This document shows positions 1-64,000 of a stretch of DNA of 64,000 nucleotides, piece by piece. The notes under the pieces were generated by a model. It made no database searches and was not told the origin of the DNA. It worked only from the letters and a program-made list of their open reading frames with translations. The position numbers were made by a program, and so were the translations under genes. Origin of the DNA: Roseomonas sp. (GTDB lineage Bacteria > Pseudomonadota > Alphaproteobacteria > Acetobacterales > Acetobacteraceae); assembly GCA_020249925.1 (NCBI GenBank), contig JADCER010000008.1:1-64000 (forward strand), given 5' to 3'. Positions within the stretch are counted from its first letter, which is position 1, and each line of letters opens with the position of its first letter.

Positions 1-642
1 GTGGTTCACGTTGTCCACGTCAAAGGTAGCCCTGTGGGGGGGACCGGGCAAGGTAGAGGTAATCTCATGACCAGCCGTCATCATGAAGCGATATTCAGCA
101 GTCACTGCCAAGCCGGGTACCGAGGAAATTGGCAAGGAGAGGCCGACAATAGCTTGACCACCCCAGTTACCATTGTCGCCCGAAATCGTAGCGAACTGGT
201 TTCCTACCGCGTCGTAATCGTGCCAGATGTAACCCACACCGGCACCAACATACGGCGTAACACCGCCCAAAGCGCCGCCAAGGTTGATATCATAAAGCAG
301 ATTGGCCATCGCGCCGTAACTAGTAACGGTTCCTCTACCCACGCTCTCCGGGACGGGGGTCACTTTGTAATCGGAAACTTCATTGGAGCGGTAGCTGCCT
401 TCAATTTCCGCGCGCAGACCATTGCCGAAGCCCCAGCCAATGCTCAGAACACCAACATAGCCCCAAGAAAACTCGGCTGACTGAGAGCCGCCGGCCACCC
501 CAGCCTCGGTAACATCCGTCTTATCAAGGTAATTGGCACCGAAGCCAGCGCCAAGATAAAGCCCGCTCACCGGCTGGGCATGCGCCAGCACCGGAAGCGC
601 GACCACCGCCGCAGCGGCCAGAAGGGTGTTTTTGAAGCTCAT
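1..642 (-). CDS. Outer-membrane beta-barrel protein, opacity/porin-like (3' end beyond window)
   Basis: The start codon is the ATG at 642-640 and the frame stays open to base 1, so the C-terminus lies outside the window. The first 22 residues form a signal peptide with a hydrophobic core and an AHA-Q cleavage site. The mature part alternates short Gly/aromatic beta strands (GLYLGAGFGANYL, TPYVGAGVGYIWHDY, TAEYRFMM), typical of eight-stranded OmpA/Opa-like barrels common in alphaproteobacteria. It should sit in the outer membrane; substrate or adhesion function cannot be read from sequence. An A/T-rich leader precedes it. The barrel class is a confident call, the subfamily is not. Confidence 0.8.
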   Translation of the reverse strand, partial: MSFKNTLLAAAAVVALPVLAHAQPVSGLYLGAGFGANYLDKTDVTEAGVAGGSQSAEFSWGYVGVLSIGWGFGNGLRAEIEGSYRSNEVSDYKVTPVPESVGRGTVTSYGAMANLLYDINLGGALGGVTPYVGAGVGYIWHDYDAVGNQFATISGDNGNWGGQAIVGLSLPISSVPGLAVTAEYRFMMTAGHEITSTLPGPPHRATFDVDNVNH

Positions 643-1204
643 TGATTTTTCCTCATCTTGAAGTGGTGGAACCGTCTTGCATCAACGATTCCAGCCCGAA
701 TCTAGTTAAGCCTTTGTAGCACGTTTCTTCGGCCAAACCAGCTTGGTTTACCGGGACCAGCCCTCGCGTGTCGCATCGGCCACCGACTGTGGCAAATTTG
801 CAATGCCCCCCTGGCCCAAGCGGCAATCAGGGGCGCTGTTGCTTTATTCCGATCACCAGTAAGGGTCAGACGCGGCCGTCCTCATGCCTCGCTTTCCGGG
901 CGCCTGGCGCTTGGCGCCTCGCCCATCATCCCCCGAGCGGCCCTCATGCCGCAGATCGGCCCCTGGGCAGTAACCTGGCTGAATGAGGCGCGGGGGCGGC
1001 GGAGATCACGCCGCAACCCCAGGGATGCATCATCTGCCTTTGGGCGTTGCGCGCGGCCTTTCCCCTTTGTGCGGGCGCCCTGGGGAAAGCGGCGTCATGC
1101 CGAGATTTGCGGCGGACCAGCCCAAAGCCTCTCCTTCGGACATTGAGGGCTTTCACGCCAAGCGCAGCCACTTGGCGACCCAGAAAACTCTCCGAAACAG
1201 TGGG
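643..1204. other. Non-coding stretch, no supported gene
   Basis: About 560 bases separate the barrel gene promoter region from the ABC-transporter remnant. Short open frames here have no recognisable domains and no ribosome binding sites. Two inverted repeats are visible: AAACCA-GCT-TGGTTT at 735-749, close to the expected promoter of the barrel gene, and TTTCCCC/GGGGAAA arms at 1059-1065 and 1082-1088 with a 16-nt loop. No tRNA or known structured RNA was recognised. Confidence 0.5.
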
Positions 1205-1819
1205 TTAGGGCGATTTCCGCGAAGAAACTGGGACGGGGACTACCGGAAGAGGGATCACCCTTTCAATCCGGCACCGCACGTCATCCCCTTGCGCAAACAC
1301 GGCCGCCCCCGCCGGCGACACCACAAATAGCTGCCCGGCCTTTGTCCCCACCTCATATTCATGCGTTTGCCCCAAAAACGCCGCGCGCTTGATCTGGCCG
1401 GGCAGGCCCTCACCCTCTCCGGCCAGTGTCACCGCCTCCGGCCTGATCGCGAGTAGCGCCGGGCCTGGCGGATGGGGGCGGAGCCTGGTTTCAAGTGCCA
1501 CGCCCGCCAGGGAAATCCGCCCGGGGCCGAGCACTTCGCCTTCCAGCACATTCGCCTCCCCCATGAAATCGGCGATGAAGGCAGCGGCGGGCTCATGATA
1601 CAGTTCCCGCGGCGTGCCCATCTGCGCGATCTTGCCGGCGCGCATGACGCAAACAAGGTCAGACACCGCGAGCGCTTCCTGCTGGTCATGCGTGACATAA
1701 ACCACGGTCAGGCCAAGGCGCTTCTGCAAGTCACGAATATCTTCGCGCACTTGCAGGCTCAGGCGCGCGCCACGGCGCGGTGTGCGATTTCCGCACGTCA
1801 CGCGCGTTTTCCATCGCAA
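1205..1819 (-). pseudogene. ABC transporter ATPase, C-terminal fragment (PotA/FbpC type)
   Basis: The frame encodes only the second half of an importer ATPase. It begins near the D-loop (RLSLQVREDIRDLQ), carries the H-loop in VVYVTHDQQEALAVSD, then the family tail MGTPRELYHEPAAAFIADFMG and a TOBE-like regulatory domain. Walker A, Q-loop, signature motif and Walker B are all missing, so it cannot hydrolyse ATP. The 5' end overlaps the stop of a permease remnant, which points to an internal deletion joining the two genes. Intact relatives are about 350 residues. The substrate class (iron, polyamine, phosphate ester) cannot be fixed from this half. Confidence 0.8.
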
Positions 1820-2070
1820 AAAACCACCGCCAGCCTGATCAGGTTCAGCACGGTGGAATAGGCGATGGCAAGCGCCACTTCTCCCGCATCCACACGGCCG
1901 AAAACATAGACGGTGGCAAGGTTATGGAGGGCCGAGACAAGGAAGATCACGGCGGAAACAGCAGTCACGGCATGGACAAAGCTGAAGGCGAGTACCGCAA
2001 TCCCGATGACTCATATGAATACCCCAAAGCGCGGGCATAGATGCCAAAGAAACGGAAGCGGGCTTCTTGT
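1798..2070 (-). pseudogene. ABC transporter permease, C-terminal fragment
   Basis: On the minus strand the segment from about 2008 to the TGA at 1800-1798 reads as the end of a FbpB-type permease: VIGIAVLAFSFVHAVTAVSA, then a hydrophobic stretch ending in VFGRVDAGEVALAIAYS. An in-frame stop lies just upstream. A short ATG-started frame in another register (from about 2070) may be the remains of the N-terminus. Nearly all of the protein is therefore missing. It lies directly downstream of the phosphatase gene in the same direction, so it probably belonged to the inositol-locus operon before decaying. Confidence 0.65.
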
Positions 2071-2076
2071 CTCCGT

Positions 2077-2859
2077 TCATGCTGACATCAAACGCATCAA
2101 CCCTGGCCCCAAAGCAGGCGCCGCAAAGCAGATGGGATTGCCGTTCGCCAGCCAATCGCCGCTGTCAAACGCATTCGTCCAGCAACCGGCTTCGCGCGCG
2201 ATGGCGAGTGCGCCGCAGGCATCCCAGGCATTGATATGCAATTCCATATAGCCATCGAGCCGCCCGATGGCGGTTTCCACCAGGCCGAGCGTACCAGAAC
2301 CACCGCACCGCATACCAGCGCCGCTTGCCATGACGCGCCCGGCAAGTGCGATGTAATCCGCAACCGGCCGACGCAGCGACCAGCCGATTTCAATCGTCGC
2401 GCGGTCAAAATCTTGGGTGGCTGCTGCTTGTATCGGCGCAGCATTCAGCGTGGCACCGCAGCCCTGCGCACCGAGGATAAGCTCCTGCGGCGCATGGCGG
2501 GCGATGGCACCCAAGACGGCGCGGCCATCCAGCGCAAGACCGATCGAAACACACCAGCGATCCCCCCCGCGCGCGAAATTTGAGGTGCCATCAATGGGAT
2601 CAATGATCCAAAGCGGGCCGGAAGCCGGCACCTCGCCGCCCCCTTCCTCACCCAATATCGCCTCACCGGGAAAAAGCCGCGTGAGTTCGCCGCGAATGAA
2701 ATCCTCGGTCGCGCCATCAGCTTCGGTCAGGAAATCCTGCGCGCCCTTCAAGCGCGCGGCGCCCTTGCCTTCAAGGCGCATCCGCGCGGCAAGGGCGGCG
2801 GCATCCCGCGCCATCGGCGCCAAAAGCGCTAGGCGCCGTTGCAGCTCGGCCGCGTTCAC
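2077..2859 (-). CDS. Inositol monophosphatase family phosphatase
   Basis: This 260-residue protein has the full set of Mg-dependent IMPase motifs: GEE at 70-72, WIIDPIDGTSNF at 84-95 and WDACG at 212-216. Such enzymes dephosphorylate inositol-1-phosphate, histidinol phosphate or similar monoesters in the cytoplasm. The start ATG overlaps the stop of the upstream SDR gene by 4 bases, so translation is probably coupled. Its position in an operon with iolG, facing iolD-iolE, makes a phosphorylated cyclitol a reasonable substrate, but a HisN-like activity cannot be excluded. An importer that may once have supplied the substrate is decayed just downstream. Confidence 0.85.
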   Translation of the reverse strand: MNAAELQRRLALLAPMARDAAALAARMRLEGKGAARLKGAQDFLTEADGATEDFIRGELTRLFPGEAILGEEGGGEVPASGPLWIIDPIDGTSNFARGGDRWCVSIGLALDGRAVLGAIARHAPQELILGAQGCGATLNAAPIQAAATQDFDRATIEIGWSLRRPVADYIALAGRVMASGAGMRCGGSGTLGLVETAIGRLDGYMELHINAWDACGALAIAREAGCWTNAFDSGDWLANGNPICFAAPALGPGLMRLMSA

Positions 2860-3650
2860 GTATAGGCCCCCATGACATTCTGATCGAAATCCACCAAGGC
2901 GCCGGTCATCATCTCAGCGGCGTCTGACAGCAGATAAATGGCAAGCCCCGCGACATCGGCCGGTTTGATCAGCCGCCCGAAAGGCTGCGTGGCTTCAGCC
3001 TTGTGCAGCCAATCGGGTGGATTGCCATCACGCTGTTGGATCACGTGTTCACCCGGCGTATCCGCCCAGCCAAGATTGATGCCATTGACGCGAATGCGCA
3101 TGGGGCGCAGGCCAAGCGCGGTGTTTTTCGTAAGAGTCGCAAGCGCGCCCTTGGAAGCGGCATAGGCAGTCAGGAAAGGCTGCCCGCCATGGCTCGACAT
3201 GGTGATGATGTTCACAATGGCACCGGGGCGTTTGGCTTCAGCCAGGCGTTGCGCCATCGCTTGCGTCAATTGAAAAGGGGCGCGTGCATTCACCGCAAAA
3301 AGCCGATCCCAAAGTGCGACCGTTGTGTCCAGAATACTGCCGCGATCCGTGAGGCCCGCCGCATTGATCAGCCCATCCACCAGGCCAAGTGTTGCTTCGG
3401 CTTCAGGGATGATGCGCGCAACGCTTTCGGCATCTGCCAGATCAGCCGCACAAAACTGCGCGCGTGTGCCGAGCGCCTGGAGCTTCGCCACCACGGCAGC
3501 GCCGCGCGCCTCATGCCGACCGGTAATGGTAATGGCACCAGCGCCGGCTTCCGCCGCGGCCAGGGCGCAGCCTTCCCCAATGCCCTGCGTGCCACCCGTG
3601 ATCAGGATATGCCGCCCCGCGAGAGAGATTTTCGGCAGCGCGCCCATCAC
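2856..3650 (-). CDS. SDR family NAD(P)-dependent oxidoreductase
   Basis: A 264-residue classical short-chain dehydrogenase. Visible motifs are the nucleotide-binding TGGTQGIG at 18-25, NAAG at 96-99, a catalytic Ser near 152, and Tyr163-x3-Lys167 (YAASK). The cofactor is NAD or NADP and the substrate should be a secondary alcohol or ketone. It overlaps iolG upstream and the phosphatase downstream by 4 bases each, forming a tightly coupled operon. In this setting it likely oxidises a cyclitol or a sugar-like intermediate; that is inferred from context only. Confidence 0.85.
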   Translation of the reverse strand: MMGALPKISLAGRHILITGGTQGIGEGCALAAAEAGAGAITITGRHEARGAAVVAKLQALGTRAQFCAADLADAESVARIIPEAEATLGLVDGLINAAGLTDRGSILDTTVALWDRLFAVNARAPFQLTQAMAQRLAEAKRPGAIVNIITMSSHGGQPFLTAYAASKGALATLTKNTALGLRPMRIRVNGINLGWADTPGEHVIQQRDGNPPDWLHKAEATQPFGRLIKPADVAGLAIYLLSDAAEMMTGALVDFDQNVMGAYT

Positions 3651-4633
3651 AGCCTCACGGGTTTGCCGCTGGCAAGCGACGCATTGGCTGCCTCCGCCAA
3701 CACCAAGGCGCGGCGGCCATCTTCCGCGCCGACCGGCATGGGCGTTTTGTGCAGCACTGCAGCAATGAAGGCTGCCAATTCGATGCGATAGGCATCGGCA
3801 TAGCGTTCCAGAAAGAAATGCAGCGGCTTGTCGGAAACAACCGCCTGGCCATCCGCCAATTCCACCGTGGTGGGTGTAAGATTGCCGGCGATCAGGCGCC
3901 CGGCACTGCCAAAAACCTCCACACGCTGATCATAGCCGTAGCTGGCGCGCCGGCTGTTATTGATATGCGCCATGCGCCCGCTTGGCGTGCGCAGCAACAC
4001 CATGGCGCTATCAATATCGCCGGCGGCGCCAATCGCCTGATCCACCAGACTGGCGCCATGGGCGAAGACCTCATTGGGTTCTTCGCCCAGCATCCAGCGC
4101 GCCATGTCGAAATCATGAATGGTCATGTCGCGAAACAACCCGCCTGAGACCTTCAAATAGGAAATCGGCGGTGGCGCGGGGTCGCGGCTCGTGATGATCA
4201 CCTGTTCCACCGCGCCAATCGCGCCGGCAGCGATGCGGCGATGCAATTCCGCGAAAGATGGATCAAAGCGCCGATTGAAACCAACCAGCATGGGTACGCC
4301 TGCCTTCGCTACTTCGGCGAGGCAGGCGTCCACACGCGGCAGCGCAAGATCAATCGGCTTTTCGCAGAATATCGCCTTGCCCTGGCGCGCCGCGGCCATC
4401 ACCAGGTCAGCATGTGTATCGGTGGAAGACGCGATAATCACAGCGCCGACTTCCGGATCGGCCAAAGCGCTTGCGGTATCACTGACGCGCGCGCCATGGC
4501 GTGTGGCGAGCGCTTCCGCCGCTTCGCCATTGATATCCACCACATGCTTCAGCCTGGCGCGGCCCGAGGCAGCAAGATTGCCGGCATGGATGGCGCCGAT
4601 ACGTCCGGCGCCGAATTGGGCGAAGGTCAGCAT
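3647..4633 (-). CDS. iolG: Inositol 2-dehydrogenase (Gfo/Idh/MocA family)
   Basis: The 328-residue protein starts at the ATG at 4633-4631. An upstream extension of the frame overlaps the divergent gene and is rejected. It has the Rossmann motif GAGRIG at 8-13, the EKP motif with Lys92, and the catalytic Asp169/His173 in RDMTIHDFD, matching the Lys-Asp-His set of inositol dehydrogenases. The enzyme oxidises myo-inositol (or scyllo/D-chiro isomers) to an inosose with NAD. It heads the minus-strand operon iolG-SDR-phosphatase and is divergent from iolD-iolE. iolA, iolB and iolC are not in the window. Confidence 0.85.
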   Translation of the reverse strand: MLTFAQFGAGRIGAIHAGNLAASGRARLKHVVDINGEAAEALATRHGARVSDTASALADPEVGAVIIASSTDTHADLVMAAARQGKAIFCEKPIDLALPRVDACLAEVAKAGVPMLVGFNRRFDPSFAELHRRIAAGAIGAVEQVIITSRDPAPPPISYLKVSGGLFRDMTIHDFDMARWMLGEEPNEVFAHGASLVDQAIGAAGDIDSAMVLLRTPSGRMAHINNSRRASYGYDQRVEVFGSAGRLIAGNLTPTTVELADGQAVVSDKPLHFFLERYADAYRIELAAFIAAVLHKTPMPVGAEDGRRALVLAEAANASLASGKPVRL

Positions 4634-4658
4634 GCTTGGCCTGGCGTTTCCTGGATGG

Positions 4659-4697
4659 TTCTTGCGCGGTGGTTTCAATGACCGTAACACGCAAGAA
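4659..4697. promoter_or_regulatory. Candidate operator: inverted repeat between iolG and iolD
   Basis: TTCTTGCG at 4659-4666 and its exact complement CGCAAGAA at 4690-4697 lie in the 97-base gap between the divergent starts. The arms are 31 bases apart centre to centre, about three helical turns. This is the geometry of a dimeric or tetrameric repressor site controlling both arms, but no regulator gene is present in the window. That it is an operator is inference. Confidence 0.45.
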
Positions 4698-4730
4698 AGG
4701 CGGGACAATACCCCCAGCCGAGGAGATTCC

Positions 4731-6569
4731 ATGGCGAGCCTCACTCTGACCGCGGCTGAGGCTGTGGTCCGCTTCCTGGCAGCGCAGGAAACCGAGATTG
4801 ATGGCCGGGCGCTGCCGCTTTTCGGCGGTGTCTGGGCGATTTTTGGCCACGGCAATGTCGCCGGGCTGGGGCCGGCTTTGGAAGCGCAGCGCGGCAAGCT
4901 GCCGGTTTTTCGCGCGCATAATGAACAGGCCATGGCGCTGGCCGCGATTGCCTATGCCAAAACCCATGCGCGGCGGCGCATCATGGCCTGCACGAGCTCC
5001 ATCGGACCCGGCGCGACCAATATGGTGACAGCGGCGGCCGTGGCGCATGCCAATCGCCTGCCGCTTTTGCTGCTGCCCGGCGATGTCTTTGCCAGCCGGC
5101 GCCCTGATCCAGTCCTGCAGCAGATCGAGAATTTCGGCGATGCCACGCTTTCCGCCAATGATTGCTTCCGCCCCGTGTCGCGCCTTTTCGATCGCATCAC
5201 GCGCGCCGAGCAATTGCTGGCGGCACTTCCCGCCGCCATGCGCGTCCTGACCGATCCTGCCGAATGCGGCCCCGTCACGCTGGCCTTCCCGCAGGATGTG
5301 CAGACGGAGGCCATGGCATGGCCCGCTGCGTTCTTCCGCAAGCGCCTATGGCGCCCACGCGCCGCGGAACCGGATGCACGAGAGGCCGCCGCCGCGGCTG
5401 CGCTGCTCGGGCGGGCGAAACGCCCGATCATCATCATTGGTGGCGGCGTGAAATATGCGCGCGCGGAAGCAGCACTTGCGGATTTTGCTGCGCGCCACGG
5501 TATTCCTCTTGCCGAAACCCAAGCCGGAAAGGGCAGCCTGGCTTGGGATACGCCGGGCAATCTGGGTGCGATTGGCGTGACCGGCACGGCGGCAGCCAAT
5601 ACGCTGGCTGCACAGGCGGATGTTGTGCTGGCGATTGGCACGAGATTGCAGGATTTCTCCACGGGCTCTCGTGCCTTGTTTCCGAAGGCGCGCGTGATTG
5701 GCCTGAATGTTGTGGGCTTTGATGCGCATAAGCATGGTGCGCTGCCGCTTGTGGCCGATGCGGCGCGAGGGCTTGCGGCACTCTCAACCGCGCTCGGTGC
5801 CTGGGCAGCGCCGCAAGCCTGGCAAGTGAAGGCACGCAGCGCCATCCAGCAATGGCAACGCGTGGTGGATCGCGTCACCGCCGCGCCCAAGGCCAAAAAT
5901 GCTGGCCTACCGACCGATGCGCAGGTTGTCGGCGCGGTCAATCGCGCCATGCCGCGCCATGGCATGGTGGTATGCGCGGCCGGCGGACTGCCGGGTGAAT
6001 TGCACAAGCTATGGCGCGCGACAGATGGCACCGGCTACCATCTGGAATATGGCTATTCCTGCATGGGCTATGAAATCGCGGGCGGGCTTGGTGCAAAACT
6101 TGCGGCACCAGAACGCGAAGTGGTGGTCATGGTCGGCGATGGCAGCTATCTGATGATGAATAGCGAAATCGCGACTTCCATCGCGCTTGGCGCCAAGCTT
6201 ACGATCATCGTGCTTGATAATCGTGGCTTTGGCTGCATTCATCGCCTGCAACGCGGCACGGGCGGTGCGGCCTTCAATAACCTGCTGACCGATGCCGCGC
6301 CGCGCATTGATTTCGCAGCCCATGCTGCGGCGCTGGGTGCTGAGGCGCACAAGGTCAGCGATATCGCGGCACTGGAAGCCGCGCTGCCGGCGGCCTTCGC
6401 CGCCAAGCGCACGCAGGTGATCGTTATTGAAACAGACCCGGAGATCGGCACGGCCGAAGGTGGCGCCTGGTGGGAAGTGCCGGTCAGCGCCGTGCCAAAT
6501 TCCCCCGCACAAAAATCCGCGCGCCAGGATTATGAGGTGAAGCGCCGCAAACAGGCGGAAGGGGGCTGA
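4731..6569 (+). CDS. iolD: 3D-(3,5/4)-trihydroxycyclohexane-1,2-dione acylhydrolase (TPP enzyme)
   Basis: This 612-residue thiamine-diphosphate enzyme opens the six-membered ring in myo-inositol catabolism, giving 5-deoxyglucuronate. The TPP-activating Glu lies in FRAHNEQAMALAAIAYAK. The TPP/Mg site is VMVGDGSYLMMNSEI with the following VLDNRGFG. The middle domain has a dinucleotide-like fold (PIIIIGGGVKYARAE). The ATG at 4731 follows a strong GAGGAG; an upstream in-frame extension lacks homology. iolE follows after 2 bases. Length and motifs agree with the IolD family rather than acetolactate synthase. Confidence 0.92.
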   Translation: MASLTLTAAEAVVRFLAAQETEIDGRALPLFGGVWAIFGHGNVAGLGPALEAQRGKLPVFRAHNEQAMALAAIAYAKTHARRRIMACTSSIGPGATNMVTAAAVAHANRLPLLLLPGDVFASRRPDPVLQQIENFGDATLSANDCFRPVSRLFDRITRAEQLLAALPAAMRVLTDPAECGPVTLAFPQDVQTEAMAWPAAFFRKRLWRPRAAEPDAREAAAAAALLGRAKRPIIIIGGGVKYARAEAALADFAARHGIPLAETQAGKGSLAWDTPGNLGAIGVTGTAAANTLAAQADVVLAIGTRLQDFSTGSRALFPKARVIGLNVVGFDAHKHGALPLVADAARGLAALSTALGAWAAPQAWQVKARSAIQQWQRVVDRVTAAPKAKNAGLPTDAQVVGAVNRAMPRHGMVVCAAGGLPGELHKLWRATDGTGYHLEYGYSCMGYEIAGGLGAKLAAPEREVVVMVGDGSYLMMNSEIATSIALGAKLTIIVLDNRGFGCIHRLQRGTGGAAFNNLLTDAAPRIDFAAHAAALGAEAHKVSDIAALEAALPAAFAAKRTQVIVIETDPEIGTAEGGAWWEVPVSAVPNSPAQKSARQDYEVKRRKQAEGG

Positions 6570-6571
6570 TC

Positions 6572-7459
6572 ATGCGTATTCGCCTTGGCATCAATCCGCT
6601 CACCTGGACCAATGATGACATGCCGGAATTGGGCGCTGCCACACCGCTTGAGACCTGCCTTGCTGAAGGCAAGCAGGCCGGCTTTGCAGGGTTTGAGCTT
6701 GGCAATAAGTTTCCACGCGATGCTGCTGTGCTCAGCCCCATCCTCGCGCAGCATGGGCTTGATCTTGTGTCCGGCTGGTATGGTTCTCGGCTGCTGGAAC
6801 GCGATGTAGATGCCGAAATGGCAGCGGCGGAAGCGCATATCAGCCTTTTGGTGGCGATGGGCTGCAAGGTGATGGTGCATGCGGAAGTCGCACGCGCCAT
6901 TCATGGGGATCGCCTTGTTGCGCTATCACAGCGCCCTGTCATGACCGATGCGGATTGGGCGATTTTCGCCCCCCGCATCACGGAATTTGCAAGGCGCCTC
7001 AAGGCGCGCGGGCTATGGCTTGCCTATCACCACCATATGGGCACGGTGATTGAAACAAAGGCCGAGATTGATCGGCTGATGGCACTCACCGGGCCGGAGG
7101 TTGGGCTTTTGCTCGATACCGGACATCTCACTTTTGCCGGCGGCGATCCCGCGCTGGCAGCGCGCCAGCATGCAGCGCGCATTGTGCATGTGCATTGCAA
7201 GGATATCCGCGCGGCCGTGTTGCAGGAAGCCAAGGCGCGTGATTTGCCTTTTCTGAAAGCGGTGCTTCAGGGTGTCTTTACCGTGCCCGGCGATGGCTGC
7301 GTGGATTACCCGGCGGTGCTGAAACCCTTGGCGATGGCGGGCTATGCAGGCTGGCTTGTGGTGGAAGCCGAACAGGACCCCGCCAAGGCGCATCCCCTCA
7401 CCTATGCGCGCATGGGACATGACAATCTGGCGCGGCTTGCGCGCGATGCTTTTGGGTGA
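6572..7459 (+). CDS. iolE: Myo-inosose-2 dehydratase
   Basis: The 295-residue protein has the length and AP-endonuclease-2-like TIM-barrel layout of IolE. Recognisable segments are the N-terminal GINPLTWTNDDMPELG, GFELGNKFP, YHHHMGTVIE and LLLDTGHLTFAGGDP, which supply His, Glu and Asp metal ligands. It dehydrates 2-keto-myo-inositol to the diketone used by IolD. It begins 2 bases after the iolD stop and is followed by rlmJ after 3 bases, so housekeeping genes may be co-transcribed with the catabolic pair. Confidence 0.92.
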   Translation: MRIRLGINPLTWTNDDMPELGAATPLETCLAEGKQAGFAGFELGNKFPRDAAVLSPILAQHGLDLVSGWYGSRLLERDVDAEMAAAEAHISLLVAMGCKVMVHAEVARAIHGDRLVALSQRPVMTDADWAIFAPRITEFARRLKARGLWLAYHHHMGTVIETKAEIDRLMALTGPEVGLLLDTGHLTFAGGDPALAARQHAARIVHVHCKDIRAAVLQEAKARDLPFLKAVLQGVFTVPGDGCVDYPAVLKPLAMAGYAGWLVVEAEQDPAKAHPLTYARMGHDNLARLARDAFG

Positions 7460-7462
7460 GGC

Positions 7463-8287
7463 ATGAATTATCGCCACGCCTTTCATGCCGGCAATCATGC
7501 GGATTGCCTGAAGCATGCCTTGCTGCTGTCGCTGCTCTCGGCACTCAAGCGCAAGCCGACACCCTTTGCCGTTCTGGATACGCATGCAGGCTGCGGCATC
7601 TATGATCTGGCCGCATCGGAGGCCAACCGCACCGGCGAAGCAACGCGCGGCGCGCTGCGGCTTGCCGACAGCACCAACCCTGCGCTGGCGCCATTTCTTG
7701 AAGCTTTGCGGCAGGCAGGTTTTCCGGCCTTCTACCCGGGCTCACCAGCGCTGATCCGCGCTGCACTCCGCCCGCAGGATCGGCTGATGGCGGTGGAACT
7801 TCACCCGGAAGACCACGCCAGGCTGAAGGCACATTTCAAGCGCGATGCGCAGGTTGCGGTGCATAAGCGCGACGCCTGGGAAGCACTGCGCGCCTTGACG
7901 CCCTTTCCCGAAAAACGCGGCCTGGTGCTGATTGATCCGCCCTTTGAACAGGAAGGTGATTATGGCCGCATCACTGATGCCATGGCCATGATGCGGCATC
8001 GTTTTCGCGCTGCCATCATCGCCGCCTGGTATCCCATCAAGCATCGCGCGCCGGTGCGCGGCTTTCATCATGCGCTGATGGAAGCGGGCGTGGCACCGCT
8101 GCTGGCGGCTGAATTGTGGTTGCGGGAGCCGACCGATCCGCAAAGGCTGAATGGCAGTGGGCTGGTGGTGGCCAATCCACCGCAAGGATTTGCCGAAGAC
8201 GCCGCCGAGATTCTGCCTGCCTTGCTGGCCGGCCTTGGCGCCAATGAGGCCGGCGCGGGAAGCACCGTCACATGGCTGAAACCATGA
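7463..8287 (+). CDS. rlmJ: 23S rRNA (adenine(2030)-N6)-methyltransferase
   Basis: The 274-residue protein opens with the RlmJ signature MNYRHAFHAGNHADCLKHAL. It contains an SAM-binding loop LDTHAGCGIYDL and the catalytic DPPF in LIDPPFEQEGDY. RlmJ methylates A2030 of 23S rRNA during ribosome assembly. It sits 3 bases after iolE and its end overlaps gpsA. Confidence 0.93.
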   Translation: MNYRHAFHAGNHADCLKHALLLSLLSALKRKPTPFAVLDTHAGCGIYDLAASEANRTGEATRGALRLADSTNPALAPFLEALRQAGFPAFYPGSPALIRAALRPQDRLMAVELHPEDHARLKAHFKRDAQVAVHKRDAWEALRALTPFPEKRGLVLIDPPFEQEGDYGRITDAMAMMRHRFRAAIIAAWYPIKHRAPVRGFHHALMEAGVAPLLAAELWLREPTDPQRLNGSGLVVANPPQGFAEDAAEILPALLAGLGANEAGAGSTVTWLKP

Positions 8288-9267
8288 AGGATCATGTTGC
8301 CATCATTGGCGCAGGCGCCTGGGGCACGGCGCTGGCCATTCAGGCGTATCGTGCGGGTCAGCGCGCTATGCTCTGGGCGCGTGATCCGGCGCGTGCGGCA
8401 CTGATCGAACAAAGCCGCGCGAATGAGCGTTTGCTGCCAGGCGTCATCCTGCCCGATGGCATCAGCATCACCGCCGATGCGGGGCAAGCGTTGGAAGGCG
8501 CGGCGCTGATCCTGCTGGTGGTACCGGCGCAGGCGCTGCGCGCGGTGCTGCAAAGCCTGCCGGTGCTGCCCGCCCCTCTGTTGATTTGTGCCAAGGGTGT
8601 TGAGGCAGGCAGCCTGATGCTGCCGCTTGAAATCCTCGCGGATACGCATCCGCGTAGTGTCGCCGGCGTGCTGAGCGGCCCTAATTTCGCCCATGAAATT
8701 GCGCGCGGCCTGCCCGCTGCGGCGGTTGTGGCCAGCCTTGATGCCGGCTTGCGCGCGCTTGGTGTGGCACGGCTTGGGTCAGCGAGTTTCCGGCTTTACG
8801 GCGGTGATGATCCTGTAGGTGCGGAAATTGGCGGCGCAGCCAAGAATGTGATTGCCATTGCTGCTGGCGCGGTGATGGGCGCAGGCCTTGGTGAAAATGC
8901 GCGCGCCGCGTTGATCACGCGCGGTCTTGCGGAAATTGCGCGCCTGGCCAGCGCGCTTGGTGGCCGCGCTGACACGGTTTCAGGCCTTTCCGGGCTTGGT
9001 GATTTGCTGCTGACGGCAACGGGGGCGGGCAGCCGCAATACCTCGCTTGGCATGGCGCTTGGGCGCGGTGAAAACTTGGCTGACATTCTCGCCGCGCGGC
9101 AGGGTGTCACGGAAGGGGTGACGACGGCGCCCGCCTTGGTTGCGCGCGCGGCACAGCTTGGCGTTGACCTGCCGATTTGCGGCGCGGTGGCGGCGCTGGT
9201 GCGCGGCAAGGTGACGGTGCAGGAAGCAGTGGCGCGGTTGCTGGCGCGGCCGCAGCGCGATGAATAA
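8272..9267 (+). CDS. gpsA: Glycerol-3-phosphate dehydrogenase [NAD(P)+]
   Basis: The protein has the N-terminal Rossmann motif GAGAWGTALA, LSGPNFAHEIA, the catalytic Lys in GGAAKNVIAIAAG and the C-terminal signature GLSGLGDLLLTATG with SRN. It reduces dihydroxyacetone phosphate to sn-glycerol-3-phosphate for phospholipid synthesis. Two starts are possible: ATG at 8272, preceded by GGGAAG, giving a 16-base overlap with rlmJ; or ATG at 8284, which forms an ATGA overlap with the rlmJ stop. The second would remove only four residues. Confidence 0.95.
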   Translation: MAETMKDHVAIIGAGAWGTALAIQAYRAGQRAMLWARDPARAALIEQSRANERLLPGVILPDGISITADAGQALEGAALILLVVPAQALRAVLQSLPVLPAPLLICAKGVEAGSLMLPLEILADTHPRSVAGVLSGPNFAHEIARGLPAAAVVASLDAGLRALGVARLGSASFRLYGGDDPVGAEIGGAAKNVIAIAAGAVMGAGLGENARAALITRGLAEIARLASALGGRADTVSGLSGLGDLLLTATGAGSRNTSLGMALGRGENLADILAARQGVTEGVTTAPALVARAAQLGVDLPICGAVAALVRGKVTVQEAVARLLARPQRDE

Positions 9268-9328
9268 GGCACGCGAAGCAATGCCCTAAAGTCGGAATAT
9301 CGCGCAGGATGCCCTGCTTGGCTTACGC

Positions 9329-9356
9329 TTGACCGGCGCCGGAGGACTGTTACCCT
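9329..9356 (+). promoter_or_regulatory. Possible sigma-70 promoter for the sensor-MFS operon
   Basis: TTGACC at 9329-9334 and TACCCT at 9351-9356 are separated by 16 bases, about 40 bases upstream of the GTG start at 9396. The -35 is good and the -10 is weak, so this is only a candidate. Confidence 0.25.
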
Positions 9357-9395
9357 AGAGTACAAATTTCCTGGTTTTATTGGAGGCATTCGTCG

Positions 9396-10175
9396 GTGCG
9401 TCTGGGGCTTTTGCCATCGCAAGGGGGTCATTTGCCTCTATGGCTCCGGCTCGGCGTGCATATCTCGCTCATCATTGCCCTGGCCATCGGGCTGATCAGT
9501 TTTTTGAATTACTATAATTTCGAAAAATCCTTCCGTGAACTGAACGTCTCACGCGTGAGTGTCGTTGCACGCGATCTGCGCCAAGCGATTGAAGTTGGGC
9601 TCAATATCGGTCTCGCGCCGCGCGACAACCTGGAACTTGCGCGGGAAATCGCCGCCGCCAGGGATCGCACCACCGGGTTGCGCTTCGCAGCGGTGATTGA
9701 TGAACAGGGCCGCAGGCTTCTGGAACTGGGCTCTGCTGGCGCTGATCAGGATTGGGGCTTGCGGCTGGATGGGCAGGGTTGGCTTGGTGAAGATGCGGTC
9801 AGCTACCAGATCGGCTTGCCTTATCGGAACAGCTTCGGCCTGATTTCTGGCGCCATTATTCTTGGTTACGACAAGGCCGAGATTGACCGCGCAACCGCAA
9901 AGATGCGCGGGGCGCTGCTGGTTGATTGGATGATCGCCGTCCTGGCCGTCAGCCTTTTGGTCATGCTTGGCACTTGGCTCATCACGCGTCGGCTTCGGCA
10001 TGAACTTGATGTCGCTGAAAGCGCCCTTAAGGTCACTGATCGCGATGCGGCAGTGCCCAAGCTGCACTTGCCAATCCTTGGTGAGGAGGTTGAGCAAGGC
10101 ATTTCGGATCTTGTTCGGAAGCGGGCGTCACTGATGGAAGGCGCAGCAGAAAAACCGGCCCTTTCCGCACAATGA
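9396..10175 (+). CDS. Two-TM sensor-like membrane protein without output domain
   Basis: A GTG start at 9396 follows TGGAGG and gives 259 residues. TM1 spans about 17-38 and TM2 about 174-196. Between them lies a periplasmic domain of about 135 residues with a Cache-like pattern (ARDLRQAIEVGLNIGLAP, then FAAVIDEQGRRLLELG). The cytoplasmic tail of about 60 residues looks HAMP-like at most and has no kinase, GGDEF or methyl-accepting region. The stop overlaps the next gene by 4 bases. The layout resembles the N-terminal third of the neighbouring MFS fusion, so the two may form a heteromeric sensor. Function is unknown. Confidence 0.75.
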   Translation: MRLGLLPSQGGHLPLWLRLGVHISLIIALAIGLISFLNYYNFEKSFRELNVSRVSVVARDLRQAIEVGLNIGLAPRDNLELAREIAAARDRTTGLRFAAVIDEQGRRLLELGSAGADQDWGLRLDGQGWLGEDAVSYQIGLPYRNSFGLISGAIILGYDKAEIDRATAKMRGALLVDWMIAVLAVSLLVMLGTWLITRRLRHELDVAESALKVTDRDAAVPKLHLPILGEEVEQGISDLVRKRASLMEGAAEKPALSAQ

Positions 10176-12172
10176 GGGCGATACGGCGCGACCTGTTCAT
10201 CCTGACCGCTTTGGTCCTGATGCTGGCGGCTGCTTTCGTGTCCTTTCGCGCGGGGCTCTATGCGGAAGAACATCTGGTCAAGGAACGCCTTGGCGTCCAA
10301 CGGGAAATCGGCCTTTCGGTTGCGGCCGTGATCGAAAAGGCCTTGTCCTATGGCGTTCCGTTTGAGCGCCTGGTGGATGTGGACCGCTATCTGGAAGCGG
10401 TGAAACAGGATAATCCGGAACTTGACTATCTGATCGTTTTGGACAGGAACGGCACGCAGCGCTATTCAACGGAACTGCGCGCCTTGGAAGGGCGCAGCGT
10501 TCTTTTGGGTGCCCTTTCGCGCTTGGCCGAAATTGAAGGTGTTGCAGTCGCTGGCCAGTATTTCAACATGGCCATACCGATCAAGCTGAACTATCGGCCC
10601 ATAGGGTGGCTGCATATTGGCGAAAGGTCGAATTTCATCGCAAAGCTGATGTGGGATATCGCCTTTGATATCCTGGCCGTCCTGGTTGTCGCGATATTGG
10701 TGGCCTTTGAATTGCTGCGCCTGATGTTGGCAGCCGCCTTTACAAGCCCGCTCCGCGCCATGCAGGAGGTGCTTTCCGGCGTATCGCGTGGGGATTATCG
10801 TCAGTATTTGCCGCGTGATTTCTTCGGCGGCATCGGGCGCCTGAATCGCGCCATCAATGCGGGTTTGGATGCCATCAATCAAAGCGCCCGCGCGCGTCAG
10901 GCAGCGGGTAGGGAACTCCCGGCGGGAAATCTGTTCGACTTGTCCAATACGCGTCAGGCGCTGCGGATCAATGCCGTTGAAAATATCGGCTGGCCATTTT
11001 TCCTGCTGATTTTCTCGGAATCGCTTTCTCTCTCGTTTTTTCCGATTTTCGTCTCGCAATTCGTGGATTCGAACTCCACCATTTCCCAGAGTATTGTCAT
11101 CGGTCTGCCCATCACGGTTTTCATGCTGGTCTGGGCCGTTACCATGCCCTATGCGGGCGCCTGTTGTGACAGGATTGGCTTTCGCAAGGCATTCGGCCTT
11201 GGTGCCCTGATAACCACGTTGGGCCTGATCCTGACTGCCTTCGCGGAAAGCATGCTGCAATTGCTGCTTTGGCGGTCACTGACAGCGGTGGGTTATGGCT
11301 TGGTCTATGTCACCACCCAGGCCTATATCACGGCGCATTTCCCGCCAGCGGAACGGACACGCGGACAGGCTCTTTTTCTGACCACTTTCTTCGCGGGCTC
11401 ACTCTGCGGCGCCGCCATTGGTGGGATCCTGGTGGATCGGCTGGGCTTTGAGAAGACCTTCCTGCTTTCGGGCGGGTTGAGCGCGGTGGCTTCCTTCTAT
11501 GTCCTGCGCTTCATGAGCAAATCTGTCGGTCAGGCAACAACCAGGAAGACCCTTGCCCTTGGTGATTTCGGCCTTCTTCTAAGGCAGCGGCAATTCGCGG
11601 TGATCACCTTCCTGTCGGCCGTGCCGGCCAAGGTCGCCCTGGCGGGCTTTCTTTACTATTCGATACCGCTTTATCTGAAAGAATTGGGCCATGACCAGTC
11701 CAGTACCGGGCGCATCATGATGGCCTATGGCCTGGTGATCATCATGCTGAGCCCCCTGGTCGCCCAATTCGCCGATCGCGCGACGCATCGTTGGCGCTTT
11801 GTCATGATTGGCGGCTATGCGGCTGCGCTTGCCGTTGCCATGCCGCTTTTCTTCGAAGGTGGCACCGGTGCGGCCCTTGCTGTCATCGGGCTTGGCATTG
11901 GGCACGCCATTGGCGTTTCATCCCAAATGACACTCATCAATGATCGGTGCGAAGACGTGGTGAAGGAAGTCGGGCAGGCTGCTGCCGTTGGTATCTTCCG
12001 CATGATTGAACGCATCGGCATGCTGCTGGGCCCCATATTGCTTGGCGCCATGATCGCGCTTTCAAATTTCGTCAATGCCTTCGTCGTCATGGCGGGGCTG
12101 ATTTTCCTGGCAACGACAGCCTTCACCTTGTTGCTGTTCCTGCCTGAAAAACGCCCGATGCCGCCATCATGA
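10172..12172 (+). CDS. Sensor-MFS fusion: Cache/HAMP-like N-terminus joined to a major facilitator domain
   Basis: The 666-residue protein has TM1 at about 9-27, a periplasmic sensor-like domain at about 30-155 (EKALSYGVPFERL, then LDYLIVLDRNGTQRYST), TM2 at about 164-184, and a HAMP-like linker at about 185-245 (PLRAMQEVLSGVSRGDY). A complete 12-helix MFS domain then runs from about 270 to 656, with motif A DRIGFRK at 333-339 and a repeat-like VDRLGFEK at 421-428. Standard MFS carriers are about 400 residues and have no such sensor. It is coupled to both neighbours by 4-base overlaps or close spacing. I infer a transporter gated or directed by a periplasmic signal; the substrate is unknown. 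Confidence 0.85.
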   Translation: MRAIRRDLFILTALVLMLAAAFVSFRAGLYAEEHLVKERLGVQREIGLSVAAVIEKALSYGVPFERLVDVDRYLEAVKQDNPELDYLIVLDRNGTQRYSTELRALEGRSVLLGALSRLAEIEGVAVAGQYFNMAIPIKLNYRPIGWLHIGERSNFIAKLMWDIAFDILAVLVVAILVAFELLRLMLAAAFTSPLRAMQEVLSGVSRGDYRQYLPRDFFGGIGRLNRAINAGLDAINQSARARQAAGRELPAGNLFDLSNTRQALRINAVENIGWPFFLLIFSESLSLSFFPIFVSQFVDSNSTISQSIVIGLPITVFMLVWAVTMPYAGACCDRIGFRKAFGLGALITTLGLILTAFAESMLQLLLWRSLTAVGYGLVYVTTQAYITAHFPPAERTRGQALFLTTFFAGSLCGAAIGGILVDRLGFEKTFLLSGGLSAVASFYVLRFMSKSVGQATTRKTLALGDFGLLLRQRQFAVITFLSAVPAKVALAGFLYYSIPLYLKELGHDQSSTGRIMMAYGLVIIMLSPLVAQFADRATHRWRFVMIGGYAAALAVAMPLFFEGGTGAALAVIGLGIGHAIGVSSQMTLINDRCEDVVKEVGQAAAVGIFRMIERIGMLLGPILLGAMIALSNFVNAFVVMAGLIFLATTAFTLLLFLPEKRPMPPS

Positions 12173-12186
12173 AAACAGGAGAAGCC

Positions 12187-13200
12187 ATGCGCAGATTACT
12201 CATCGGTGGCCTGCTCAGCCTGCCGCTCTCCAAGCCGTTTCTGGTGCGAAGCGCCGCGGCACAACGAAGCAATTATACGGTGATGCTGATCCTTTTCCGA
12301 GGCCAGACTGCGGCGGAAGAAGCCTTCATGCTTTATTTGAAGGAACGTCTTCCGGTGGAATTCCTGATCCGTGATATTGATGGTGACCGCACGAAGATCC
12401 GGCAATTCCTCAATGAAGCGCGGCAAAGGCGCGTTGATCTGGTCTATACTTTCGGAACAACGGTGACGCAGGAAGTGGTGGGCGTTCTGGGTTCAGTGGA
12501 TCGCAATCGGCATCTTGTTGATATCCCGGTGGTCTTCAATATCGTAGCCGATCCTGTGGGTGCCGGGCTTGCCGATGGGCTTGCCCCAACCGGGCGCAAT
12601 GTGACCGGGGTTTCGCACCTGGTTCCGCTCCGGGATCAGATCAGTGCCATGCAGCGTTTCGCAACGGTTCGCAGACTGGGCGTTGTCTATAATGTCTCAG
12701 AAGTGAATTCCCTGCTGGCCGTGGTCCAACTGCGTCAGCTTGCGAATATTCTTGAATATGAATTGCTGGAAGCGCCGCTTGGCACCGGCCATCGCCCCAG
12801 CACGAGTGAGATCGAGCAGGCGATGGAAAGGATGCTCCCAGGCAGGCCCGATTTCATCTACTTGCCCTCTGATTCATCCATGATTGCCAATGCACAGACC
12901 ATTGTGCGGCTTGCCACTGCAGCGAAGGTGCCGGTCATTTCCGCGACCGAGGGCCCCATTTATGAAGCAGGGGCGCTGGTTGGCATGGTGACCAAATATG
13001 TGAATGCCGGCGCCTTTGCCGGCTATAAGGCCGAGCAGATTCTTCTCAGAAGGCAAGCGGTGGGCGCAATTCCCATCGAAAGATTGCAGCGCTATTCGCT
13101 GGTCATCAACATGAATGCAGCGGCACAGCTTGGCATTTATCCGCCGCTTGATCTGCTGAGGATCGCTGAACTGGTCGGAACGCCTACTGGCACGCGCTAG
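12187..13200 (+). CDS. ABC-type substrate-binding protein (PF04392-like), orphan
   Basis: The protein resembles the ABC_sub_bind family: TVMLILFRGQTAAEEAF, LVYTFGTTVTQEV, VVFNIVADPVGAGL, NVTGVSHLVPL and a C-terminal INMNAAAQLGI. A signal peptide of about 26 residues ends SAAAQ. I prefer the ATG at 12187, preceded by AGGAGA at 5-6 bases; an earlier ATG at 12169 would make an ATGA overlap with the MFS gene. No ABC permease or ATPase is nearby, so it probably presents a ligand to the sensor-like membrane proteins encoded upstream rather than to an importer. That role is inference. Confidence 0.8.
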   Translation: MRRLLIGGLLSLPLSKPFLVRSAAAQRSNYTVMLILFRGQTAAEEAFMLYLKERLPVEFLIRDIDGDRTKIRQFLNEARQRRVDLVYTFGTTVTQEVVGVLGSVDRNRHLVDIPVVFNIVADPVGAGLADGLAPTGRNVTGVSHLVPLRDQISAMQRFATVRRLGVVYNVSEVNSLLAVVQLRQLANILEYELLEAPLGTGHRPSTSEIEQAMERMLPGRPDFIYLPSDSSMIANAQTIVRLATAAKVPVISATEGPIYEAGALVGMVTKYVNAGAFAGYKAEQILLRRQAVGAIPIERLQRYSLVINMNAAAQLGIYPPLDLLRIAELVGTPTGTR

Positions 13201-13436
13201 TGGTGCGACTCATGGTGACCTGTCCCCTGCCCAAAAAGCCCCTGCGCACCACTCGCCGTATATTTGGTGGGCCGATTCACGCCGCTGTCGGGAACCGACA
13301 GCGGCGATCGGACCACGAGTGGTGCGATGCATCCTGACCTATCCCCTGCCGAAAAAGCCCCCGCGCACCACTCGCCGTATATTTGGTGGGCCGATTCACG
13401 CCGCTGTCGGGAACCGACAGCGGCGATCGGACCACT
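13199..13436. repeat. Two tandem 119-bp units, each with a large hairpin
   Basis: Copies run 13199-13317 and 13318-13436 and differ at only a few bases. Each holds a perfect 12-bp inverted repeat, CGCCGCTGTCGG with its complement around a GAA loop (13280-13306 and 13399-13425). This is extended outward by CCGAT/ATCGG arms, with TCA bulged on the 5' side. Each copy also has AGTGGTGCG near its start and CGCACCACT about 40 bases later. They sit between the binding-protein gene and hemD. The remaining bases up to 13517 hold nothing recognisable. Confidence 0.9.
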
Positions 13437-13517
13437 AGGCCAAGCGTCTGGGCTAAGCATGCGCGAGGCCTGCCAGCATCCTCGCCAACCGCGCCCGATC
13501 AGGTCTAGCCTTGCGCC

Positions 13518-14255
13518 ATGCCGCGCCAAGCCGCCCGCGCTTCACGCGCCATTCTGATCACCCGCCCGGAACCCGGCGCGGCGGAGTCCGCGCGCGCTGT
13601 TGCAGCCCTTGGGTGGGAAGCGGTGCTGGCGCCCGCGCTGACGCTCACTGCCCTGCCCTTGAAGGCGCCCGGCAATTGCCAAGCGATCATCGTCACCAGC
13701 CGCGCCGCCGCCCGCGCCTTGCCACCCGCCGTGCTACCCGTGATTGCGGTGGGCGAAGCGACCGCCACCGAGGCCCGCGCGCGCGGTTTTGCCGATGTGC
13801 GTGCCGCGGCAGGGGATGCGCAGGCGCTCGCGGCGCTGATTGGCGCAACGCTCAAGCCCGAAGCAGGCACGCTTTGCCTTGCGGTTGGCGAAGGCTATGC
13901 GCTTGATCTCGCCTCTGCCTTGCGCGCCAAGGGATTTCGCGTGCTCCGCCGCGTGGTTTATGCGGCGCGGCCCAGCGCCGCATTGCCAGCAGAAGCGCTT
14001 CAAGCCATTCGGGAAAGGCGCATCCATGCCGCGCTTTTCACCTCGCCACGCTCAGCACTAGTGGCAATGCGCTTGCTGGCTGATGCTGGTTTGCACAAGG
14101 CAGCCCAGAACATTATCGCCATCGCGCTCAGCCCGCGCATTGCCGCCGCCCTTGCCGCCCTGCCCTGGGCGGAAATCCGCACGGCAAGCCGGCCAGATCA
14201 CGCCGCCTTGTTGGCATGCCTTGGCCCCGCGGATGTGCTAAAGGCTCCCGCATGA
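13518..14255 (+). CDS. hemD: Uroporphyrinogen-III synthase
   Basis: The 245-residue protein shows the two-domain HemD pattern: ILITRPEPGAAESARAVAALGWEAVLAPAL at the start of domain one, AIIVTSRAAARAL, VIAVGEATATEARARGF, and ALFTSPRSALVAM plus IIAIALSPRIAAAL in the second half. HemD cyclises hydroxymethylbilane to uroporphyrinogen III. The family is poorly conserved, and the call is supported by the downstream HemX/mitofilin-like and HemY genes. hemC is not adjacent. The stop overlaps the next start in an ATGA. Confidence 0.88.
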   Translation: MPRQAARASRAILITRPEPGAAESARAVAALGWEAVLAPALTLTALPLKAPGNCQAIIVTSRAAARALPPAVLPVIAVGEATATEARARGFADVRAAAGDAQALAALIGATLKPEAGTLCLAVGEGYALDLASALRAKGFRVLRRVVYAARPSAALPAEALQAIRERRIHAALFTSPRSALVAMRLLADAGLHKAAQNIIAIALSPRIAAALAALPWAEIRTASRPDHAALLACLGPADVLKAPA

Positions 14256-15364
14256 GCGATACCTCCCCCGCCCCCAAGCGCCGCCTTGATCCGCTTTTGC
14301 TGCCGCTTTTTGCCGGCGGCGCGGTACTGGTTTTGGCGCTTGGCTGGCTGCTGATCACGCCACGCCCCAGCGCCCCGCCCCTGCCCAATCTCGGCCCGCT
14401 GGAAGCTCGGCTTGCCGCCCTGGAAGGGCGCCCCGGCTTCAACGCCGCGCCACTCGAAACCCGCATCACCGCGCTGGAAGCGCGGCCACGCGCCACCGCC
14501 GCCCCTGATCTGGCGCCTCTTCTGCAGCGGCTTGAAGCGCTGGAAGGCCGCCTTGCCGGGTTGGAAGGCAGGCCTGCGCCAAGCCTGGATGTCTCAGGCC
14601 TCGCCCCGCGTACCCTGGCCGAGACACTGGCAACACGGATCGATCGCCTGACCGAGCGGCAGGATGCGCTGGCCGCCCGGCTGCAAGCCGCCGATGCCGA
14701 GGCTTTGCGCCGGACCGAGGATCTGGCGCGCAGCCTACTGATCCGCCTGGAAGCCGCCGAAAAGGCTGAAGCGGAGCGCATCGCCGCCGCAGGTGCCGCT
14801 TTGGAAGGCCGCTTGGCCGGTGCCGAATCCGCGCTTGGCGCCCGCATGCAGGCCCTTGAAGCGGCGCAGGCGCGCATCGCGGGGATTGAGGCGCGGACCA
14901 ATCGCGTGCAGGCCATTGCGGCGCTGCGTGCGCGACTGGATGCAGGACAGGCGCTGGGGCCGGCGCTTGCGCCCTTCCCCAACCCGCCGGCGGCGCTGAG
15001 CCGCTTCGCCTTGGCCAGCCCGCCCACCGAAGCCGCACTTCGCTTGGCGTTTGAAGACGCTGCCCGCGCGGCCCGCGCCGCGAGTGAACCCGCGCGAGAA
15101 GGCCAATCCATTCTGGAAAGCGCCTCTGCCCGGCTTGCCGGCCTGATCACCATAAGGCGTGGCGAGACGATCATTTGGGGCGATGAGGCCGCTGCTGCCT
15201 TGGAAGCGGCGCGCCGCGCGCTCGAAGCGGGCGATCTGCCGGGGGCTTTGGGAAGGCTTTCGCCCCTGCCGCCCGCTGCCCGCACGGCCTTGGGCGCTTG
15301 GGAAGCCGAAGCGCAGGCGCTGCTCGCGGCGCGCGCGGCCATCATCACCCTGGCCGGGGGCTGA
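14252..15364 (+). CDS. Mitofilin/HemX-like inner-membrane coiled-coil protein
   Basis: The ATG at 14252 overlaps the hemD stop (ATGA), giving 370 residues. A short basic N-terminus is followed by one TM helix at about 17-37. Then come Pro-rich and Ala/Leu/Glu-rich repeats predicted to form long coiled coils to about residue 230 (ETRITALEARP, RLEALEGRLAGLEGRP). A globular C-terminus (QAIAALRARLDAGQALGPAL) follows, as in alphaproteobacterial mitofilin homologues. Such proteins lie between hemD and hemY across the class and are thought to act in membrane organisation or haem-pathway assembly. Exact function is unknown. Confidence 0.85.
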   Translation: MSDTSPAPKRRLDPLLLPLFAGGAVLVLALGWLLITPRPSAPPLPNLGPLEARLAALEGRPGFNAAPLETRITALEARPRATAAPDLAPLLQRLEALEGRLAGLEGRPAPSLDVSGLAPRTLAETLATRIDRLTERQDALAARLQAADAEALRRTEDLARSLLIRLEAAEKAEAERIAAAGAALEGRLAGAESALGARMQALEAAQARIAGIEARTNRVQAIAALRARLDAGQALGPALAPFPNPPAALSRFALASPPTEAALRLAFEDAARAARAASEPAREGQSILESASARLAGLITIRRGETIIWGDEAAAALEAARRALEAGDLPGALGRLSPLPPAARTALGAWEAEAQALLAARAAIITLAGG

Positions 15365-15370
15365 GGCGCC

Positions 15371-16618
15371 ATGCGCAAGGCGCTTTTGCTGCTGGCGGCG
15401 CTGGTTGCTGTCGCCGCCATCGCGCTTTGGCTGCTCAGGCTGGGCGGTTCGGTGGAAATCCGTGCTGGTGATTTCTGGGTGGGCCTGCCTGTGCCGGTGG
15501 CGGCGGCGATTTTGGCGCTTGGCTTCATTCTGCTGCATGGCGGCTTGCGGCTTTGGGCCTGGTCGCGCGCTGTACCCGGCAGGATGGCGCTGCGCCGTGC
15601 CGCCCGGCGCCGCGCGGATGGTGATGCGGCCATCACGCGTGCTCTGATTGCACTCGGTGCCGGCACCGCCCCGCGCGCCCTGGAAGAAACCCGCCGCGCC
15701 CGGGCGCTTTTGGGCGATACGCCACAAACCCTGCTGCTGGCAGCCGAGGCCGAAAAACTCGCCGGCAAGGAGGACGCAGCGGGCGCGATTTTCAAGAAAT
15801 TGTCGGAAGATTCCGCGGCACGTTTCCTTGGGCTGCGCGGGTTGTTGCGCCAGGCGATGCAGCGGGAGGATTGGCCCGAAGCCCAGCGCCTGGCGCGGGA
15901 GGCTGAGGCAGCGCAACCCGGTGCGGCGTGGCTCCGCGAAGAGCGTCGGCTGCTCGCGGAACGCACGCGGGATTGGCGTGAAGCGCTGGCGCTATGTCCG
16001 CCGGATGGCCCGCGCGCGGCCTTTGCGCTCGCGGCAGCGGCAGCGGAGCCTGATCCGGCCAAGGCGGCGGAATTGGAAAAACAGGCTGTTGCAGCGGATG
16101 CGAAATTCGCCCCGGCGGCTTTGGCGCAGGCGGCGCGGCTGATGGCTTCGGGCAGCCAGCGCCGCGCGCGCAATGTGCTGGAAGCCGCCTGGAATGCCGC
16201 GCCGCATCCGGATTTGGGCGCGGCCTGGATTGAGGCTGTGCCAGCGCCTTTGGCCCGCGTGAAGGCGGTGGAGGACCTGACGCATCGCAACCCCACCCAC
16301 CCCGAAGCGCGGCTTTTGATGGCGCGGGTCGCGCTGGCAGCCGGGCTCACGGGGCGGGCGCGTAGTGAATTGGATGGCTTGCTCGCCAGCGGCGCAGCGG
16401 ATCGGCGCGCCTTTCTGCTGTTTGCGGAATTGGAACGCGCCGAGCATGGCGATAGCGCCGAAGGCCGCGCGGCCGAGGCTGCTTGGCTCCGCGAAGCGGC
16501 CAATGCCGCCGGCGCGCCGCGCTGGCGCTGCGATGCCTGCGGGGCAGAACACAGCGCCTGGAAGCCCGATTGCGCGGCGTGTGGCGCGATGGGGCGCATC
16601 GGCTGGTCACGCCCCTGA
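15371..16618 (+). CDS. hemY: HemY-family TPR protein with C-terminal zinc ribbon
   Basis: The 415-residue protein has two N-terminal TM helices (about 4-22 and 41-60) flanking the conserved GGSVEIRAGDFWVGLPVP. A long Ala-rich TPR-like helical repeat region follows. The C-terminus has a CxxC...CxxC element (WRCDACGAEHSAW, CAACGAMG) that probably binds zinc, as seen in alphaproteobacterial HemY. It is not the protoporphyrinogen oxidase of the same name in Gram-positives. It follows the HemX-like gene by 6 bases and is probably a membrane scaffold for late haem steps. Confidence 0.85.
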   Translation: MRKALLLLAALVAVAAIALWLLRLGGSVEIRAGDFWVGLPVPVAAAILALGFILLHGGLRLWAWSRAVPGRMALRRAARRRADGDAAITRALIALGAGTAPRALEETRRARALLGDTPQTLLLAAEAEKLAGKEDAAGAIFKKLSEDSAARFLGLRGLLRQAMQREDWPEAQRLAREAEAAQPGAAWLREERRLLAERTRDWREALALCPPDGPRAAFALAAAAAEPDPAKAAELEKQAVAADAKFAPAALAQAARLMASGSQRRARNVLEAAWNAAPHPDLGAAWIEAVPAPLARVKAVEDLTHRNPTHPEARLLMARVALAAGLTGRARSELDGLLASGAADRRAFLLFAELERAEHGDSAEGRAAEAAWLREAANAAGAPRWRCDACGAEHSAWKPDCAACGAMGRIGWSRP

Positions 16619-16686
16619 CGCTGCCCACCTTGCCCGATGGCGCAAGCGCTGTATGGAAGCGCCAGGATTTGACAAGGAAACTGGCC

Positions 16687-17391
16687 ATGGCCCTGACCCC
16701 CGCCCAAAAGACCGCGCTTGAAGCGGTCACCACCGCGACGCTGACGACCGTTCTGCTCAAGAAGGGCGTGCGCTTCTGCTACATCGCGGGATCAAACCCG
16801 ATTGTGCAGGGTGATCGCAGGCGCATTGTGGGGCCGGCCTTCACGCTCCGCTTCACGCCGACGCGGGAAGATTTGGCAACGGTGGATAGCTGGTCCTCAC
16901 CACGCTCCACGCGCGCTGCCATTGAAGAAATGCCGGAAGGTTGCGTGGCCGTGGCTGATGCGATGGGCAGCAAGGCGGCGGGGATTTTTGGTGATATCCT
17001 GTGCGCGCGCATGGCGAAAAAGGGTGTGGCCGGCCTGGTGACGGATGGCGTGGTGCGCGATGGCGCGGGCGTGATTGGCACGGGCCTGCCCGTTTATTGC
17101 CAGGGCTATGTGGCGCCGGCTTCCGTCGCCGCGCTGAATTTCGTCGGCTGGCAGGAAACCATCGGCTGCGGCGGTGTTACCGTGGTGCCGGGCGATATCA
17201 TTGTGGCGGATGCCGATGGCGCGGTGGTGATCCCGCAAGCGCTGCTGGATGCCGTGGTGGAAGCCGCGGTGGAACAGGAACGCCTGGAAGCCTGGATCAT
17301 GGAAGAAGTCGGCAAGGGCGTGGCGCTGCCCGGCCTTTACCCGCCCAATGCCGAGACCAAGGCGCGCTACGAAGCCACCCGCAAGGGTTGA
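16687..17391 (+). CDS. RraA family protein, probable 4-hydroxy-4-methyl-2-oxoglutarate/oxaloacetate aldolase
   Basis: The ATG at 16687 is preceded by AAGGAA; an upstream extension overlaps hemY out of context. The 234 residues carry the RraA fold signature, GDILCARMAKKGVAGLVTDGVVRD, whose Arg124/Asp125 bind pyruvate and metal in HMG/CHA aldolases. This is followed by GDIIVADADGAVVIP. Such class II aldolases split 4-hydroxy-4-methyl-2-oxoglutarate or decarboxylate oxaloacetate. The convergent neighbour resembles 2-pyrone-4,6-dicarboxylate hydrolase of the same aromatic pathway, which supports the aldolase role over RNase E inhibition. Confidence 0.82.
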   Translation: MALTPAQKTALEAVTTATLTTVLLKKGVRFCYIAGSNPIVQGDRRRIVGPAFTLRFTPTREDLATVDSWSSPRSTRAAIEEMPEGCVAVADAMGSKAAGIFGDILCARMAKKGVAGLVTDGVVRDGAGVIGTGLPVYCQGYVAPASVAALNFVGWQETIGCGGVTVVPGDIIVADADGAVVIPQALLDAVVEAAVEQERLEAWIMEEVGKGVALPGLYPPNAETKARYEATRKG

Positions 17392-17398
17392 TCTGAAA

Positions 17399-17424
17399 GG
17401 GGGGCTTTGCAGCCCCCCGATTTT
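17399..17424. terminator. Rho-independent terminator between convergent genes
   Basis: GGGGGGCT (17399-17406), a TTGC loop and AGCCCCCC (17411-17418) form a perfect 8-bp stem, followed by GATTTT on the plus strand. It ends the RraA-like transcript and abuts the amidohydrolase stop. Confidence 0.8.
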
Positions 17425-18278
17425 CAAAATCCGTAAAGCCGCGCAGGGTTTTCCACCAGGACGCGGCGGCGTTCCGCATCACTCGGCGCCCATTGGCCGA
17501 GCAAATCAAGCAAATGGCCATCTTCCGGCATCCAATGCTGCAAGCTTGGATGCGGCCAATCCGTGCCCCACACCGCGCGATCCGGCGCGGCATCCAGAAG
17601 CGCACGCGCAAAGGGTGCGACATCGGCAAAGGGCGGCCCGGCAGAGATGCGATAACCGGAAATCTTCACCCAGCATTGCGGGCTTTCGAGCATCCTCAGC
17701 AGCGCCTTGAAGCCAGCGCCATTCAGCCCTTCGCTGGTTTTCACCCCGCCCATATGGTCCACCACCACCGGCACCGGTAGCGTCGCCAGACGCGGCGCCA
17801 ATTCCGGCAATTGATGGCCTTCGGCATATAGCTGCAAATGCCAGCCAAGCGGTGCGATGCGCCGCGCCAAAGCTTCCAACTGTTCAAGCGGCGTGCCGTT
17901 CCCGCTGACCGCGTTGAAGCGCACGCCGCGCGTGCCGCGGGCATGCAGGCGCTTCAGCGCGGCATCATCAAAACTATCGTCAATCACCACGACAACGCGG
18001 GCGCGATCCAGGCCGAATTGCTCCGCGGCATCAAGCGAGACTTCATTCTGCGTGCCATAGACACTCGGCTGCACAATCACCATGCGTTCAATGCCAAGTG
18101 CCGTGGCCATGCGCTGGTAATCGGCAATGGTCGCTGCCTGCGGGTCATAATGCCGCCCGGCATCAAGCGGGAAGCGATCATAAGGCCCAAAGATATGGAA
18201 GTGGCAGTCGCAGGACAGTGCGGGCGCGCGCCAGGAAGGGCGCGGCGTGGTCGCCAATGGCGGCAGGCAGGGTTTCAT
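17424..18278 (-). CDS. Amidohydrolase-2 family protein, similar to 2-pyrone-4,6-dicarboxylate hydrolase
   Basis: The ATG at 18278 follows GAAGGGAAGG and gives 284 residues; a longer frame would overlap the upstream gene. It has the metal-binding DCHFHIFGP at 24-32, YDPQAATIADYQRMATALG, VIVQPSVYGTQNEVSLDA and the C-terminal WGTDWPHPS with its catalytic Asp. This pattern is shared by PDC hydrolase (LigI) and 4-sulfomuconolactone hydrolase. It likely hydrolyses a lactone. It follows the nitroreductase gene by 13 bases in a three-gene operon and faces the RraA-like aldolase gene. Confidence 0.82.
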   Translation of the reverse strand: MKPCLPPLATTPRPSWRAPALSCDCHFHIFGPYDRFPLDAGRHYDPQAATIADYQRMATALGIERMVIVQPSVYGTQNEVSLDAAEQFGLDRARVVVVIDDSFDDAALKRLHARGTRGVRFNAVSGNGTPLEQLEALARRIAPLGWHLQLYAEGHQLPELAPRLATLPVPVVVDHMGGVKTSEGLNGAGFKALLRMLESPQCWVKISGYRISAGPPFADVAPFARALLDAAPDRAVWGTDWPHPSLQHWMPEDGHLLDLLGQWAPSDAERRRVLVENPARLYGF

Positions 18279-18291
18279 GGCCTTCCCTTCT

Positions 18292-18987
18292 TCATTCACC
18301 CCAACCGGCGAAGCGCGCAAAATCCCGCGCCGGGGCGCGTTCCGTCACCAGGCTGTTTTCCACCGCATCCGGGTCCGCATAGCCAAGCGCCATGCCACAA
18401 ACCAGCATTTCCTCGGGCGGGATTTCCAGCATGGTTTGGATGGTGCGGTGATAGGGCATGAAGGCCGCTTGCGGGCAGGTATCCAAGCCCATGCCGCGCG
18501 CCGCCACCATCACATTTTCCAGGAACATGCCGTAATCCAGCCAGGAACCCTGTTCCAGATCGCGATGGATGGTGAAGATCAACCCAACCGGCGCGCCGAA
18601 GAAAATCAGATTGCGCCCGTGTTGCGCGCGCATCCTTTCATTCTCGCCCTTCGCAATGCCGAGCAGCGCGTAAAGATCCCAACCCACCTTGCGGCGGCGG
18701 CTGTGATAGGGCTCAAAAAACTTGCGCGGATAATATTGGTATTCGGATTCGGGGGTGATGCCGCTGGCGTGTTCCGCCATCAGCGCATCACATAACCGCT
18801 TGAGCGGCGCGCCCGTCAGCGCATGCACCTTCCAGGGCTGGATATTGCTGCCTGAAGGGGCGCGCGCCGCAACATCCAGCAAATGCTCAACATCTGCCTG
18901 CGGCACGGGTTTGGGCAAAAAGGCGCGGATGGAACGGCGTGAGGTGATCGCCGCTTCCACTGCCTTTTGCGCCGCAGCCTGCGGCAT
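18292..18987 (-). CDS. Nitroreductase family FMN oxidoreductase
   Basis: The 231-residue protein has the FMN-binding SRRSIRAF at 16-23, ARAPSGSNIQPWKV and the later WLDYGMFLENVMVAARGMGLDTCPQAAF, which define the nitroreductase fold. It works as a homodimer using NAD(P)H. Its physiological substrate cannot be read from sequence. The start ATG shares one base with the dihydroorotase stop (TGATG), so translation is coupled. Confidence 0.85.
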   Translation of the reverse strand: MPQAAAQKAVEAAITSRRSIRAFLPKPVPQADVEHLLDVAARAPSGSNIQPWKVHALTGAPLKRLCDALMAEHASGITPESEYQYYPRKFFEPYHSRRRKVGWDLYALLGIAKGENERMRAQHGRNLIFFGAPVGLIFTIHRDLEQGSWLDYGMFLENVMVAARGMGLDTCPQAAFMPYHRTIQTMLEIPPEEMLVCGMALGYADPDAVENSLVTERAPARDFARFAGWGE

Positions 18988-20318
18988 CAGGCGCGCCTGG
19001 TGTCAATGAATTCCACCGGGCGGCCTTGCGGCGCGCCCTGCACTTCATCATCACGCATGGCGATATGGCCGCGCACCACGGTCATCACCGGCCAACCGCT
19101 GCAACGATGCCCGGCGAAAGGCGTCCAGCCACAGGGCGAGACGATCCAGCTATCTTCAATGGTGCGGGTTTTCTTCATATCCACCACCGTCACGTCGCCA
19201 TCCATGCCGACGGCAAGCCGCCCCTTGGTCTTGGCACCATAAATCCGCGCCGGGCCAGCGCACATCAAATCGGCCAGACGCGTCAGGGAAAGCCGACCGG
19301 CGCTGACATGATCCAGCATCAAGGGCACAATGGTTTGAATGCCCGTCAGCCCCGCCGCGGTATCGGGCCAGGGGCGTTCCTTTGCTGCGCGGGAATGCGG
19401 CGCGTGATCCGATCCCACGCAATCCACCGTGCCATCGGCCACCGCCTTCCAGGCCGCTTCCAAATGCCGCGCATCGCGAATGGGCGGGTTCATCACCGCA
19501 TAACCACCAAGCCGCCCATAGGCTTCATCGGTTTGCGTCAGGTGGTTCAGCAGCACTTCGCAGCTTGCGACATCCCGGAAATCCGCGAGATAGGCCAATT
19601 CTTCCGCAGTTGAGACATGCAGGATATGCGCGCGCCGACCGGTCTTGCGCGCCAGCGCCATCAACCGGCGCGTCCCCAGCATCGCCGTTTCCACATCGCG
19701 CCATTCCTGATGCTTGATATGCGGCATGCCTGGCGTGAACATCGGTTTGCGCGCCTGTAGCCGATATTCATCTTCCGAATGATAGCAAATGGCGCGGCGG
19801 CCGGAACGCATCACCGCTTCCAGGCTTTCATCATCCTCCACCAGCAAATCCCCGGTGGAGGAGCCTGCGAAAATCTTGATGGCGCAGACATTGGGCTCAA
19901 GCTCCAGGGCGCCGAGCTCTGCGATATTCGTCTTGGTGCCGCCAACATATATCCCGATGTCGCACCAGGCATGGCCGTGCACGAAGTCACGCTTGGCATT
20001 CAGCCTTTCGGTATTGGTGATGGAAGGCGTGGTATTCGGCATGTCGAAAACCGCCGCCAGACCGCCGAGTACAGCAGCGCGCGTGCCGGTTTCCATGGTT
20101 TCCACCTTAGGGTCGCCGGGGTCGCGCAAATGCACATGCGGGTCAATCAGGCCAGGCAGCAAATGCAGCCCCTTGCAATCCACGGTTTGCGCGGCTTCCG
20201 CCTGGGTCAGGTCACCAATGGCGGCGATTCGCCCGGCGCGGATGCCGATATCGGCACGCTCCACCCCCCAAGGCATCACACAATGGCCGCCCTTCAGGGC
20301 CAGATCGAAACGCGCCAT
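18987..20318 (-). CDS. pyrC: Dihydroorotase (class I amidohydrolase)
   Basis: The 443-residue protein has LLPGLIDPHVHLRDPG at 53-68, the Lys carboxylation site in CAIKIFAGSSTG, and GSDHAPHS with the catalytic Asp. The C-terminus has the usual composite-domain strands. These place it with alphaproteobacterial dihydroorotases, which close carbamoyl-aspartate to dihydroorotate, although hydantoinase or allantoinase relatives share the motifs. It begins with a good GGGAGGAG ribosome site. It heads a minus-strand operon with a nitroreductase and a lactonase-like hydrolase rather than with pyrB, so a catabolic role remains possible. Confidence 0.8.
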   Translation of the reverse strand: MARFDLALKGGHCVMPWGVERADIGIRAGRIAAIGDLTQAEAAQTVDCKGLHLLPGLIDPHVHLRDPGDPKVETMETGTRAAVLGGLAAVFDMPNTTPSITNTERLNAKRDFVHGHAWCDIGIYVGGTKTNIAELGALELEPNVCAIKIFAGSSTGDLLVEDDESLEAVMRSGRRAICYHSEDEYRLQARKPMFTPGMPHIKHQEWRDVETAMLGTRRLMALARKTGRRAHILHVSTAEELAYLADFRDVASCEVLLNHLTQTDEAYGRLGGYAVMNPPIRDARHLEAAWKAVADGTVDCVGSDHAPHSRAAKERPWPDTAAGLTGIQTIVPLMLDHVSAGRLSLTRLADLMCAGPARIYGAKTKGRLAVGMDGDVTVVDMKKTRTIEDSWIVSPCGWTPFAGHRCSGWPVMTVVRGHIAMRDDEVQGAPQGRPVEFIDTRRA

Positions 20319-20394
20319 GGCAGTCTCCTCCCGGTATAGCGGTGCTACATTGCACCATGGCGCCTGTGTGAAAAGATGGCGTGTTGTTGGGGCC

Positions 20395-20673
20395 GCCGAT
20401 CAGATGCTTGTTTGAGCGACTGATTCACGGCTCCGGCATTCGCCTACGCCGATCAGATGCTTATTTGAGCGACTGATTCACGGCTCCGGCATTCGCCTAC
20501 GCCGATCAGGCGCTTGTTTGCGCGACTGATTCACGGCTCCGGCATTCGCCTCCGCCGATCAGATGCTTGTTTGAGCGACTGATTCACGGCTCCGGCATTC
20601 GCCTCCGCCGATCAGATGCTTGTTTGCGCGACTGATTCACGGCTCCGGCATTCGCCTACGCCGATCAGGCGCT
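20395..20673. repeat. 53-bp tandem array, five full units plus a partial sixth
   Basis: Units start at 20395, 20448, 20501, 20554 and 20607, always 53 bases apart. A 14-base sixth start (GCCGATCAGGCGCT) at 20660 covers the stop codon of the dehydratase gene. Units differ by one to four bases. Each forms a hairpin: CTGAT/ATCAG, a TCA bulge, CGGC/GCCG, a small internal loop, GGC/GCC and an ATTC loop. Each unit also has one GATTC (GANTC) site. The array fills most of the 346-base gap before the dihydroorotase gene. Confidence 0.95.
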
Positions 20674-21624
20674 GGCCATCACCCAATCGCGGAATAGCGC
20701 CAGGTCAATATTGCCACCGCAGAGGACCACGCCCACGCGCTTGCCGCGCATGGCAGCACGTTCCTGCATGAGCGCGGCCAGCGGCGCGGCGCCCGCCCCT
20801 TCGGCCAGGTTGTGCGTATCCTGCCAATAGGCGCGCATGGCGGCAGCCACTTCATCATCCGTCACGGTCACGATGCGCGCCGCACCCTTACGGATGATCT
20901 CAAGCGCGCCGGCATCAGGCAGGCGTGTTGCCATGCCGTCGGCACGCGTATTGGCCGATGGCGTTGTCACCACATGGCCAGCGGCGAAGGAAAGCGCATA
21001 GGCTGGCGCTTCGGTGCTTTGCACACCAATAATCTCGGTGGAAAGGCCCAAAAGGTCCCGCGCCATGATGCAGCCGCAAATGCCTGACCCAAGCCCGATT
21101 GGCACATAAAGCGCGGCCAAGGGCGGCGCGGCGCGCAGCAATTCCAGCGCGTAAGTCGCCACACCCAGCACCAGATCGCGCGCGAAGGATGGCGCAAACA
21201 GCAAGCCTTCCGCCTTGGCGAGCCGCGCGGCTTCTTCCCGCGCCTCGTCAAAATCCGCGCCATGCTCAATCAACCGCGCCCCTTGTGCGCGCATGGCATT
21301 GTTCTTTTCCAGGCTATTGCCGCGCGGCACCAGAATGGTCACCGGTATCCCATGCCGCGCCCCAGCATAAGCCAGCGATTGGCCATGATTGCCGCGCGTT
21401 GCACTCACCACGCCTGGCACATCGGGGTTTTCGCGCTTCAGCCTTTCCATGAAAACCAAGCCGCCACGCACCTTGAAGGCGCCGGTCGGCGTGTGGTTTT
21501 CATGCTTGACCCAAACCTCGGCCCCTACCCGTTCCGCCAGCAGGGGCCAGGCATATTGCGGCGTTGGCGGAAAGGCAGCATGGACCAGCCGCGCTGCCTC
21601 TTCCAATTCACCCAGCGTGAACAC
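20665..21624 (-). CDS. PLP-dependent threonine/serine dehydratase
   Basis: A GTG start at 21624 lies 6 bases after the nrdB stop and gives 319 residues. The Schiff-base Lys51 lies in TPTGAFKVRGG. SATRGNHGQSLAYAG and the PLP-phosphate loop GLGSGICG complete the fold-type II site. No C-terminal ACT domain is present, so it should be a catabolic rather than an isoleucine-feedback enzyme. It deaminates threonine or serine; EutB-like hydroxyectoine enzymes are close relatives. The last codons and stop lie in the 53-bp repeat array. Confidence 0.85.
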   Translation of the reverse strand: MFTLGELEEAARLVHAAFPPTPQYAWPLLAERVGAEVWVKHENHTPTGAFKVRGGLVFMERLKRENPDVPGVVSATRGNHGQSLAYAGARHGIPVTILVPRGNSLEKNNAMRAQGARLIEHGADFDEAREEAARLAKAEGLLFAPSFARDLVLGVATYALELLRAAPPLAALYVPIGLGSGICGCIMARDLLGLSTEIIGVQSTEAPAYALSFAAGHVVTTPSANTRADGMATRLPDAGALEIIRKGAARIVTVTDDEVAAAMRAYWQDTHNLAEGAGAAPLAALMQERAAMRGKRVGVVLCGGNIDLALFRDWVMASA

Positions 21625-21630
21625 AGAGCG

Positions 21631-22698
21631 TCAATGCCGCGCGAGTTCGATTTCACCTTCCGGCTGCGGTGAAGAAAACGCGCTATCCGCAAAGGCTTCT
21701 TCCCAGGAACCGGCCGTGCTCGCCTTGGAATACTCAGTCGCGCGGTTTTCAAAGAAATTCGCGTGCTCCACCGCATTCAGCATTTCATCCAGCCACGGCA
21801 GCGGATTCTTTTCGATCTTGTAGAGCGGCTCCAGGCCAAGCTGCTGCAAGCGCCGATCTGCGATGAAGCGGATATATTGCTTGGTGAGCGAGGCATCGAG
21901 GCCCTGCACACCACCCAATTCAAACGCCAGATCAATGAAGGCATCTTCATGATCCACAATGGTGGCGCAGATCAGGTAAAGATCGCGGCGCAGCTCCTCG
22001 GTCCAGATTTCCGGGTTTTCCTGCACGAAGGTGCGGAACAGCCGGATCACGGAAAGGCAATGCAGCGTTTCATCCCGCACGGACCAGCTCACGATCTGGC
22101 CCATGCCCTTCATCTTGTTGAAGCGCGGGAAATTCATGAGAATCGCGAAGGAAGCGAAAAGCTGCAAACCTTCGGTGAAGGCACCAAAGGCGGCCAGCGT
22201 CTTCGCGATTTCGGTCTTATTCGCCACGCTGAAGCCCTGCATGTAATCGTACTTGTCCTTCATCTCTTTGTATTTGAGGAAGGCCGTGTATTCGATTTCA
22301 GGCATGCCGATGGTATCGAGCAAATGGCTATAGGCCGCGATATGCACCGTTTCGATGTTCGAAAAGGCCGAGAGCATCATCAGCACTTCCGTCGGCTTGA
22401 ACACCTGGGAATAGTGCTTCATGTAGCAGTTGTTCACTTCCACATCCGCCTGCGTGAAGAAGCGGAAAATCTGCGTCAGCAGATTGCGTTCTGACTGCGT
22501 CAGATTCTTCTGCCAATCCTTCACATCATCGGCCAGCGGCACTTCTTCCGGCAGCCAATGGATGCGCTGCTGCTGCAGCCAGGCTTCATAGGCCCAGGGG
22601 TAGCGAAAGGGTTTGTAGACAGGGTTCGAAGTCAGAAGATCGAATTTCACCGGCAATTCATCCCGCACCATGCCATCGGCCATTGTGTCGAATCCCAT
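21631..22698 (-). CDS. nrdB: Class I ribonucleotide reductase, beta subunit
   Basis: The 355-residue protein is the radical-carrying subunit of aerobic ribonucleotide reductase. It has metal-binding segments FRFFTQADVEVNN and FSNIETVHIAAYSHLL (with the radical Tyr candidate), SVRDETLHCLS and DHEDAFIDLAFELGG. The start could be the ATG at 22698 or the one at 22683; neither has a strong ribosome site. It is separated from nrdA by a Bug receptor gene, and its own NrdR-like box pair lies directly upstream, so it is probably transcribed separately. Confidence 0.95.
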   Translation of the reverse strand: MGFDTMADGMVRDELPVKFDLLTSNPVYKPFRYPWAYEAWLQQQRIHWLPEEVPLADDVKDWQKNLTQSERNLLTQIFRFFTQADVEVNNCYMKHYSQVFKPTEVLMMLSAFSNIETVHIAAYSHLLDTIGMPEIEYTAFLKYKEMKDKYDYMQGFSVANKTEIAKTLAAFGAFTEGLQLFASFAILMNFPRFNKMKGMGQIVSWSVRDETLHCLSVIRLFRTFVQENPEIWTEELRRDLYLICATIVDHEDAFIDLAFELGGVQGLDASLTKQYIRFIADRRLQQLGLEPLYKIEKNPLPWLDEMLNAVEHANFFENRATEYSKASTAGSWEEAFADSAFSSPQPEGEIELARH

Positions 22699-22720
22699 CT
22701 TGATTGGTTGCCCCGCCTTT

Positions 22721-22768
22721 TACCACAATTGGTGGGTCGGGCAATCGTCAACCGCAAGATATTGTGGT
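22721..22768 (-). promoter_or_regulatory. Candidate tandem NrdR boxes upstream of nrdB
   Basis: Reading the minus strand, a 16-mer at 22768-22753 (ACCACAATATCTTGCG) and another at 22736-22721 (CCCACCAATTGTGGTA) are offset by 32 bases. Both are imperfect palindromes of NrdR-box type. The same 32-base offset separates the better pair upstream of nrdA. The second box lies 22 bases before the first possible nrdB start. Individual matches are modest; the spacing is the stronger argument. Confidence 0.5.
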
Positions 22769-22772
22769 TGTC

Positions 22773-23741
22773 CTATTCGACGCGGATATTCGCCTCCCGC
22801 GCGACCACGATATTTTCCGCCAATTCGCGGGCGATACGGGCGGTGAATACCTCAGGCCCCTCACCCAGGATCACGCCGCCCTGATCCAGCAGCCGCTGGC
22901 GAATAGTCGGATCGCGCAACAGGCCCTGAACATCGCGCGCGATTCGGTCCACGATATCGCGCGGGAGGCCGCGGGGCGCCATAAAGCCATACCAGGGGCT
23001 GGTATCCGGAATGCCCATGCCAAGCTCATCCAAGGTGGGCACATCGGGCAGCGCCGGCACGCGCTGCGGCGTGCCAATCGCGAGCGGGCGGAGCTTGCCC
23101 TCGCGCGCCAGGCCAATCGCCCCGGATAGCGTGCTGAAAGTCCCCGGCACGCGCCCCGCCACCACATCCTGCAACGCTGGCGCCGCACCGCGATAGGCAA
23201 CATGGGTCAGGTCCAGATTCATTTTCTTGCGGAACATCTCAAGCGCGAAGTGCCCAGACGCCCCATTGCCGGAAGAAGCGAAAGCCATACCGGGATCACG
23301 CCGCGCTGCCGCGACCAATTCCTGCGCCGTGCGGAAGGGCTGCCCCGCGCCGGTGAACAAGACGGTCGGCGAGGCATAGATATTCACAATCGGCGTGAAA
23401 TCATTGATCGTGTCATAGGGCAGCCGCGCATAGACGGCCGCATTGCTGGCATGGGTGCTGGCCGCGAGGAAAATCGTATAGCCATCGGGCGCTGAGCGCG
23501 CGACCATTTCAGAGGCAATCACCTGGCTCGCGCCCGGGCGATTTTCGATGACGATGGGCTGACCCCAAAGCCGTTGCAGCGGTTCCTGCAACAGCCGCCC
23601 CGGAAAATCCGTGGGGCCACCGGCGGGATAGCCGATGATCATCCGCACCGGACGATCCGGCCAAGTGCTCGCTTGCGCCTTGGCTTTGGTGATGATGGTG
23701 CTGGCCATCCCGGCGGCCAGCAGGCTGCGACGCTTGAACAT
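22773..23741 (-). CDS. Bug-family (TTT) periplasmic substrate-binding protein
   Basis: The 322-residue protein has a signal peptide (MFKRRSLLAAGMAS to KAQA) and the Bug/TctC hallmarks: WPDRPVRMIIGYPAGGPTD, QPIVIENRPGA, SSGNGASGHFALEMF and VAYRGAAPALQDVVAG. These receptors bind carboxylates for tripartite tricarboxylate transporters. No TctA/TctB genes are near. Its ribosome site GGAGGAAG is good. The unusual point is its position between nrdA and nrdB, all on the same strand. Confidence 0.92.
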   Translation of the reverse strand: MFKRRSLLAAGMASTIITKAKAQASTWPDRPVRMIIGYPAGGPTDFPGRLLQEPLQRLWGQPIVIENRPGASQVIASEMVARSAPDGYTIFLAASTHASNAAVYARLPYDTINDFTPIVNIYASPTVLFTGAGQPFRTAQELVAAARRDPGMAFASSGNGASGHFALEMFRKKMNLDLTHVAYRGAAPALQDVVAGRVPGTFSTLSGAIGLAREGKLRPLAIGTPQRVPALPDVPTLDELGMGIPDTSPWYGFMAPRGLPRDIVDRIARDVQGLLRDPTIRQRLLDQGGVILGEGPEVFTARIARELAENIVVAREANIRVE

Positions 23742-23819
23742 TTCAGACTTCCTCCCGCGCCCATTTCGGGCTTACCGCCCCCATGGCTGGGGGCGGGTTA
23801 GGGGTAGTCTAACGCAGCT

Positions 23820-25679
23820 TTACTGGCAGGCCAAACATTCTTCGTAGTTGTTGTTGGTCGCCGGCACCGCCGCCACAAGCGGCAATTGCGCCTGGTCATT
23901 GGCCGGCGCCGCCAAGCCAAGAGCTTCCTGCGGTGCCACCTTTTCGCTGATGGCATCCGCGCGCTGGATGGAAAGGCTGCGGCAGTAATAAAGCGACTTC
24001 ACACCCTTCTTCCACGCCGTCATGTGGATCTGGTGCAAATCCCGCTTATGCACATTGGCCGGCAGAAACAGATTCACCGATTGCGACTGGCAGATAAAGG
24101 GCGTGCGGTCGGCGGCGTGTTCAATGACCCAGCGCTGATCCAATTCGAACGCCGTCTTGAAGGTGGCCTTTTCCTGTTCGGTCAGGAAATCCAGATGCTG
24201 CACGCTGCCCTTATTCACCGTGATGGTGGTCCAGGTATCTTCATCATCGCGATCATGCTTGGCCAGCACCTTCTTCAGATACGGGTTGCGCACAATGAAG
24301 GAACCGGACAGCGTCTTGTGATTATAGACATTGGCCGCGATGGGTTCGATCCCCGGGCTCGCGCCACCGCAAATGATGCTGATGGAAGCGGTGGGTGCGA
24401 TGGCGATCTTGTTCGAAAAACGCTCCATGAAGCCGTATTCGGCGGCATCCGGGCAGGGGCCGCGTTCTTCCGCCAGCAGCCGGGAAGCGGTATCGGCCTG
24501 GGCGCGGATATGCTTGAACATCCGCATATTCCACACCTTCGCCACCACGCTTTCAAACGGCACATTCAGCGCCTGCAGGAAGGAATGATAGCCCATCACC
24601 CCAAGCCCGACCGAGCGTTCACGCATGGCGCTATAGCGCGCCCGCGCCATGGAATCGGGCGCGGTATCAATGAAGGATTGCAGCACATTATCCAGGAAGC
24701 GCATCACATCGGGGATGAATTGCGCCTCATCCTTCCACTCAAACCAGGTCTCAAGATTGAGCGAAGACAGGCAGCACACCGCCGTGCGCTGTTCGCCGTG
24801 CTGGTCAAGCCCGGTCGGCAGCGTGATTTCAGAACAGAGGTTTGAGGTTTTCACCTCAAGCCCCGCCAGCTTCTGATGCTCCGGCCGCGCATTATTCACG
24901 TGATCGGAATAGATGATGTAGGGCTCACCGGTTTCGATTCGCGCCGTCAGGATGCGAATCCAAAGGCTCCGCGCGGAGACCTTTTTCATCAGCGCGCCAT
25001 CCTTGGGGGAGACCAGCGCCCATTCCTCATCCGCTTCCACCGCGCGCATGAAGGCATCGGGGATCAGAATGCCGTGATGCAGATTGAGCGCCTTGCGATT
25101 CGGATCGCCACCCGTCGGGCGACGCATTTCCAGGAATTCTTCGATTTCCGGGTGATTGACGGGCAGATAGCAAGCCGCCGATCCGCGGCGGAGCGAACCC
25201 TGCGAAATCGCCAGCGTCAGGCTATCCATCACGCGAATGAAGGGAATAACGCCCGAGGTCTTGCCATTGCGGCCGACCTTTTCGCCAATCCCGCGCAAAT
25301 TGCCCCAATAGGACCCGATGCCACCGCCCTTGGCCGCGAGCCACACATTCTCATTCCAAAGCCCGACAATGCCATCAAGGCTGTCAGAGGCTTCGTTCAG
25401 GAAGCAGGAAATCGGCAGGCCGCGCGTTGTGCCGCCATTGGACAGCACCGGTGTCGCCGGCATGAACCAAAGGCGTGAGATATAGTCATAAATCCGCTGC
25501 GCATGCGCCGCATCATCGCCATAAGCGGATGCGACTCGTGCGAACAAATCCTGATAGGATTCGCCCGGCAGCAAATAACGATCGTCTAGTGTGGCCTTGC
25601 CGAAATCGGTCAGCAGCGCATCGCGCGTGCGATCAATGCGTACCTGGCCATGGCCTTCAAGCTGAATTGCGTCGAACAC
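23820..25679 (-). CDS. nrdA: Class I ribonucleotide reductase, alpha subunit
   Basis: The 619-residue protein starts at a GTG preceded by AGGGGG. It has the substrate-site Cys in NGGTTRGLPISCFLNE, the active-site SNLCSEI (Asn-Cys-Glu), SISIICGGASPGIEP and a C-terminal CLACQ pair for re-reduction by thioredoxin or glutaredoxin. No N-terminal ATP cone is present: the protein starts directly in the alpha-subunit helical domain, so dATP inhibition through a cone is unlikely. It reduces ribonucleoside diphosphates with NrdB. A strong pair of NrdR boxes lies upstream. Confidence 0.95.
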   Translation of the reverse strand: MFDAIQLEGHGQVRIDRTRDALLTDFGKATLDDRYLLPGESYQDLFARVASAYGDDAAHAQRIYDYISRLWFMPATPVLSNGGTTRGLPISCFLNEASDSLDGIVGLWNENVWLAAKGGGIGSYWGNLRGIGEKVGRNGKTSGVIPFIRVMDSLTLAISQGSLRRGSAACYLPVNHPEIEEFLEMRRPTGGDPNRKALNLHHGILIPDAFMRAVEADEEWALVSPKDGALMKKVSARSLWIRILTARIETGEPYIIYSDHVNNARPEHQKLAGLEVKTSNLCSEITLPTGLDQHGEQRTAVCCLSSLNLETWFEWKDEAQFIPDVMRFLDNVLQSFIDTAPDSMARARYSAMRERSVGLGVMGYHSFLQALNVPFESVVAKVWNMRMFKHIRAQADTASRLLAEERGPCPDAAEYGFMERFSNKIAIAPTASISIICGGASPGIEPIAANVYNHKTLSGSFIVRNPYLKKVLAKHDRDDEDTWTTITVNKGSVQHLDFLTEQEKATFKTAFELDQRWVIEHAADRTPFICQSQSVNLFLPANVHKRDLHQIHMTAWKKGVKSLYYCRSLSIQRADAISEKVAPQEALGLAAPANDQAQLPLVAAVPATNNNYEECLACQ

Positions 25680-25734
25680 GGATAACCCCCTGAGAACTCC
25701 CCTGAGGCTGGATCATGCCCCAAGTTACAGTCTG

Positions 25735-25782
25735 ACTACAAGATGTAGTCTTGCCACAGTCGCGATACCACTAGATGCGGTG
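25735..25782. promoter_or_regulatory. Tandem NrdR boxes upstream of nrdA
   Basis: Box one, ACTACAAGATGTAGTC at 25735-25750, is nearly a perfect palindrome (GACTACA/TGTAGTC around AGA from 25734). Box two, ACCACTAGATGCGGTG at 25767-25782, shares its AC-AC-AGATG-GT pattern. Offset is 32 bases, about three helical turns, as expected for cooperative NrdR binding. They lie 56-103 bases upstream of the nrdA start. The rest of the gap to 25962 shows nothing else. Confidence 0.8.
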
Positions 25783-25962
25783 CGTGATTCTGCTCTTGCA
25801 AAAGCCCGGGCATTTGGGGCAGCACCAGTTTGTTCTCGTTTCGCCCCATGGCCTGGCCCCTTTCGCCGGCCGACCGCTTGGCGTTTAATCCCCCGGAAGG
25901 GCGCTGCGGCGCCAAGCGGAATAACGCAAAAACAATGGCTTGCATGTTGAAGGAGAATTGCC

Positions 25963-26949
25963 GTGACCACCATGACCCGCCGTGGCCTATTGGCCGCCCC
26001 GCTGGCGCTCGGCCCGCTCGCTGCCCCTGCCTATGCCCAGGCGCCTTGGCCAACGCGGCCTGTCCGGATTGTGATTCCCTTCGGCACCGGGGGCGGGACG
26101 GATATCACCACACGGCTTTTGGCCCCCAAATTGGCGGAAATCCTAGGCCAGCCCGTGGTGCTGGAAAATCGCCCCGGCGCGGGCGGCGTGGTCGGCACGG
26201 ATTATGTGGCGAAGCAGCCGCCGAATGGCGATGTTTTTGTGCTCTCCACCCTCTCCCCCATCGCACTCGCCCGCGGCCTGCCCGCCCCGGTGCCCTTTGA
26301 TGCGCGGACCGATTTGGTGGCGGTTGCACCCACCGTCTTTGTGCCCATCGCGCTTGCCGTCACCACGCGCAATTTCGCGCCCACCACGGCGGCGGAATTC
26401 ATCGCAACGCTCAAGGCTGCGCCAGGGCGTTATCAATATGGCTCCTCCGGCATTGGGACATCCGGGCATATCGCCTCGGCCAGTTTCCTGGTGCGGACGG
26501 GGACGGAGGCCGTGCATGTGCCCTATCGCGGTGGTGGGCAGGTGTTTACCGCGCTCACGGCGGGCGAGATTCAATTCTGCTGCGACATCCCCTCCATCCT
26601 CAAGGGGTTTCAGGATGCGGGCACGGCGCGGGTGCTGTTTGTCGCGACCGATCAGCGGTCTTCCCTGCTGCCCAATGTGCCTACAGCGGCCGAGGCAGGA
26701 ATCGCCGGCTATAAATCCCATTCCTGGTATGGCTTCTTCGCCCCGCGCGACACGCCGGCCGCGATTGTGAACCGCATGGCGGCCGCGACCGAACAGGCGC
26801 TGGCGGATTCGACGATCAATCAGCGCTTTGAGGAAATGGGCACCCCCGCCATGCGCGGTTTCACGCCCGAGCGATTCGCGGCCTATGTGCGGGACGAGAT
26901 TGCCTTCTGGGAGCCCGAAGTGCGCGGCCTTGGCATCAAGGCAGAATAG
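25963..26949 (+). CDS. Bug-family (TTT) periplasmic substrate-binding protein
   Basis: A GTG start at 25963 sits 7 bases after AAGGAG, giving 328 residues; ATG at 25972 is an alternative. The signal peptide ends AYAQA. Family motifs are WPTRPVRIVIPFGTGGGTDI, QPVVLENRPGAGG, SSGIGTSGHIASASF and VPYRGGGQVFTALTAGE. It binds a small organic acid in the periplasm. It is divergent from nrdA and has no transporter membrane genes beside it. Confidence 0.93.
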   Translation: MTTMTRRGLLAAPLALGPLAAPAYAQAPWPTRPVRIVIPFGTGGGTDITTRLLAPKLAEILGQPVVLENRPGAGGVVGTDYVAKQPPNGDVFVLSTLSPIALARGLPAPVPFDARTDLVAVAPTVFVPIALAVTTRNFAPTTAAEFIATLKAAPGRYQYGSSGIGTSGHIASASFLVRTGTEAVHVPYRGGGQVFTALTAGEIQFCCDIPSILKGFQDAGTARVLFVATDQRSSLLPNVPTAAEAGIAGYKSHSWYGFFAPRDTPAAIVNRMAAATEQALADSTINQRFEEMGTPAMRGFTPERFAAYVRDEIAFWEPEVRGLGIKAE

Positions 26950-26955
26950 TACAGC

Positions 26956-28227
26956 CTATCGTTTCCCTTTGGCCGGTCGGCTGAGAGCAACTACCGCCTC
27001 AAGCTGGCCGGACCAGAGGAATTGATCAATCGGCGTGGCGGCATCTACCCGCCAGCCCTGATCGGCAAAGAAGCGCAAATCCCGCGCCAGCGCCAGCGGG
27101 TTGCAGGAAACATAAATCACCGCCGGCACGGCGGAGCGCGCCAACAACGCCGCCTGTTCCTCGGCCCCTGCAAAGGGCGGGTCCAGCACCACGGCGGCGA
27201 AGGGCGCCAATTCCGCGACCGTCAGCGGCTGGCGCACCAAGTCCCGCCGCGTCGCAGCCAGTGGCAGCCCCGCCTTGGCGGCAGCATTGGCAAGGGCGGC
27301 CACCGCCGCGCCATCCGATTCGAAGGCCGTGACCCTGCCCCGCCGCGCCAGGGCAAGGCTCAGCGTGCCATAGCCGGCATGAAGATCAGCAATGCGCCCC
27401 CGCCCGGCCAGCTTGGCGGGCAGGCCGGCCAGCATGGCGGCGATGATGGCCTGCTCCCCCTCGGGGCTTGCTTGCAGGAAGGCGCCGGGGCCGGGTGTCA
27501 CCGCCACACCGCTCAGCGTGATGGCCACCGGCCCAAGCTGCGCGGCGATTTCAGGCGGCCCATTGCCGCGCGCCCAGGCGATTCGCGCGAGACCCTGCGC
27601 TGCCGCAAACCCCGCCAGCAGCGCCCGCCCCGCCGCATCCAAAGTGCCATCGGTGCGGAGCAGCAGATCGGGGCCGGTATCGAGCAGGTTCAGCACCACC
27701 GAGCCATCGCGCTTCAGCGCCGGCAGGCGCGGCAGCAAATCCCGCAGCGGCCCGAGCAGCGCCACCAGGCGCGGATGCAGCACCGGGCAGGCGGCGATAT
27801 TCAGAATGGTGGCACTGCCTGCGGCGTGAAAACCAAGCCTCAGCCCATCCGTCCCGCGCCGTATGGCGAAATCGGCCCGCCGACGTGCGCCGGGCGGTGT
27901 GGTGATGGTCTCGGCAATGTGGGTCTCGGCAAAGCCGCCCCGCGCCAGGGCCACGCGCAACTTGTCGCGCTTCCATGCCGCTTGCGGCGCCGGCGCCCAA
28001 TGCTGTAGCGCACAGCCGCCGCAACCCGTCGTGAAATGCGCGCAAGCCGGCACGATGCGATCAGGGCTGGCGGTGATGATGTCCTGTATCGCACCAAGCG
28101 CACCATCGCCGCGCTTGCCGGTGATAGAGACATTCAGCCTTTCGCCTGGAAGTGCTTGCGGCACATAGATCGGGCCGGGGGCGATGCCATCGCCGCCCGC
28201 GCCCATACGCTCAATCAGGACTTCCAC
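26956..28227 (-). CDS. 23S rRNA/tRNA (uracil-C5)-methyltransferase, RlmD/TrmA family
   Basis: A GTG-started 423-residue protein. It has a short N-terminal TRAM-like segment and a 4Fe-4S cysteine set (CAHFTTGCGGC and the later AACPVLHP). The SAM-binding region is ADLHAGYGTLSLALA, followed by VVLDPPFAGAEEQ and the catalytic VSCNPLALARDL. It methylates uracil C5 in rRNA or tRNA; which target is not clear, as RlmC, RlmD and related enzymes share these motifs. It is convergent with the Bug gene, with 6 bases between stops. Confidence 0.88.
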   Translation of the reverse strand: MEVLIERMGAGGDGIAPGPIYVPQALPGERLNVSITGKRGDGALGAIQDIITASPDRIVPACAHFTTGCGGCALQHWAPAPQAAWKRDKLRVALARGGFAETHIAETITTPPGARRRADFAIRRGTDGLRLGFHAAGSATILNIAACPVLHPRLVALLGPLRDLLPRLPALKRDGSVVLNLLDTGPDLLLRTDGTLDAAGRALLAGFAAAQGLARIAWARGNGPPEIAAQLGPVAITLSGVAVTPGPGAFLQASPEGEQAIIAAMLAGLPAKLAGRGRIADLHAGYGTLSLALARRGRVTAFESDGAAVAALANAAAKAGLPLAATRRDLVRQPLTVAELAPFAAVVLDPPFAGAEEQAALLARSAVPAVIYVSCNPLALARDLRFFADQGWRVDAATPIDQFLWSGQLEAVVALSRPAKGKR

Positions 28228-28246
28228 GGCTGGCGCTTCGGCGTGA

Positions 28247-29449
28247 TCAGCCGAAGGCGTTCAACCCGGTCTGCGCCCGGCCCAGGATCAGCGCATGCAC
28301 ATCATGCGTGCCTTCATAGGTATTGACCGTCTCGAGGTTCATGACGTGGCGAATGACATGATACTCATCCACAATGCCATTGCCGCCATGCATGTCGCGC
28401 GCAACGCGGGCAATATCCAAAGCCTTGCCGCAATTATTGCGCTTGACCAGGCTGATCATCTCGGGCGCGGCCTTGTGTTCATCAAACAACCGCCCCACGC
28501 GCAGCACCGCATGCAGGCCGAGCGTGATTTCGGTTTGCATATCGGCCAGCTTCTTCTGCACCAATTGTGTGGCCGCCAGCGGCTTGCCGAACATGATGCG
28601 GTTCAGCGTGTAGTCCCGCGCTGCATGCCAGCAGAATTCTGCGGCACCCATCGCGCCCCAGGCGATACCATAACGCGCGCGATTGAGGCAGGAGAATGGT
28701 CCCGCCAGAGACCGCACACCCGGCAGCCGGTTTTCTTCCGGAACGAAAACCTCATCCATCATGATCATGCCGGTGACGGAAGCGCGCAGGCTGAACTTGC
28801 CTTCGATCTTGGGCGTGGTGAGACCCTTCATGCCGCGATCCAACAGGAAGCCGCGCAGAATGCCTTCATCATCCTTGGCCCAGACCAGGCAGACATCGGC
28901 GATGGGTGAATTGGAAATCCAGGTTTTGGAACCCGAAAGCTTCCAGCCGCCATCCACTTTGGTCGCGCGCGTGCGCATGGAAGAAGGATCGGACCCCGCA
29001 TCGGGTTCGGTCAGGCCAAAGCAGCCCACCCATTCCCCGGTGCGGAGCTTCGGCAGGTATTTTTGCTTCTGTTCTTCCGAGCCATAGGCATGGATCGGAA
29101 ACATCACGAGCGATGATTGCACGCTAAACGCGCTGCGATAGCCGGAATCAACGCGCTCAACCTCGCGCGCCATCAGGCCATAGGCAACATAGGAAACGCC
29201 GGCGCAGCCATAGCCATCGAGCGTGGCGCCTAGAAAACCCATTTCGCCGAATTCATTCATGATCTCGCGATCAAAACGCTCATGCCGATTGGCTTCCAGC
29301 ACGCGCGGCATCAGGCGTTCCTGGCAGAATTGCCTGGCGCTATCGCGGATCATGCGTTCTTCTTCCGTCAGCGCTTCTTCAAGCAGCAACGGGTCTTCCC
29401 AGGTGAAGGGCGCGATGGCGGTCTTCTTTGGTGGGGTCACGACATTCAT
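28247..29449 (-). CDS. gcdH: Glutaryl-CoA dehydrogenase
   Basis: The 400-residue acyl-CoA dehydrogenase has the GcdH-specific N-terminus ([18 protein letters not shown]), [18 protein letters not shown], and the catalytic Glu in [19 protein letters not shown]. Arg in the [16 protein letters not shown] segment belongs to the substrate pocket. It oxidises and decarboxylates glutaryl-CoA to crotonyl-CoA in lysine and tryptophan breakdown, using FAD and electron-transferring flavoprotein. A good GAGGATAG ribosome site precedes the ATG. Confidence 0.93.
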
Positions 29450-29506
29450 GTGGCTATCCTCAACTCAAGCTTCGTCTTGGGCGATCAAATGGAGTTTGCG
29501 GGCGCG

Positions 29507-31348
29507 TCAGGCGGCGTCAACCTCTGGCGCGGCCTCGGTCGCCGCCGGTGCGGCGGCGCGGCGTGGGCGCGGGATCGGGATCAGCATGAAGGCCGGCACC
29601 AGATCACCAAAACCCTGCACGGGCGGGCCAAGATCATCGCGGCGGTCGCGGTTGCGATAATCGCGATCCTGGCGCGGTGCCTCACGCTCACGCGGGGCGT
29701 AATCGCGCATGGCGGCTTCACGCAGCGCGAATTCACTCGGCTGCGCATCGCGGTCGCGCCGCGGCGCGCGATCCCGCCGGGGCGCATCGCGGCCTTCCTG
29801 GGCTTCGGGACGCGGGCGACGTTCCGGGCGCTCCCGCCGCGCAGGAGCCTCGGCTGCGATTTCTTCCGGCGCTTCAGGGCGCGCCGCGCGGTCCTGACCA
29901 TCACGGCGGCCACGTTCCGGCCGGCCACGCCCGCCATCACGACGATCCGGCCGACGCGCCGGACCACCACGGCCCCGGCCACGCTTGGAGGAGGTGAGCG
30001 CTTCCTGAAGTTCGGCTTCCGTCACCGGCTCCAGCCCCTCAATATCCAGAAGCGGGATGGGTTTTCCGGTCAGTTTTTCGATGGCGGCGACATTCTTCGC
30101 GTCATCGGCGGTCGCGATCGTATAGGCGTGCCCCTCACGCCCGGCACGACCGGTGCGGCCAATGCGATGCACGTAATCTTCCGAATGAAAGGGCACATCG
30201 AAATTGAACACATGCGACAAGCCGCCGATATCAAGACCGCGTGCGGCGACATCGGAACAGACCAGCAGCTGCAATTCATCCGCCTTGAAGGCATTGAGTG
30301 TCGCGAAGCGCTGGGATTGATCCATGTCGCCATGCAGGGCACCCACGCTGAAGCCGTGCTTCTTCAGCGACTTGTACAGGATATCCACGTCAATCTTGCG
30401 ATTGCAGAAGATCAGCGCATTGGTGACCTGCTCACGCCGGATCAGCCGACGCAAAGCCTCGCGCTTGTCAAAAGGCTGCACGTAAGCGAGGCCCGTGGTG
30501 ATGGTGGTCGCGACCGATGCCGGGGGTGCAACGCTGATTTCCTTCGGGTTTGACAGGAAGGCATCCGCAAGCCGCCGGATTTCCGGCGCCATGGTGGCGC
30601 TGAAGAACAAGGTCTGGCGCAAGGGCGGCAGCATGGAGACAATACGCTCCACATCCGGAATGAAGCCCATATCGAGCATCCGGTCCGCTTCATCAATCAC
30701 CAGCACCTTGCAATCGGCGAGCAGTACACGGCCACGATCAAACAGATCCAGCAGCCGGCCCGGCGTGGCGATCAGCACATCCACGCCCTTTTCCAGCACA
30801 TCGCGCTGGTCATTCATGCTCTCACCACCGATCAGCAGCGCGTGGTTGAGCTTGAGGTATTTGCCGTATTTCTCGAAATTCTCGGCGACCTGCAACGCCA
30901 ATTCGCGCGTTGGTTCCAGGATCAGGCTGCGCGGCATGCGCGCCTTGGCGCGTGATCCGGTCAGGATATCCAGCATGGGCAGCACGAAGGACGCGGTCTT
31001 GCCCGTGCCGGTTTGCGCGCAACCCAGCACATCGCGCCCCATCAGCACCTGCGGGATCGCCTGTTCCTGAATGGGGGTGGGGTGGCGATAGCCCGATTCC
31101 GTCACCGCCTTCACGATTTCCTCAGACAAGCCGATGGAATCGAAAGTGGTGCGGTCTTCTTCCGGGATGGGCAGTGCCTCAGGCACGGATTCTTCCGTTT
31201 CCGGGGCGGCTGCCGCGGCAGGCGCTTCGGCCATCGGGGGTTCTTCGGCTGGCGCGGCTTCAGACCTTGCGGGCGCCAGGGGAAGGGTTTGCGGTTCGCT
31301 TGGGACAGCCTTGGCGGCGGTCACTTCAGTATTTTCGTTCAACTTCAA
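29507..31348 (-). CDS. DEAD-box RNA helicase, RhlE-like
   Basis: A 613-residue helicase. An acidic Ala/Pro/Glu-rich N-terminus of about 65 residues precedes the Q motif (TPIQEQAIPQ). Motif I is AQTGTGKT, Ia PTRELALQ, II DEAD, III SAT, V ARGLDIGG and VI HRIGRTGRAGREG. A long Arg/Asp/Gly-rich tail from about 470 onward (RRPDRRDGGRGRPERG) is likely disordered and RNA-binding. The start codon is TTG at 31348 with only a weak ribosome site, so the true start could be internal. It has a 211-base divergent promoter region with GC-rich hairpins (for example 31426-31444). Confidence 0.9.
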   Translation of the reverse strand: MKLNENTEVTAAKAVPSEPQTLPLAPARSEAAPAEEPPMAEAPAAAAAPETEESVPEALPIPEEDRTTFDSIGLSEEIVKAVTESGYRHPTPIQEQAIPQVLMGRDVLGCAQTGTGKTASFVLPMLDILTGSRAKARMPRSLILEPTRELALQVAENFEKYGKYLKLNHALLIGGESMNDQRDVLEKGVDVLIATPGRLLDLFDRGRVLLADCKVLVIDEADRMLDMGFIPDVERIVSMLPPLRQTLFFSATMAPEIRRLADAFLSNPKEISVAPPASVATTITTGLAYVQPFDKREALRRLIRREQVTNALIFCNRKIDVDILYKSLKKHGFSVGALHGDMDQSQRFATLNAFKADELQLLVCSDVAARGLDIGGLSHVFNFDVPFHSEDYVHRIGRTGRAGREGHAYTIATADDAKNVAAIEKLTGKPIPLLDIEGLEPVTEAELQEALTSSKRGRGRGGPARRPDRRDGGRGRPERGRRDGQDRAARPEAPEEIAAEAPARRERPERRPRPEAQEGRDAPRRDRAPRRDRDAQPSEFALREAAMRDYAPREREAPRQDRDYRNRDRRDDLGPPVQGFGDLVPAFMLIPIPRPRRAAAPAATEAAPEVDAA

Positions 31349-31559
31349 TCGCTTTCTAGGCCCGCGCTATCAGCGCTTGGCGGTGGGTGCGGGAACGGCC
31401 GAGCCCCGGCGGGGCGCGCATGCCGGGGCCGGCGGATCCGGCCCGCCTTACCGCGAGCGCGCCCCCTATGCGCCCATACCGCGCGGGAATCAAGGATTTC
31501 CGTCGCCTTGGGTGGGGCTTGCCTGGACGGTTGCGCCGCTGCGGGGATAGTTTCCGTCC

Positions 31560-32258
31560 ATGGCTCAGAACGAAACGCTTTTATTGCTACCCGGCATGCT
31601 CTGCGATGCCCGGCTCTGGCGCGACCAGATCGAAGCCTTCAGCCCCTCCCGCCGTGTGGTGGTCGCTTGCCTGACCGGGTATGACAGCATCGCCGCCATG
31701 GCGGAAGCCGCCCTTGCCGGGCTCGATGGGCCATTGGCGGTCGCGGGGCTTTCCATGGGGGGTCATGTGGCGCTGGAAGTTATCCGCCGCGCGCCGGGCC
31801 AAGTCACGCGCTTGGCGCTATTCGACAATTCGGCCCGCGCGGATACGCCGGAACAGACCGAATACCGGCGCGGATTGCTCACCCTTGCCCAGACCGGGCG
31901 TTTTCGCGGCGTGACGCCACGCCTGCTGCCCATGCTGGTGCATCCTTCCCGCCTGGATGGCCCCTTGGCAGCCGAGGTGATGGCCATGGCGGAACGGGTT
32001 GGGCGTGACGCTTTCCTCCGCCAGCAAACTGCGCTTACCGGGCGCATGGATTCCAGACCCCACCTGCCCGCGATCCGCGCCAAGACGCTGGTCGCGGTCG
32101 GGGAGGATGATGCAATGACACCGCCTTACCTCGCTGAGGAAATGGCCGCTGCCATTCCCGGTGCGCGCCTGATCCGCTTCGCCGGTTCAGGCCATTTGCC
32201 GAGTATGGAAGTGCCGGAAGCGGTGAATGCCGCGATGGCCGAATGGTTGGCCGATTGA
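31560..32258 (+). CDS. Alpha/beta hydrolase
   Basis: A complete 232-residue hydrolase. The nucleophile is Ser65 in AGLSMGGHV, the acid is Asp183 or 184 in VAVGEDDAMTPP, and His212 is in GSGHLPSMEVP. The oxyanion region is LLLLPGMLCDARLW. It has almost no cap domain. The substrate is unknown. Its second half is duplicated 1.9 kb downstream beyond an MFS gene, with about 12 differences in 130 residues. Confidence 0.88.
   Translation: MAQNETLLLLPGMLCDARLWRDQIEAFSPSRRVVVACLTGYDSIAAMAEAALAGLDGPLAVAGLSMGGHVALEVIRRAPGQVTRLALFDNSARADTPEQTEYRRGLLTLAQTGRFRGVTPRLLPMLVHPSRLDGPLAAEVMAMAERVGRDAFLRQQTALTGRMDSRPHLPAIRAKTLVAVGEDDAMTPPYLAEEMAAAIPGARLIRFAGSGHLPSMEVPEAVNAAMAEWLAD
31864..32258 (+). repeat. Direct repeat, copy 1 (3' part of intact hydrolase gene)
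   Basis: These 395 bases align without gaps to 33756-34150. Identity is high but not perfect, mostly third-position changes, so the duplication is old or the copies came from diverged relatives. Together the two copies frame the MFS gene. Confidence 0.85.
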
Positions 32259-32340
32259 CCGAGAAAACCCGAGCAGGGCGCATTTTTAAGCGAAGTGGAA
32301 ATACTTGGCGACACGTAAGCCGCAACCAACCGGTAACTCA

Positions 32341-32378
32341 GAGCATGCCTGCCGCGCAAATATGCGGCAGACATGCTC
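32341..32378. promoter_or_regulatory. Palindrome upstream of the MFS gene
   Basis: GAGCATG-C-CTGCCGC and GCGGCAG-A-CATGCTC form two 15-base arms with one mismatch around an 8-base loop. It lies about 80 bases before the MFS start, without a T-run. It may be an operator, an attenuator hairpin or the end of the inserted segment. No other feature was seen in the 198-base gap. Confidence 0.5.
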
Positions 32379-32456
32379 TCACGGGACCGTGCCAACGGGC
32401 AGTTAGCGACAACATGCCGTATCGCAAGCAATCTGGAGTATGAACGGGTCACGCCT

Positions 32457-33737
32457 ATGTCGAGCGAGCAAGGGGGACAGCGTGTCATAAGGGTCGCCAA
32501 CTCGATTTGGCGCATGCCGGACTATGTCTTGCTCTGGAGCGGACACGTCTGCTCGACACTCGGCAGCGCGGCGACCTCTATCGCCTATCCGCTACTAATC
32601 CTGTTCCTGACCGACTCTCCGGCGGCCGCAGGCATCGCCGGCGTCCTGCGCTGGCTACCCTACCTTATTCTCAGCTTGCCATTCGGGGCATTGGTCGACC
32701 GCTGGGACCGCGGGCGCGTTATGGTCCTCTGTCAGCTGGGCCGCGGGCTCGCGATGGCGAGTATACCCGCCTGGCTGGCCTTCGAAACGCTCACGGTCTG
32801 GCACATCTACCTCGTTTGCCTCGTAGAGGGCATCCTGTTTGTTCTCTTCAACATCGCCGAGGCGGCGGTACTGCCCCGCGTGGTGCCCTCTCACTTGCTG
32901 CCCCAGGCTTCAGGTGCCAACGAAGCCGGCTTTGGCGCTGCGCTCGTCGTCGGCCCATTGCTCGGTACGTTTCTCTACCAGTCGATCTCGCAGGCAGCCC
33001 CCTTCGTCGTCGGTGCCGCGTGCTTCGTGGCTTCGCTGCTCTCGCTGCTCTTCATCAAGACCAGCTTGCGGGCCGAGCGGCCACCCGCGACAAGCGGCCT
33101 GCGCGCCGAGATCTCGCAGGGCGTTCGCTGGTTGTGGGCGCAGCAGGTGATATTTCGGCTGGCACTGGTGATGGGCGGGCTCAACATGGTCAGCGCCGCC
33201 ATGCCTTTGATCTTCATCGTGATCGCGAAGGGCCAGCAGTCGAGCGACGCCGAGATTGGCCTGATCCTCAGCCTTGGCGGACTCGGCGGCGTCGTGGGAT
33301 CGCTCTTTGGCGCCGCGATGCAGAGGCGGTTCGGATTCGGTCGAGCCGTGCTGATCGTTCTCTGGGGCCAGGCGTTGCTGTTCCCGCTGCTGACGCTGTT
33401 GCCCGGGCCGCTCTCTCTCGGCATCGCGTACGGCGCCGTCAATGCGCTGTACTCGTTGTTCGCAGTGATGCAGTTCAGCTATCGCATCTCGCTGATCCCC
33501 GCGAACCTGCAGGGACGCGTCAACAGCAGTTGCCGGCTGTTGGCGTTCTCTCTCAATCCACTGGGGGCCGCGCTTTCAGGTATGTCGCTCGAGTACCTTG
33601 GCGCGGTGGCGACGGTGGTCCTGTTCACCGCGTGGATCGCCCTGCTCGCGTTGTGGGCCGCAGCCAGCGGCTGGCTTGTCGGCACGCTGAACCTGGGCCG
33701 GCTTCGGGACGCGACTGGCGCGCGGGAAGGCCGATGA
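32457..33737 (+). CDS. MFS transporter (MFS_3/EntS-like exporter family)
   Basis: From ATG at 32457 the protein has 426 residues and about 12 TM helices, with motif A GALVDRWDRGRVM at 78-90 and the family segment RVNSSCRLLAFSLNPLGAALSG near the C-terminus. This resembles drug or siderophore exporters of the MFS_3 group. Its codon choice (many TCG, CTC, GTC and CGC codons) differs from the flanking hydrolase copies, which suggests acquisition from elsewhere. A longer upstream frame exists but lacks homology. The stop overlaps the start of the hydrolase fragment (ATGA). Confidence 0.85.
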   Translation: MSSEQGGQRVIRVANSIWRMPDYVLLWSGHVCSTLGSAATSIAYPLLILFLTDSPAAAGIAGVLRWLPYLILSLPFGALVDRWDRGRVMVLCQLGRGLAMASIPAWLAFETLTVWHIYLVCLVEGILFVLFNIAEAAVLPRVVPSHLLPQASGANEAGFGAALVVGPLLGTFLYQSISQAAPFVVGAACFVASLLSLLFIKTSLRAERPPATSGLRAEISQGVRWLWAQQVIFRLALVMGGLNMVSAAMPLIFIVIAKGQQSSDAEIGLILSLGGLGGVVGSLFGAAMQRRFGFGRAVLIVLWGQALLFPLLTLLPGPLSLGIAYGAVNALYSLFAVMQFSYRISLIPANLQGRVNSSCRLLAFSLNPLGAALSGMSLEYLGAVATVVLFTAWIALLALWAAASGWLVGTLNLGRLRDATGAREGR

Positions 33738-34150
33738 CTGATTCGCGATGCAAGCACCGGCGCGGCCTTCTCACCCTTGCCCAGACCGGGCGTTTTCGCG
33801 GCGTGACCCCGCGCCTTTTGCCGATGCTGGTGCATCCTTCCCGCCTGGATGGCCCCTTGGCCACTGAGGTGATGGCCATGGCGGAACGTGTCGGGCGCGA
33901 TGCCTTCCTCCGCCAACAAACCGCGATCATGGAGCGCGTCGATTCCAGGCCCGATCTGCCCGCGATTCGCGCCAAGACACTGGTGGCAGTTGGCGAGGAT
34001 GATCTGCTGACACCACCCCATCTGGCTGAGGAAATGGCCGCCGCCATCCCCGGCGCGCGCTTAGTCCGGTTCGCCGGTTCTGGCCATTTGCCGAGCATGG
34101 AAGTGCCGGAAGCGGTGAATGCCGCCATGGCCGACTGGTTGGCTGCCTGA
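33734..34150 (+). pseudogene. Headless duplicate of the alpha/beta hydrolase
   Basis: From ATG at 33734 the frame reads MTDSRCKH and then joins, at RRGLLTLAQTG, the sequence equivalent to residue 103 of the intact hydrolase. It keeps the catalytic Asp (VGEDDLLTPP) and His (GSGHLPSMEVP) but lacks the oxyanion region and the GLSMGG nucleophile, so it should be inactive. It carries about 12 substitutions against the intact copy and no frameshift. The ATGA overlap with the MFS gene could still allow translation. Confidence 0.8.
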
Positions 34151-34153
34151 ACA

Positions 34154-34190
34154 CAAAAAAAGCGCGGCCCTTTCGGCGCCGCGCCTTTGC
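34154..34190. terminator. Bidirectional terminator between hydrolase remnant and acnA
   Basis: An A-run (34154-34161) precedes GCGCGGC (34162-34168), a short loop and GCCGCGC (34178-34184), followed by CTTTGCG. Stem and A-run suit termination of the minus-strand acnA transcript in particular. Confidence 0.75.
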
Positions 34191-34206
34191 GTAAATGCGA
34201 CTTCAA

Positions 34207-36903
34207 TTACGCCGCCTTCGCCATCCCGCGCAGCACGTAATGCAGGATGCCGCCATTCTTGTAGTATTCCACCTCATCGGCGGTATCCACGCGGCAGAGC
34301 ACCTGGGTCTTCACCTGAGACCCATCGGCACGGGTGATGACAACATCCATCATCATGCGGGGCGAAAGCTTTTCCACGCCCAGGATGTCAATCTTCTCAT
34401 CGCCCGTCAGGCCAAGCGTCTGGCGGTTCTCGCCTTCCTTGAAGACCAGCGGCAGCACGCCCATGCCGACCAGGTTTGAACGATGGATACGCTCAAAACT
34501 TTCGGCAATCACGGCCTTGATGCCAAGCAGATAGGTGCCCTTCGCCGCCCAGTCGCGCGAAGACCCCGTGCCATATTCCTTGCCGCCAATCACCACCAGC
34601 GGCACGCCTTCATTCTTGTAGCGCATCGCCGTGGTGTAGATCGGCGCCACATCACCCGAAGGGTAATGCTTGGAAATGCCGCCTTCCACGCCGGGCACCA
34701 TTTCATTGCGGATACGCGGATTGGCGAAGGTGCCGCGCATCATCACCTGATGGTTGCCGCGCCGCGCGCCATAGCTGTTGAAATCCGCCTGACGCACCTG
34801 GTGTTCCAGCAGATATTCACCGGCCGGAGAGCTTTTGCGGATATTCCCCGCCGGCGAAATATGGTCGGTGGTGATCGAGTCCGCGAGCTGCGCCAGGATG
34901 CGCGCACCCTTCACATCCCCCACCGGCTTCGGATCGGCCGTCATGCCTTCGAAATACGGCGGGTTCTGCACATAGGTGCTGCCCGAATTCCAGCGATAGG
35001 TATCGCTGCCCGCCTCAACGCGAATGGCCTGCCATTGCGTCGGGCCCTTGAAGACATCGCCATAACGCTCCTGGAACATTTCACGCGTCACGGCGGCGTG
35101 AACCGTGTCGTTCACTTCCTTCTGCGTCGGCCAGATATCCTTCAGGTAAACCGGCTGGCCATCGCGGCCCGTGCCGATGGGTTCTTTCGTCAAATCCTTG
35201 CGGATCGTGCCAGCCAGCGCATAGGCCACCACCAGCGGGGGCGAGGCGAGGTAATTCGCGCGCACATTGGCATGCACGCGGCCTTCGAAATTGCGGTTGC
35301 CTGACAGCACCGAAACACCGACGAGCTTGTTGTTTTCAATGGCATCCACAATGGCATCCGGCAGCGGGCCGGAATTGCCGATGCAGGTAGTGCAGCCATA
35401 GCCGACGGTCTGGAAGCCAAGCGCATCCAGATGCGGCGTCAGCCCGGCCTTGTTCAGATATTCCGTCACCACCTGAGAGCCAGGCGCCAGCGAGGTCTTC
35501 ACCCAAGGCTTCGCCGTCAGGCCCTTTTCCACTGCCTTCTTCGCGACCAAGCCGGCTGCCACCAGCACATAGGGGTTGGAGGTATTGGTGCAGGAGGTAA
35601 TGGCGGCAATGACCACATCGCCATGGCCGAGGTCATAATTCGCCCCTTCCACCGGCACGCGCAGATCCGCCTGATCCCCCGGCACGCCCATGGTCCCGGC
35701 CGCAAGATCCTTCAGGAAGGCCGGCGCGGCGTTGCTGAGTGCGACCCGATCCTGCGGCCGCTTCGGCCCAGCCATGGAGGGTTCCACGGTGCTGAGATCA
35801 AGTTCCAGCGTATCGGTGAAGACTGGGTCAGGCATGCCTTCCTCACGGAACATGCCCTGCGCCTTCAAATAGTCGCGCGTCAGGTTGATGCGATGCTCAT
35901 CACGGCCAGACAGGCGCAGATATTCCAGCGTGGTGTCATCCACCGGGAAGAAGCCGCAAGTCGCGCCATATTCAGGCGCCATATTGCCGATGGTCGCACG
36001 ATCCGCGAGCGGCAGATGGGCCAGGCCAGGGCCGAAGAATTCAACGAATTTCCCGACCACGCCCTTCTTGCGCAGCATTTGCGTGACCGTCAGCACCAGA
36101 TCGGTCGCCGTCACACCTTCCTTCAAGGAACCGGTCAGCTTGAAGCCGATGACATCGGGGATCAGCATGGCAATCGGCTGGCCGAGCATGGCGGCTTCGG
36201 CTTCAATGCCGCCAACACCCCAGCCCAGCACGCCAAGGCCATTCACCATGGTGGTATGGCTATCCGTGCCATAGCAGGAATCGGGGAAGGCGAAGACTTC
36301 GCCCGTATCCGTCGCGGTCCAAACGACCTGTGCCAGATATTCCAGGTTCACCTGATGGCAGATGCCGGTGCCCGGCGGCACGACGCGGAAATTATTGAAG
36401 GCTTCCTGACCCCAGCGGAGGAATTCGTAACGCTCACCATTGCGTTCGAACTCGATATCCACATTCTGCTGAAGCGCATTGCCGGTGCCCGAGACATCCA
36501 CCATCACCGAATGGTCAATCACCAAATCCACAGGGACCAGCGGGTTCACCTTGCGCGGATCGCCACCCAGGCCCAGCAAGGCATCACGCATGGCGGCAAG
36601 GTCCACCACGGCGGGAACGCCCGTGAAATCCTGCAAAAGAATCCGCGCGGGGCGGAAGGGCACTTCCTTATCGGAACGGCCTTCCTTCACCCATTCGGCG
36701 ATCTTCTTCGCATCATCCACCGTATAGGAACGGCCATCTTCGAAGCGCAGCACATTTTCAAGCAGCACCTTGAGGCTATAGGGCAGGCGGGCGATGTCGC
36801 CGATGCTCTTCGCCGCCTCGGGCAGGCTGAAATAATGGTAGGTCTTGCCGTCCACGCTGAGCGTGCGACGGGTCTTCAGGCTGTCTTGCCCGATCATCCG
36901 CAT
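34207..36903 (-). CDS. acnA: Aconitate hydratase A
   Basis: The 898-residue enzyme interconverts citrate and isocitrate in the TCA cycle. The 4Fe-4S ligands are the Cys in [12 protein letters not shown] and the CxxC in [15 protein letters not shown]. Other signatures are [27 protein letters not shown], and in the swivel domain [13 protein letters not shown] and [16 protein letters not shown]. Length matches the AcnA/IRP group. GGAAGGG precedes the ATG. It ends at a hairpin terminator and is divergent from ccmA. Confidence 0.97.
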
Positions 36904-37004
36904 GGTTGGTTACCCTTCCTCAAGCGCGCTGGCCTTGCGCGGCCGCGCTAATGCCGGCTTTAAAGCATGGAGACTGAATATGGTCCATTGGCGAGGAAAC
37001 GGAT

Positions 37005-37613
37005 TTGGCGGCGGGGCAACCCATTCTGGACGTGTTGGACCTTGCCTGCATCCGGGGTGACCGGGCGGTATTTGCGGGCCTGAGCTTCGCTGTGCCCGCA
37101 GGCGGCGCTTTGCTGCTGACCGGGGCCAATGGTGCGGGAAAATCAAGCTTGCTTCGCGTCATTGCCGGGCTGCTGCCGGCGGCGGGCGGTGACGTGCTGC
37201 TGGAAGGCAGACCCGCCCGCACCGACCCTGCCGGCCATGCGCTGAGGCTTCGTTATATCTCAAGCCAGGATGCCTTGAAGCCCGCGCTGACGGTGGCCGA
37301 AAACCTGGCCTTTTACGCGGCACTTTGGGGTGGCGAAGTGAGCCCGGCCTTGGAAGCGCTGGGCCTTGGCGCGCTGGCATCGCTGCCCGGGCGGGTGCTG
37401 TCCACCGGGCAAAGGCGGCGGCTCGCCCTGGCGCGGCTGGCCTTGGCGCCGGCGCGGCTTTGGCTGTTGGATGAACCAAGCCTTGGGCTGGATGCGGCCT
37501 CTGTCGCGCGGCTTGGCGATTTGATGGCGCGCCACCGGGCCGCCGGCGGCGCCATTCTGGCCGCGACCCATCTGCCCTTGCCGCTACCCGATGCGCGGGA
37601 GCTGAAGCTATGA
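37005..37613 (+). CDS. ccmA: Haem exporter ATPase CcmA
   Basis: A TTG start at 37005 follows GAGGAAA, giving 202 residues. Walker A is GANGAGKSS at 40-48, the signature region is VLSTGQRRRLALARL, and Walker B is LWLLDEPSLGLD, followed by the short CcmA C-terminus. With CcmB it powers release of CcmE-bound haem in cytochrome c maturation system I. It overlaps ccmB by 4 bases. The other ccm genes are not nearby. Confidence 0.92.
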   Translation: MAAGQPILDVLDLACIRGDRAVFAGLSFAVPAGGALLLTGANGAGKSSLLRVIAGLLPAAGGDVLLEGRPARTDPAGHALRLRYISSQDALKPALTVAENLAFYAALWGGEVSPALEALGLGALASLPGRVLSTGQRRRLALARLALAPARLWLLDEPSLGLDAASVARLGDLMARHRAAGGAILAATHLPLPLPDARELKL

Positions 37614-38284
37614 GCGGGGGCGTGTTTGGCGGGTTCCTCGCGGTGCTGGGCCGCGAATGGAAGCTCGCGCTGCGCCACCCATCCGATACCCTGGCCGCCG
37701 TGCTGTTCTTCGTGCTGGTGGCGGCCCTTTTCCCCTTCGGTGTCGGCCCTGCGCCTGAGACGCTTTCCCGCCTTGCCCCCGGCGCCCTGCTGGCCGCGGC
37801 ACTGCTCGCGGCACTTCTGCCGCTTGATCGGCTGTTCGGGGCGGAGGCTGAGGATGGCTCGCTTGATCAATTGCTGCTTTCCGGCCTGCCGCGCGGGGTG
37901 CTGGCGGCGGCCAAGGCGCTGGGCCATTGGCTGACCACGGGCGTGCCGCTGATTGCCGCAACACCCATCGCGGCGGCGATGCTGAACCTGCCGGTGGAAG
38001 CCTGGGGGGTCGCGATGATGGCCCTTGCATTGGCCACGGCGCTTTTGTCGCTGCTGGGTACTTTGGGCGCGGCGCTGACGCTTGGTGCTCGGCGCGGTGG
38101 CGTGCTGCTGCCCTTGCTGGTGCTGCCGCTTGCGATTCCAGCAGTGATTTTCGGCGCGGCAGCGATTGAAGCCGCCAGCGCCGGGCTTTCCGCTGCGCCC
38201 TTCCTGCTGCTGCTGGGCGCGGGAGTATCGCTGGCCGCGCCGCTCGCGCCCCTGGCAGCAGGGGCGGCGCTTGGGGGTGATTAG
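37610..38284 (+). CDS. ccmB: Haem exporter permease CcmB
   Basis: The 224-residue membrane protein has six predicted helices and the CcmB N-terminus GREWKLALRHPSDTLAAVLFFVLV, then the conserved LDRLFGAEAEDGSLDQLLLS loop. It partners CcmA. Its stop overlaps the convergent VOC-family stop by 4 bases, so there is no room for ccmC or ccmD here. Confidence 0.92.
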   Translation: MSGGVFGGFLAVLGREWKLALRHPSDTLAAVLFFVLVAALFPFGVGPAPETLSRLAPGALLAAALLAALLPLDRLFGAEAEDGSLDQLLLSGLPRGVLAAAKALGHWLTTGVPLIAATPIAAAMLNLPVEAWGVAMMALALATALLSLLGTLGAALTLGARRGGVLLPLLVLPLAIPAVIFGAAAIEAASAGLSAAPFLLLLGAGVSLAAPLAPLAAGAALGGD

Positions 38285-39165
38285 GCCGGCGGCATGGCCC
38301 AGACCGCGGCCTCATTCCCCGGTGCGTAGTAGTTATTGGTAATCGCCGCATTGCGATTGACCAGCGGGCGCATGAAAAGCGGGTGCGTCATGCTGCGGAT
38401 TTCATGTTCCACTTCAAACAGCACGCGCCCATCATTCGGGTCCACCACCTTGATGAAGCGATATTGATGCGCGCTGTCCTCACGCGAAATCAACCCGCGT
38501 TCATTAAGCCGATTATAGATCCCGCCGAAATCCACAAAGGCCAATTGAATGTGATGGCCATCAAAGGCGGGTTGCGGCTTGTCGGTTTCGCGGAAGATCA
38601 GGAATTGCTCCCGCGCCACGCGCACATAAAGCAGGCCATCGCGCATTGCCGTGCTGGTGCCGATGATCTGTTCATAAAACCGCGCCATGCCAGGCAGCGT
38701 GCCGGGTGCGACATCAAATTCAACATAGGGCATGCCAAGCGTGATGCGGCCAAGCTTATCCGCATCTGGCGCATGGCAGCGCATGCGATTGCCCCAGGGG
38801 CAGGTCACATCCACATGATCGGCGGCTTCGGCAAAGCTGTATTGCGTGCCTTCCAGCCAGCGCCGCGCACGATCCAACCGGTGCAATAGCTGTGCGCGAT
38901 CCGGCAGCACCAGCCCCACCGTGCCGCGCAGTACCTGCGCCGGGCCGGCCGGCAAATGGAATTGGCTGATGCCGACATTGGCCCACATATTGTCAATGCC
39001 GGTCATCAGATACGGGTCACGCGTCAGGCCAAGCGCGCTGATGTAGAAGGCGGTCGCCTTCAACTGATCTGGCACTTGCAGATTGACATGCTGCAATTCG
39101 ACAACATTGCCGAGGGATTCCTCTGTCCTATCCCAGGGGCAGGCGAGTTTCGGGGTGCCGTCCAT
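38281..39165 (-). CDS. VOC (glyoxalase/dioxygenase) family protein
   Basis: From ATG at 39165 (preceded by GGAGTGAAACA) the protein has 294 residues. It has two VOC modules, with NVVELQHVNLQVPDQLKATAFYISALG in the first and LGMPYVEFDVAPGTLPGMARFYEQIIGT in the second. Candidate metal ligands are the His in ELQHVN and Glu in YVEFDV, plus DGHHIQLAFVDF. The fold covers dioxygenases and lyases; substrate cannot be assigned. An upstream in-frame extension lacks homology. Confidence 0.8.
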   Translation of the reverse strand: MDGTPKLACPWDRTEESLGNVVELQHVNLQVPDQLKATAFYISALGLTRDPYLMTGIDNMWANVGISQFHLPAGPAQVLRGTVGLVLPDRAQLLHRLDRARRWLEGTQYSFAEAADHVDVTCPWGNRMRCHAPDADKLGRITLGMPYVEFDVAPGTLPGMARFYEQIIGTSTAMRDGLLYVRVAREQFLIFRETDKPQPAFDGHHIQLAFVDFGGIYNRLNERGLISREDSAHQYRFIKVVDPNDGRVLFEVEHEIRSMTHPLFMRPLVNRNAAITNNYYAPGNEAAVWAMPPA

Positions 39166-39301
39166 TGTTTCACTCCGTTTACTTGTTGCTATTTGCTGTC
39201 TTTGCCTAAGCGGCGGTGGGCTGAGGATGCCGGACCTGCCCTGGTCGTGCAACATCGCGAAGCATCGGCCCGGCGTGCTGCCGCTGCCCGAACCAAGCAA
39301 C

Positions 39302-40147
39302 CTACTTCGCCCGCGCCGCGATGAAGCCGCCGCCCGCGACCATCAATGTTGCCAGCGCAGCGCGCCAGGATGCCTCTCCCTCCCCGGCGGCGATCAGCAA
39401 AAGGGTTGAGGCGACCGGCACGGCATAGGCCAGCGTGCCAAGCAGCCGCGGGTCGCCGCGCTTCATCCCGATATCCCAGAGGAAAAAGGCCGCGCCGACC
39501 GGCCCAAGGCCAAGCATCACCACCGCCAGCCATTGCCGGGCATCCGGTGCCACGGTGGTCTCAAGGCCCAGATGCAGCACAGCGGCCAGCGCCGCCGTCG
39601 CCAGGCAGAAGCCTGCCACCGCCTCGGTCGGGATGCGGGCAAGCCGTGCCGTGCCGGCGGTGACGGAATAGACTGCCCAAACCACGGCGCAACCGGCCGC
39701 AGCGATAAAGCCGGGCAGTGCCTCTGGCGGAAAGGAGGCGCCGGGGCCGACAAGAAGGGCGCAGCCAGCGAAGCCGAGCGCCACGCCAGCAAGCCGCACA
39801 GGGCCAAGCGGCAGCCCGCGGATTGGCGCCGCCAGCAATACGATCAGCAGCGGCCAGAGATAGTTGATGAGATTCACTTCCAGCGCCGGCGCCAGCGCAA
39901 AGGCAAGGAAGTAGAGCGCGTGATAGCCAAATAGCCCGCCCACGCCATGCGCCCAGGCGAGTGGCCCCTGGCGCAGCGCCGCGGCCTGCCCCCGCGCCAG
40001 CACAACAGCCAGCCCAACCCCACCACCGATAGCGAAACCCATGGCGGTGAGCTGCAGCGGCGGGATGCCGGCAGCCAGCCGCGACAGCAAAGCGAGAAAC
40101 GCCCAAAGAATCAGCGCGCCGCAGCCAGCGAGCGTGGCGGGGGACAT
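39302..40147 (-). CDS. DMT-superfamily exporter (EamA domains)
   Basis: The 281-residue protein has ten TM helices in two EamA halves. Recognisable segments are ILWAFLALLSRLAAGIPPLQLTAMGFAIGG, GYHALYFLAFALAPALEVNLINYLWPLLIVLL and GLGPVGAAFFLWDIGMKRGD. This resembles the YddG-like aromatic amino acid exporters. The substrate is not certain. It lies between the VOC gene and the lyase gene, all on the minus strand. Confidence 0.85.
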   Translation of the reverse strand: MSPATLAGCGALILWAFLALLSRLAAGIPPLQLTAMGFAIGGGVGLAVVLARGQAAALRQGPLAWAHGVGGLFGYHALYFLAFALAPALEVNLINYLWPLLIVLLAAPIRGLPLGPVRLAGVALGFAGCALLVGPGASFPPEALPGFIAAAGCAVVWAVYSVTAGTARLARIPTEAVAGFCLATAALAAVLHLGLETTVAPDARQWLAVVMLGLGPVGAAFFLWDIGMKRGDPRLLGTLAYAVPVASTLLLIAAGEGEASWRAALATLMVAGGGFIAARAK

Positions 40148-40180
40148 GGCGCGGCCCTAATCCTAGGCAGCACCTTTAAC

Positions 40181-41143
40181 TTATTCCGCCGCCTTGGGCG
40201 CATAGCCCAGGCCGCCTTGGTATTTCTCGGCCGCTTCGGCGGGCAGGAATTCGGCTTCCATTGCGCGGATGCGGTCAAACCCCGCGAAGCCATGCAGATT
40301 GCCCATCGGGTGCTGCTTGAAGCGCGCATCATAGGCAGCTTCGGCCATGGGGCCTTCGGCCTTCAGCGTGGTCGCGAAATCATGGATCGCCATGATGGTG
40401 GCGCGCATCGCCGCCCCTGGCAGGATGCAAGCGCGAATGCCAATCGCGGCCATTTCTTCTGCCGAGAAGCGGGGCGAAATGCCAGTCATGTTGTAAAAAA
40501 CGGGGCCTTTCACCGCCTGGCAGATATGCGCGACTTCTGCCTTGTCCTTCGGGCCTTCCACGAAAGCGAGGTCCGCGCCCGCTTCCAAAAACGCATTGGC
40601 GCGGGTGATGGCTTCTTCCATGGAACCGCCATGCGCGCCGCGCGCATCGGTGCGCGCGATGATCACAAAATCCGGGTCCAGCGCATCGCGGGTTTTGCAG
40701 GCGGCGCGGATTTTCAGCACCGCTTCATCACGCGCAATCACTTCCCGCCCGGCCACATGGCCGCAGCGCTTGGGCGCCACCTGATCTTCCAGATGCAGCC
40801 CCGCCACACCGGCGCGGATATATTCTTCCACCGTGCGCACCACATTGATGGCATTGCCAAAACCCGTATCGGCATCGGCAATCAGTGGCGCGCGCACGGC
40901 GGATGCAATCAGCTTCGCATTCAGCGCCATCTCCGTCAGCGTAATCAGCCCCGCATCCGGCAGGCCGAGCAGGTTCAGCGAAGTGCCATAGCCCGACATG
41001 TACAGTGCCGGAAAACCCGCATGTTCCAGAATGCGGGCCGACATGGCGTTGAAGCAACCCGGCAGGATCAGCGGCGCGGGTTCCTTCAACAAAGTGCGCA
41101 AGCGTGTGGTGGCGCGGGCGGGGCTGGCTTGACCAAGGCGCAT
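40181..41143 (-). CDS. Isocitrate lyase/PEP mutase family lyase
   Basis: From ATG at 41143 (AAGGAAAA upstream) the protein has 320 residues. It has Mg-binding IADADTGFGN at 88-97 and the family catalytic KRCGH at 125-129, with HLEDQ just before it. The short length and lack of ICL inserts point to a methylisocitrate lyase, oxaloacetate decarboxylase or 2,3-dimethylmalate lyase type enzyme. It follows the nitroreductase by 11 bases, suggesting co-transcription. Confidence 0.85.
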   Translation of the reverse strand: MRLGQASPARATTRLRTLLKEPAPLILPGCFNAMSARILEHAGFPALYMSGYGTSLNLLGLPDAGLITLTEMALNAKLIASAVRAPLIADADTGFGNAINVVRTVEEYIRAGVAGLHLEDQVAPKRCGHVAGREVIARDEAVLKIRAACKTRDALDPDFVIIARTDARGAHGGSMEEAITRANAFLEAGADLAFVEGPKDKAEVAHICQAVKGPVFYNMTGISPRFSAEEMAAIGIRACILPGAAMRATIMAIHDFATTLKAEGPMAEAAYDARFKQHPMGNLHGFAGFDRIRAMEAEFLPAEAAEKYQGGLGYAPKAAE

Positions 41144-41154
41144 GAGCGTTTTCC

Positions 41155-41985
41155 TTATTTCAGCGGGAAGCCGAGGGAGCGCAGCGCGGCCTTCAGCCCA
41201 TCCCTTCCACGCAGCGCGCCAATGGTGCCGATGCGCGAAATCACGCGCTGCGACCAATTATCGGCGGCCATTTCATAGCGTTTGGAATAATCCGCGAGCT
41301 TTTCATCATAGGAAGCGCGCAACGCCTTTTCCTTGGCGGTGGAATAGGTTTCGTGATGCAGCACCGCTTCCTGCGACAAGCGCGGCTTCACGGCACTTTC
41401 CTTGCCGGGCGCGGCATAACCCACGCAAAGGCCAAAGACCGGGGCAGCGCCGGGCGGCAGACCAAGCATGGCAGCCACACGCGGCACATCATTGCGCAGC
41501 GCGCCGATATAAACCGTGGCGAGGCCCAGGCTTTCTGCCGCCACCACGGCGTTTTGTGCGGCGAGCCCGGCATCAATCGCTGCCACCAGGAAGGTTTCCA
41601 GGTAGGGCATGCCGGCCAGCGCAACACCTTCCTGCTCACCCAGGCGTTCATTGCGCGACACATCGGCGACGAAAACCAGGAAGATCGGGCATTGTTCGAT
41701 ATGCTTCTGCCCGCCTGCAATCGCCGCCAGCGCCTTGCGCTTTTCCGGATCATTCACCGAAACCGCGGACCAGGTTTGCAGATTGGATGATGTCGCCGCT
41801 GATTGTGCCGCTGCCATCAGCATTTCCAGCGTGCCAGCGGGCGGCGCATCCGCGCGATAGCCGCGCACGGAACGGTGCGAGAGCAGCAGCGAAATCGTCT
41901 CATTCCAAGGGCCGGCCTTCGGTTCGGCGCCGGCGCCGTAACGCGCTGTCAGGGCCGCCGGGGCCGGCAATTGCATGCCATCCAT
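41155..41985 (-). CDS. Nitroreductase family FMN oxidoreductase, NfsA/Frp type
   Basis: The 276-residue protein has the NfsA-like order: ETISLLLSHRSVRGYRADAPPAGTLE, then AAQSAATSSNLQTWSAVSV for FMN binding, ALRNDVPRVAAMLGLP and VFGLCVGYAAP. It is NADPH-dependent in known relatives and reduces nitro or quinone compounds. It is a different subfamily from the one at 18292-18987. Confidence 0.86.
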   Translation of the reverse strand: MDGMQLPAPAALTARYGAGAEPKAGPWNETISLLLSHRSVRGYRADAPPAGTLEMLMAAAQSAATSSNLQTWSAVSVNDPEKRKALAAIAGGQKHIEQCPIFLVFVADVSRNERLGEQEGVALAGMPYLETFLVAAIDAGLAAQNAVVAAESLGLATVYIGALRNDVPRVAAMLGLPPGAAPVFGLCVGYAAPGKESAVKPRLSQEAVLHHETYSTAKEKALRASYDEKLADYSKRYEMAADNWSQRVISRIGTIGALRGRDGLKAALRSLGFPLK

Positions 41986-42042
41986 GTGGGTATTCCTTTT
42001 CGATGATGGGGGAAGCCTAGGCCAGAATGGCGCGGTGGGAAA

Positions 42043-43398
42043 TCACCCTGTCTGGCGGTGCGTCGCCGCCGGGTGGGGTGCGGCCAGCAAAGGCCCAGCG
42101 CCAAAGAGTTTTTCGCGGTAGCTCCCCGGCGCATAGCCGCGCTTATAGCGCCCGCGTTCCTGCAAAGCCGGCACCAAAAGCCGCACCACATCTTCCAGGC
42201 ATTCCGGCGTGATTGTGCGCGAGAGGTTGAAGCCATCCACATCCGCCTGATCCACCCAGGCGATGAGTTCCTCGGCCACTTCTTGGACAGACCCAACGAT
42301 AGGCGGTTGGCGGCTGCCCAGCACCATGCGGTCCATCAGCGCGCGCTTGGTGGCGCGCGGTGCGGCGGCGCGGAGTGCCTCCACATTGGAACGGATGGCC
42401 TGACTTTGCCCGGCCTCCGGCAATTCCTCATCGGGGTCAAACCGCGCCAAATCTATGCCGAGTGAGGCCGAAGCATGCGCCAACGCGCCTTCAATGCTGG
42501 CATGCTGGCGATATTCGGCGAGCTTCGCCTCAGCCTCCGCCCGCGTGCGGCCAATGATCAGCGTGGCGCCGACAAAGACGCGGATCGGGCGCGGTGCGGC
42601 GCGGGCGCGCAAATCGGCGACCAGCTTCGCGACATGCGGCTTTGGTCCGCCATTCACAAAGACGCATTCGGCATGGCGCGCGGCAAAACCCCGCCCGCGA
42701 TCCGAAGCGCCAGCCTGATACAAAACCGGCGTGCGCTGCGGGGATGGTTCCACCAGATGCGGCGCATCCAGCCGATATTGCCGGCCTTCATGGCGAATGC
42801 GCTTCACGCGCGCGGGATCGGCATAGATGCCAGCGGCACGATCACGCTTCACCGCATCGGCGGCCCAGGATTCCTCCCAGAGCCGATAGACAATTTCCAT
42901 ATATTCATCGGCCAGATCATAGCGATCATCATGCGCCATTTGCCGATCCAACCCCATGGCGCGCGCCGCACTATCCAGATAGCCGGTCACGATATTCCAG
43001 CCGATGCGCCCCTGCGTCAGATGATCAAGCGTCGAAAAACGCCGCGCCAGCAGGGCCGGGCTTTCCCAAGCGAGGTTGCATGTCACGCCAAAGCCAAGGT
43101 TGCGCGTGGCCGCCGCCATGGCGGGCACAAGCAGCATGGGATCAAGCAGCGGCACCTGCACGGCATTCCTGATGGCCGCATCACCATTCCCGCCATGCAC
43201 ATCATAAATGCCCAAGACATCGGCCAGAAACAGCCCATCAAACAGGCCTTCTTCCAATAGCCGCGCCAGCCCCATCCAATAGTCAAGCGAAAGATAGTCA
43301 GCCGAGCGATCCCGCGGATGGGTCCACATGCCCTGCTGGATATGCCCCACACAGGCCATGTCAAAAGCATTGAAGCGAATTTCGCGCGGCATCGTCAC
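42043..43398 (-). CDS. LLM-class flavin monooxygenase, NtaA/SnaA/DszA type
   Basis: The 451-residue protein matches the long NtaA-like branch of bacterial luciferase relatives: GLFDGLFLADVLGIYD, AWESPALLARRFSTLDHLTQGRIGWNIVTGY, TPVLYQAGASDRG and FVGATLIIG. These enzymes oxidise sulfur- or nitrogen-containing organics with FMNH2. A GTG at 43398 overlaps the thioesterase stop (GTGA); ATG at 43392 is an alternative. The separate flavin reductase could be one of the nearby nitroreductases, but that is inference. Confidence 0.88.
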   Translation of the reverse strand: MTMPREIRFNAFDMACVGHIQQGMWTHPRDRSADYLSLDYWMGLARLLEEGLFDGLFLADVLGIYDVHGGNGDAAIRNAVQVPLLDPMLLVPAMAAATRNLGFGVTCNLAWESPALLARRFSTLDHLTQGRIGWNIVTGYLDSAARAMGLDRQMAHDDRYDLADEYMEIVYRLWEESWAADAVKRDRAAGIYADPARVKRIRHEGRQYRLDAPHLVEPSPQRTPVLYQAGASDRGRGFAARHAECVFVNGGPKPHVAKLVADLRARAAPRPIRVFVGATLIIGRTRAEAEAKLAEYRQHASIEGALAHASASLGIDLARFDPDEELPEAGQSQAIRSNVEALRAAAPRATKRALMDRMVLGSRQPPIVGSVQEVAEELIAWVDQADVDGFNLSRTITPECLEDVVRLLVPALQERGRYKRGYAPGSYREKLFGAGPLLAAPHPAATHRQTG

Positions 43399-44288
43399 AA
43401 CCCCAGCCCCGGCACCAGCAAGCCCTCCAACATCCGCCTTCTCTCAGGCGGGATCGCCACCGCCTTGCGCGCCTTGAGGTCAAAACTGACGCCCACCGCT
43501 TCCGCCGCCGCCACCGGCGCGCCAGTCACGCCATCATGCAGCAAATGCGTCCAGGTGGTGGTCTTCTCACCGAGCGCGCGGAGCCCGCTTCGGATCATCA
43601 GCAAATCGCCCATCCGCATCGGTTGCAGATAAACAAGCCGATATTCCAAGGCGGCGCTGCCAAGCCCTTCTTCCCGCGCGCCAAGCTCGGCCCCCGGAAA
43701 GCGCAGATTGGGCACGCCATCCCAAATGCGCGAGATCACCACATCCGGGCGCATCAGCCCGGCGCGATCACAATCCTCGGCACGGATGGCGCCGATATAG
43801 GCATCCGTCAGGCCCAAGGCGGCAGCGCCGGCGGCATCAGGCAGCGGGCGGATGGGATCAAAAGGCAGGCCCCGCGGCCCGGCGTGATCCGGCAGGGTGG
43901 TAGCCAGGCCGGCGATTTTCTCCTCCAGCCCCGCCGGCAGCGGCAGTTCAGCGCCCGAGGCCGGGTCCCGCAATTCAATATCCGAAACCAGCGCGGCCGA
44001 GGCCGCCCCCGTGCCGCTATTCCTGATTTCCACATAGGCGCGCAGCCTATCCCCACGCCTTTCGACAATGCCGCCGAAAATCGTAAAGGGCGTCCCCGCC
44101 GCCATTTCGCGCAAAAAGCGAATATGCTGATCCACCGGCACAAAAAACCCGCGATCCGGCGTGATGCCGAGCGCCAAAGCAAGCCAGGCCAGCCCATCCC
44201 CCGCCCGGGCAAGGTAATGGCGCACATTCATATGCCCCATCACATCGCATTCGCCGCTTTGCACGCTGCCCTTGCCGATCACGATCAT
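43395..44288 (-). CDS. Tandem hotdog thioesterase
   Basis: The 297-residue protein contains two hotdog domains. The first has the 4HBT signature VQSGECDVMGHMNVRHYL with the catalytic Asp/His region, and the second has LEYRLVYLQPMRMGDLLMIRSGL with TTTWTHLLHDGVTG. Double-hotdog forms occur in betainyl-CoA and related acyl-CoA thioesterases. It overlaps the downstream monooxygenase gene by 4 bases and is divergent from a second LLM oxidoreductase. Confidence 0.82.
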   Translation of the reverse strand: MIVIGKGSVQSGECDVMGHMNVRHYLARAGDGLAWLALALGITPDRGFFVPVDQHIRFLREMAAGTPFTIFGGIVERRGDRLRAYVEIRNSGTGAASAALVSDIELRDPASGAELPLPAGLEEKIAGLATTLPDHAGPRGLPFDPIRPLPDAAGAAALGLTDAYIGAIRAEDCDRAGLMRPDVVISRIWDGVPNLRFPGAELGAREEGLGSAALEYRLVYLQPMRMGDLLMIRSGLRALGEKTTTWTHLLHDGVTGAPVAAAEAVGVSFDLKARKAVAIPPERRRMLEGLLVPGLGL

Positions 44289-44411
44289 GGAATCACCCCT
44301 GGGAACCGTCCGCAGAACACCCTGCCCGGCCCCTCAACGCAAGCCGGCGGGGCTTGAGCCCGCCAGAACTTCGGCGCAGCATACCCAAAAGCAAAAGGAA
44401 GGAACCGCGCC

Positions 44412-45488
44412 ATGGATGTCGGTATTTTCAACCTCATGGGTTATCGCAATCGCGGCGTGCCCACGGCCGCGATCTATGACCAGACCATCGCCCAGGTGAA
44501 GGCCGCCGAAGCCGCCGGCTTCAACATCGCCTGGTTCGCCGAGCATCACTTTTCCAACTACTGCGTCTGCCCATCGCCGCTGATGATGCTGGCGCGGCTG
44601 GCGGGCGAGACTTCACGCATCAAACTCGCATCCGGCGTGGTGATCGTGCCGCTCTATCACCCTTCCCGCCTGATTGCCGAAATCGGCATGGTGGATTCGC
44701 TGACGCATGGGCGCCTCGTTCTCGGCGTTGGCAGCGGGTACCAGCCTTATGAGTTTGAACGCTTCGATGCATCCCTTCAGGAAGCACCGCATCGGCTGCT
44801 GGAAGTGATGGCCATGATGGAAAAGGCCTTTGGCGGCGAGACCTTCTCCCACGAAGGCGAATATTATTCCCTGCCGCAAACCCATATCGCGCCGCGCCCC
44901 GCCGGCAAGCTGCCGGAGATTTGGGTGGCCGGCGACAACCCCGATTTGCATCGCTACGCCGCGCAACGTGACTGCGTGGTGATGGTGACACCGCGCCACT
45001 TCACCCCTGCCCTTTTGGCCGCCGCGCGCCGGCGCTTTGAAGATATCTGGCGCGCCGCCGGCAAGCCGCCCGAGGCGCTGCGCTTCGGCGCCATGCGCCC
45101 CTTCTGCGTGACGGATGACAAGGCCGAAGCCATGGCCTTTTTGGAAAATGCCCGCTGGCAAATCCGCCTGTCACAAAGCCTGCGCCGCAAGGAACAGGAA
45201 ATGGATGGCGGCCTGCTCGTGGAAAAAACCTGGGAAGGCGAACCAAGCCTGGAAGAAATGGGGTCCTTCATGCTGGTGGGGGACGCCGATACGGTGGCCG
45301 CCCGCATGGCCGCCGAAATCCGCGCCGCCAGCCCCTGCCACTATCTGCTGCAAATGCAGATTGGCGACCTGCCGCCCGCCATCGCCATGAACACCATCAA
45401 GGCTTGGCAGAGCGCCATCCGCCCCCGCCTGGAACGCGAATTCGGCCCGCTGGACCGGATTGGGGTGCCGGTGCCGGCTGCCGCCTGA
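44412..45488 (+). CDS. LLM-class flavin-dependent oxidoreductase (luciferase-like)
   Basis: The 358-residue protein is a short luciferase-family monooxygenase. Its motifs are AEAAGFNIAWFAEHHFSNY, RIKLASGVVIVPLYHPSRL and GRLVLGVGSGYQPYEFERF. FMNH2-dependent activity on an aldehyde, ketone or sulfonate is expected. AAGGAAGGA precedes the start by 8 bases. It is divergent from the thioesterase/monooxygenase operon, across 123 bases that include a GGCGGG/CCCGCC hairpin. Confidence 0.88.
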   Translation: MDVGIFNLMGYRNRGVPTAAIYDQTIAQVKAAEAAGFNIAWFAEHHFSNYCVCPSPLMMLARLAGETSRIKLASGVVIVPLYHPSRLIAEIGMVDSLTHGRLVLGVGSGYQPYEFERFDASLQEAPHRLLEVMAMMEKAFGGETFSHEGEYYSLPQTHIAPRPAGKLPEIWVAGDNPDLHRYAAQRDCVVMVTPRHFTPALLAAARRRFEDIWRAAGKPPEALRFGAMRPFCVTDDKAEAMAFLENARWQIRLSQSLRRKEQEMDGGLLVEKTWEGEPSLEEMGSFMLVGDADTVAARMAAEIRAASPCHYLLQMQIGDLPPAIAMNTIKAWQSAIRPRLEREFGPLDRIGVPVPAAA

Positions 45489-45534
45489 ACTATCTGCTTG
45501 ACCCCCGGCCCCGCGATTTGACACTATTTCAGGC

Positions 45535-45819
45535 GTGGTGACGCTTACGCCAGTCAGTCGCGGGGATGAGGATACGCTCTGGGCCGTTGTGGCAACCGTG
45601 GGGCGCAAAAGCCGCGTGGCCGAGGTTTTCCGTTCACGCTCCGCCGCACTCAACGACCGAGACTGGCGCGACCAACAAGTGCGCGCCTACGCCGATTGGC
45701 TGATCCGCGCCAAACAACCCGTGCCACATTATTCGGTGACACCGATCAAACGAAGCGACCTGCCGCGGAAATGGACGCCATTGCCGGCACTTGGGTTTTT
45801 GCGGGGGCAGATGGTGTGA
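45535..45819 (+). CDS. Small hypothetical protein
   Basis: A 94-residue frame begins at either of two adjacent GTG codons (45535, 45538), 46 bases after the monooxygenase stop. Composition and third-base GC match the neighbouring host genes. The sequence is soluble and Arg/Trp-rich (NDRDWRDQQVRAYADWLIRA) with no known motif. There is no clear ribosome site. It could be real or a chance frame. Confidence 0.4.
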   Translation: MVTLTPVSRGDEDTLWAVVATVGRKSRVAEVFRSRSAALNDRDWRDQQVRAYADWLIRAKQPVPHYSVTPIKRSDLPRKWTPLPALGFLRGQMV

Positions 45820-45836
45820 GTGGGTGGGGGCTTCAT

Positions 45837-45901
45837 GGAGGGGCGCTGCCCCTCCAAACCACCCCGCCAAAGGCCGGGGGGCCTTTGGAAACCGGGTTTT
45901 T
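45837..45901. terminator. Double hairpin with T-run at the island edge
   Basis: GGAGGGGC-GCT-GCCCCTCC (45837-45855) and CCAAAGGCC-GGGG-GGCCTTTGG (45867-45888) are perfect stems of 8 and 9 bp, followed by TTTTT at 45897-45901. They probably end the transcript of the preceding plus-strand genes. Base composition falls sharply after about 45950. The rest of the gap to 46102 is AT-rich with no convincing gene. Confidence 0.7.
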
Positions 45902-46102
45902 GGGGTGCGCGCCCGACGACTGCTTCAATGCGTTTTCTCTCAGAGGATTATCTTAGTTGAACAAGCTGTTTGCGATGGAACAAGGCCATGTTATAGATTT
46001 CAAGGTTTGAAGAGCAAAGCTGAAGGATGCAAATATTCATCGCCAGCTTCAGAACGCTCCATCTAAAATCCCAGGTACCGCGATAATCGGAAGGGTTGCC
46101 GT

Positions 46103-47185
46103 ATGTCAAACCGAGTTGAGAATGACGCAATCGAGGTCGAAGAAGAGGACGACGAAACGCCCTTTGTTGAGTTCGATATTTCTGTCTCTCCCGCTGACCC
46201 TACCCTTGAGCTTTTAGCAAGCAAAGTTGCCAACGGGGAAATCATCGTACCCTTTTATCAAAGAAGTTACATTTGGAAGATTGAGCAGGCATCTCGCCTC
46301 ATCGAGTCTTTCTTGATGGGTTTGCCCGTCCCACAAGTTTTTCTTTATATTAATGAAGCGGATCGATTGGAGATAATCGACGGACAACAGAGAATCATGT
46401 CGGTTAAGTATTTCTTTGAAGGCTATTTCGGTGAGCCGGATGAAGGCGGAAGGCGACGAGTTTTTAGCCTCACAGGGTTATCTGAACGTTCGGAGTATAA
46501 TGGAAAGACTTTTGTCAACCTTCCAGAAAGGGATCAAAGGCGCCTGAAAAACTCGGCGCTACGTGCTATTCATATAAAGCAATTAAAGCCGAGCTCAAGG
46601 AACGATAGCGTCTTTCATATATTCGAGCGCCTAAACACAGGCGGCACCCAACTGAGGCCGCAGGAGATACGTAACGCCGTTTTCCGCGGACAAATTGTCG
46701 AGAAGCTGAAATTGTTTAATCTCGATCCGCACTGGCGCAAGATTTTAGGGGTACCGCAACCCGATAAAAACCAAAAAGATGTCGAGATTATTCTAAGGCT
46801 CTTTTCACTCTTCGAAGTTTGGAAATCTTATGAAAAGCCAATGTTAAAATATCTCAACGAACAAATGAAAGAAAACAAAAATTTTAATTCGGACCGGGCG
46901 GATCGTTTCGCAACGCGATTTCCTGAGGTCGCCAAATTGATTGCAATGGAATTGCAAAAACCTTTCCGACCACGAAAAGTCATAAATACTGCGATGCTTG
47001 AGGCAGTCGTAGTAGCTCTTCTTGAGGATAAAACTATCGGTGCAAAACAATTGAGGGTCGGTTATGAAGCTCTTGAGAAAGATGAGACATTTGAAGGCCT
47101 AATTAGGGGTCCGACTGCTGACACTCTTACGCTTCATAAGAGAATCGAGCGAGCAAAGGAAATTCTTGGAAATGCCCAGGCCTGA
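46103..47185 (+). CDS. DUF262-domain protein, stand-alone
   Basis: The 360-residue protein has an acidic N-terminus and then the DUF262 (ParB/sulfiredoxin-like) signature: VPFYQRSYIWK at 49-59, GLPVPQVFLYI, IIDGQQRIMSV at 91-101 and ERLNTGGTQLRPQEIRN at 175-191. DGQQR is the nucleotide-binding or cleavage motif of GmrSD-type defence proteins. It lacks the C-terminal DUF1524 HNH nuclease found in GmrSD fusions. It lies in AT-rich DNA with many Ile, Lys and Asn codons, unlike its neighbours, so it is probably acquired. It overlaps the HEPN gene by 14 bases. Confidence 0.85.
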   Translation: MSNRVENDAIEVEEEDDETPFVEFDISVSPADPTLELLASKVANGEIIVPFYQRSYIWKIEQASRLIESFLMGLPVPQVFLYINEADRLEIIDGQQRIMSVKYFFEGYFGEPDEGGRRRVFSLTGLSERSEYNGKTFVNLPERDQRRLKNSALRAIHIKQLKPSSRNDSVFHIFERLNTGGTQLRPQEIRNAVFRGQIVEKLKLFNLDPHWRKILGVPQPDKNQKDVEIILRLFSLFEVWKSYEKPMLKYLNEQMKENKNFNSDRADRFATRFPEVAKLIAMELQKPFRPRKVINTAMLEAVVVALLEDKTIGAKQLRVGYEALEKDETFEGLIRGPTADTLTLHKRIERAKEILGNAQA

Positions 47186-47684
47186 CCTCGATTCGCATTT
47201 CGTAAAAATAGACCAACTGATCCTAGACATTGACACACATGTACCCCCCGGCACTGGTTATGCCGCCGTAAAGCTTCGCGCTGACTTGGCCGGCCTGTTA
47301 GTCGTAACCATGGCCGCAACCTACGAGACTTGCGTCAAAGAAGTAATTCACGGATACGCAAATCGGGTACACCGCAAATTCGGAAATTTTACGGCTGAGA
47401 ATTTCAAAAAAATAAATAGTAAAATTAACATAAATGATCTCTACCATTACTGCAGTCTTTTTGATCCGAATATCAATCAGCGCTTCAATTCTTTACTCGC
47501 CAAAAGAAAAGCAGCAATGCTTCTTCGGACCGGCCAGGATATCGAAGATCGCTATAAGCAGATCCTTCGTTGGAGACATGCGTTCGCACACGCCTGGACT
47601 AGAAATGCAACGATAGAAGACGTCGTGCGGGCTCATCGAGCCGGGAAACGAGTTCTTTATGTGTTTGATCAAGCTTTTAGCTGA
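47172..47684 (+). CDS. HEPN-domain protein, probable RNase partner of DUF262
   Basis: From ATG at 47172 (AAAGGAAA about 9 bases upstream; a TTG at 47166 is less well placed) the protein has 170 residues. It is mostly helical and carries the HEPN motif R-x4-H in RWRHAFAHAW (Arg135, His140), the catalytic pair of HEPN RNases. The N-terminal half (KLRADLAGLLVVTMAATYETCVKEVI) resembles the RiboL-PSP/MAE_28990 group by pattern. It shares the AT-rich composition and the overlap with the DUF262 gene, so the two should be made together. A toxin or abortive-infection role is inferred. Confidence 0.7.
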   Translation: MPRPDLDSHFVKIDQLILDIDTHVPPGTGYAAVKLRADLAGLLVVTMAATYETCVKEVIHGYANRVHRKFGNFTAENFKKINSKININDLYHYCSLFDPNINQRFNSLLAKRKAAMLLRTGQDIEDRYKQILRWRHAFAHAWTRNATIEDVVRAHRAGKRVLYVFDQAFS

Positions 47685-47856
47685 TTCGAGTTGTACATCT
47701 AACATATTCCCCTGACAGTGACCGCATTTGAAGCAGGCCTCAGGCGGCTTTGAGGTTAGCAGTTTTTGTCCGGCAGGCCACCTCAATGTTCATGGTTTTC
47801 GGCATTCCTACGATAAAAGCGCGGCTGGCCTTACGCCCGCCACTGCCATACCCACC

Positions 47857-48231
47857 TCACCCCCTTCTCACCCCCCAATAACAAACCCCAAACGCCGCCA
47901 GCCCGCCCAGCACTGAAGCCGCCACATAAACCACCGCCAACCACGGCGCCCTTTCCCACAGCACGCCGGTTTCCAGTGAAAAGGCGGAAAAAGTCGTAAA
48001 ACCGCCAAGCAGGCCCGTCACCAGCAATAGCCGCGCCTCACCGGAAATACCCAGCGCGCCAAACACGCCAATCAGGGCGGAGCCCACGATATTCACCGCC
48101 AGCGTCCCCCAGGGAAAGCCCGTGCCAAACAGCACCACACCCGCGTGGGAAACCAGGTAGCGCAGCACGGAACCCGCGGCGCCACCCAGCGCCACCAGCA
48201 GCAAGGACAAGGGCGAAAATGCTGTGCCCAT
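47857..48231 (-). CDS. crcB: Fluoride ion exporter CrcB/FluC
   Basis: The 124-residue protein has four TM helices and the family signatures GGAAGSVLRYLVS, WGTLAVNIVGSALIG and TGLLGGFTTFSAFSLE, which line the dual fluoride pore. It works as an antiparallel dimer in the inner membrane. The start shares a base with the rarA stop (TGATG). No fluoride riboswitch is seen, because the gene follows rarA directly. Confidence 0.95.
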   Translation of the reverse strand: MGTAFSPLSLLLVALGGAAGSVLRYLVSHAGVVLFGTGFPWGTLAVNIVGSALIGVFGALGISGEARLLLVTGLLGGFTTFSAFSLETGVLWERAPWLAVVYVAASVLGGLAAFGVCYWGVRRG

Positions 48232-49565
48232 CAGCCTTGCCTTTTGCGGCGCAGTTCCGCGAAGCGCGCCAGGCGTTCCGCGATGGCGGCCTCAGCCCCG
48301 CGATCGGTCGGGCGATAGAATTGGCGCCGCCCCATCTCCTCGGGGAAGTAATCCTGGCCGGAAAAGCCGCCCTCCGCCTCATGGTCATAGGCATAGCCGG
48401 CGCCATAGCCAATTTCCTGCATTAGTTTCGTCGGCGCATTCAATATGTGCTTGGGCGGCATCAGGCTGCCGGTTTCCCGCGCGGCGCGCATCGCCTCATT
48501 AAACGCCTGATACACCGCGTTGGATTTCGGCGCGGTCGCCAAATGCACCACAAGCTGCGCCAGCGCCAATTCGCCTTCGGGTGATCCCATACGCTCAAAT
48601 GTTTCCCAGGCGGCGATGGCAAGCGGCAGCGCACGAGGGTCGGCCATGCCGATATCCTCGGCCGCGAAGCGCGTGAGGCGCCGGGCGATGTAACGCGGGT
48701 CCTCACCACCCGTCAGCATGCGCGCAAACCAGTAAAGCGCCGCATCGGGGTCTGATCCGCGCATGGATTTATGCAGCGCGGAGATCAAATTGTAATGTTC
48801 CTCGCGGTCCTTGTCGTAGAGTGCGGCGCGTTTCGCGAGCAAGGCTGAAAGCCCAGCCGGATCAAGCGGCGGGGTGGCTTCGGGCAGGGCGAATAATTGC
48901 TCGGCCATGTTCAGCCCGTAGCGGCCATCGCCGTCGGCCATGGCGCGCAGCGTGGCGCGCGCTTCGGGCGAAACTGGCAGGGCGCGGCCCATCAGCGCTT
49001 CGGCGCGGGTCAGCAGCAATTCAAGCGCGGCATCATCCAGGCGCTTAAGCACCAGCACCTGGCAGCGGGACAGAAGGGCTCCGTTCAGCGCGAAGGATGG
49101 GTTTTCCGTGGTGGCGCCCACCAGCGTCACGGTGCCGTCTTCCACCACGGGCAGAAAGCCATCCTGTTGCGCGCGGTTGAAGCGGTGGATTTCATCCACG
49201 AAAAGCAGCGTGCCCTGGCCGTTGGATTTGCGCGCGCGGGCTTCCTCAAAAGCGCGCTTCAAATCGGCGACGCCGGAAAACACGGCGGAAAGCGCGGTGA
49301 AGCGCAGCCCCGCCGCTTCGGCCAGCAAGCGCGCAATGGTGGTTTTGCCGACACCTGGCGGCCCCCATAGGATCAGGGATGCCAAGGAACCTCGCGCCAA
49401 CATGCGCGAAAGGCTGCCTTCCGCCCCCAGCAGATGATCCTGCCCCACGACCTCGGCCAAGCTGGCGGGGCGGAGCCTATCGGCCAGCGGGCGCGCGCCT
49501 TCGCTGGGCGCGGCGGCGGGCTCTGGCGCGCCGAACAGGTCAGGGGTGGCGGGGGCGCGGGCCAT
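48231..49565 (-). CDS. rarA: Replication-associated recombination protein A
   Basis: From ATG at 49565 the protein has 444 residues. It has RPLADRLRPASLAEVVGQDHLLG, Walker A GPPGVGKTT, Walker B LLFVDEIHRFN, sensor 1 LVGATTENPSF and the MgsA/Werner-interacting C-terminal domain (SALHKSMRGSDPDAALYWFARM and AAEDIGMADPRAL). RarA acts at stalled replication forks on single-stranded DNA gaps. A long upstream in-frame extension overlaps the cyclase gene and has no homology. Confidence 0.95.
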   Translation of the reverse strand: MARAPATPDLFGAPEPAAAPSEGARPLADRLRPASLAEVVGQDHLLGAEGSLSRMLARGSLASLILWGPPGVGKTTIARLLAEAAGLRFTALSAVFSGVADLKRAFEEARARKSNGQGTLLFVDEIHRFNRAQQDGFLPVVEDGTVTLVGATTENPSFALNGALLSRCQVLVLKRLDDAALELLLTRAEALMGRALPVSPEARATLRAMADGDGRYGLNMAEQLFALPEATPPLDPAGLSALLAKRAALYDKDREEHYNLISALHKSMRGSDPDAALYWFARMLTGGEDPRYIARRLTRFAAEDIGMADPRALPLAIAAWETFERMGSPEGELALAQLVVHLATAPKSNAVYQAFNEAMRAARETGSLMPPKHILNAPTKLMQEIGYGAGYAYDHEAEGGFSGQDYFPEEMGRRQFYRPTDRGAEAAIAERLARFAELRRKRQG

Positions 49566-49573
49566 GGGGCGGT

Positions 49574-50560
49574 TCAGCGGATCGCCAGCGCATTGCCGGG
49601 GCTGCCAATGCCGCCGCGATGGTTCAGGGGGGCGGCGGTAAAAAACGCGGTGTAGCGGCCGGTCGCGGCGCTGTCCTCGGCGAGGGCTTCGAAATCGAAG
49701 AACTCGCCAAGGCACAAGCCAAGCCGGGCGATGGCGAGATGGAGCGCGGGCTTCCAGGGGAAGATCGGCCAGGCTTCGACTGTGGGGTTATCGGCGGCGA
49801 CAGCGGCAATGCCCTGGTCCCAGAGGAAGCGCCACATGCCTTCCCCGCCATCCAGGCCGGAATAATCGCGCGCGCCGGCTTCGCCCTGGATCAGCAAATG
49901 GCGTGCATCGGCGTCCGGCGCGGCGCGGAAGGCCGTCAGCCAGCCGGTCCGCACCAGCAGGATATCGCCGGGGCGGAGCGTGACACCCTGCGCGGTGAGG
50001 CAGGCGGCAAGGTCCTCGGCAGTGGCGCGCTGGCCTCCCATGGCGCCCCAATCGCGCCCGGTGCGGGCGAAATGCCGCGCGAGGTCGGCCAGCACGGCGC
50101 GCCCGGCGATGCCGTGTGCAAGTGCCTTGTCTATGCCGTTGCGGCTTTGCGGGCCGTGCACAATGGAAGACAGCGGCGCGTGATTGTAGAAACCATGGGT
50201 GGCGTCAGCAAAATGCGAAAGCCCATCCCATTGCGTGCTGCCCTGCAGCCAGAAGCCATCCAGTCTGTCATCGCGCGTGATGCGGCCGGGGTGGTCTTCA
50301 CTCACCATTACCGGGGTGGGGGCGGCGCGGCGGCGATGGGCGCCTTCATGCGCGGCGCCGAAGGGCTCGTCCAAAGGCAGGTTCACGTTGAAGCGCTGCC
50401 CTGTGCGGATTTCATCGCGGGCGGCGGCGACGGTGGCGTCTGTGATGCGGTTCAGCGTGCCGATCTGGTCATCTGCGCCCCAAACGCCCCAGGAAAGCGG
50501 CAGGCCGGTGGGATCGCCCTCGGGACGCGGGAGGTCATCATAGCGCGGTGGAGTCTTCAT
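49574..50560 (-). CDS. Cyclase-family hydrolase (kynurenine formamidase-like, PF04199)
   Basis: The 328-residue protein has DDQIGTLNRIT, the metal-site region QGSTQWDGLSHFA and the later DILLVRTGW, with AVAADNPTVEAWP near the C-terminus. In canonical members the metal motif is HxGTHxDxPxH; here the first positions are replaced (QWDGLSHF), as in the longer cyclase subgroup. It probably hydrolyses an amide or lactone. It is divergent from a Bug receptor gene, and the two may form a uptake-and-hydrolysis pair. Confidence 0.82.
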   Translation of the reverse strand: MKTPPRYDDLPRPEGDPTGLPLSWGVWGADDQIGTLNRITDATVAAARDEIRTGQRFNVNLPLDEPFGAAHEGAHRRRAAPTPVMVSEDHPGRITRDDRLDGFWLQGSTQWDGLSHFADATHGFYNHAPLSSIVHGPQSRNGIDKALAHGIAGRAVLADLARHFARTGRDWGAMGGQRATAEDLAACLTAQGVTLRPGDILLVRTGWLTAFRAAPDADARHLLIQGEAGARDYSGLDGGEGMWRFLWDQGIAAVAADNPTVEAWPIFPWKPALHLAIARLGLCLGEFFDFEALAEDSAATGRYTAFFTAAPLNHRGGIGSPGNALAIR

Positions 50561-50658
50561 GGCGGCAGTCTAGCCCCAAGCGGGGCGGCGCATCACCCCT
50601 GGCTTGACGCGCCCTGCCCGCGCCCGCACATGCGGCGCGAAGAAAAGGAATGCCGCCC

Positions 50659-51609
50659 ATGAAATTGTCTCGCCGAGCGCTTTTCGCCGCCGCTGCCCTG
50701 CCCATGCCTGCCTTGGCGCAGGCGCGCAGCATCCGGCTTGTGGTGCCCTTTGCTGCCGGTGGGGCGGCGGATTCGGCGGCGCGCACCTTGGCACCCCGCA
50801 TGGCGGAAAAGCTGGGGGCGACGATTGTGGTGGAAAACCGCACCGGGGCTGGTGGTTCGATTGGCGGCGCTGAAGTCGCGCGTGCGGCCCCTGATGGCAA
50901 CACGCTGCTCTGGGATGCGTCGTCACACATCGTGAACCACGCGCTGCTGCGCGGTCTTTCCTTCGATTACGCCACGGCCTTCACGCCGATCAGCATGGCA
51001 ACCAGCTTCCCGCAGGTGATTGCCGTCAAGGCGGATTTCCCGGCGCGCGACCTCGCGGCCTTTATCGCCGCCGCCAAGGCGCGGCCTGGCGCCATCAGCA
51101 TGGGCACGCAGGGCAATGCCACGGCGGGGCATCTCGGCCTGGTGCAATTCACCCGCGCTGCGGGGATTGAGGTGATCCACGCCCCCTATCGCGGCGGGGC
51201 GGATGCGGCGCGTGACCTTGCGGGCGGCAATCTGGATGGCGTCTTCATCACCGCCCTTTCCGCCGGCCCGGTGGTGGATAGTGGCCGCGCGCGCTTCCTG
51301 GCCGTCGCCAGCGCCGCAAGGCTGGCCGCGCGGCCCGACGTACCGACCATCGCCGAAAGTGGCTTCCCGGGCTTCGATGTTAGCGAATGGGTCGGGCTTT
51401 TCGCCCCCGCCGGCACCCCTGCCCCCATGATCGCCCGCCTGCATGAGGTTTTGGCCGCCAGCCTGGCCGAGCCTGAGGTACGCGCGCGCCTTGCCCAGCT
51501 TGGCGCCGTGCCGGTCGGCAGCGCGCCCGAGGCCTTCACGCGCTTCGTCACCGAAGGCCGCGCCGCCATGACCGTGCTGGTCCGCGAAGCCAATATCCGT
51601 GTGGAATAG
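50659..51609 (+). CDS. Bug-family (TTT) periplasmic substrate-binding protein
   Basis: From ATG at 50659, 9 bases after AAAAGGA, the protein has 316 residues. An ATG at 50650 is too close to that site. The signal peptide ends PALAQA. Motifs are IRLVVPFAAGGAADSAARTL, ATIVVENRTGAGGSIGG, and HAPYRGGADAARDLAGG. It is the third such receptor in the window, again without membrane subunits. Its 3' end overlaps the next gene by 11 bases. Confidence 0.92.
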   Translation: MKLSRRALFAAAALPMPALAQARSIRLVVPFAAGGAADSAARTLAPRMAEKLGATIVVENRTGAGGSIGGAEVARAAPDGNTLLWDASSHIVNHALLRGLSFDYATAFTPISMATSFPQVIAVKADFPARDLAAFIAAAKARPGAISMGTQGNATAGHLGLVQFTRAAGIEVIHAPYRGGADAARDLAGGNLDGVFITALSAGPVVDSGRARFLAVASAARLAARPDVPTIAESGFPGFDVSEWVGLFAPAGTPAPMIARLHEVLAASLAEPEVRARLAQLGAVPVGSAPEAFTRFVTEGRAAMTVLVREANIRVE

Positions 51610-52039
51610 AAGGGCGTCCCTCGCGCTGCTGGCGCTGCTTGGCGCCGCCCCCGCCCGTGCCATGGACCCCGATATCATGAGCGTGATCGGCCAGCCCGTG
51701 CTCGCCCTGGCGCAGCGCCCGGAAGTGGGCGCGGTTTTGCGCCCGGCCAGCGGCGGGCATCGCAGCGTGATTGCCGAGGCGTTGCGCGAACCCGGCCCCG
51801 GCGTTGCCCTTCTGGATGGTCAATATCTGCACGGCCATGGCTGCAACCGGGAAGGCTGCCGCGTGCGGGGTATTTTCCTCGCCTGGGATTTGAAGGGCGA
51901 TAGGATGTTCATGCTGGTGACGGAAGAAGGCCGCGTGAGGGCCTCCATCCCGCCTGACCCGCGCGCCTGGCCGCGCGAATTGGCCGCGCCATTGGCAGGC
52001 TTTTCGCCGGCGCTTTCGGAAGCCATCGGCAAAAGATGA
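51599..52039 (+). CDS. Small secreted protein, unknown
   Basis: A GTG at 51599 inside the end of the Bug gene opens a 146-residue frame. The first 22 residues form a signal peptide (RRASLALLALLGAAPARA-M). The mature region is compact, with HGHGCNREGCRVRGIFLAWDL containing two Cys that may pair, followed by MFMLVTEEGRVRASIPPD. No family was recognised. Composition and frame use match host genes and the overlap implies co-translation, so it is probably real. It ends just before a terminator. Confidence 0.65.
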   Translation: MWNRRASLALLALLGAAPARAMDPDIMSVIGQPVLALAQRPEVGAVLRPASGGHRSVIAEALREPGPGVALLDGQYLHGHGCNREGCRVRGIFLAWDLKGDRMFMLVTEEGRVRASIPPDPRAWPRELAAPLAGFSPALSEAIGKR

Positions 52040-52043
52040 AATG

Positions 52044-52077
52044 AAAAAGGGCGGCCCCTGCTTGGGACCGCCCTTTT
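52044..52077. terminator. Bidirectional terminator between the Bug operon and rplQ
   Basis: AAAAAGGGCGG, an inner CCC/GGG pairing with a TGCTT loop, and CCGCCCTTTT form a long stem flanked by A- and T-runs, so it can end both the plus-strand operon and the ribosomal operon. Confidence 0.88.
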
Positions 52078-52093
52078 GTGGGGAGCAAGCCGT

Positions 52094-52516
52094 TCAGCTT
52101 GCCGCTTCTTCTTCAGCCACTTCCGGCTTCGGCCCGCTATCCAGGCCCTTCGCGGCCGGGTTGCGATCCACCAATTCAATCACCGCCATATCGGCCGCAT
52201 CACCATAGCGCATGCCGGCCTTCAGCACGCGGCAATAGCCGCCGGGCCGCGCCTTGTAGCGCTCAGCGATTTCGCCAAACAGCTTCGCCACCACCGCTTC
52301 ATCGCGGATCTGCGACAGCGCCTGACGGCGCGCATGCAGGCCACCGCGCTTGCCGAGCGTGATCATCCGCTCAACATACGGGCGCAATTCCTTGGCCTTG
52401 GGCAGCGTGGTCGTGATCTGCTCATGCTTGAGCAGAGAGGTCGCCATATTGCGGAACATCGCCGCACGATGGCTTGACGTGACATTGAGCTTCCGCCCAG
52501 ACAATCCGTGACGCAT
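52094..52516 (-). CDS. rplQ: 50S ribosomal protein L17
   Basis: The 140-residue protein starts [20 protein letters not shown], the L17 signature, and keeps [24 protein letters not shown]. An acidic tail ([11 protein letters not shown]) extends the core as in many alphaproteobacteria. It is the last gene of the ribosomal block, directly after rpoA. Confidence 0.97.
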
Positions 52517-52542
52517 CTTTCTTACCCTTCAGAACGAGCCGA

Positions 52543-53562
52543 TCAGAACGGCTCATCTGCCCTTTTCGCCAAATCCTCGATATTCTCAGGCGGCCATTCC
52601 GGCACCGTCATGCCGAGGCTGAGCCCCATGGTCCCAAGGACTTCCTTGATTTCGTTCAGCGACTTGCGGCCGAAATTCGGCGTGCGCAGCATTTCCTGTT
52701 CGGTCTTCTGCACCAGATCGCCGATATAGACGATGTTGTCGTTCTTCAGGCAATTCGCGCTGCGGACGGACAATTCAAGTTCATCCACCTTGCGGAGCAG
52801 ATTGCGGTTGAACGGCAGATCATCCTGCATTTCCGCACCGAGTTCAGGGCGCGGTTCGTCGAAATTGATCAGGATTTGCAGCTGTTCCTGAATGATGCGC
52901 GCGGCAACACCCACGGCATCTTCCGGCGCCAGCGTGCCATCGGTTTCCACCGACAGGATCAGCTTGTCATAATCCGTGCGCTGGCCAACGCGGGTCGGTT
53001 CCACGCGATAGGCCACGCGGCGAACCGGAGAATAAATCGCATCCACCGGGATCAGACCGATCGGCGCATCTTCCGGGCGATTTTCAGACGCCGGCACATA
53101 GCCCTTGCCGGAATCGATAATCAATTCCATCGAAAGCTTCGCGCCATCATCCAGCGTGCAGATCACCAGATCAGGATTGGCGATTTCGATATCGCCCGTG
53201 GTCTGGATCTGCCCTGCGGTGACTTCACCCGGGCCGGTCGCCATCAGGGCCAGGCGCTTTTCACCTTCACCCTGATAGCGAAGCGCAAGCTGCTTCACAT
53301 TCAGAACGATATCGGTGACGTCTTCGCGCACGCCGGGGATGCTGCTGAATTCATGCAGCACGCCATCAATGCGAATTGCCTTCACCGCGGCGCCGAGCAG
53401 CGAGGAAAGCAGCACGCGGCGCAGCGCATTGCCAAGCGTCATCCCAAAGCCGCGTTCCAGCGGCTCCAGCACCAGGGTGGCGCTGCGCAGCGGGTTGATC
53501 GTCGGCTCGATATGCTTCTGCGTTTCGATCAGGGAACGCCAGTTGCGGTCAAGCACGTTCAT
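52543..53562 (-). CDS. rpoA: RNA polymerase alpha subunit
   Basis: The 339-residue protein has the assembly domain ([27 protein letters not shown]) and a C-terminal domain with the helix-hairpin-helix [22 protein letters not shown], which contacts UP elements and activators. It follows rpsK by 42 bases in the alpha-operon order. Confidence 0.97.
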
Positions 53563-53604
53563 GTCTCTCCTATCGGGCTGCGGCGGTCAGGCGTGGCGCG
53601 CGTA

Positions 53605-54012
53605 TCAGACGCGGCGGCGCTTGCGCGGGCGGCAACCGTTGTGGGGAATGGGGGTCACATCGCGAATGGCGGTCACCTGAAAGCCAACAGCCTGCAGGGC
53701 ACGCAGCGCGGATTCACGACCCGAACCAGGGCCGCTCACCATGATATCCAGCACTTCCATCCCATGCTCACGCGCCTTGCGGCCGGCATCCTCAGCAGCG
53801 ACCTGCGCCGCATAGGGGGTGGATTTACGGCTGCCCTTGAAACCCTGCGACCCGGCGGAAGACCAGGCAATCGCATTGCCCTGCGCATCCGTGATGGTCA
53901 CGATGGTGTTGTTGAAGGTGGACAGCACATGCGCCACGCCAGAAGAAATATTCTTCCGTTCCTTGCGCTTCACTGGGCCACGAGCGGCACCGCCGCGGGG
54001 TTCACGAGCCAT
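53605..54012 (-). CDS. rpsK: 30S ribosomal protein S11
   Basis: The 135-residue protein has [24 protein letters not shown], the conserved [15 protein letters not shown] and the basic C-terminus [14 protein letters not shown]. It follows rpsM with one base between. Confidence 0.97.
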
Positions 54013-54013
54013 C

Positions 54014-54391
54014 TTACTTCGTCACCTTCTTCTTGCCGGCGATCGCAACCGCCTTGCCCTTGCGGGTACGCGCATTGGTATGGGTACGCTGGCCGCGCAC
54101 CGGCAGGCCCTTGCGGTGGCGCAGCCCACGATAGGAACCAAGATCCATCAGGCGCTTGATGTTCATCGCCTGCTCACGCCGCAAATCGCCTTCCACGCGG
54201 TATTCGCGGTCGATCAATTCGCGGATGCGCATGATTTCATCATCGGTCAGCTGATTCACGCGGCGTTCGGCCGGGATGCTCAACTGATCGCAGATGACCT
54301 TCGCGTTCTGCGGGCCAATGCCATAGATATAGCGAAGCGAGACCAGGACTCGCTTATTGGTCGGAATATTCACGCCGGCGATGCGCGCCAC
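54014..54391 (-). CDS. rpsM: 30S ribosomal protein S13
   Basis: The start is GTG at 54391, 8 bases after AGGAG, giving 125 residues beginning with the S13 motif [14 protein letters not shown]; an upstream ATG would add a non-conserved leader. [28 protein letters not shown] is the conserved C-terminal part. The 154-base gap to adk contains no gene, and rpmJ is not here. Confidence 0.96.
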
Positions 54392-54545
54392 AGTGCCTCT
54401 CCTGGGGCCGAGCCCCGCGATACCGCCGCGGTAGCCCATGGGGCCCTGCCGGCGGAGTGTTCCGAATGATTTTGCAACGACAAAGAGCGGCCGGAGTTAC
54501 CCCCCGCCGCGGGAGCAGCGGGATTAGCCCCAGTACCCTTCCCCG

Positions 54546-55199
54546 TCAAGCCTTTCCTGACAAAATTTCACCGATCTGGCGTGCGACTTCCGCCATGGAA
54601 GCCATGCCGTCAACGGCCTTCAACTTCCCTTGCCCCGCGTAATAGGGAAGCAAGGGGGCAGTCTGGCGATGATAGGCTTCAAGCCGTGCTGCCACGGTTT
54701 CCGCCTTGTCATCCGCCCGCCGGGAAAATTCGGTCCCGCCGCAGCTATCGCAAACCCCGGCCTTGGCCGGCTGCTTGAATGTATCGTGATAGCCCGCGCC
54801 ACATTTCGCGCAGCTATAACGCCCGGAAATGCGCCCCACCAGCGCGGCATCATCCACCTTGAGCTCAATCACGTGATCAAGCTTGAGGCCGCTTTCCGTC
54901 AGCATGGCGTCGAGCGAAGCCGCCTGGGGGGCGGTGCGCGGAAAGCCATCCAGGATGAACCCCTTGGCGCAATCCGGCCGCGCCACACGTGCCTTGAGCA
55001 TGGCGGTGATCACCTCATCCGGCACCAGTTCACCACGTTCCATGATGCCCTTGGCCTTCAGGCCGATCTCGCTGCCCGATTTCACCTCAGCGCGCAGCAT
55101 GTCGCCGGTGGAAATCTGGGCGATGCCGAATTTCTCTTCCAGCATCTTGGCCTGGGTGCCCTTGCCCGCGCCAGGCGGGCCGAGAAGGATAAGGTTCAT
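54546..55199 (-). CDS. adk: Adenylate kinase
   Basis: From ATG at 55199 the protein has 217 residues. It has P-loop GPPGAGKGTQ, DGFPRTAPQA and a long-form LID with two CxxC pairs (CAKCG and CDSCG) that should bind zinc. It interconverts ATP, ADP and AMP. It follows secY by 13 bases, in the usual spc-operon position. Confidence 0.96.
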   Translation of the reverse strand: MNLILLGPPGAGKGTQAKMLEEKFGIAQISTGDMLRAEVKSGSEIGLKAKGIMERGELVPDEVITAMLKARVARPDCAKGFILDGFPRTAPQAASLDAMLTESGLKLDHVIELKVDDAALVGRISGRYSCAKCGAGYHDTFKQPAKAGVCDSCGGTEFSRRADDKAETVAARLEAYHRQTAPLLPYYAGQGKLKAVDGMASMAEVARQIGEILSGKA

Positions 55200-55212
55200 C
55201 CGTTTCCTCCGT

Positions 55213-56568
55213 TCAACGCCCGCGCGGCTGCCCACGGCCGCCAAGACGCGCTTTCTTGATCAAGCCTTCATACTGATGGGCAAAAAGATGCGATTGCACC
55301 TGCGCCACCGTATCCATGGTCACCGAGACAATGATCAGCAGGGACGTGCCGCCGAAGTAGAATGGCACGCCATATTGGCTGATCAGGATTTCAGGAATGA
55401 TGCAAACCAGGCAGAGATAAGCCGCACCCAGAACCGTAAGCCGCGTCAGCACCCGATCAAGATATTCGGAGGTATTCTGCCCCGGGCGGATCCCCGGAAT
55501 GAAGCCGCCATATTTCTTGAGGTTATCGGCCGTTTCGGTCGGGTTGAAGACAATCGCCGTATAGAAGAAGGCGAAGAAAATGATCATAGCCATATACAGG
55601 ATCATATAGGCGGGCCGGCCATGCGCCAGCATGGCGGAGATGGTCTGCAACCAGCCATCCGCCATATCCTGCGAAAAGCCCGCAATCGTTGCCGGCAACA
55701 ACAGCAGCGATGACGCAAAGATCGGCGGAATGACGCCCGCGGTATTCAGCTTGAGCGGGAGATGCGTTGCCTCACCACCGAACATGCGGTTGCCCACCTG
55801 GCGCTTTGGGTATTGCACCGGAATGCGGCGCTGCGCACGCTCAATGAACACCACGAAAACAATTACCAGAAGCGCGATGATCAGGAAGGCGATGATAAAG
55901 ATCGTGGAAAGCGCACCTGTGCGGCCCAATTCCAAGGTGCTGATCAGCGCCGATGGCAGATTCGCCACAATGCCCGCGAAAATGATCAGGCTGATGCCAT
56001 TGCCCACACCGCGCGCCGTAATCTGTTCCCCAAGCCACATCAGGAACATGGTGCCGCCCACCAGCGTGATCACGCAGGAAAGCCGGAAGAACAGCCCTGG
56101 ATCATAAACCGCAGCACCAAACTGACCGCGCATGGATTCTAGACCAATCGCGATGCCATAGGCCTGGAAGATCGCAATCGCGACCGTGAGGTAGCGCGTA
56201 TATTGATTGAGCTTCTTCCGCCCCGATTCGCCTTCCTTCTTCAGGGCTTCCCAGGCGGGAATCGCGGCAGTCATCAACTGCACAATGATGCTCGCGCTGA
56301 TGTAAGGCATGATGTTCAGCGCAAAGACCGTCATGCGCCCAAGCGCGCCGCCCGAGAACATGTCGAACATGCCAAGAATGCCGCCGCCATGCTGGGCGAG
56401 AATCTCACCCATCACCGCCGCATCCACACCCGGCACAGGGATATAGGTACCGATGCGGTAGACAATCAGCGCGCCAAGCGTGAACCAGATACGCTTCTTG
56501 AGCTCGGTCGCCTTGGAGAGCACGCCGAGGTTCAGATTGGACATCGCCTGTTCCATGGCGGACGCCAT
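55213..56568 (-). CDS. secY: Protein translocase subunit SecY
   Basis: From ATG at 56568 (GGGAGA 6 bases upstream; a second ATG at 56574 is too close to it) the protein has 451 residues and ten TM helices. Signatures are FALNIMPYISASIIVQLMTA, RRIPVQYPKRQVGNRMFGG and GIRPGQNTSEYLDRVLTRLT. It forms the Sec channel. The gap to rplO is 181 bases. Confidence 0.97.
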   Translation of the reverse strand: MASAMEQAMSNLNLGVLSKATELKKRIWFTLGALIVYRIGTYIPVPGVDAAVMGEILAQHGGGILGMFDMFSGGALGRMTVFALNIMPYISASIIVQLMTAAIPAWEALKKEGESGRKKLNQYTRYLTVAIAIFQAYGIAIGLESMRGQFGAAVYDPGLFFRLSCVITLVGGTMFLMWLGEQITARGVGNGISLIIFAGIVANLPSALISTLELGRTGALSTIFIIAFLIIALLVIVFVVFIERAQRRIPVQYPKRQVGNRMFGGEATHLPLKLNTAGVIPPIFASSLLLLPATIAGFSQDMADGWLQTISAMLAHGRPAYMILYMAMIIFFAFFYTAIVFNPTETADNLKKYGGFIPGIRPGQNTSEYLDRVLTRLTVLGAAYLCLVCIIPEILISQYGVPFYFGGTSLLIIVSVTMDTVAQVQSHLFAHQYEGLIKKARLGGRGQPRGR

Positions 56569-56749
56569 GCGCATTCTCCCAATGCCTGCAGGGCGCCCTT
56601 GGGTCGTGCCCCTGTCTTCAAGCCCTATGTGGCGCCGCGCCCCAACAAGACAAGCGCGCTGCGCCAGAATGAAAGCGGCGCCCGAGTAACCCCGCGCGCC
56701 GCCAAGAATCTTACCGCATCGCGATCAGGCGGCGCGGTGCCGACAAGTC

Positions 56750-57238
56750 TCAGCCAGCCTCAGCGGGCGCGGCCGGCGCGGTGACGGTTACGCTGCCGCC
56801 CGCGGCTTCCACCGCCGCAATGGCCGCGGCCGAAGCGCCGGAGACGGAAATCCGCACTGCGCGCTTGATCTCACCCTTGCCGAGCAAACGCACGCCGATG
56901 AATTTGGAGCTGGAACGAACAACGCCGGCTGCGCGCAGCGCCGCTTCATCCAGATCCTGACCCGCCGGCAGGCGGCCCGCTTCAATCGCCGCATCCAATG
57001 TGCCGATATTCAGCGTGGCATAGAGCTTACGGAAGGTGTTCACGAAGCCGCGCTTGGGCAGGCGCCGATAAATCGGCAACTGACCGCCTTCAAACCCGTT
57101 CAGCGAAACGCCAGTGCGCGCCTTCTGCCCCTTCACGCCACGCCCGCCGGTCTTGCCCTTGCCAGAGCCAATCCCACGGCCGATGCGCTTGAACTTTGGA
57201 CGCGCGCCCGCATTGTCGCGGATTTCATTCAACTTCAT
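56750..57238 (-). CDS. rplO: 50S ribosomal protein L15
   Basis: The 162-residue protein has [20 protein letters not shown], the Gly-rich [22 protein letters not shown] and [19 protein letters not shown] 20-residue Ala-rich tail follows the core. rpmD ends 3 bases before its start. Confidence 0.97.
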
Positions 57239-57241
57239 GAC

Positions 57242-57427
57242 TTAATCCTCCACCTTCACCAGGTGGGCGACCTTGCGAATCATGCCGCGCACCGCAGGCG
57301 TGTCTTCAAGTTCACGCGTACGATGGCGCTTGTTCAGACCAAGGCCGATCAAGGTTTCCTTCTGGCCGGGCTTGCGCCCGATGGGTGACCCAAGCTGGGT
57401 CACCTTCACTGTCTTTTTCTCAGCCAT
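57242..57427 (-). CDS. rpmD: 50S ribosomal protein L30
   Basis: From ATG at 57427 the protein is 61 residues, the bacterial L30 size, with [28 protein letters not shown] and [16 protein letters not shown]. It overlaps the end of rpsE by 8 bases. A longer upstream frame is spurious. Confidence 0.96.
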
Positions 57428-58052
57428 TCGCGGCCTCCTGCGCCTCAGCGGCGACTTCCTTCCGCGGACCGAGGATATCAGCCACCTTCTTGCCACGGCG
57501 TGACGCAACAGCACGCGGGCTGGTGCAACGCTGCAACGCGGCAAAAGTGGCCTTCACCATGTTGTGCGGATTGGCGGAACCCGTGCACTTGGCGACAACA
57601 TCGCCCATGCCGAGCGTTTCAAACACGGCGCGCATCGGGCCACCGGCAATGATGCCCGTACCCGCCGGCGCCGCACGCAAAATCACGCGGCCCGCGCCGA
57701 ATTCGCCCACCACATCATGATGCAGCGTGCGGCCTTCACGCATTGGCACGCGGATCATGCCGCGCTTGGCGCGTTCTGTCGCCTTGCGGATGGCTTCCGG
57801 CACTTCGCGCGCCTTGCCAGCGCCCCAGCCAACACGGCCCTTTTCATCGCCAACAACAACCAGAGCCGCGAAGCTGAAGCGACGACCGCCCTTCACCACC
57901 TTCGCCACGCGATTGATGGTAACGAGCTTGTCCTTCAGCTCATCGCCTTCCTGACGTTCCGTGCGCTGTTCCCGCTCACGATCGCGGCCACCGCGACGAC
58001 GACGTTCCCCGCCCTCGCCGCCTTCGCCACCGCCCCTTGGTTCACGTGCCAT
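57420..58052 (-). CDS. rpsE: 30S ribosomal protein S5
   Basis: From ATG at 58052 the protein has 210 residues. A charged, Gly/Arg/Glu-rich N-terminal extension of about 45 residues precedes [27 protein letters not shown] and the [20 protein letters not shown] loop. Long S5 N-termini are common in alphaproteobacteria. Confidence 0.96.
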
Positions 58053-58065
58053 CTTGTTCAATCCT

Positions 58066-58428
58066 TCAGAACGACAGCCCGCCCTCGCGGGCGCCGTCCG
58101 CGAGCGCCTTGACGCGCCCGTGATAAAGATAAGGTCCGCGATCAAAGACCACCGCCGTCACACCCGCCGCCATGGCGCGTTCGGCAATCAACTTGCCAAC
58201 CGCCGACGCGGCCGAGGTATCGGCACCGGTCTTCAAGGCTTCACGCATGGTCTTTTCCAGCGAAGACGCGGCTGCGACCGTGCGGCCCGCGGCATCATCA
58301 ATGACCTGCGCATAGATATGCTTGCCGGAACGGAAGACAGAAAGGCGCGGACGCCCACCGGACTTCATCCGGATCTGGTAACGGAGACGACGCTTGCGCC
58401 GTTCCTGAAGATCGAGCTTGCTGGCCAT
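58066..58428 (-). CDS. rplR: 50S ribosomal protein L18
   Basis: The 120-residue protein has [36 protein letters not shown] and [24 protein letters not shown]. It binds 5S rRNA with L5. The start touches the rplF stop. Confidence 0.97.
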
Positions 58429-58961
58429 TACTTCTTCTTCCCCTCCTTCCGGAGGATCTGCTCATTCTCGTACTTGACGCCCTTGCCCTTATAGGGCTCC
58501 GGCCCGCGATAGGCGCGGATTTCAGCGGCGACCTGACCGACCTGGCGCTTGTCAGACCCTTCAACCTTGATCGCGGTTGGGCGTTCACAGGTGATCTTGA
58601 TGCCAGCCGGGATCGGGTAGCGGATTTCGTGGCTATAGCCGAGGCTCAGCACAAGGTCCTTGCCCTGCACCGCAGCGCGATAACCCGTGCCGTTGATTTC
58701 CATGGACTTCACGAAGCCCGTGGAAACGCCCGTTACCATGCTGTTGATCAGGCTGCGCGTGGTGCCCCACATGGTGCGCGCCCGGCGATCATCACGGCGC
58801 GGCTTCACCGCCACCTGCTGAGCGCTGATTTCCACATCTACATCATCCGTCAGGTCAAGCTTCAATTCGCCAAGCTTGCCCTTCGCCACCAGCGTGCGGC
58901 CGGAAAGCGCAAGCTGCACCCCCGATGGCACCTGAACCGGATATTTTCCGACGCGAGACAT
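58428..58961 (-). CDS. rplF: 50S ribosomal protein L6
   Basis: From ATG at 58961, 7 bases after GGAGGG, the protein has 177 residues starting [14 protein letters not shown]. The C-terminal signature is [24 protein letters not shown]. The duplicated L6 fold is complete. Confidence 0.97.
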
Positions 58962-58975
58962 TGCCAAACCCTCCG

Positions 58976-59374
58976 TCAGAATACGCGGCAGAGAACCTCG
59001 CCGCCGACATTGGCAGCGCGGGCCTCATTTTCGCTCATCACGCCACGCGGCGTGGAAAGGATGGACATGCCAAGCCCGTTATAGAACTTGGGCAGTTCAG
59101 CGATCTTCGAATAGACGCGACGGCCAGGCTTCGACACGCGCGTGATTTCGCGGATGGCGGGCTCACCTTCGGAATACTTCAATTCGATATCGATGAACTT
59201 CACCCCAGGGCGGAGTTCTTCGGTGCGCCAGGCGCGGATGAAACCTTCGCGCTTCAGCACATCAAGCACGTTTTCACGCAGCTTGGACGCCGGCGCCTTG
59301 CAGCGTGACTGGCGCGCAGACTGCGCATTGCGGATGCGGGTGAGCAGATCGCCCAGCGGATCGGACATGGACAT
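58976..59374 (-). CDS. rpsH: 30S ribosomal protein S8
   Basis: The 132-residue protein has [29 protein letters not shown] and ends in [33 protein letters not shown], both S8 signatures. ATG at 59368 is an alternative start two codons in. Confidence 0.97.
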
Positions 59375-59385
59375 GCCGGGCTTCC

Positions 59386-59691
59386 TTACCAGCTGGCCTT
59401 CACGACGCCCGGAATCTGGCCCTGATTGGCCAAATCACGGAACGCGTTACGGCAGAGCTTGAATTTGCGGTAATTGCCGCGCGGCCGCCCAGTAAGCTCG
59501 CAACGCAGACGCACGCGATTCTTGGCGCCATTGCGGGGCAATTGCGCCAGTTTCAGCGTCGCTTCGAAGCGATCTTCCATCGGCAGCTCGCGATTCATCA
59601 CCGCAGCCTTCAACGCAGCGCGCTTGGCGGAGTGCAGCTTTGAAAGCCGCTCCCGGCGCTTGTTCTTTTCAACAGACGATGTCTTAGCCAT
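59386..59691 (-). CDS. rpsN: 30S ribosomal protein S14, zinc-free type
   Basis: The 101-residue protein has [39 protein letters not shown] but no CxxC pairs, so it is the long, zinc-independent form. A 53-base gap separates it from rplE. Confidence 0.97.
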
Positions 59692-59744
59692 ACGTCATAA
59701 CCCTCCGGAACCTGCCGGGATTACCCGGCGGTTTTCCAAAAAAC

Positions 59745-60305
59745 TCAGTTCTGGAAAGGAAGCTGGAACGCCTTGAGCAGCGCCTTCGCTTCCTTGTCGG
59801 TCTTCGCCGTGGTGACGAAAACAATGTCCATGCCGCGCACCGTATCCACCTTGTCATAGATGATTTCGGGGAACACGATCTGCTCCTTCAGGCCAAGGGC
59901 GTAATTGCCCCGACCATCAAAGCCGCGATTGCCGGGAATGCCGCGAAAATCGCGCACGCGCGGCAGCGCAATGGTCACAAGCCGGTCAAGGAATTCATAC
60001 ATGCGCTCCTTGCGCAGCGTGACCTTGCAGCCAATCGCCTGACCTTCGCGGATCTTGAAGCCCGCGATCGCCTTCTTTGCCTTGGTCTTCACCGGCTTCT
60101 GACCCGAAATCAGGGTCAGATCGGCCACCGCGGCATCAAGCTTCTTCTGGTCGCCGGCGGCTTCGCCGACGCCCATATTGATCACGATCTTTTCAAGCTT
60201 CGGCACTTCCATCGGATTCGTGTAACCGAATTCCTCAGAAAGCTGCTTGCGCACCACGGTATCGTAGTGCTGGCGCAGCCGGGGCTGTTCCTTCACGTCG
60301 CTCAT
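59745..60305 (-). CDS. rplE: 50S ribosomal protein L5
   Basis: The 186-residue protein has [36 protein letters not shown] and the C-terminal [21 protein letters not shown]. It binds 5S rRNA. The start overlaps the rplX stop by 4 bases. Confidence 0.97.
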
Positions 60306-60622
60306 GCGTCAAGCACCTCGCCGGAGGCGCGCGCCACCCGGACCTTCTTGCCATCTTCCAGCATCTTGAAACCAACCCGCGTCGGCTTGCCGGATTTCGG
60401 ATCCAGCAGCGCCAGATTGGAAAGATGAATCGGCGATTCCTTTTCATTGATCCCGCCGGGATTGCCGATACCGGTCGGCTTCTGGTGACGCTTCACCAGA
60501 TTGATGCCCTGCACCAGCGCACGATCTTCGGTCGGCATCACGCGAATCACCTCGCCCTGGCGGCCCTTGTCACGGCCGGTCAGGACCTGAACGCGGTCGC
60601 CCTTCCTGATCTTCTGAGCCAT
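60302..60622 (-). CDS. rplX: 50S ribosomal protein L24
   Basis: The 106-residue protein opens with the KOW motif [25 protein letters not shown] and has [19 protein letters not shown]. It is an early assembly protein of the large subunit. Confidence 0.97.
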
Positions 60623-60625
60623 GGC

Positions 60626-60994
60626 TTACAACACCTCCGGCGCCAGAGAGATGATCTTCATGAACTTCTTCGCGCGAAGTTCACGCACCACCGGGCCAAA
60701 GATACGCGTGCCGATAGGTTCATTCTGCTTGTTGATCAGCACGGCCGCATTGCGGTCGAAGCGGATCACAGAACCATCATTACGGCGCACAGGGAAGGAA
60801 GTCCGCACGATCACCGCGCGTTCCACCGTACCTTTCTTCACCTTACCGCGCGGAATGGCTTCCTTGATGGAAACGACGATCACGTCGCCCACACCCGCGG
60901 TCTTGCGCTTGGAACCGCCCAGCACCTTGATGCACTGAACGCGCCGCGCGCCGGAATTGTCAGCGACTTCCAGATTGCTTTCCACTTGAATCAT
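60626..60994 (-). CDS. rplN: 50S ribosomal protein L14
   Basis: The 122-residue protein has [27 protein letters not shown] and the C-terminal [19 protein letters not shown], the standard L14 length and ends. Confidence 0.98.
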
Positions 60995-60997
60995 GGA

Positions 60998-61261
60998 TCA
61001 GCCCCCCGCCGCCGGCGCCACGGTTTCACCGTTGCGCGCCACTACCGTCCAAACCTTGCGCTTGGAAATCGGCGGGCATTCTTCGATCTGCACCACATCG
61101 CCTTCCTTGCACAGGTTGGCACCGTCATGCGCCGCATACTTCTTAGATTTGCGGATGAATTTCTTATAGAGCGGATGCATCACGCGACGTTCGACCAAGA
61201 CCGTAACGGTCTTGTCCATCTTGTCGCTGACGACCCGCCCGGTGAGGACGCGCTTCGGCAT
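60998..61261 (-). CDS. rpsQ: 30S ribosomal protein S17
   Basis: From ATG at 61261 the protein is 87 residues: [26 protein letters not shown] and [22 protein letters not shown] longer frame starting at 61312 overlaps rpmC and is rejected. Confidence 0.96.
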
Positions 61262-61277
61262 CGCCGTCGGTCTCCTC

Positions 61278-61493
61278 TCAGGCTTTGGTTGCGGCGGCGC
61301 GGCTGCGCTCACCGATGATGGTCTTCACCCGCGCAATGTCCCGACGGACCTGGCGAATGCGGCTAAGAGCTTCAAGCTGCCCGGTTGCGCGTTGGAAACG
61401 CAGATTGAACTGCTCCTTGCGCAAATCAAGCAACATCGTGTTCAGCTCATCAGCCGATTTGGCGCGAACATCGCCGATCTTGGTCATGGCCAT
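61278..61493 (-). CDS. rpmC: 50S ribosomal protein L29
   Basis: From ATG at 61493, 7 bases after GGAGG in the end of rplP, the protein has 71 residues: [30 protein letters not shown] and [16 protein letters not shown]. It sits near the exit tunnel as an SRP and trigger-factor docking site. Confidence 0.96.
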
Positions 61494-61495
61494 GA

Positions 61496-61915
61496 TCAAG
61501 CCTCCAGACCCAGACGGGTCACGAACTTCGTCTTGATCGGCAGCTTGGCGGCACCGAGGCTGAGCGCTTCACGCGCCACTTCGTTGCTCACGCCGTCGAT
61601 CTCGAACATGATGCGGCCGGGCTTCACCCGGGCCACCCAATATTCCGGTGAGCCTTTGCCGGAGCCCATGCGGACTTCGGCAGGCTTGGTGGAAACCGGC
61701 ACATCCGGAAAAATACGAATCCACACACGGCCCTGACGCTTCATGGCGCGGGTGATCGCACGACGCGCGGCTTCAATCTGCCGCGCGGTCACACGTTCAG
61801 GCTCCAACGCCTTGAGGCCGAAGCCACCGAAGGACAAGGAAAACCCACCCTTGGCCAGGCCATGGATGCGCCCCTTATGGGCCTTGCGGAATTTAGTGCG
61901 CTTAGGTTGCAGCAT
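61496..61915 (-). CDS. rplP: 50S ribosomal protein L16
   Basis: The 139-residue protein has [21 protein letters not shown], the loop [20 protein letters not shown] and [21 protein letters not shown]. It contacts the A-site tRNA. Confidence 0.98.
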
Positions 61916-61927
61916 TGTCCTATACCT

Positions 61928-62605
61928 TTAGCGCTGCGGCGCCTGTTCGGCGGCGCGCTTGTCTTGCGCCATCGGATCATGCGCCATGATCTCACCCTTG
62001 AAGACCCAAACCTTCACACCGCAAGTGCCATAGGTGGTCTTCGCCGTCGCCGTGCCGTAATCAATATCGGCACGCAGCGTATGCAGCGGCACGCGACCTT
62101 CGCGATACCATTCCATGCGCGCGATTTCCGCACCGCCCAGACGGCCCGAGCAATTGATCCGGATGCCGAGCGCACCAAGACGCATCGCAGATTGCACCGC
62201 ACGCTTCATGGCACGACGGAAAGCCACACGGCGTTCCAGCTGCTGCGCAATGCTTTCGGCAACCAGCACGGCATCGATTTCTGGCTTGCGGATTTCGACG
62301 ATGTTGAGCGCCACTTCGGCACCCGCCATCTTCTGCAAATCCTTGCGCAGCACTTCGATATCCGCGCCCTTCTTGCCGATCACAACACCGGGGCGGGCAG
62401 CATGAATGGTCACGCGCGGCTTCTTCGCCGGGCGTTCAATCACCACGCGGCTCACGCCAGCGCCTTTCAGGCGATCACGCAGCTTTTCACGCAGCTTGAA
62501 ATCTTCATGCAGCATCTTGGAATAATCCGCGGCAGCGAACCAGCGGCTATCCCAGGTGCGATTGATGCCAAGCCGAAGCCCGACGGGATTGACTTTCTGG
62601 CCCAT
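61928..62605 (-). CDS. rpsC: 30S ribosomal protein S3
   Basis: From ATG at 62605 the protein has 225 residues beginning [24 protein letters not shown]. The KH domain includes [21 protein letters not shown], and the C-terminal domain has [21 protein letters not shown]. It helps form the mRNA entry site. Confidence 0.97.
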
Positions 62606-62606
62606 A

Positions 62607-63011
62607 TTACGCGGCCTCCTGAGCTTCAGCGGCTTCCGCCACAACCTGTTCGGCCACGACGATCTTCAAATGGCTGAACCATTTTTCGATGGTTGCGGAC
62701 CGGCCACGGCCACGTGCATGGAAGCGCTTCATCACCGACGCGCGACCAACTTCGGCGCGGGAGACAACAAGGCGATCCACATCCAGGCTGTGGTTGTTTT
62801 CAGCGTTCGCAATGGCGCTTTCCAGCGTCTTCTTCACCGTGCCGGCGATGCGGCGCTTGCTGAAGGTAAGCTGCGCCACGGCATCCTGCGCCTTCTTGCC
62901 GCGGATCATTGCGGCAACCAGGTTCAGCTTGCGCGGGCTCACGCGGATATTGAAGGTCACAGCCTGGGCTTCACTATCGGCCAGGCCGCGCGGGTGTTTC
63001 GGCTTGCTCAT
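62607..63011 (-). CDS. rplV: 50S ribosomal protein L22
   Basis: The 134-residue protein has [25 protein letters not shown] and [23 protein letters not shown], which reach into the exit tunnel. An Ala/Glu-rich tail is added at the C-terminus. It follows rpsS by 5 bases. Confidence 0.97.
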
Positions 63012-63016
63012 TGCTA

Positions 63017-63295
63017 TCAGCCCCGCTTCGTCTTCTTATCCGCCGCATGGCCCGTGAAGGTCCGCGTCGGAGAGAATTCACCGAATTTATGGCCGACCAT
63101 GTTCTCGGTCACCTGCACCGGCAAGAACTTCTTGCCGTTATAGACACCGAAAGTCAGGCCAACGAATTGCGGCAGGATCGTGCTGCGCCGCGACCAGATC
63201 TTGATGATCTCATTGCGGGTCGAAGCACGAGCGGCTTCCGCCTTGTTCAGCAGGTAACCGTCAACAAACGGACCTTTCCATACGCTGCGCGGCAT
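63017..63295 (-). CDS. rpsS: 30S ribosomal protein S19
   Basis: The 92-residue protein has [46 protein letters not shown] and [15 protein letters not shown]. It lies between rplB and rplV as usual in the S10 operon. Confidence 0.98.
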
Positions 63296-63300
63296 CGCGA

Positions 63301-64000
63301 TCAGCCCTTCGTCGCGTTGCGGCGACGGACAATAAATCCATCGGACCGCTTGTTATGGCGCGTCTTCGCACCCTTGGTCGGCTTGCCCCATGGCGTCACC
63401 GGATGGCGACCACCAGAGGTACGGCCTTCACCACCACCATGCGGGTGGTCAATCGGGTTCATGGCAACGCCGCGGTTATGCGGCTTGCGGCCCAGCCAAC
63501 GATTACGGCCAGCCTTGCCCAGCTGCTGGTTGCTATTGTCGGGGTTGGACACCGCACCGATGGATGCCATGCATTCCGCACGGATCAGGCGCAGTTCACC
63601 AGACATCAGCTTCACCTGCGCATAGCCGGCATCCTTGCCGACCAACTGCGCAAAAGTGCCGGCAGAGCGCGCGATCTTGCCGCCAGCACCCGGCTTCATT
63701 TCGATATTGTGGATGATGGTACCCACCGGAATGGCCGCCATCGGCATCGCATTGCCCGGCTTGATATCCGCGCGTTCCGCCGCCACCACCGTATCACCCG
63801 CCTTCAGGCGCTGCGGCGCGATGATGTAGGAAAGCTCCCCATCCTCATACTTCACCAGCGCGATAAAGGCCGTGCGGTTCGGGTCATATTCCAAACGCTC
63901 AACCGTCGCTGGCACGCCAAACTTGTCGCGGCGCTTGAAGTCCACGATGCGATAGGACTGCTTATGTCCGCCGCCGCGGAAGCGCGAGGTGATGCGCCCG
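63301..64000 (-). CDS. rplB: 50S ribosomal protein L2, 3' part (5' end beyond window)
   Basis: The frame is open to the last base and encodes roughly the last 233 residues of L2, from [26 protein letters not shown] to the C-terminus. [25 protein letters not shown] is the conserved peptidyl-transferase loop, with its essential His. The N-terminus lies outside. Confidence 0.97.

Follow-up and report, generated by a model that had tools for sequence, protein, structure and literature searches.

A conserved locus of a Cache protein, a Cache-MFS fusion and an orphan binding protein that may encode an undescribed kind of receptor-controlled transporter

The window (the 64,000-nucleotide stretch of Roseomonas sp. 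DNA that was analysed) has three adjoining plus-strand genes that raise the question of what a sensor-like protein, a sensor fused to a carrier and a binding protein would do together. Gene A (9396..10175, plus strand) encodes a sensor-like protein of 259 aa with a TM-Cache-TM-helix layout and no recognised cytoplasmic enzyme domain. Gene B (10172..12172, plus strand) encodes a 666 aa fusion in which a TM-Cache-TM-HAMP-like unit (residues ~1-250) is followed by an MFS domain (residues ~270-660). Gene C (12169..13200, plus strand, an ORF call) encodes a 343 aa binding protein of the PF04392 (ABC_sub_bind) family. By the ORF calls, the stop of A overlaps the start of B by 4 bp (10172..10175, plus strand) and the stop of B overlaps the start of C by 4 bp (12169..12172, plus strand), which agrees with the coupling of three plus-strand genes described in an earlier note on this DNA. 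The account that we favour, tentatively and at somewhat less than an even chance, is that A, B and C build a binding-protein-fed, Cache-gated secondary carrier.

The A/B overlap of 4 bp recurs in 42 of the 73 named loci in which both ORFs are called, with start codons assigned mechanically. Promoter and terminator scans around the trio give results near chance, and no NCBIfam family is over its cut-off for A, B or C among the matches listed (for B, the best 25 of 43). A link to the sugar-catabolism genes upstream (3647-7459) is ruled out, since RlmJ and GpsA intervene.

Conservation of the trio

A scan keyed to B (5-row alignment) gave at least 80 named loci, and the locus set has 120 distinct members (80 named and 40 others, the window counted). 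The 37 further loci discussed below are the 45 besides the window minus L113, L035, L092, L031, L076, L079, L088 and L106. L113 was dropped for having a weak MFS only and no A or C, and L035 and L092 since no B-like ORF was found in them. Loci with the same DNA are counted once (L031 and L138, L076 and L123, L079 and L133, L088 and L171, L092 and L188, L106 and L150); the near-copies L174/L175 and L094/L095 are still within the sets.

Among the matches listed in the B-keyed scan, A is present, separate or fused, in 79 of the 80 named loci and C in 78. The 37 further loci have a separate A in 18 cases, A and B as one protein in 17 and no sensors in two; C is present in 36 of them. The neighbourhood survey therefore supports the view that the three genes have been kept together. 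The fusion of A to B in these 17 loci and in four of the 80 named loci (among the matches listed) supports, at the level of sequence, the conclusion that A and B belong together. The fusions, 13 of which were examined for hydropathy, are scattered over several separate parts of the tree.

A few loci count against the favoured account. The sensorless relatives L096 and L102 have C nearby, neither A nor C was found in the 13 kb around the sensorless L197, and L189 has A and B with no C within about 6 kb. There are also extra A-B-like pairs that have no C of their own and adjoin PP2C or cyclase genes (L080, L081, L083, L161 and L180). In these pairs the C-terminal domain gives a weak MFS match or none, which suggests that A-B is able to act without carrier function.

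The trio is also carried by Azospirillum brasilense Sp7, a laboratory strain. The Stygiobacter locus L165 clusters with Rhodospirillales in the tree and has flanking genes in common with them, so a binning error may account for its phylum label.

Domains of the three proteins

The predicted structures of A and of residues 1-250 of B have a TM-Cache-TM-helix layout with WalK closest. Structural matches of the Cache units in these models are WalK, CitA, DcuS and LuxQ, the last of which is among the matches of the B model. These single-chain models bear out the Cache-type unit proposed earlier for both proteins. Pfam sCache_3_2 is below its cut-off for both units (17.5 and 23.5 bits against 28.4). 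HAMP_2 on the window's B is also below its cut-off (14.5 bits against 24.3), and PF00672 (HAMP) on the B of Azospirillum brasilense is over its own (37.1 bits against 25). Since the HAMP-like linker is nearly absent in two fused A-B proteins (L034 and L184), it is not essential to the design. The Pfam scan recognised no enzyme domain in A or B, so the MFS domain is the only visible output inside the trio.

The MFS_1 family matches B with 144.2 bits (cut-off 33.4), the best stretch being residues 277-593. An MFS carrier is expected to have twelve membrane helices in two halves; hydropathy gives 11 segments in residues 276-656, with the stretch around R368 under the threshold. The B alignment has 91 rows (the window, the named loci with a B frame >600 aa and 19 chosen further loci); L115-L117, as near-copies, and frames that are broken or cut were left out. 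In these rows the two means for the MFS part are 2.47 and 2.16 bits against 1.62 for the Cache part. The MFS part is thus the best-conserved region of B, and the trios retain a motif-A-like element and the charged residues in or near the predicted membrane helices. A query with the MFS part only has 34 foreign matches at E<=1e-20, of which 30 carry the N-terminal extension and lie in frames of 660 aa or longer; the other four are cut by contig ends (G373, G028) or sensorless (G186:C34, G370). The idea that B is a plain MFS gene whose N-terminal extension is spurious is therefore rejected. Fusion of the sensor to the MFS domain is an enduring arrangement, and homologues do not routinely lack the N-terminal region, with L096, L102 and L197 forming a sensorless minority.

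C matches PF04392 with 122.7 bits, has a hydrophobic N-terminus that was judged by eye to be a signal peptide, and is related by sequence to the solved structures 6hni, 3lkv and 3lft. After length filters, the A and C alignments have 66 and 67 rows. Residues R44, F53, D90, G96, T97 and Y277 of C are identical in all 67 rows. The conserved columns are mostly glycine or hydrophobic in the A Cache (66 rows) and mostly glycine, proline or K42 in the B Cache (91 rows). Since the C sites are invariant and the conserved Cache columns mostly glycine, hydrophobic or proline, the sequences make recognition more likely in C and docking in A/B. The C proteins of the fused/ATP-grasp lineages deviate at several of the invariant sites, which counts against the favoured account. 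The claim that C lacks an ABC partner is upheld among the 20 other window genes scanned, none of which is an ABC permease or ATPase. At the other loci, ABC families are absent from the best 25 of the 143 families listed for 105 of the 191 neighbour proteins.

Proposed mechanism, neighbouring genes and alternatives

The earlier note held that the binding protein hands a ligand to a heteromeric sensor that gates or biases an MFS carrier. This account is partly supported: the Cache units, the fusion and the orphan C stand, as does the conservation of the trio, and we infer the other parts, which are ligand hand-over, A/B pairing, transport and gating. A, B and C would form one membrane machine in which C captures a periplasmic small molecule. 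Once loaded, C would dock on the Cache domains of A and B, which would form a pair, by analogy with LuxP on LuxQ. The docking state would then pass through the A/B pair and the second TM helix of B to the MFS domain, which would move the captured molecule inward. Where a PP2C phosphatase, cyclase or T6SS is encoded alongside, it probably receives the trio's state as an input too.

The import direction is challenged by B itself. Its MFS domain is closer to efflux than to uptake families, which counts against the favoured account and argues against import: TIGR00880 matches 14 of 17 rows and TIGR00711 13 of 17, the window's B scoring well below both cut-offs. It is possible, if fairly unlikely, that B instead exports a small molecule made in part by enzymes encoded nearby, and that C and the Cache pair of A and B read its level beyond the inner membrane and feed back on export and nearby outputs. 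Potential biosynthetic genes are found beside the trio. An ATP-grasp ligase is kept at 10 of the 120 distinct loci; all ten have A-B fusions, and the five that are in the tree form one clade. GNAT and ATP-grasp genes lie downstream of the trio in Azospirillum brasilense Sp7, and a formyltransferase-like gene lies next to it in several clades. The LuxQ-like Cache fold would also suit such a system. However, none of these ATP-grasp, GNAT or formyltransferase-like genes is mapped beside the window's own clade. Position 414 of B, which we take to be the site of the antiporter motif C proline, is P in 13 of the 91 rows and T in 59, so the proline is replaced in most. In addition, the binding-protein-dependent systems in the available part of a review are uptake systems (PMC5812351).

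A second alternative keeps the sensing and drops the transport. The MFS domain of B would be a non-transporting, UhpC-like membrane sensor, and the trio would signal to PP2C, cyclase, T6SS or other partners. In the fetched stretches of the 120 distinct loci, PP2C phosphatase genes are beside the trio in 35, T6SS genes in 34 and cyclase genes in four, and the extra A-B-like pairs with a weak or unrecognised MFS point the same way. The PP2C and cyclase counts use catalytic-domain profiles, as the whole-protein SpoIIE profile also caught the cyclases L080 and L081; the tree label test used whole-protein labels, so its SpoIIE row includes one cyclase locus (L080). On the other side, the fetched stretches of 48 of the 120 loci show no such partner, and the MFS domain is the part that the trios conserve best, membrane charges included. 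Neither a SpoIIE-type PP2C nor a T6SS sheath gene was found in the window's genome, which leaves it with no known output of this kind, and the trio can work without both; a T6SS or SpoIIE partner in this host is rejected. Three further nearest MAGs were searched in addition to L115, and in two of them (L116, L117) VipB was likewise not found. The L118 genome, whose B is about 90% identical, has two VipB matches, neither in the fetched locus. We regard a pure receptor as unlikely.

It is very improbable that the operon is an ordinary one whose products have nothing to do with each other, namely a drug exporter, an orphan binding protein for an ABC system elsewhere and a stray sensor: orphan binding proteins are common, as the available part of PMC5812351 illustrates with TTT binding proteins, a second PF04392 gene lies elsewhere in the window's genome and B alone resembles drug efflux MFS, but the linkage persists although most relatives have only about 25-40% identity to the window's B, A-B fusions exist, and the C sites are common to T6SS-linked, PP2C-linked and stand-alone loci.

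Comparison with known systems

A limited search of open-licence literature found no description of this layout among the matches listed, in keeping with the earlier failure to recognise it as a described system. The trio may represent a receptor-controlled transporter of a kind not yet described, whose novelty lies in its layout and whose function is predicted. If C feeds the MFS domain, dependence on a binding protein would extend to one branch of a very large superfamily of secondary carriers, and the control of transport would be a new role for the Cache sensor fold. Because it is linked to T6SS genes in marine bacteria, and at other loci to PP2C/STAS or cyclase genes, the trio is also a candidate input for those systems.

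The available part of the 2018 review gives three families of binding-protein-dependent transporters, which are ABC, TRAP and TTT (PMC5812351). TRAP and TTT resemble the trio in that the genes for a periplasmic binding protein, a secondary carrier and another, smaller membrane protein lie together, without an ATPase (PMC5812351, same part). In the trio, however, the carrier is MFS, a Cache protein stands in for the small subunit and the binding protein is PF04392, with no common subunit seen; DctQ/DctM and TctA/TctB are absent from the Pfam matches of A, B, C and the 20 other window genes scanned. It is possible, though rather less likely than not, that the trio is a fourth class of such transporters, built on the MFS fold. 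In it, the binding protein would dock on a heteromeric pair of Cache proteins that gates the carrier, and different bacteria would have wired the class to partner-switching phosphatases, cyclases and T6SS.

C shares its family with the PF04392/TrpX-like ABC binding proteins, but it differs in having no ABC partner among the window genes scanned and a signature of its own (R44/D90/T97/Y277). Its best NCBIfam match is TrpX (NF041285) at 122.3 bits, far below the cut-off of 390. A and B share layout and fold with WalK-type TM-Cache-TM-HAMP sensors; in contrast to these, they have no recognised kinase, and the B chain continues into MFS where the A chain ends. LuxQ, the docking partner of the binding protein LuxP, carries a kinase, whereas B carries MFS in its place and a second Cache protein is added; the likeness is a fold match. 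UhpC is an MFS protein without a fused Cache unit that works with the kinase UhpB, and MFS transceptors such as UhpC may report on their own ligand. B resembles them as an MFS protein that possibly reports a ligand, and the trio differs from UhpC in its fused Cache unit and its binding protein.

Trio genes in the window

The trio consists of three plus-strand ORFs, with gpsA before and hemD after them. Gene A (9396-10175, 259 aa) encodes a TM-Cache-TM-helix protein, B (10172-12172, 666 aa) a Cache unit fused to an MFS domain, and C (12169-13200, 343 aa) a PF04392 binding protein. The ORF calls overlap by 4 bp at both the A/B and the B/C junction, which agrees with the earlier note's description of three coupled genes. 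B has a Pfam score of 144.2 bits for MFS_1 and C one of 122.7 bits for PF04392; the sensor parts have Cache and HAMP matches below threshold only. By hydropathy, A has two TM segments and B has two plus eleven. A scan of 20 other genes of the window revealed neither an ABC permease nor an ABC ATPase, in line with what had been claimed for C.

Directly after C, a 119-nt unit is present in two tandem copies (13199-13436) that are 93% alike and each hold a palindrome. The genome has related copies or parts of it at 22 separate sites, counted from 29 matches, and the unit represents a dispersed intergenic repeat family. Elsewhere in the window, two TctC-type binding proteins (22773-23741 and 25963-26949) flank a ribonucleotide reductase large-subunit gene. 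The region 3647-7459 has genes for an oxidoreductase, a TPP enzyme and a TIM-barrel protein (Pfam), which resemble myo-inositol catabolism (iol) genes.

Occurrence of the trio in other genomes

A, B and C occur in order in three other genomes of the 39 searched (own included), with about 26-37% identity per protein. Two of these hosts belong to the window's genus and one to the same class; two more genomes of the class have a form with A and B as a single protein (G037) and a cut form (G028). A contig scan with patterns from B only gave at least 80 loci (the first set; L-numbers denote individual loci). The one-strand order A-B-C is found in 66 of the 80 loci listed, and A is fused into B with C following in 4. 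In the other ten, C is elsewhere in four (L147, L171, L182, L186), C is missing or cut at first mapping in three (L144, L163, L189), A is not called beside B at first mapping in two (L181, L190) and B is cut by the contig end in one (L188). With a six-frame check and a wider map, A is present in 79 of the 80 loci listed, the exception being L181, which starts inside B. C is present in 78; L188 is cut and L189 has no C within about 6 kb. The latter is a Marivibrio locus where a hydantoinase-type gene comes after A and B. In the second set, a B-like ORF is present in 42 loci, and five of these duplicate the DNA of first-set loci. The remaining 37 have a separate A (18), an A-B fusion (17) or no sensor (L096 and L102), and C is present in all except L047, which ends with its contig (36/37). 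The earlier note called for a survey of the trio's linkage, and these counts bear the linkage out.

Azospirillum brasilense Sp7 (L198), a host well suited to laboratory work, has the entire trio, and Azospirillum sp. B510 (L197) has a sensorless relative, with A and C both absent from the 13 kb fetched. The sensorless MFS relatives L102, L096 and L197 are linked to an alpha/beta hydrolase and histidine phosphatase gene. Among the 12 plasmid records with a match, B is listed as 'MFS transporter' in three and the matched stretch has no annotation in nine. The Stygiobacter-labelled L165 has its trio and flanking genes in common with Rhodospirillales and is possibly a mis-binned contig.

An MFS-only query (B residues 267-666) against 385 genomes of the class resulted in 35 hits at E<=1e-20, one of them the window. 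Among the other 34, 30 are in open frames of 660 aa or longer; contig ends truncate two (G373, G028), and the last two lie in short frames (415 and 463 aa). MFS homologues routinely lacking the N-terminal region, which would have spoken against the earlier proposal, are therefore not what is found. For 13 fused proteins, the hydropathy profile is consistent with TM-loop-TM-TM-loop-TM and then the MFS helices, with segment counts varying from 14 to 18. In the MFS tree, fused proteins are spread over several separate regions.

Neighbouring genes

Recurrent neighbours were clustered, named by Pfam on representatives and mapped by profiles; a T6SS call is based on at least one of VgrG, DUF6931, PAAR, TssA, Hcp, TssB and TssC. 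The 80 loci listed include 30 with T6SS genes, 20 with a SpoIIE-type PP2C, one with a cyclase and 29 with none of these. The second set, 46 loci with the window included, has PP2C in 17, T6SS in 4, both in one (L034), a cyclase in 3 and none in 21. Six loci common to both sets were removed, leaving 120 in total: 34 have T6SS genes and 35 a PP2C, with one locus counted under both, 4 have a cyclase and 48 have none of these.

In L137, L150, L157 and similar loci the trio is inside T6SS loci with VgrG-DUF6931-PAAR, and several of the genomes concerned encode VipB/TssC twice, in tandem. The VipB search covered 79 of the 80 genomes (all but L149). The T6SS-type genomes among these carry VipB sheath genes, in many cases two in tandem; in L137, L139 and L150, contig coordinates put VipB at a distance of about 6-7 kb from the trio. 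A search of the window's genome found neither SpoIIE nor VipB; therefore, in this host the trio must be independent of both. The close relative L118 has VipB in its genome, though outside the fetched locus.

HAMP is found in all four PP2C or cyclase proteins scanned, with a Cache match also in three (L132, L121, L080) and HAMP only in L128. Five loci have an extra A-B-like pair that lacks its own C and immediately adjoins PP2C or cyclase genes (L080 9314-11973, L081 2448-5095, L083 9359-12164, L161 8756-11418, L180 9974-11422), and a signalling role for A-B is therefore plausible. The second B-like protein of L080 has an MFS_1 score of 34.2 bits, just over the cut-off of 33.4; its counterparts in L081, L083 and L161 stay under every MFS cut-off in the Pfam scan. 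An ATP-grasp (D-Ala-D-Ala ligase-like) gene is beside the A-B-MFS fusion in ten loci (L097-L101, L103-L105, L112, L114).

Conserved residues and possible role

Across 67 rows, C is invariant at R44, F53, D90, L91, G96, T97, G105, P120, F123, V126, P129, G147, Y277, G281 and P325. C of the fused and ATP-grasp lineages deviates at several of these sites, a difference that suggests other ligands for those proteins. Conserved columns of A are G72, G105, G140, G152 and a few others, which include N38, K41, S52 and Y158 in most rows. The Cache part of B conserves mainly K42, A57, G61, P63, G69 and G101. The MFS part is more conserved (averages of 2.47 and 2.16 bits, where residues 31-155 average 1.62), with E283, R368, Q383, D535, R610, E613 and R614 retained. 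In the second TM of B, E180 is kept in 83 of 91 rows and D166 in 75 of 91. The stretch from E180 to the MFS start has a median of 111 residues. Since it is below 60 in two of the 91 rows (L034 and L184, both fused), the HAMP-like linker can be lost.

Neither A nor B contains a recognised enzyme domain and, apart from its N-terminus, C lacks any membrane part; therefore, the MFS is the sole visible output inside the trio. The most likely role is the putative one proposed earlier, in which C would feed a ligand to the Cache pair of A and B, and this pair would gate the MFS carrier. Transport could run in either direction. Export by B would fit its resemblance to efflux families and the biosynthetic neighbours in some clades; however, the presence of a binding protein in the trio favours uptake. 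The part of the open-access PMC literature searched gave no account of the trio, and a 2018 review places binding-protein-dependent transporters in three families: ABC, TRAP and TTT (PMC5812351).
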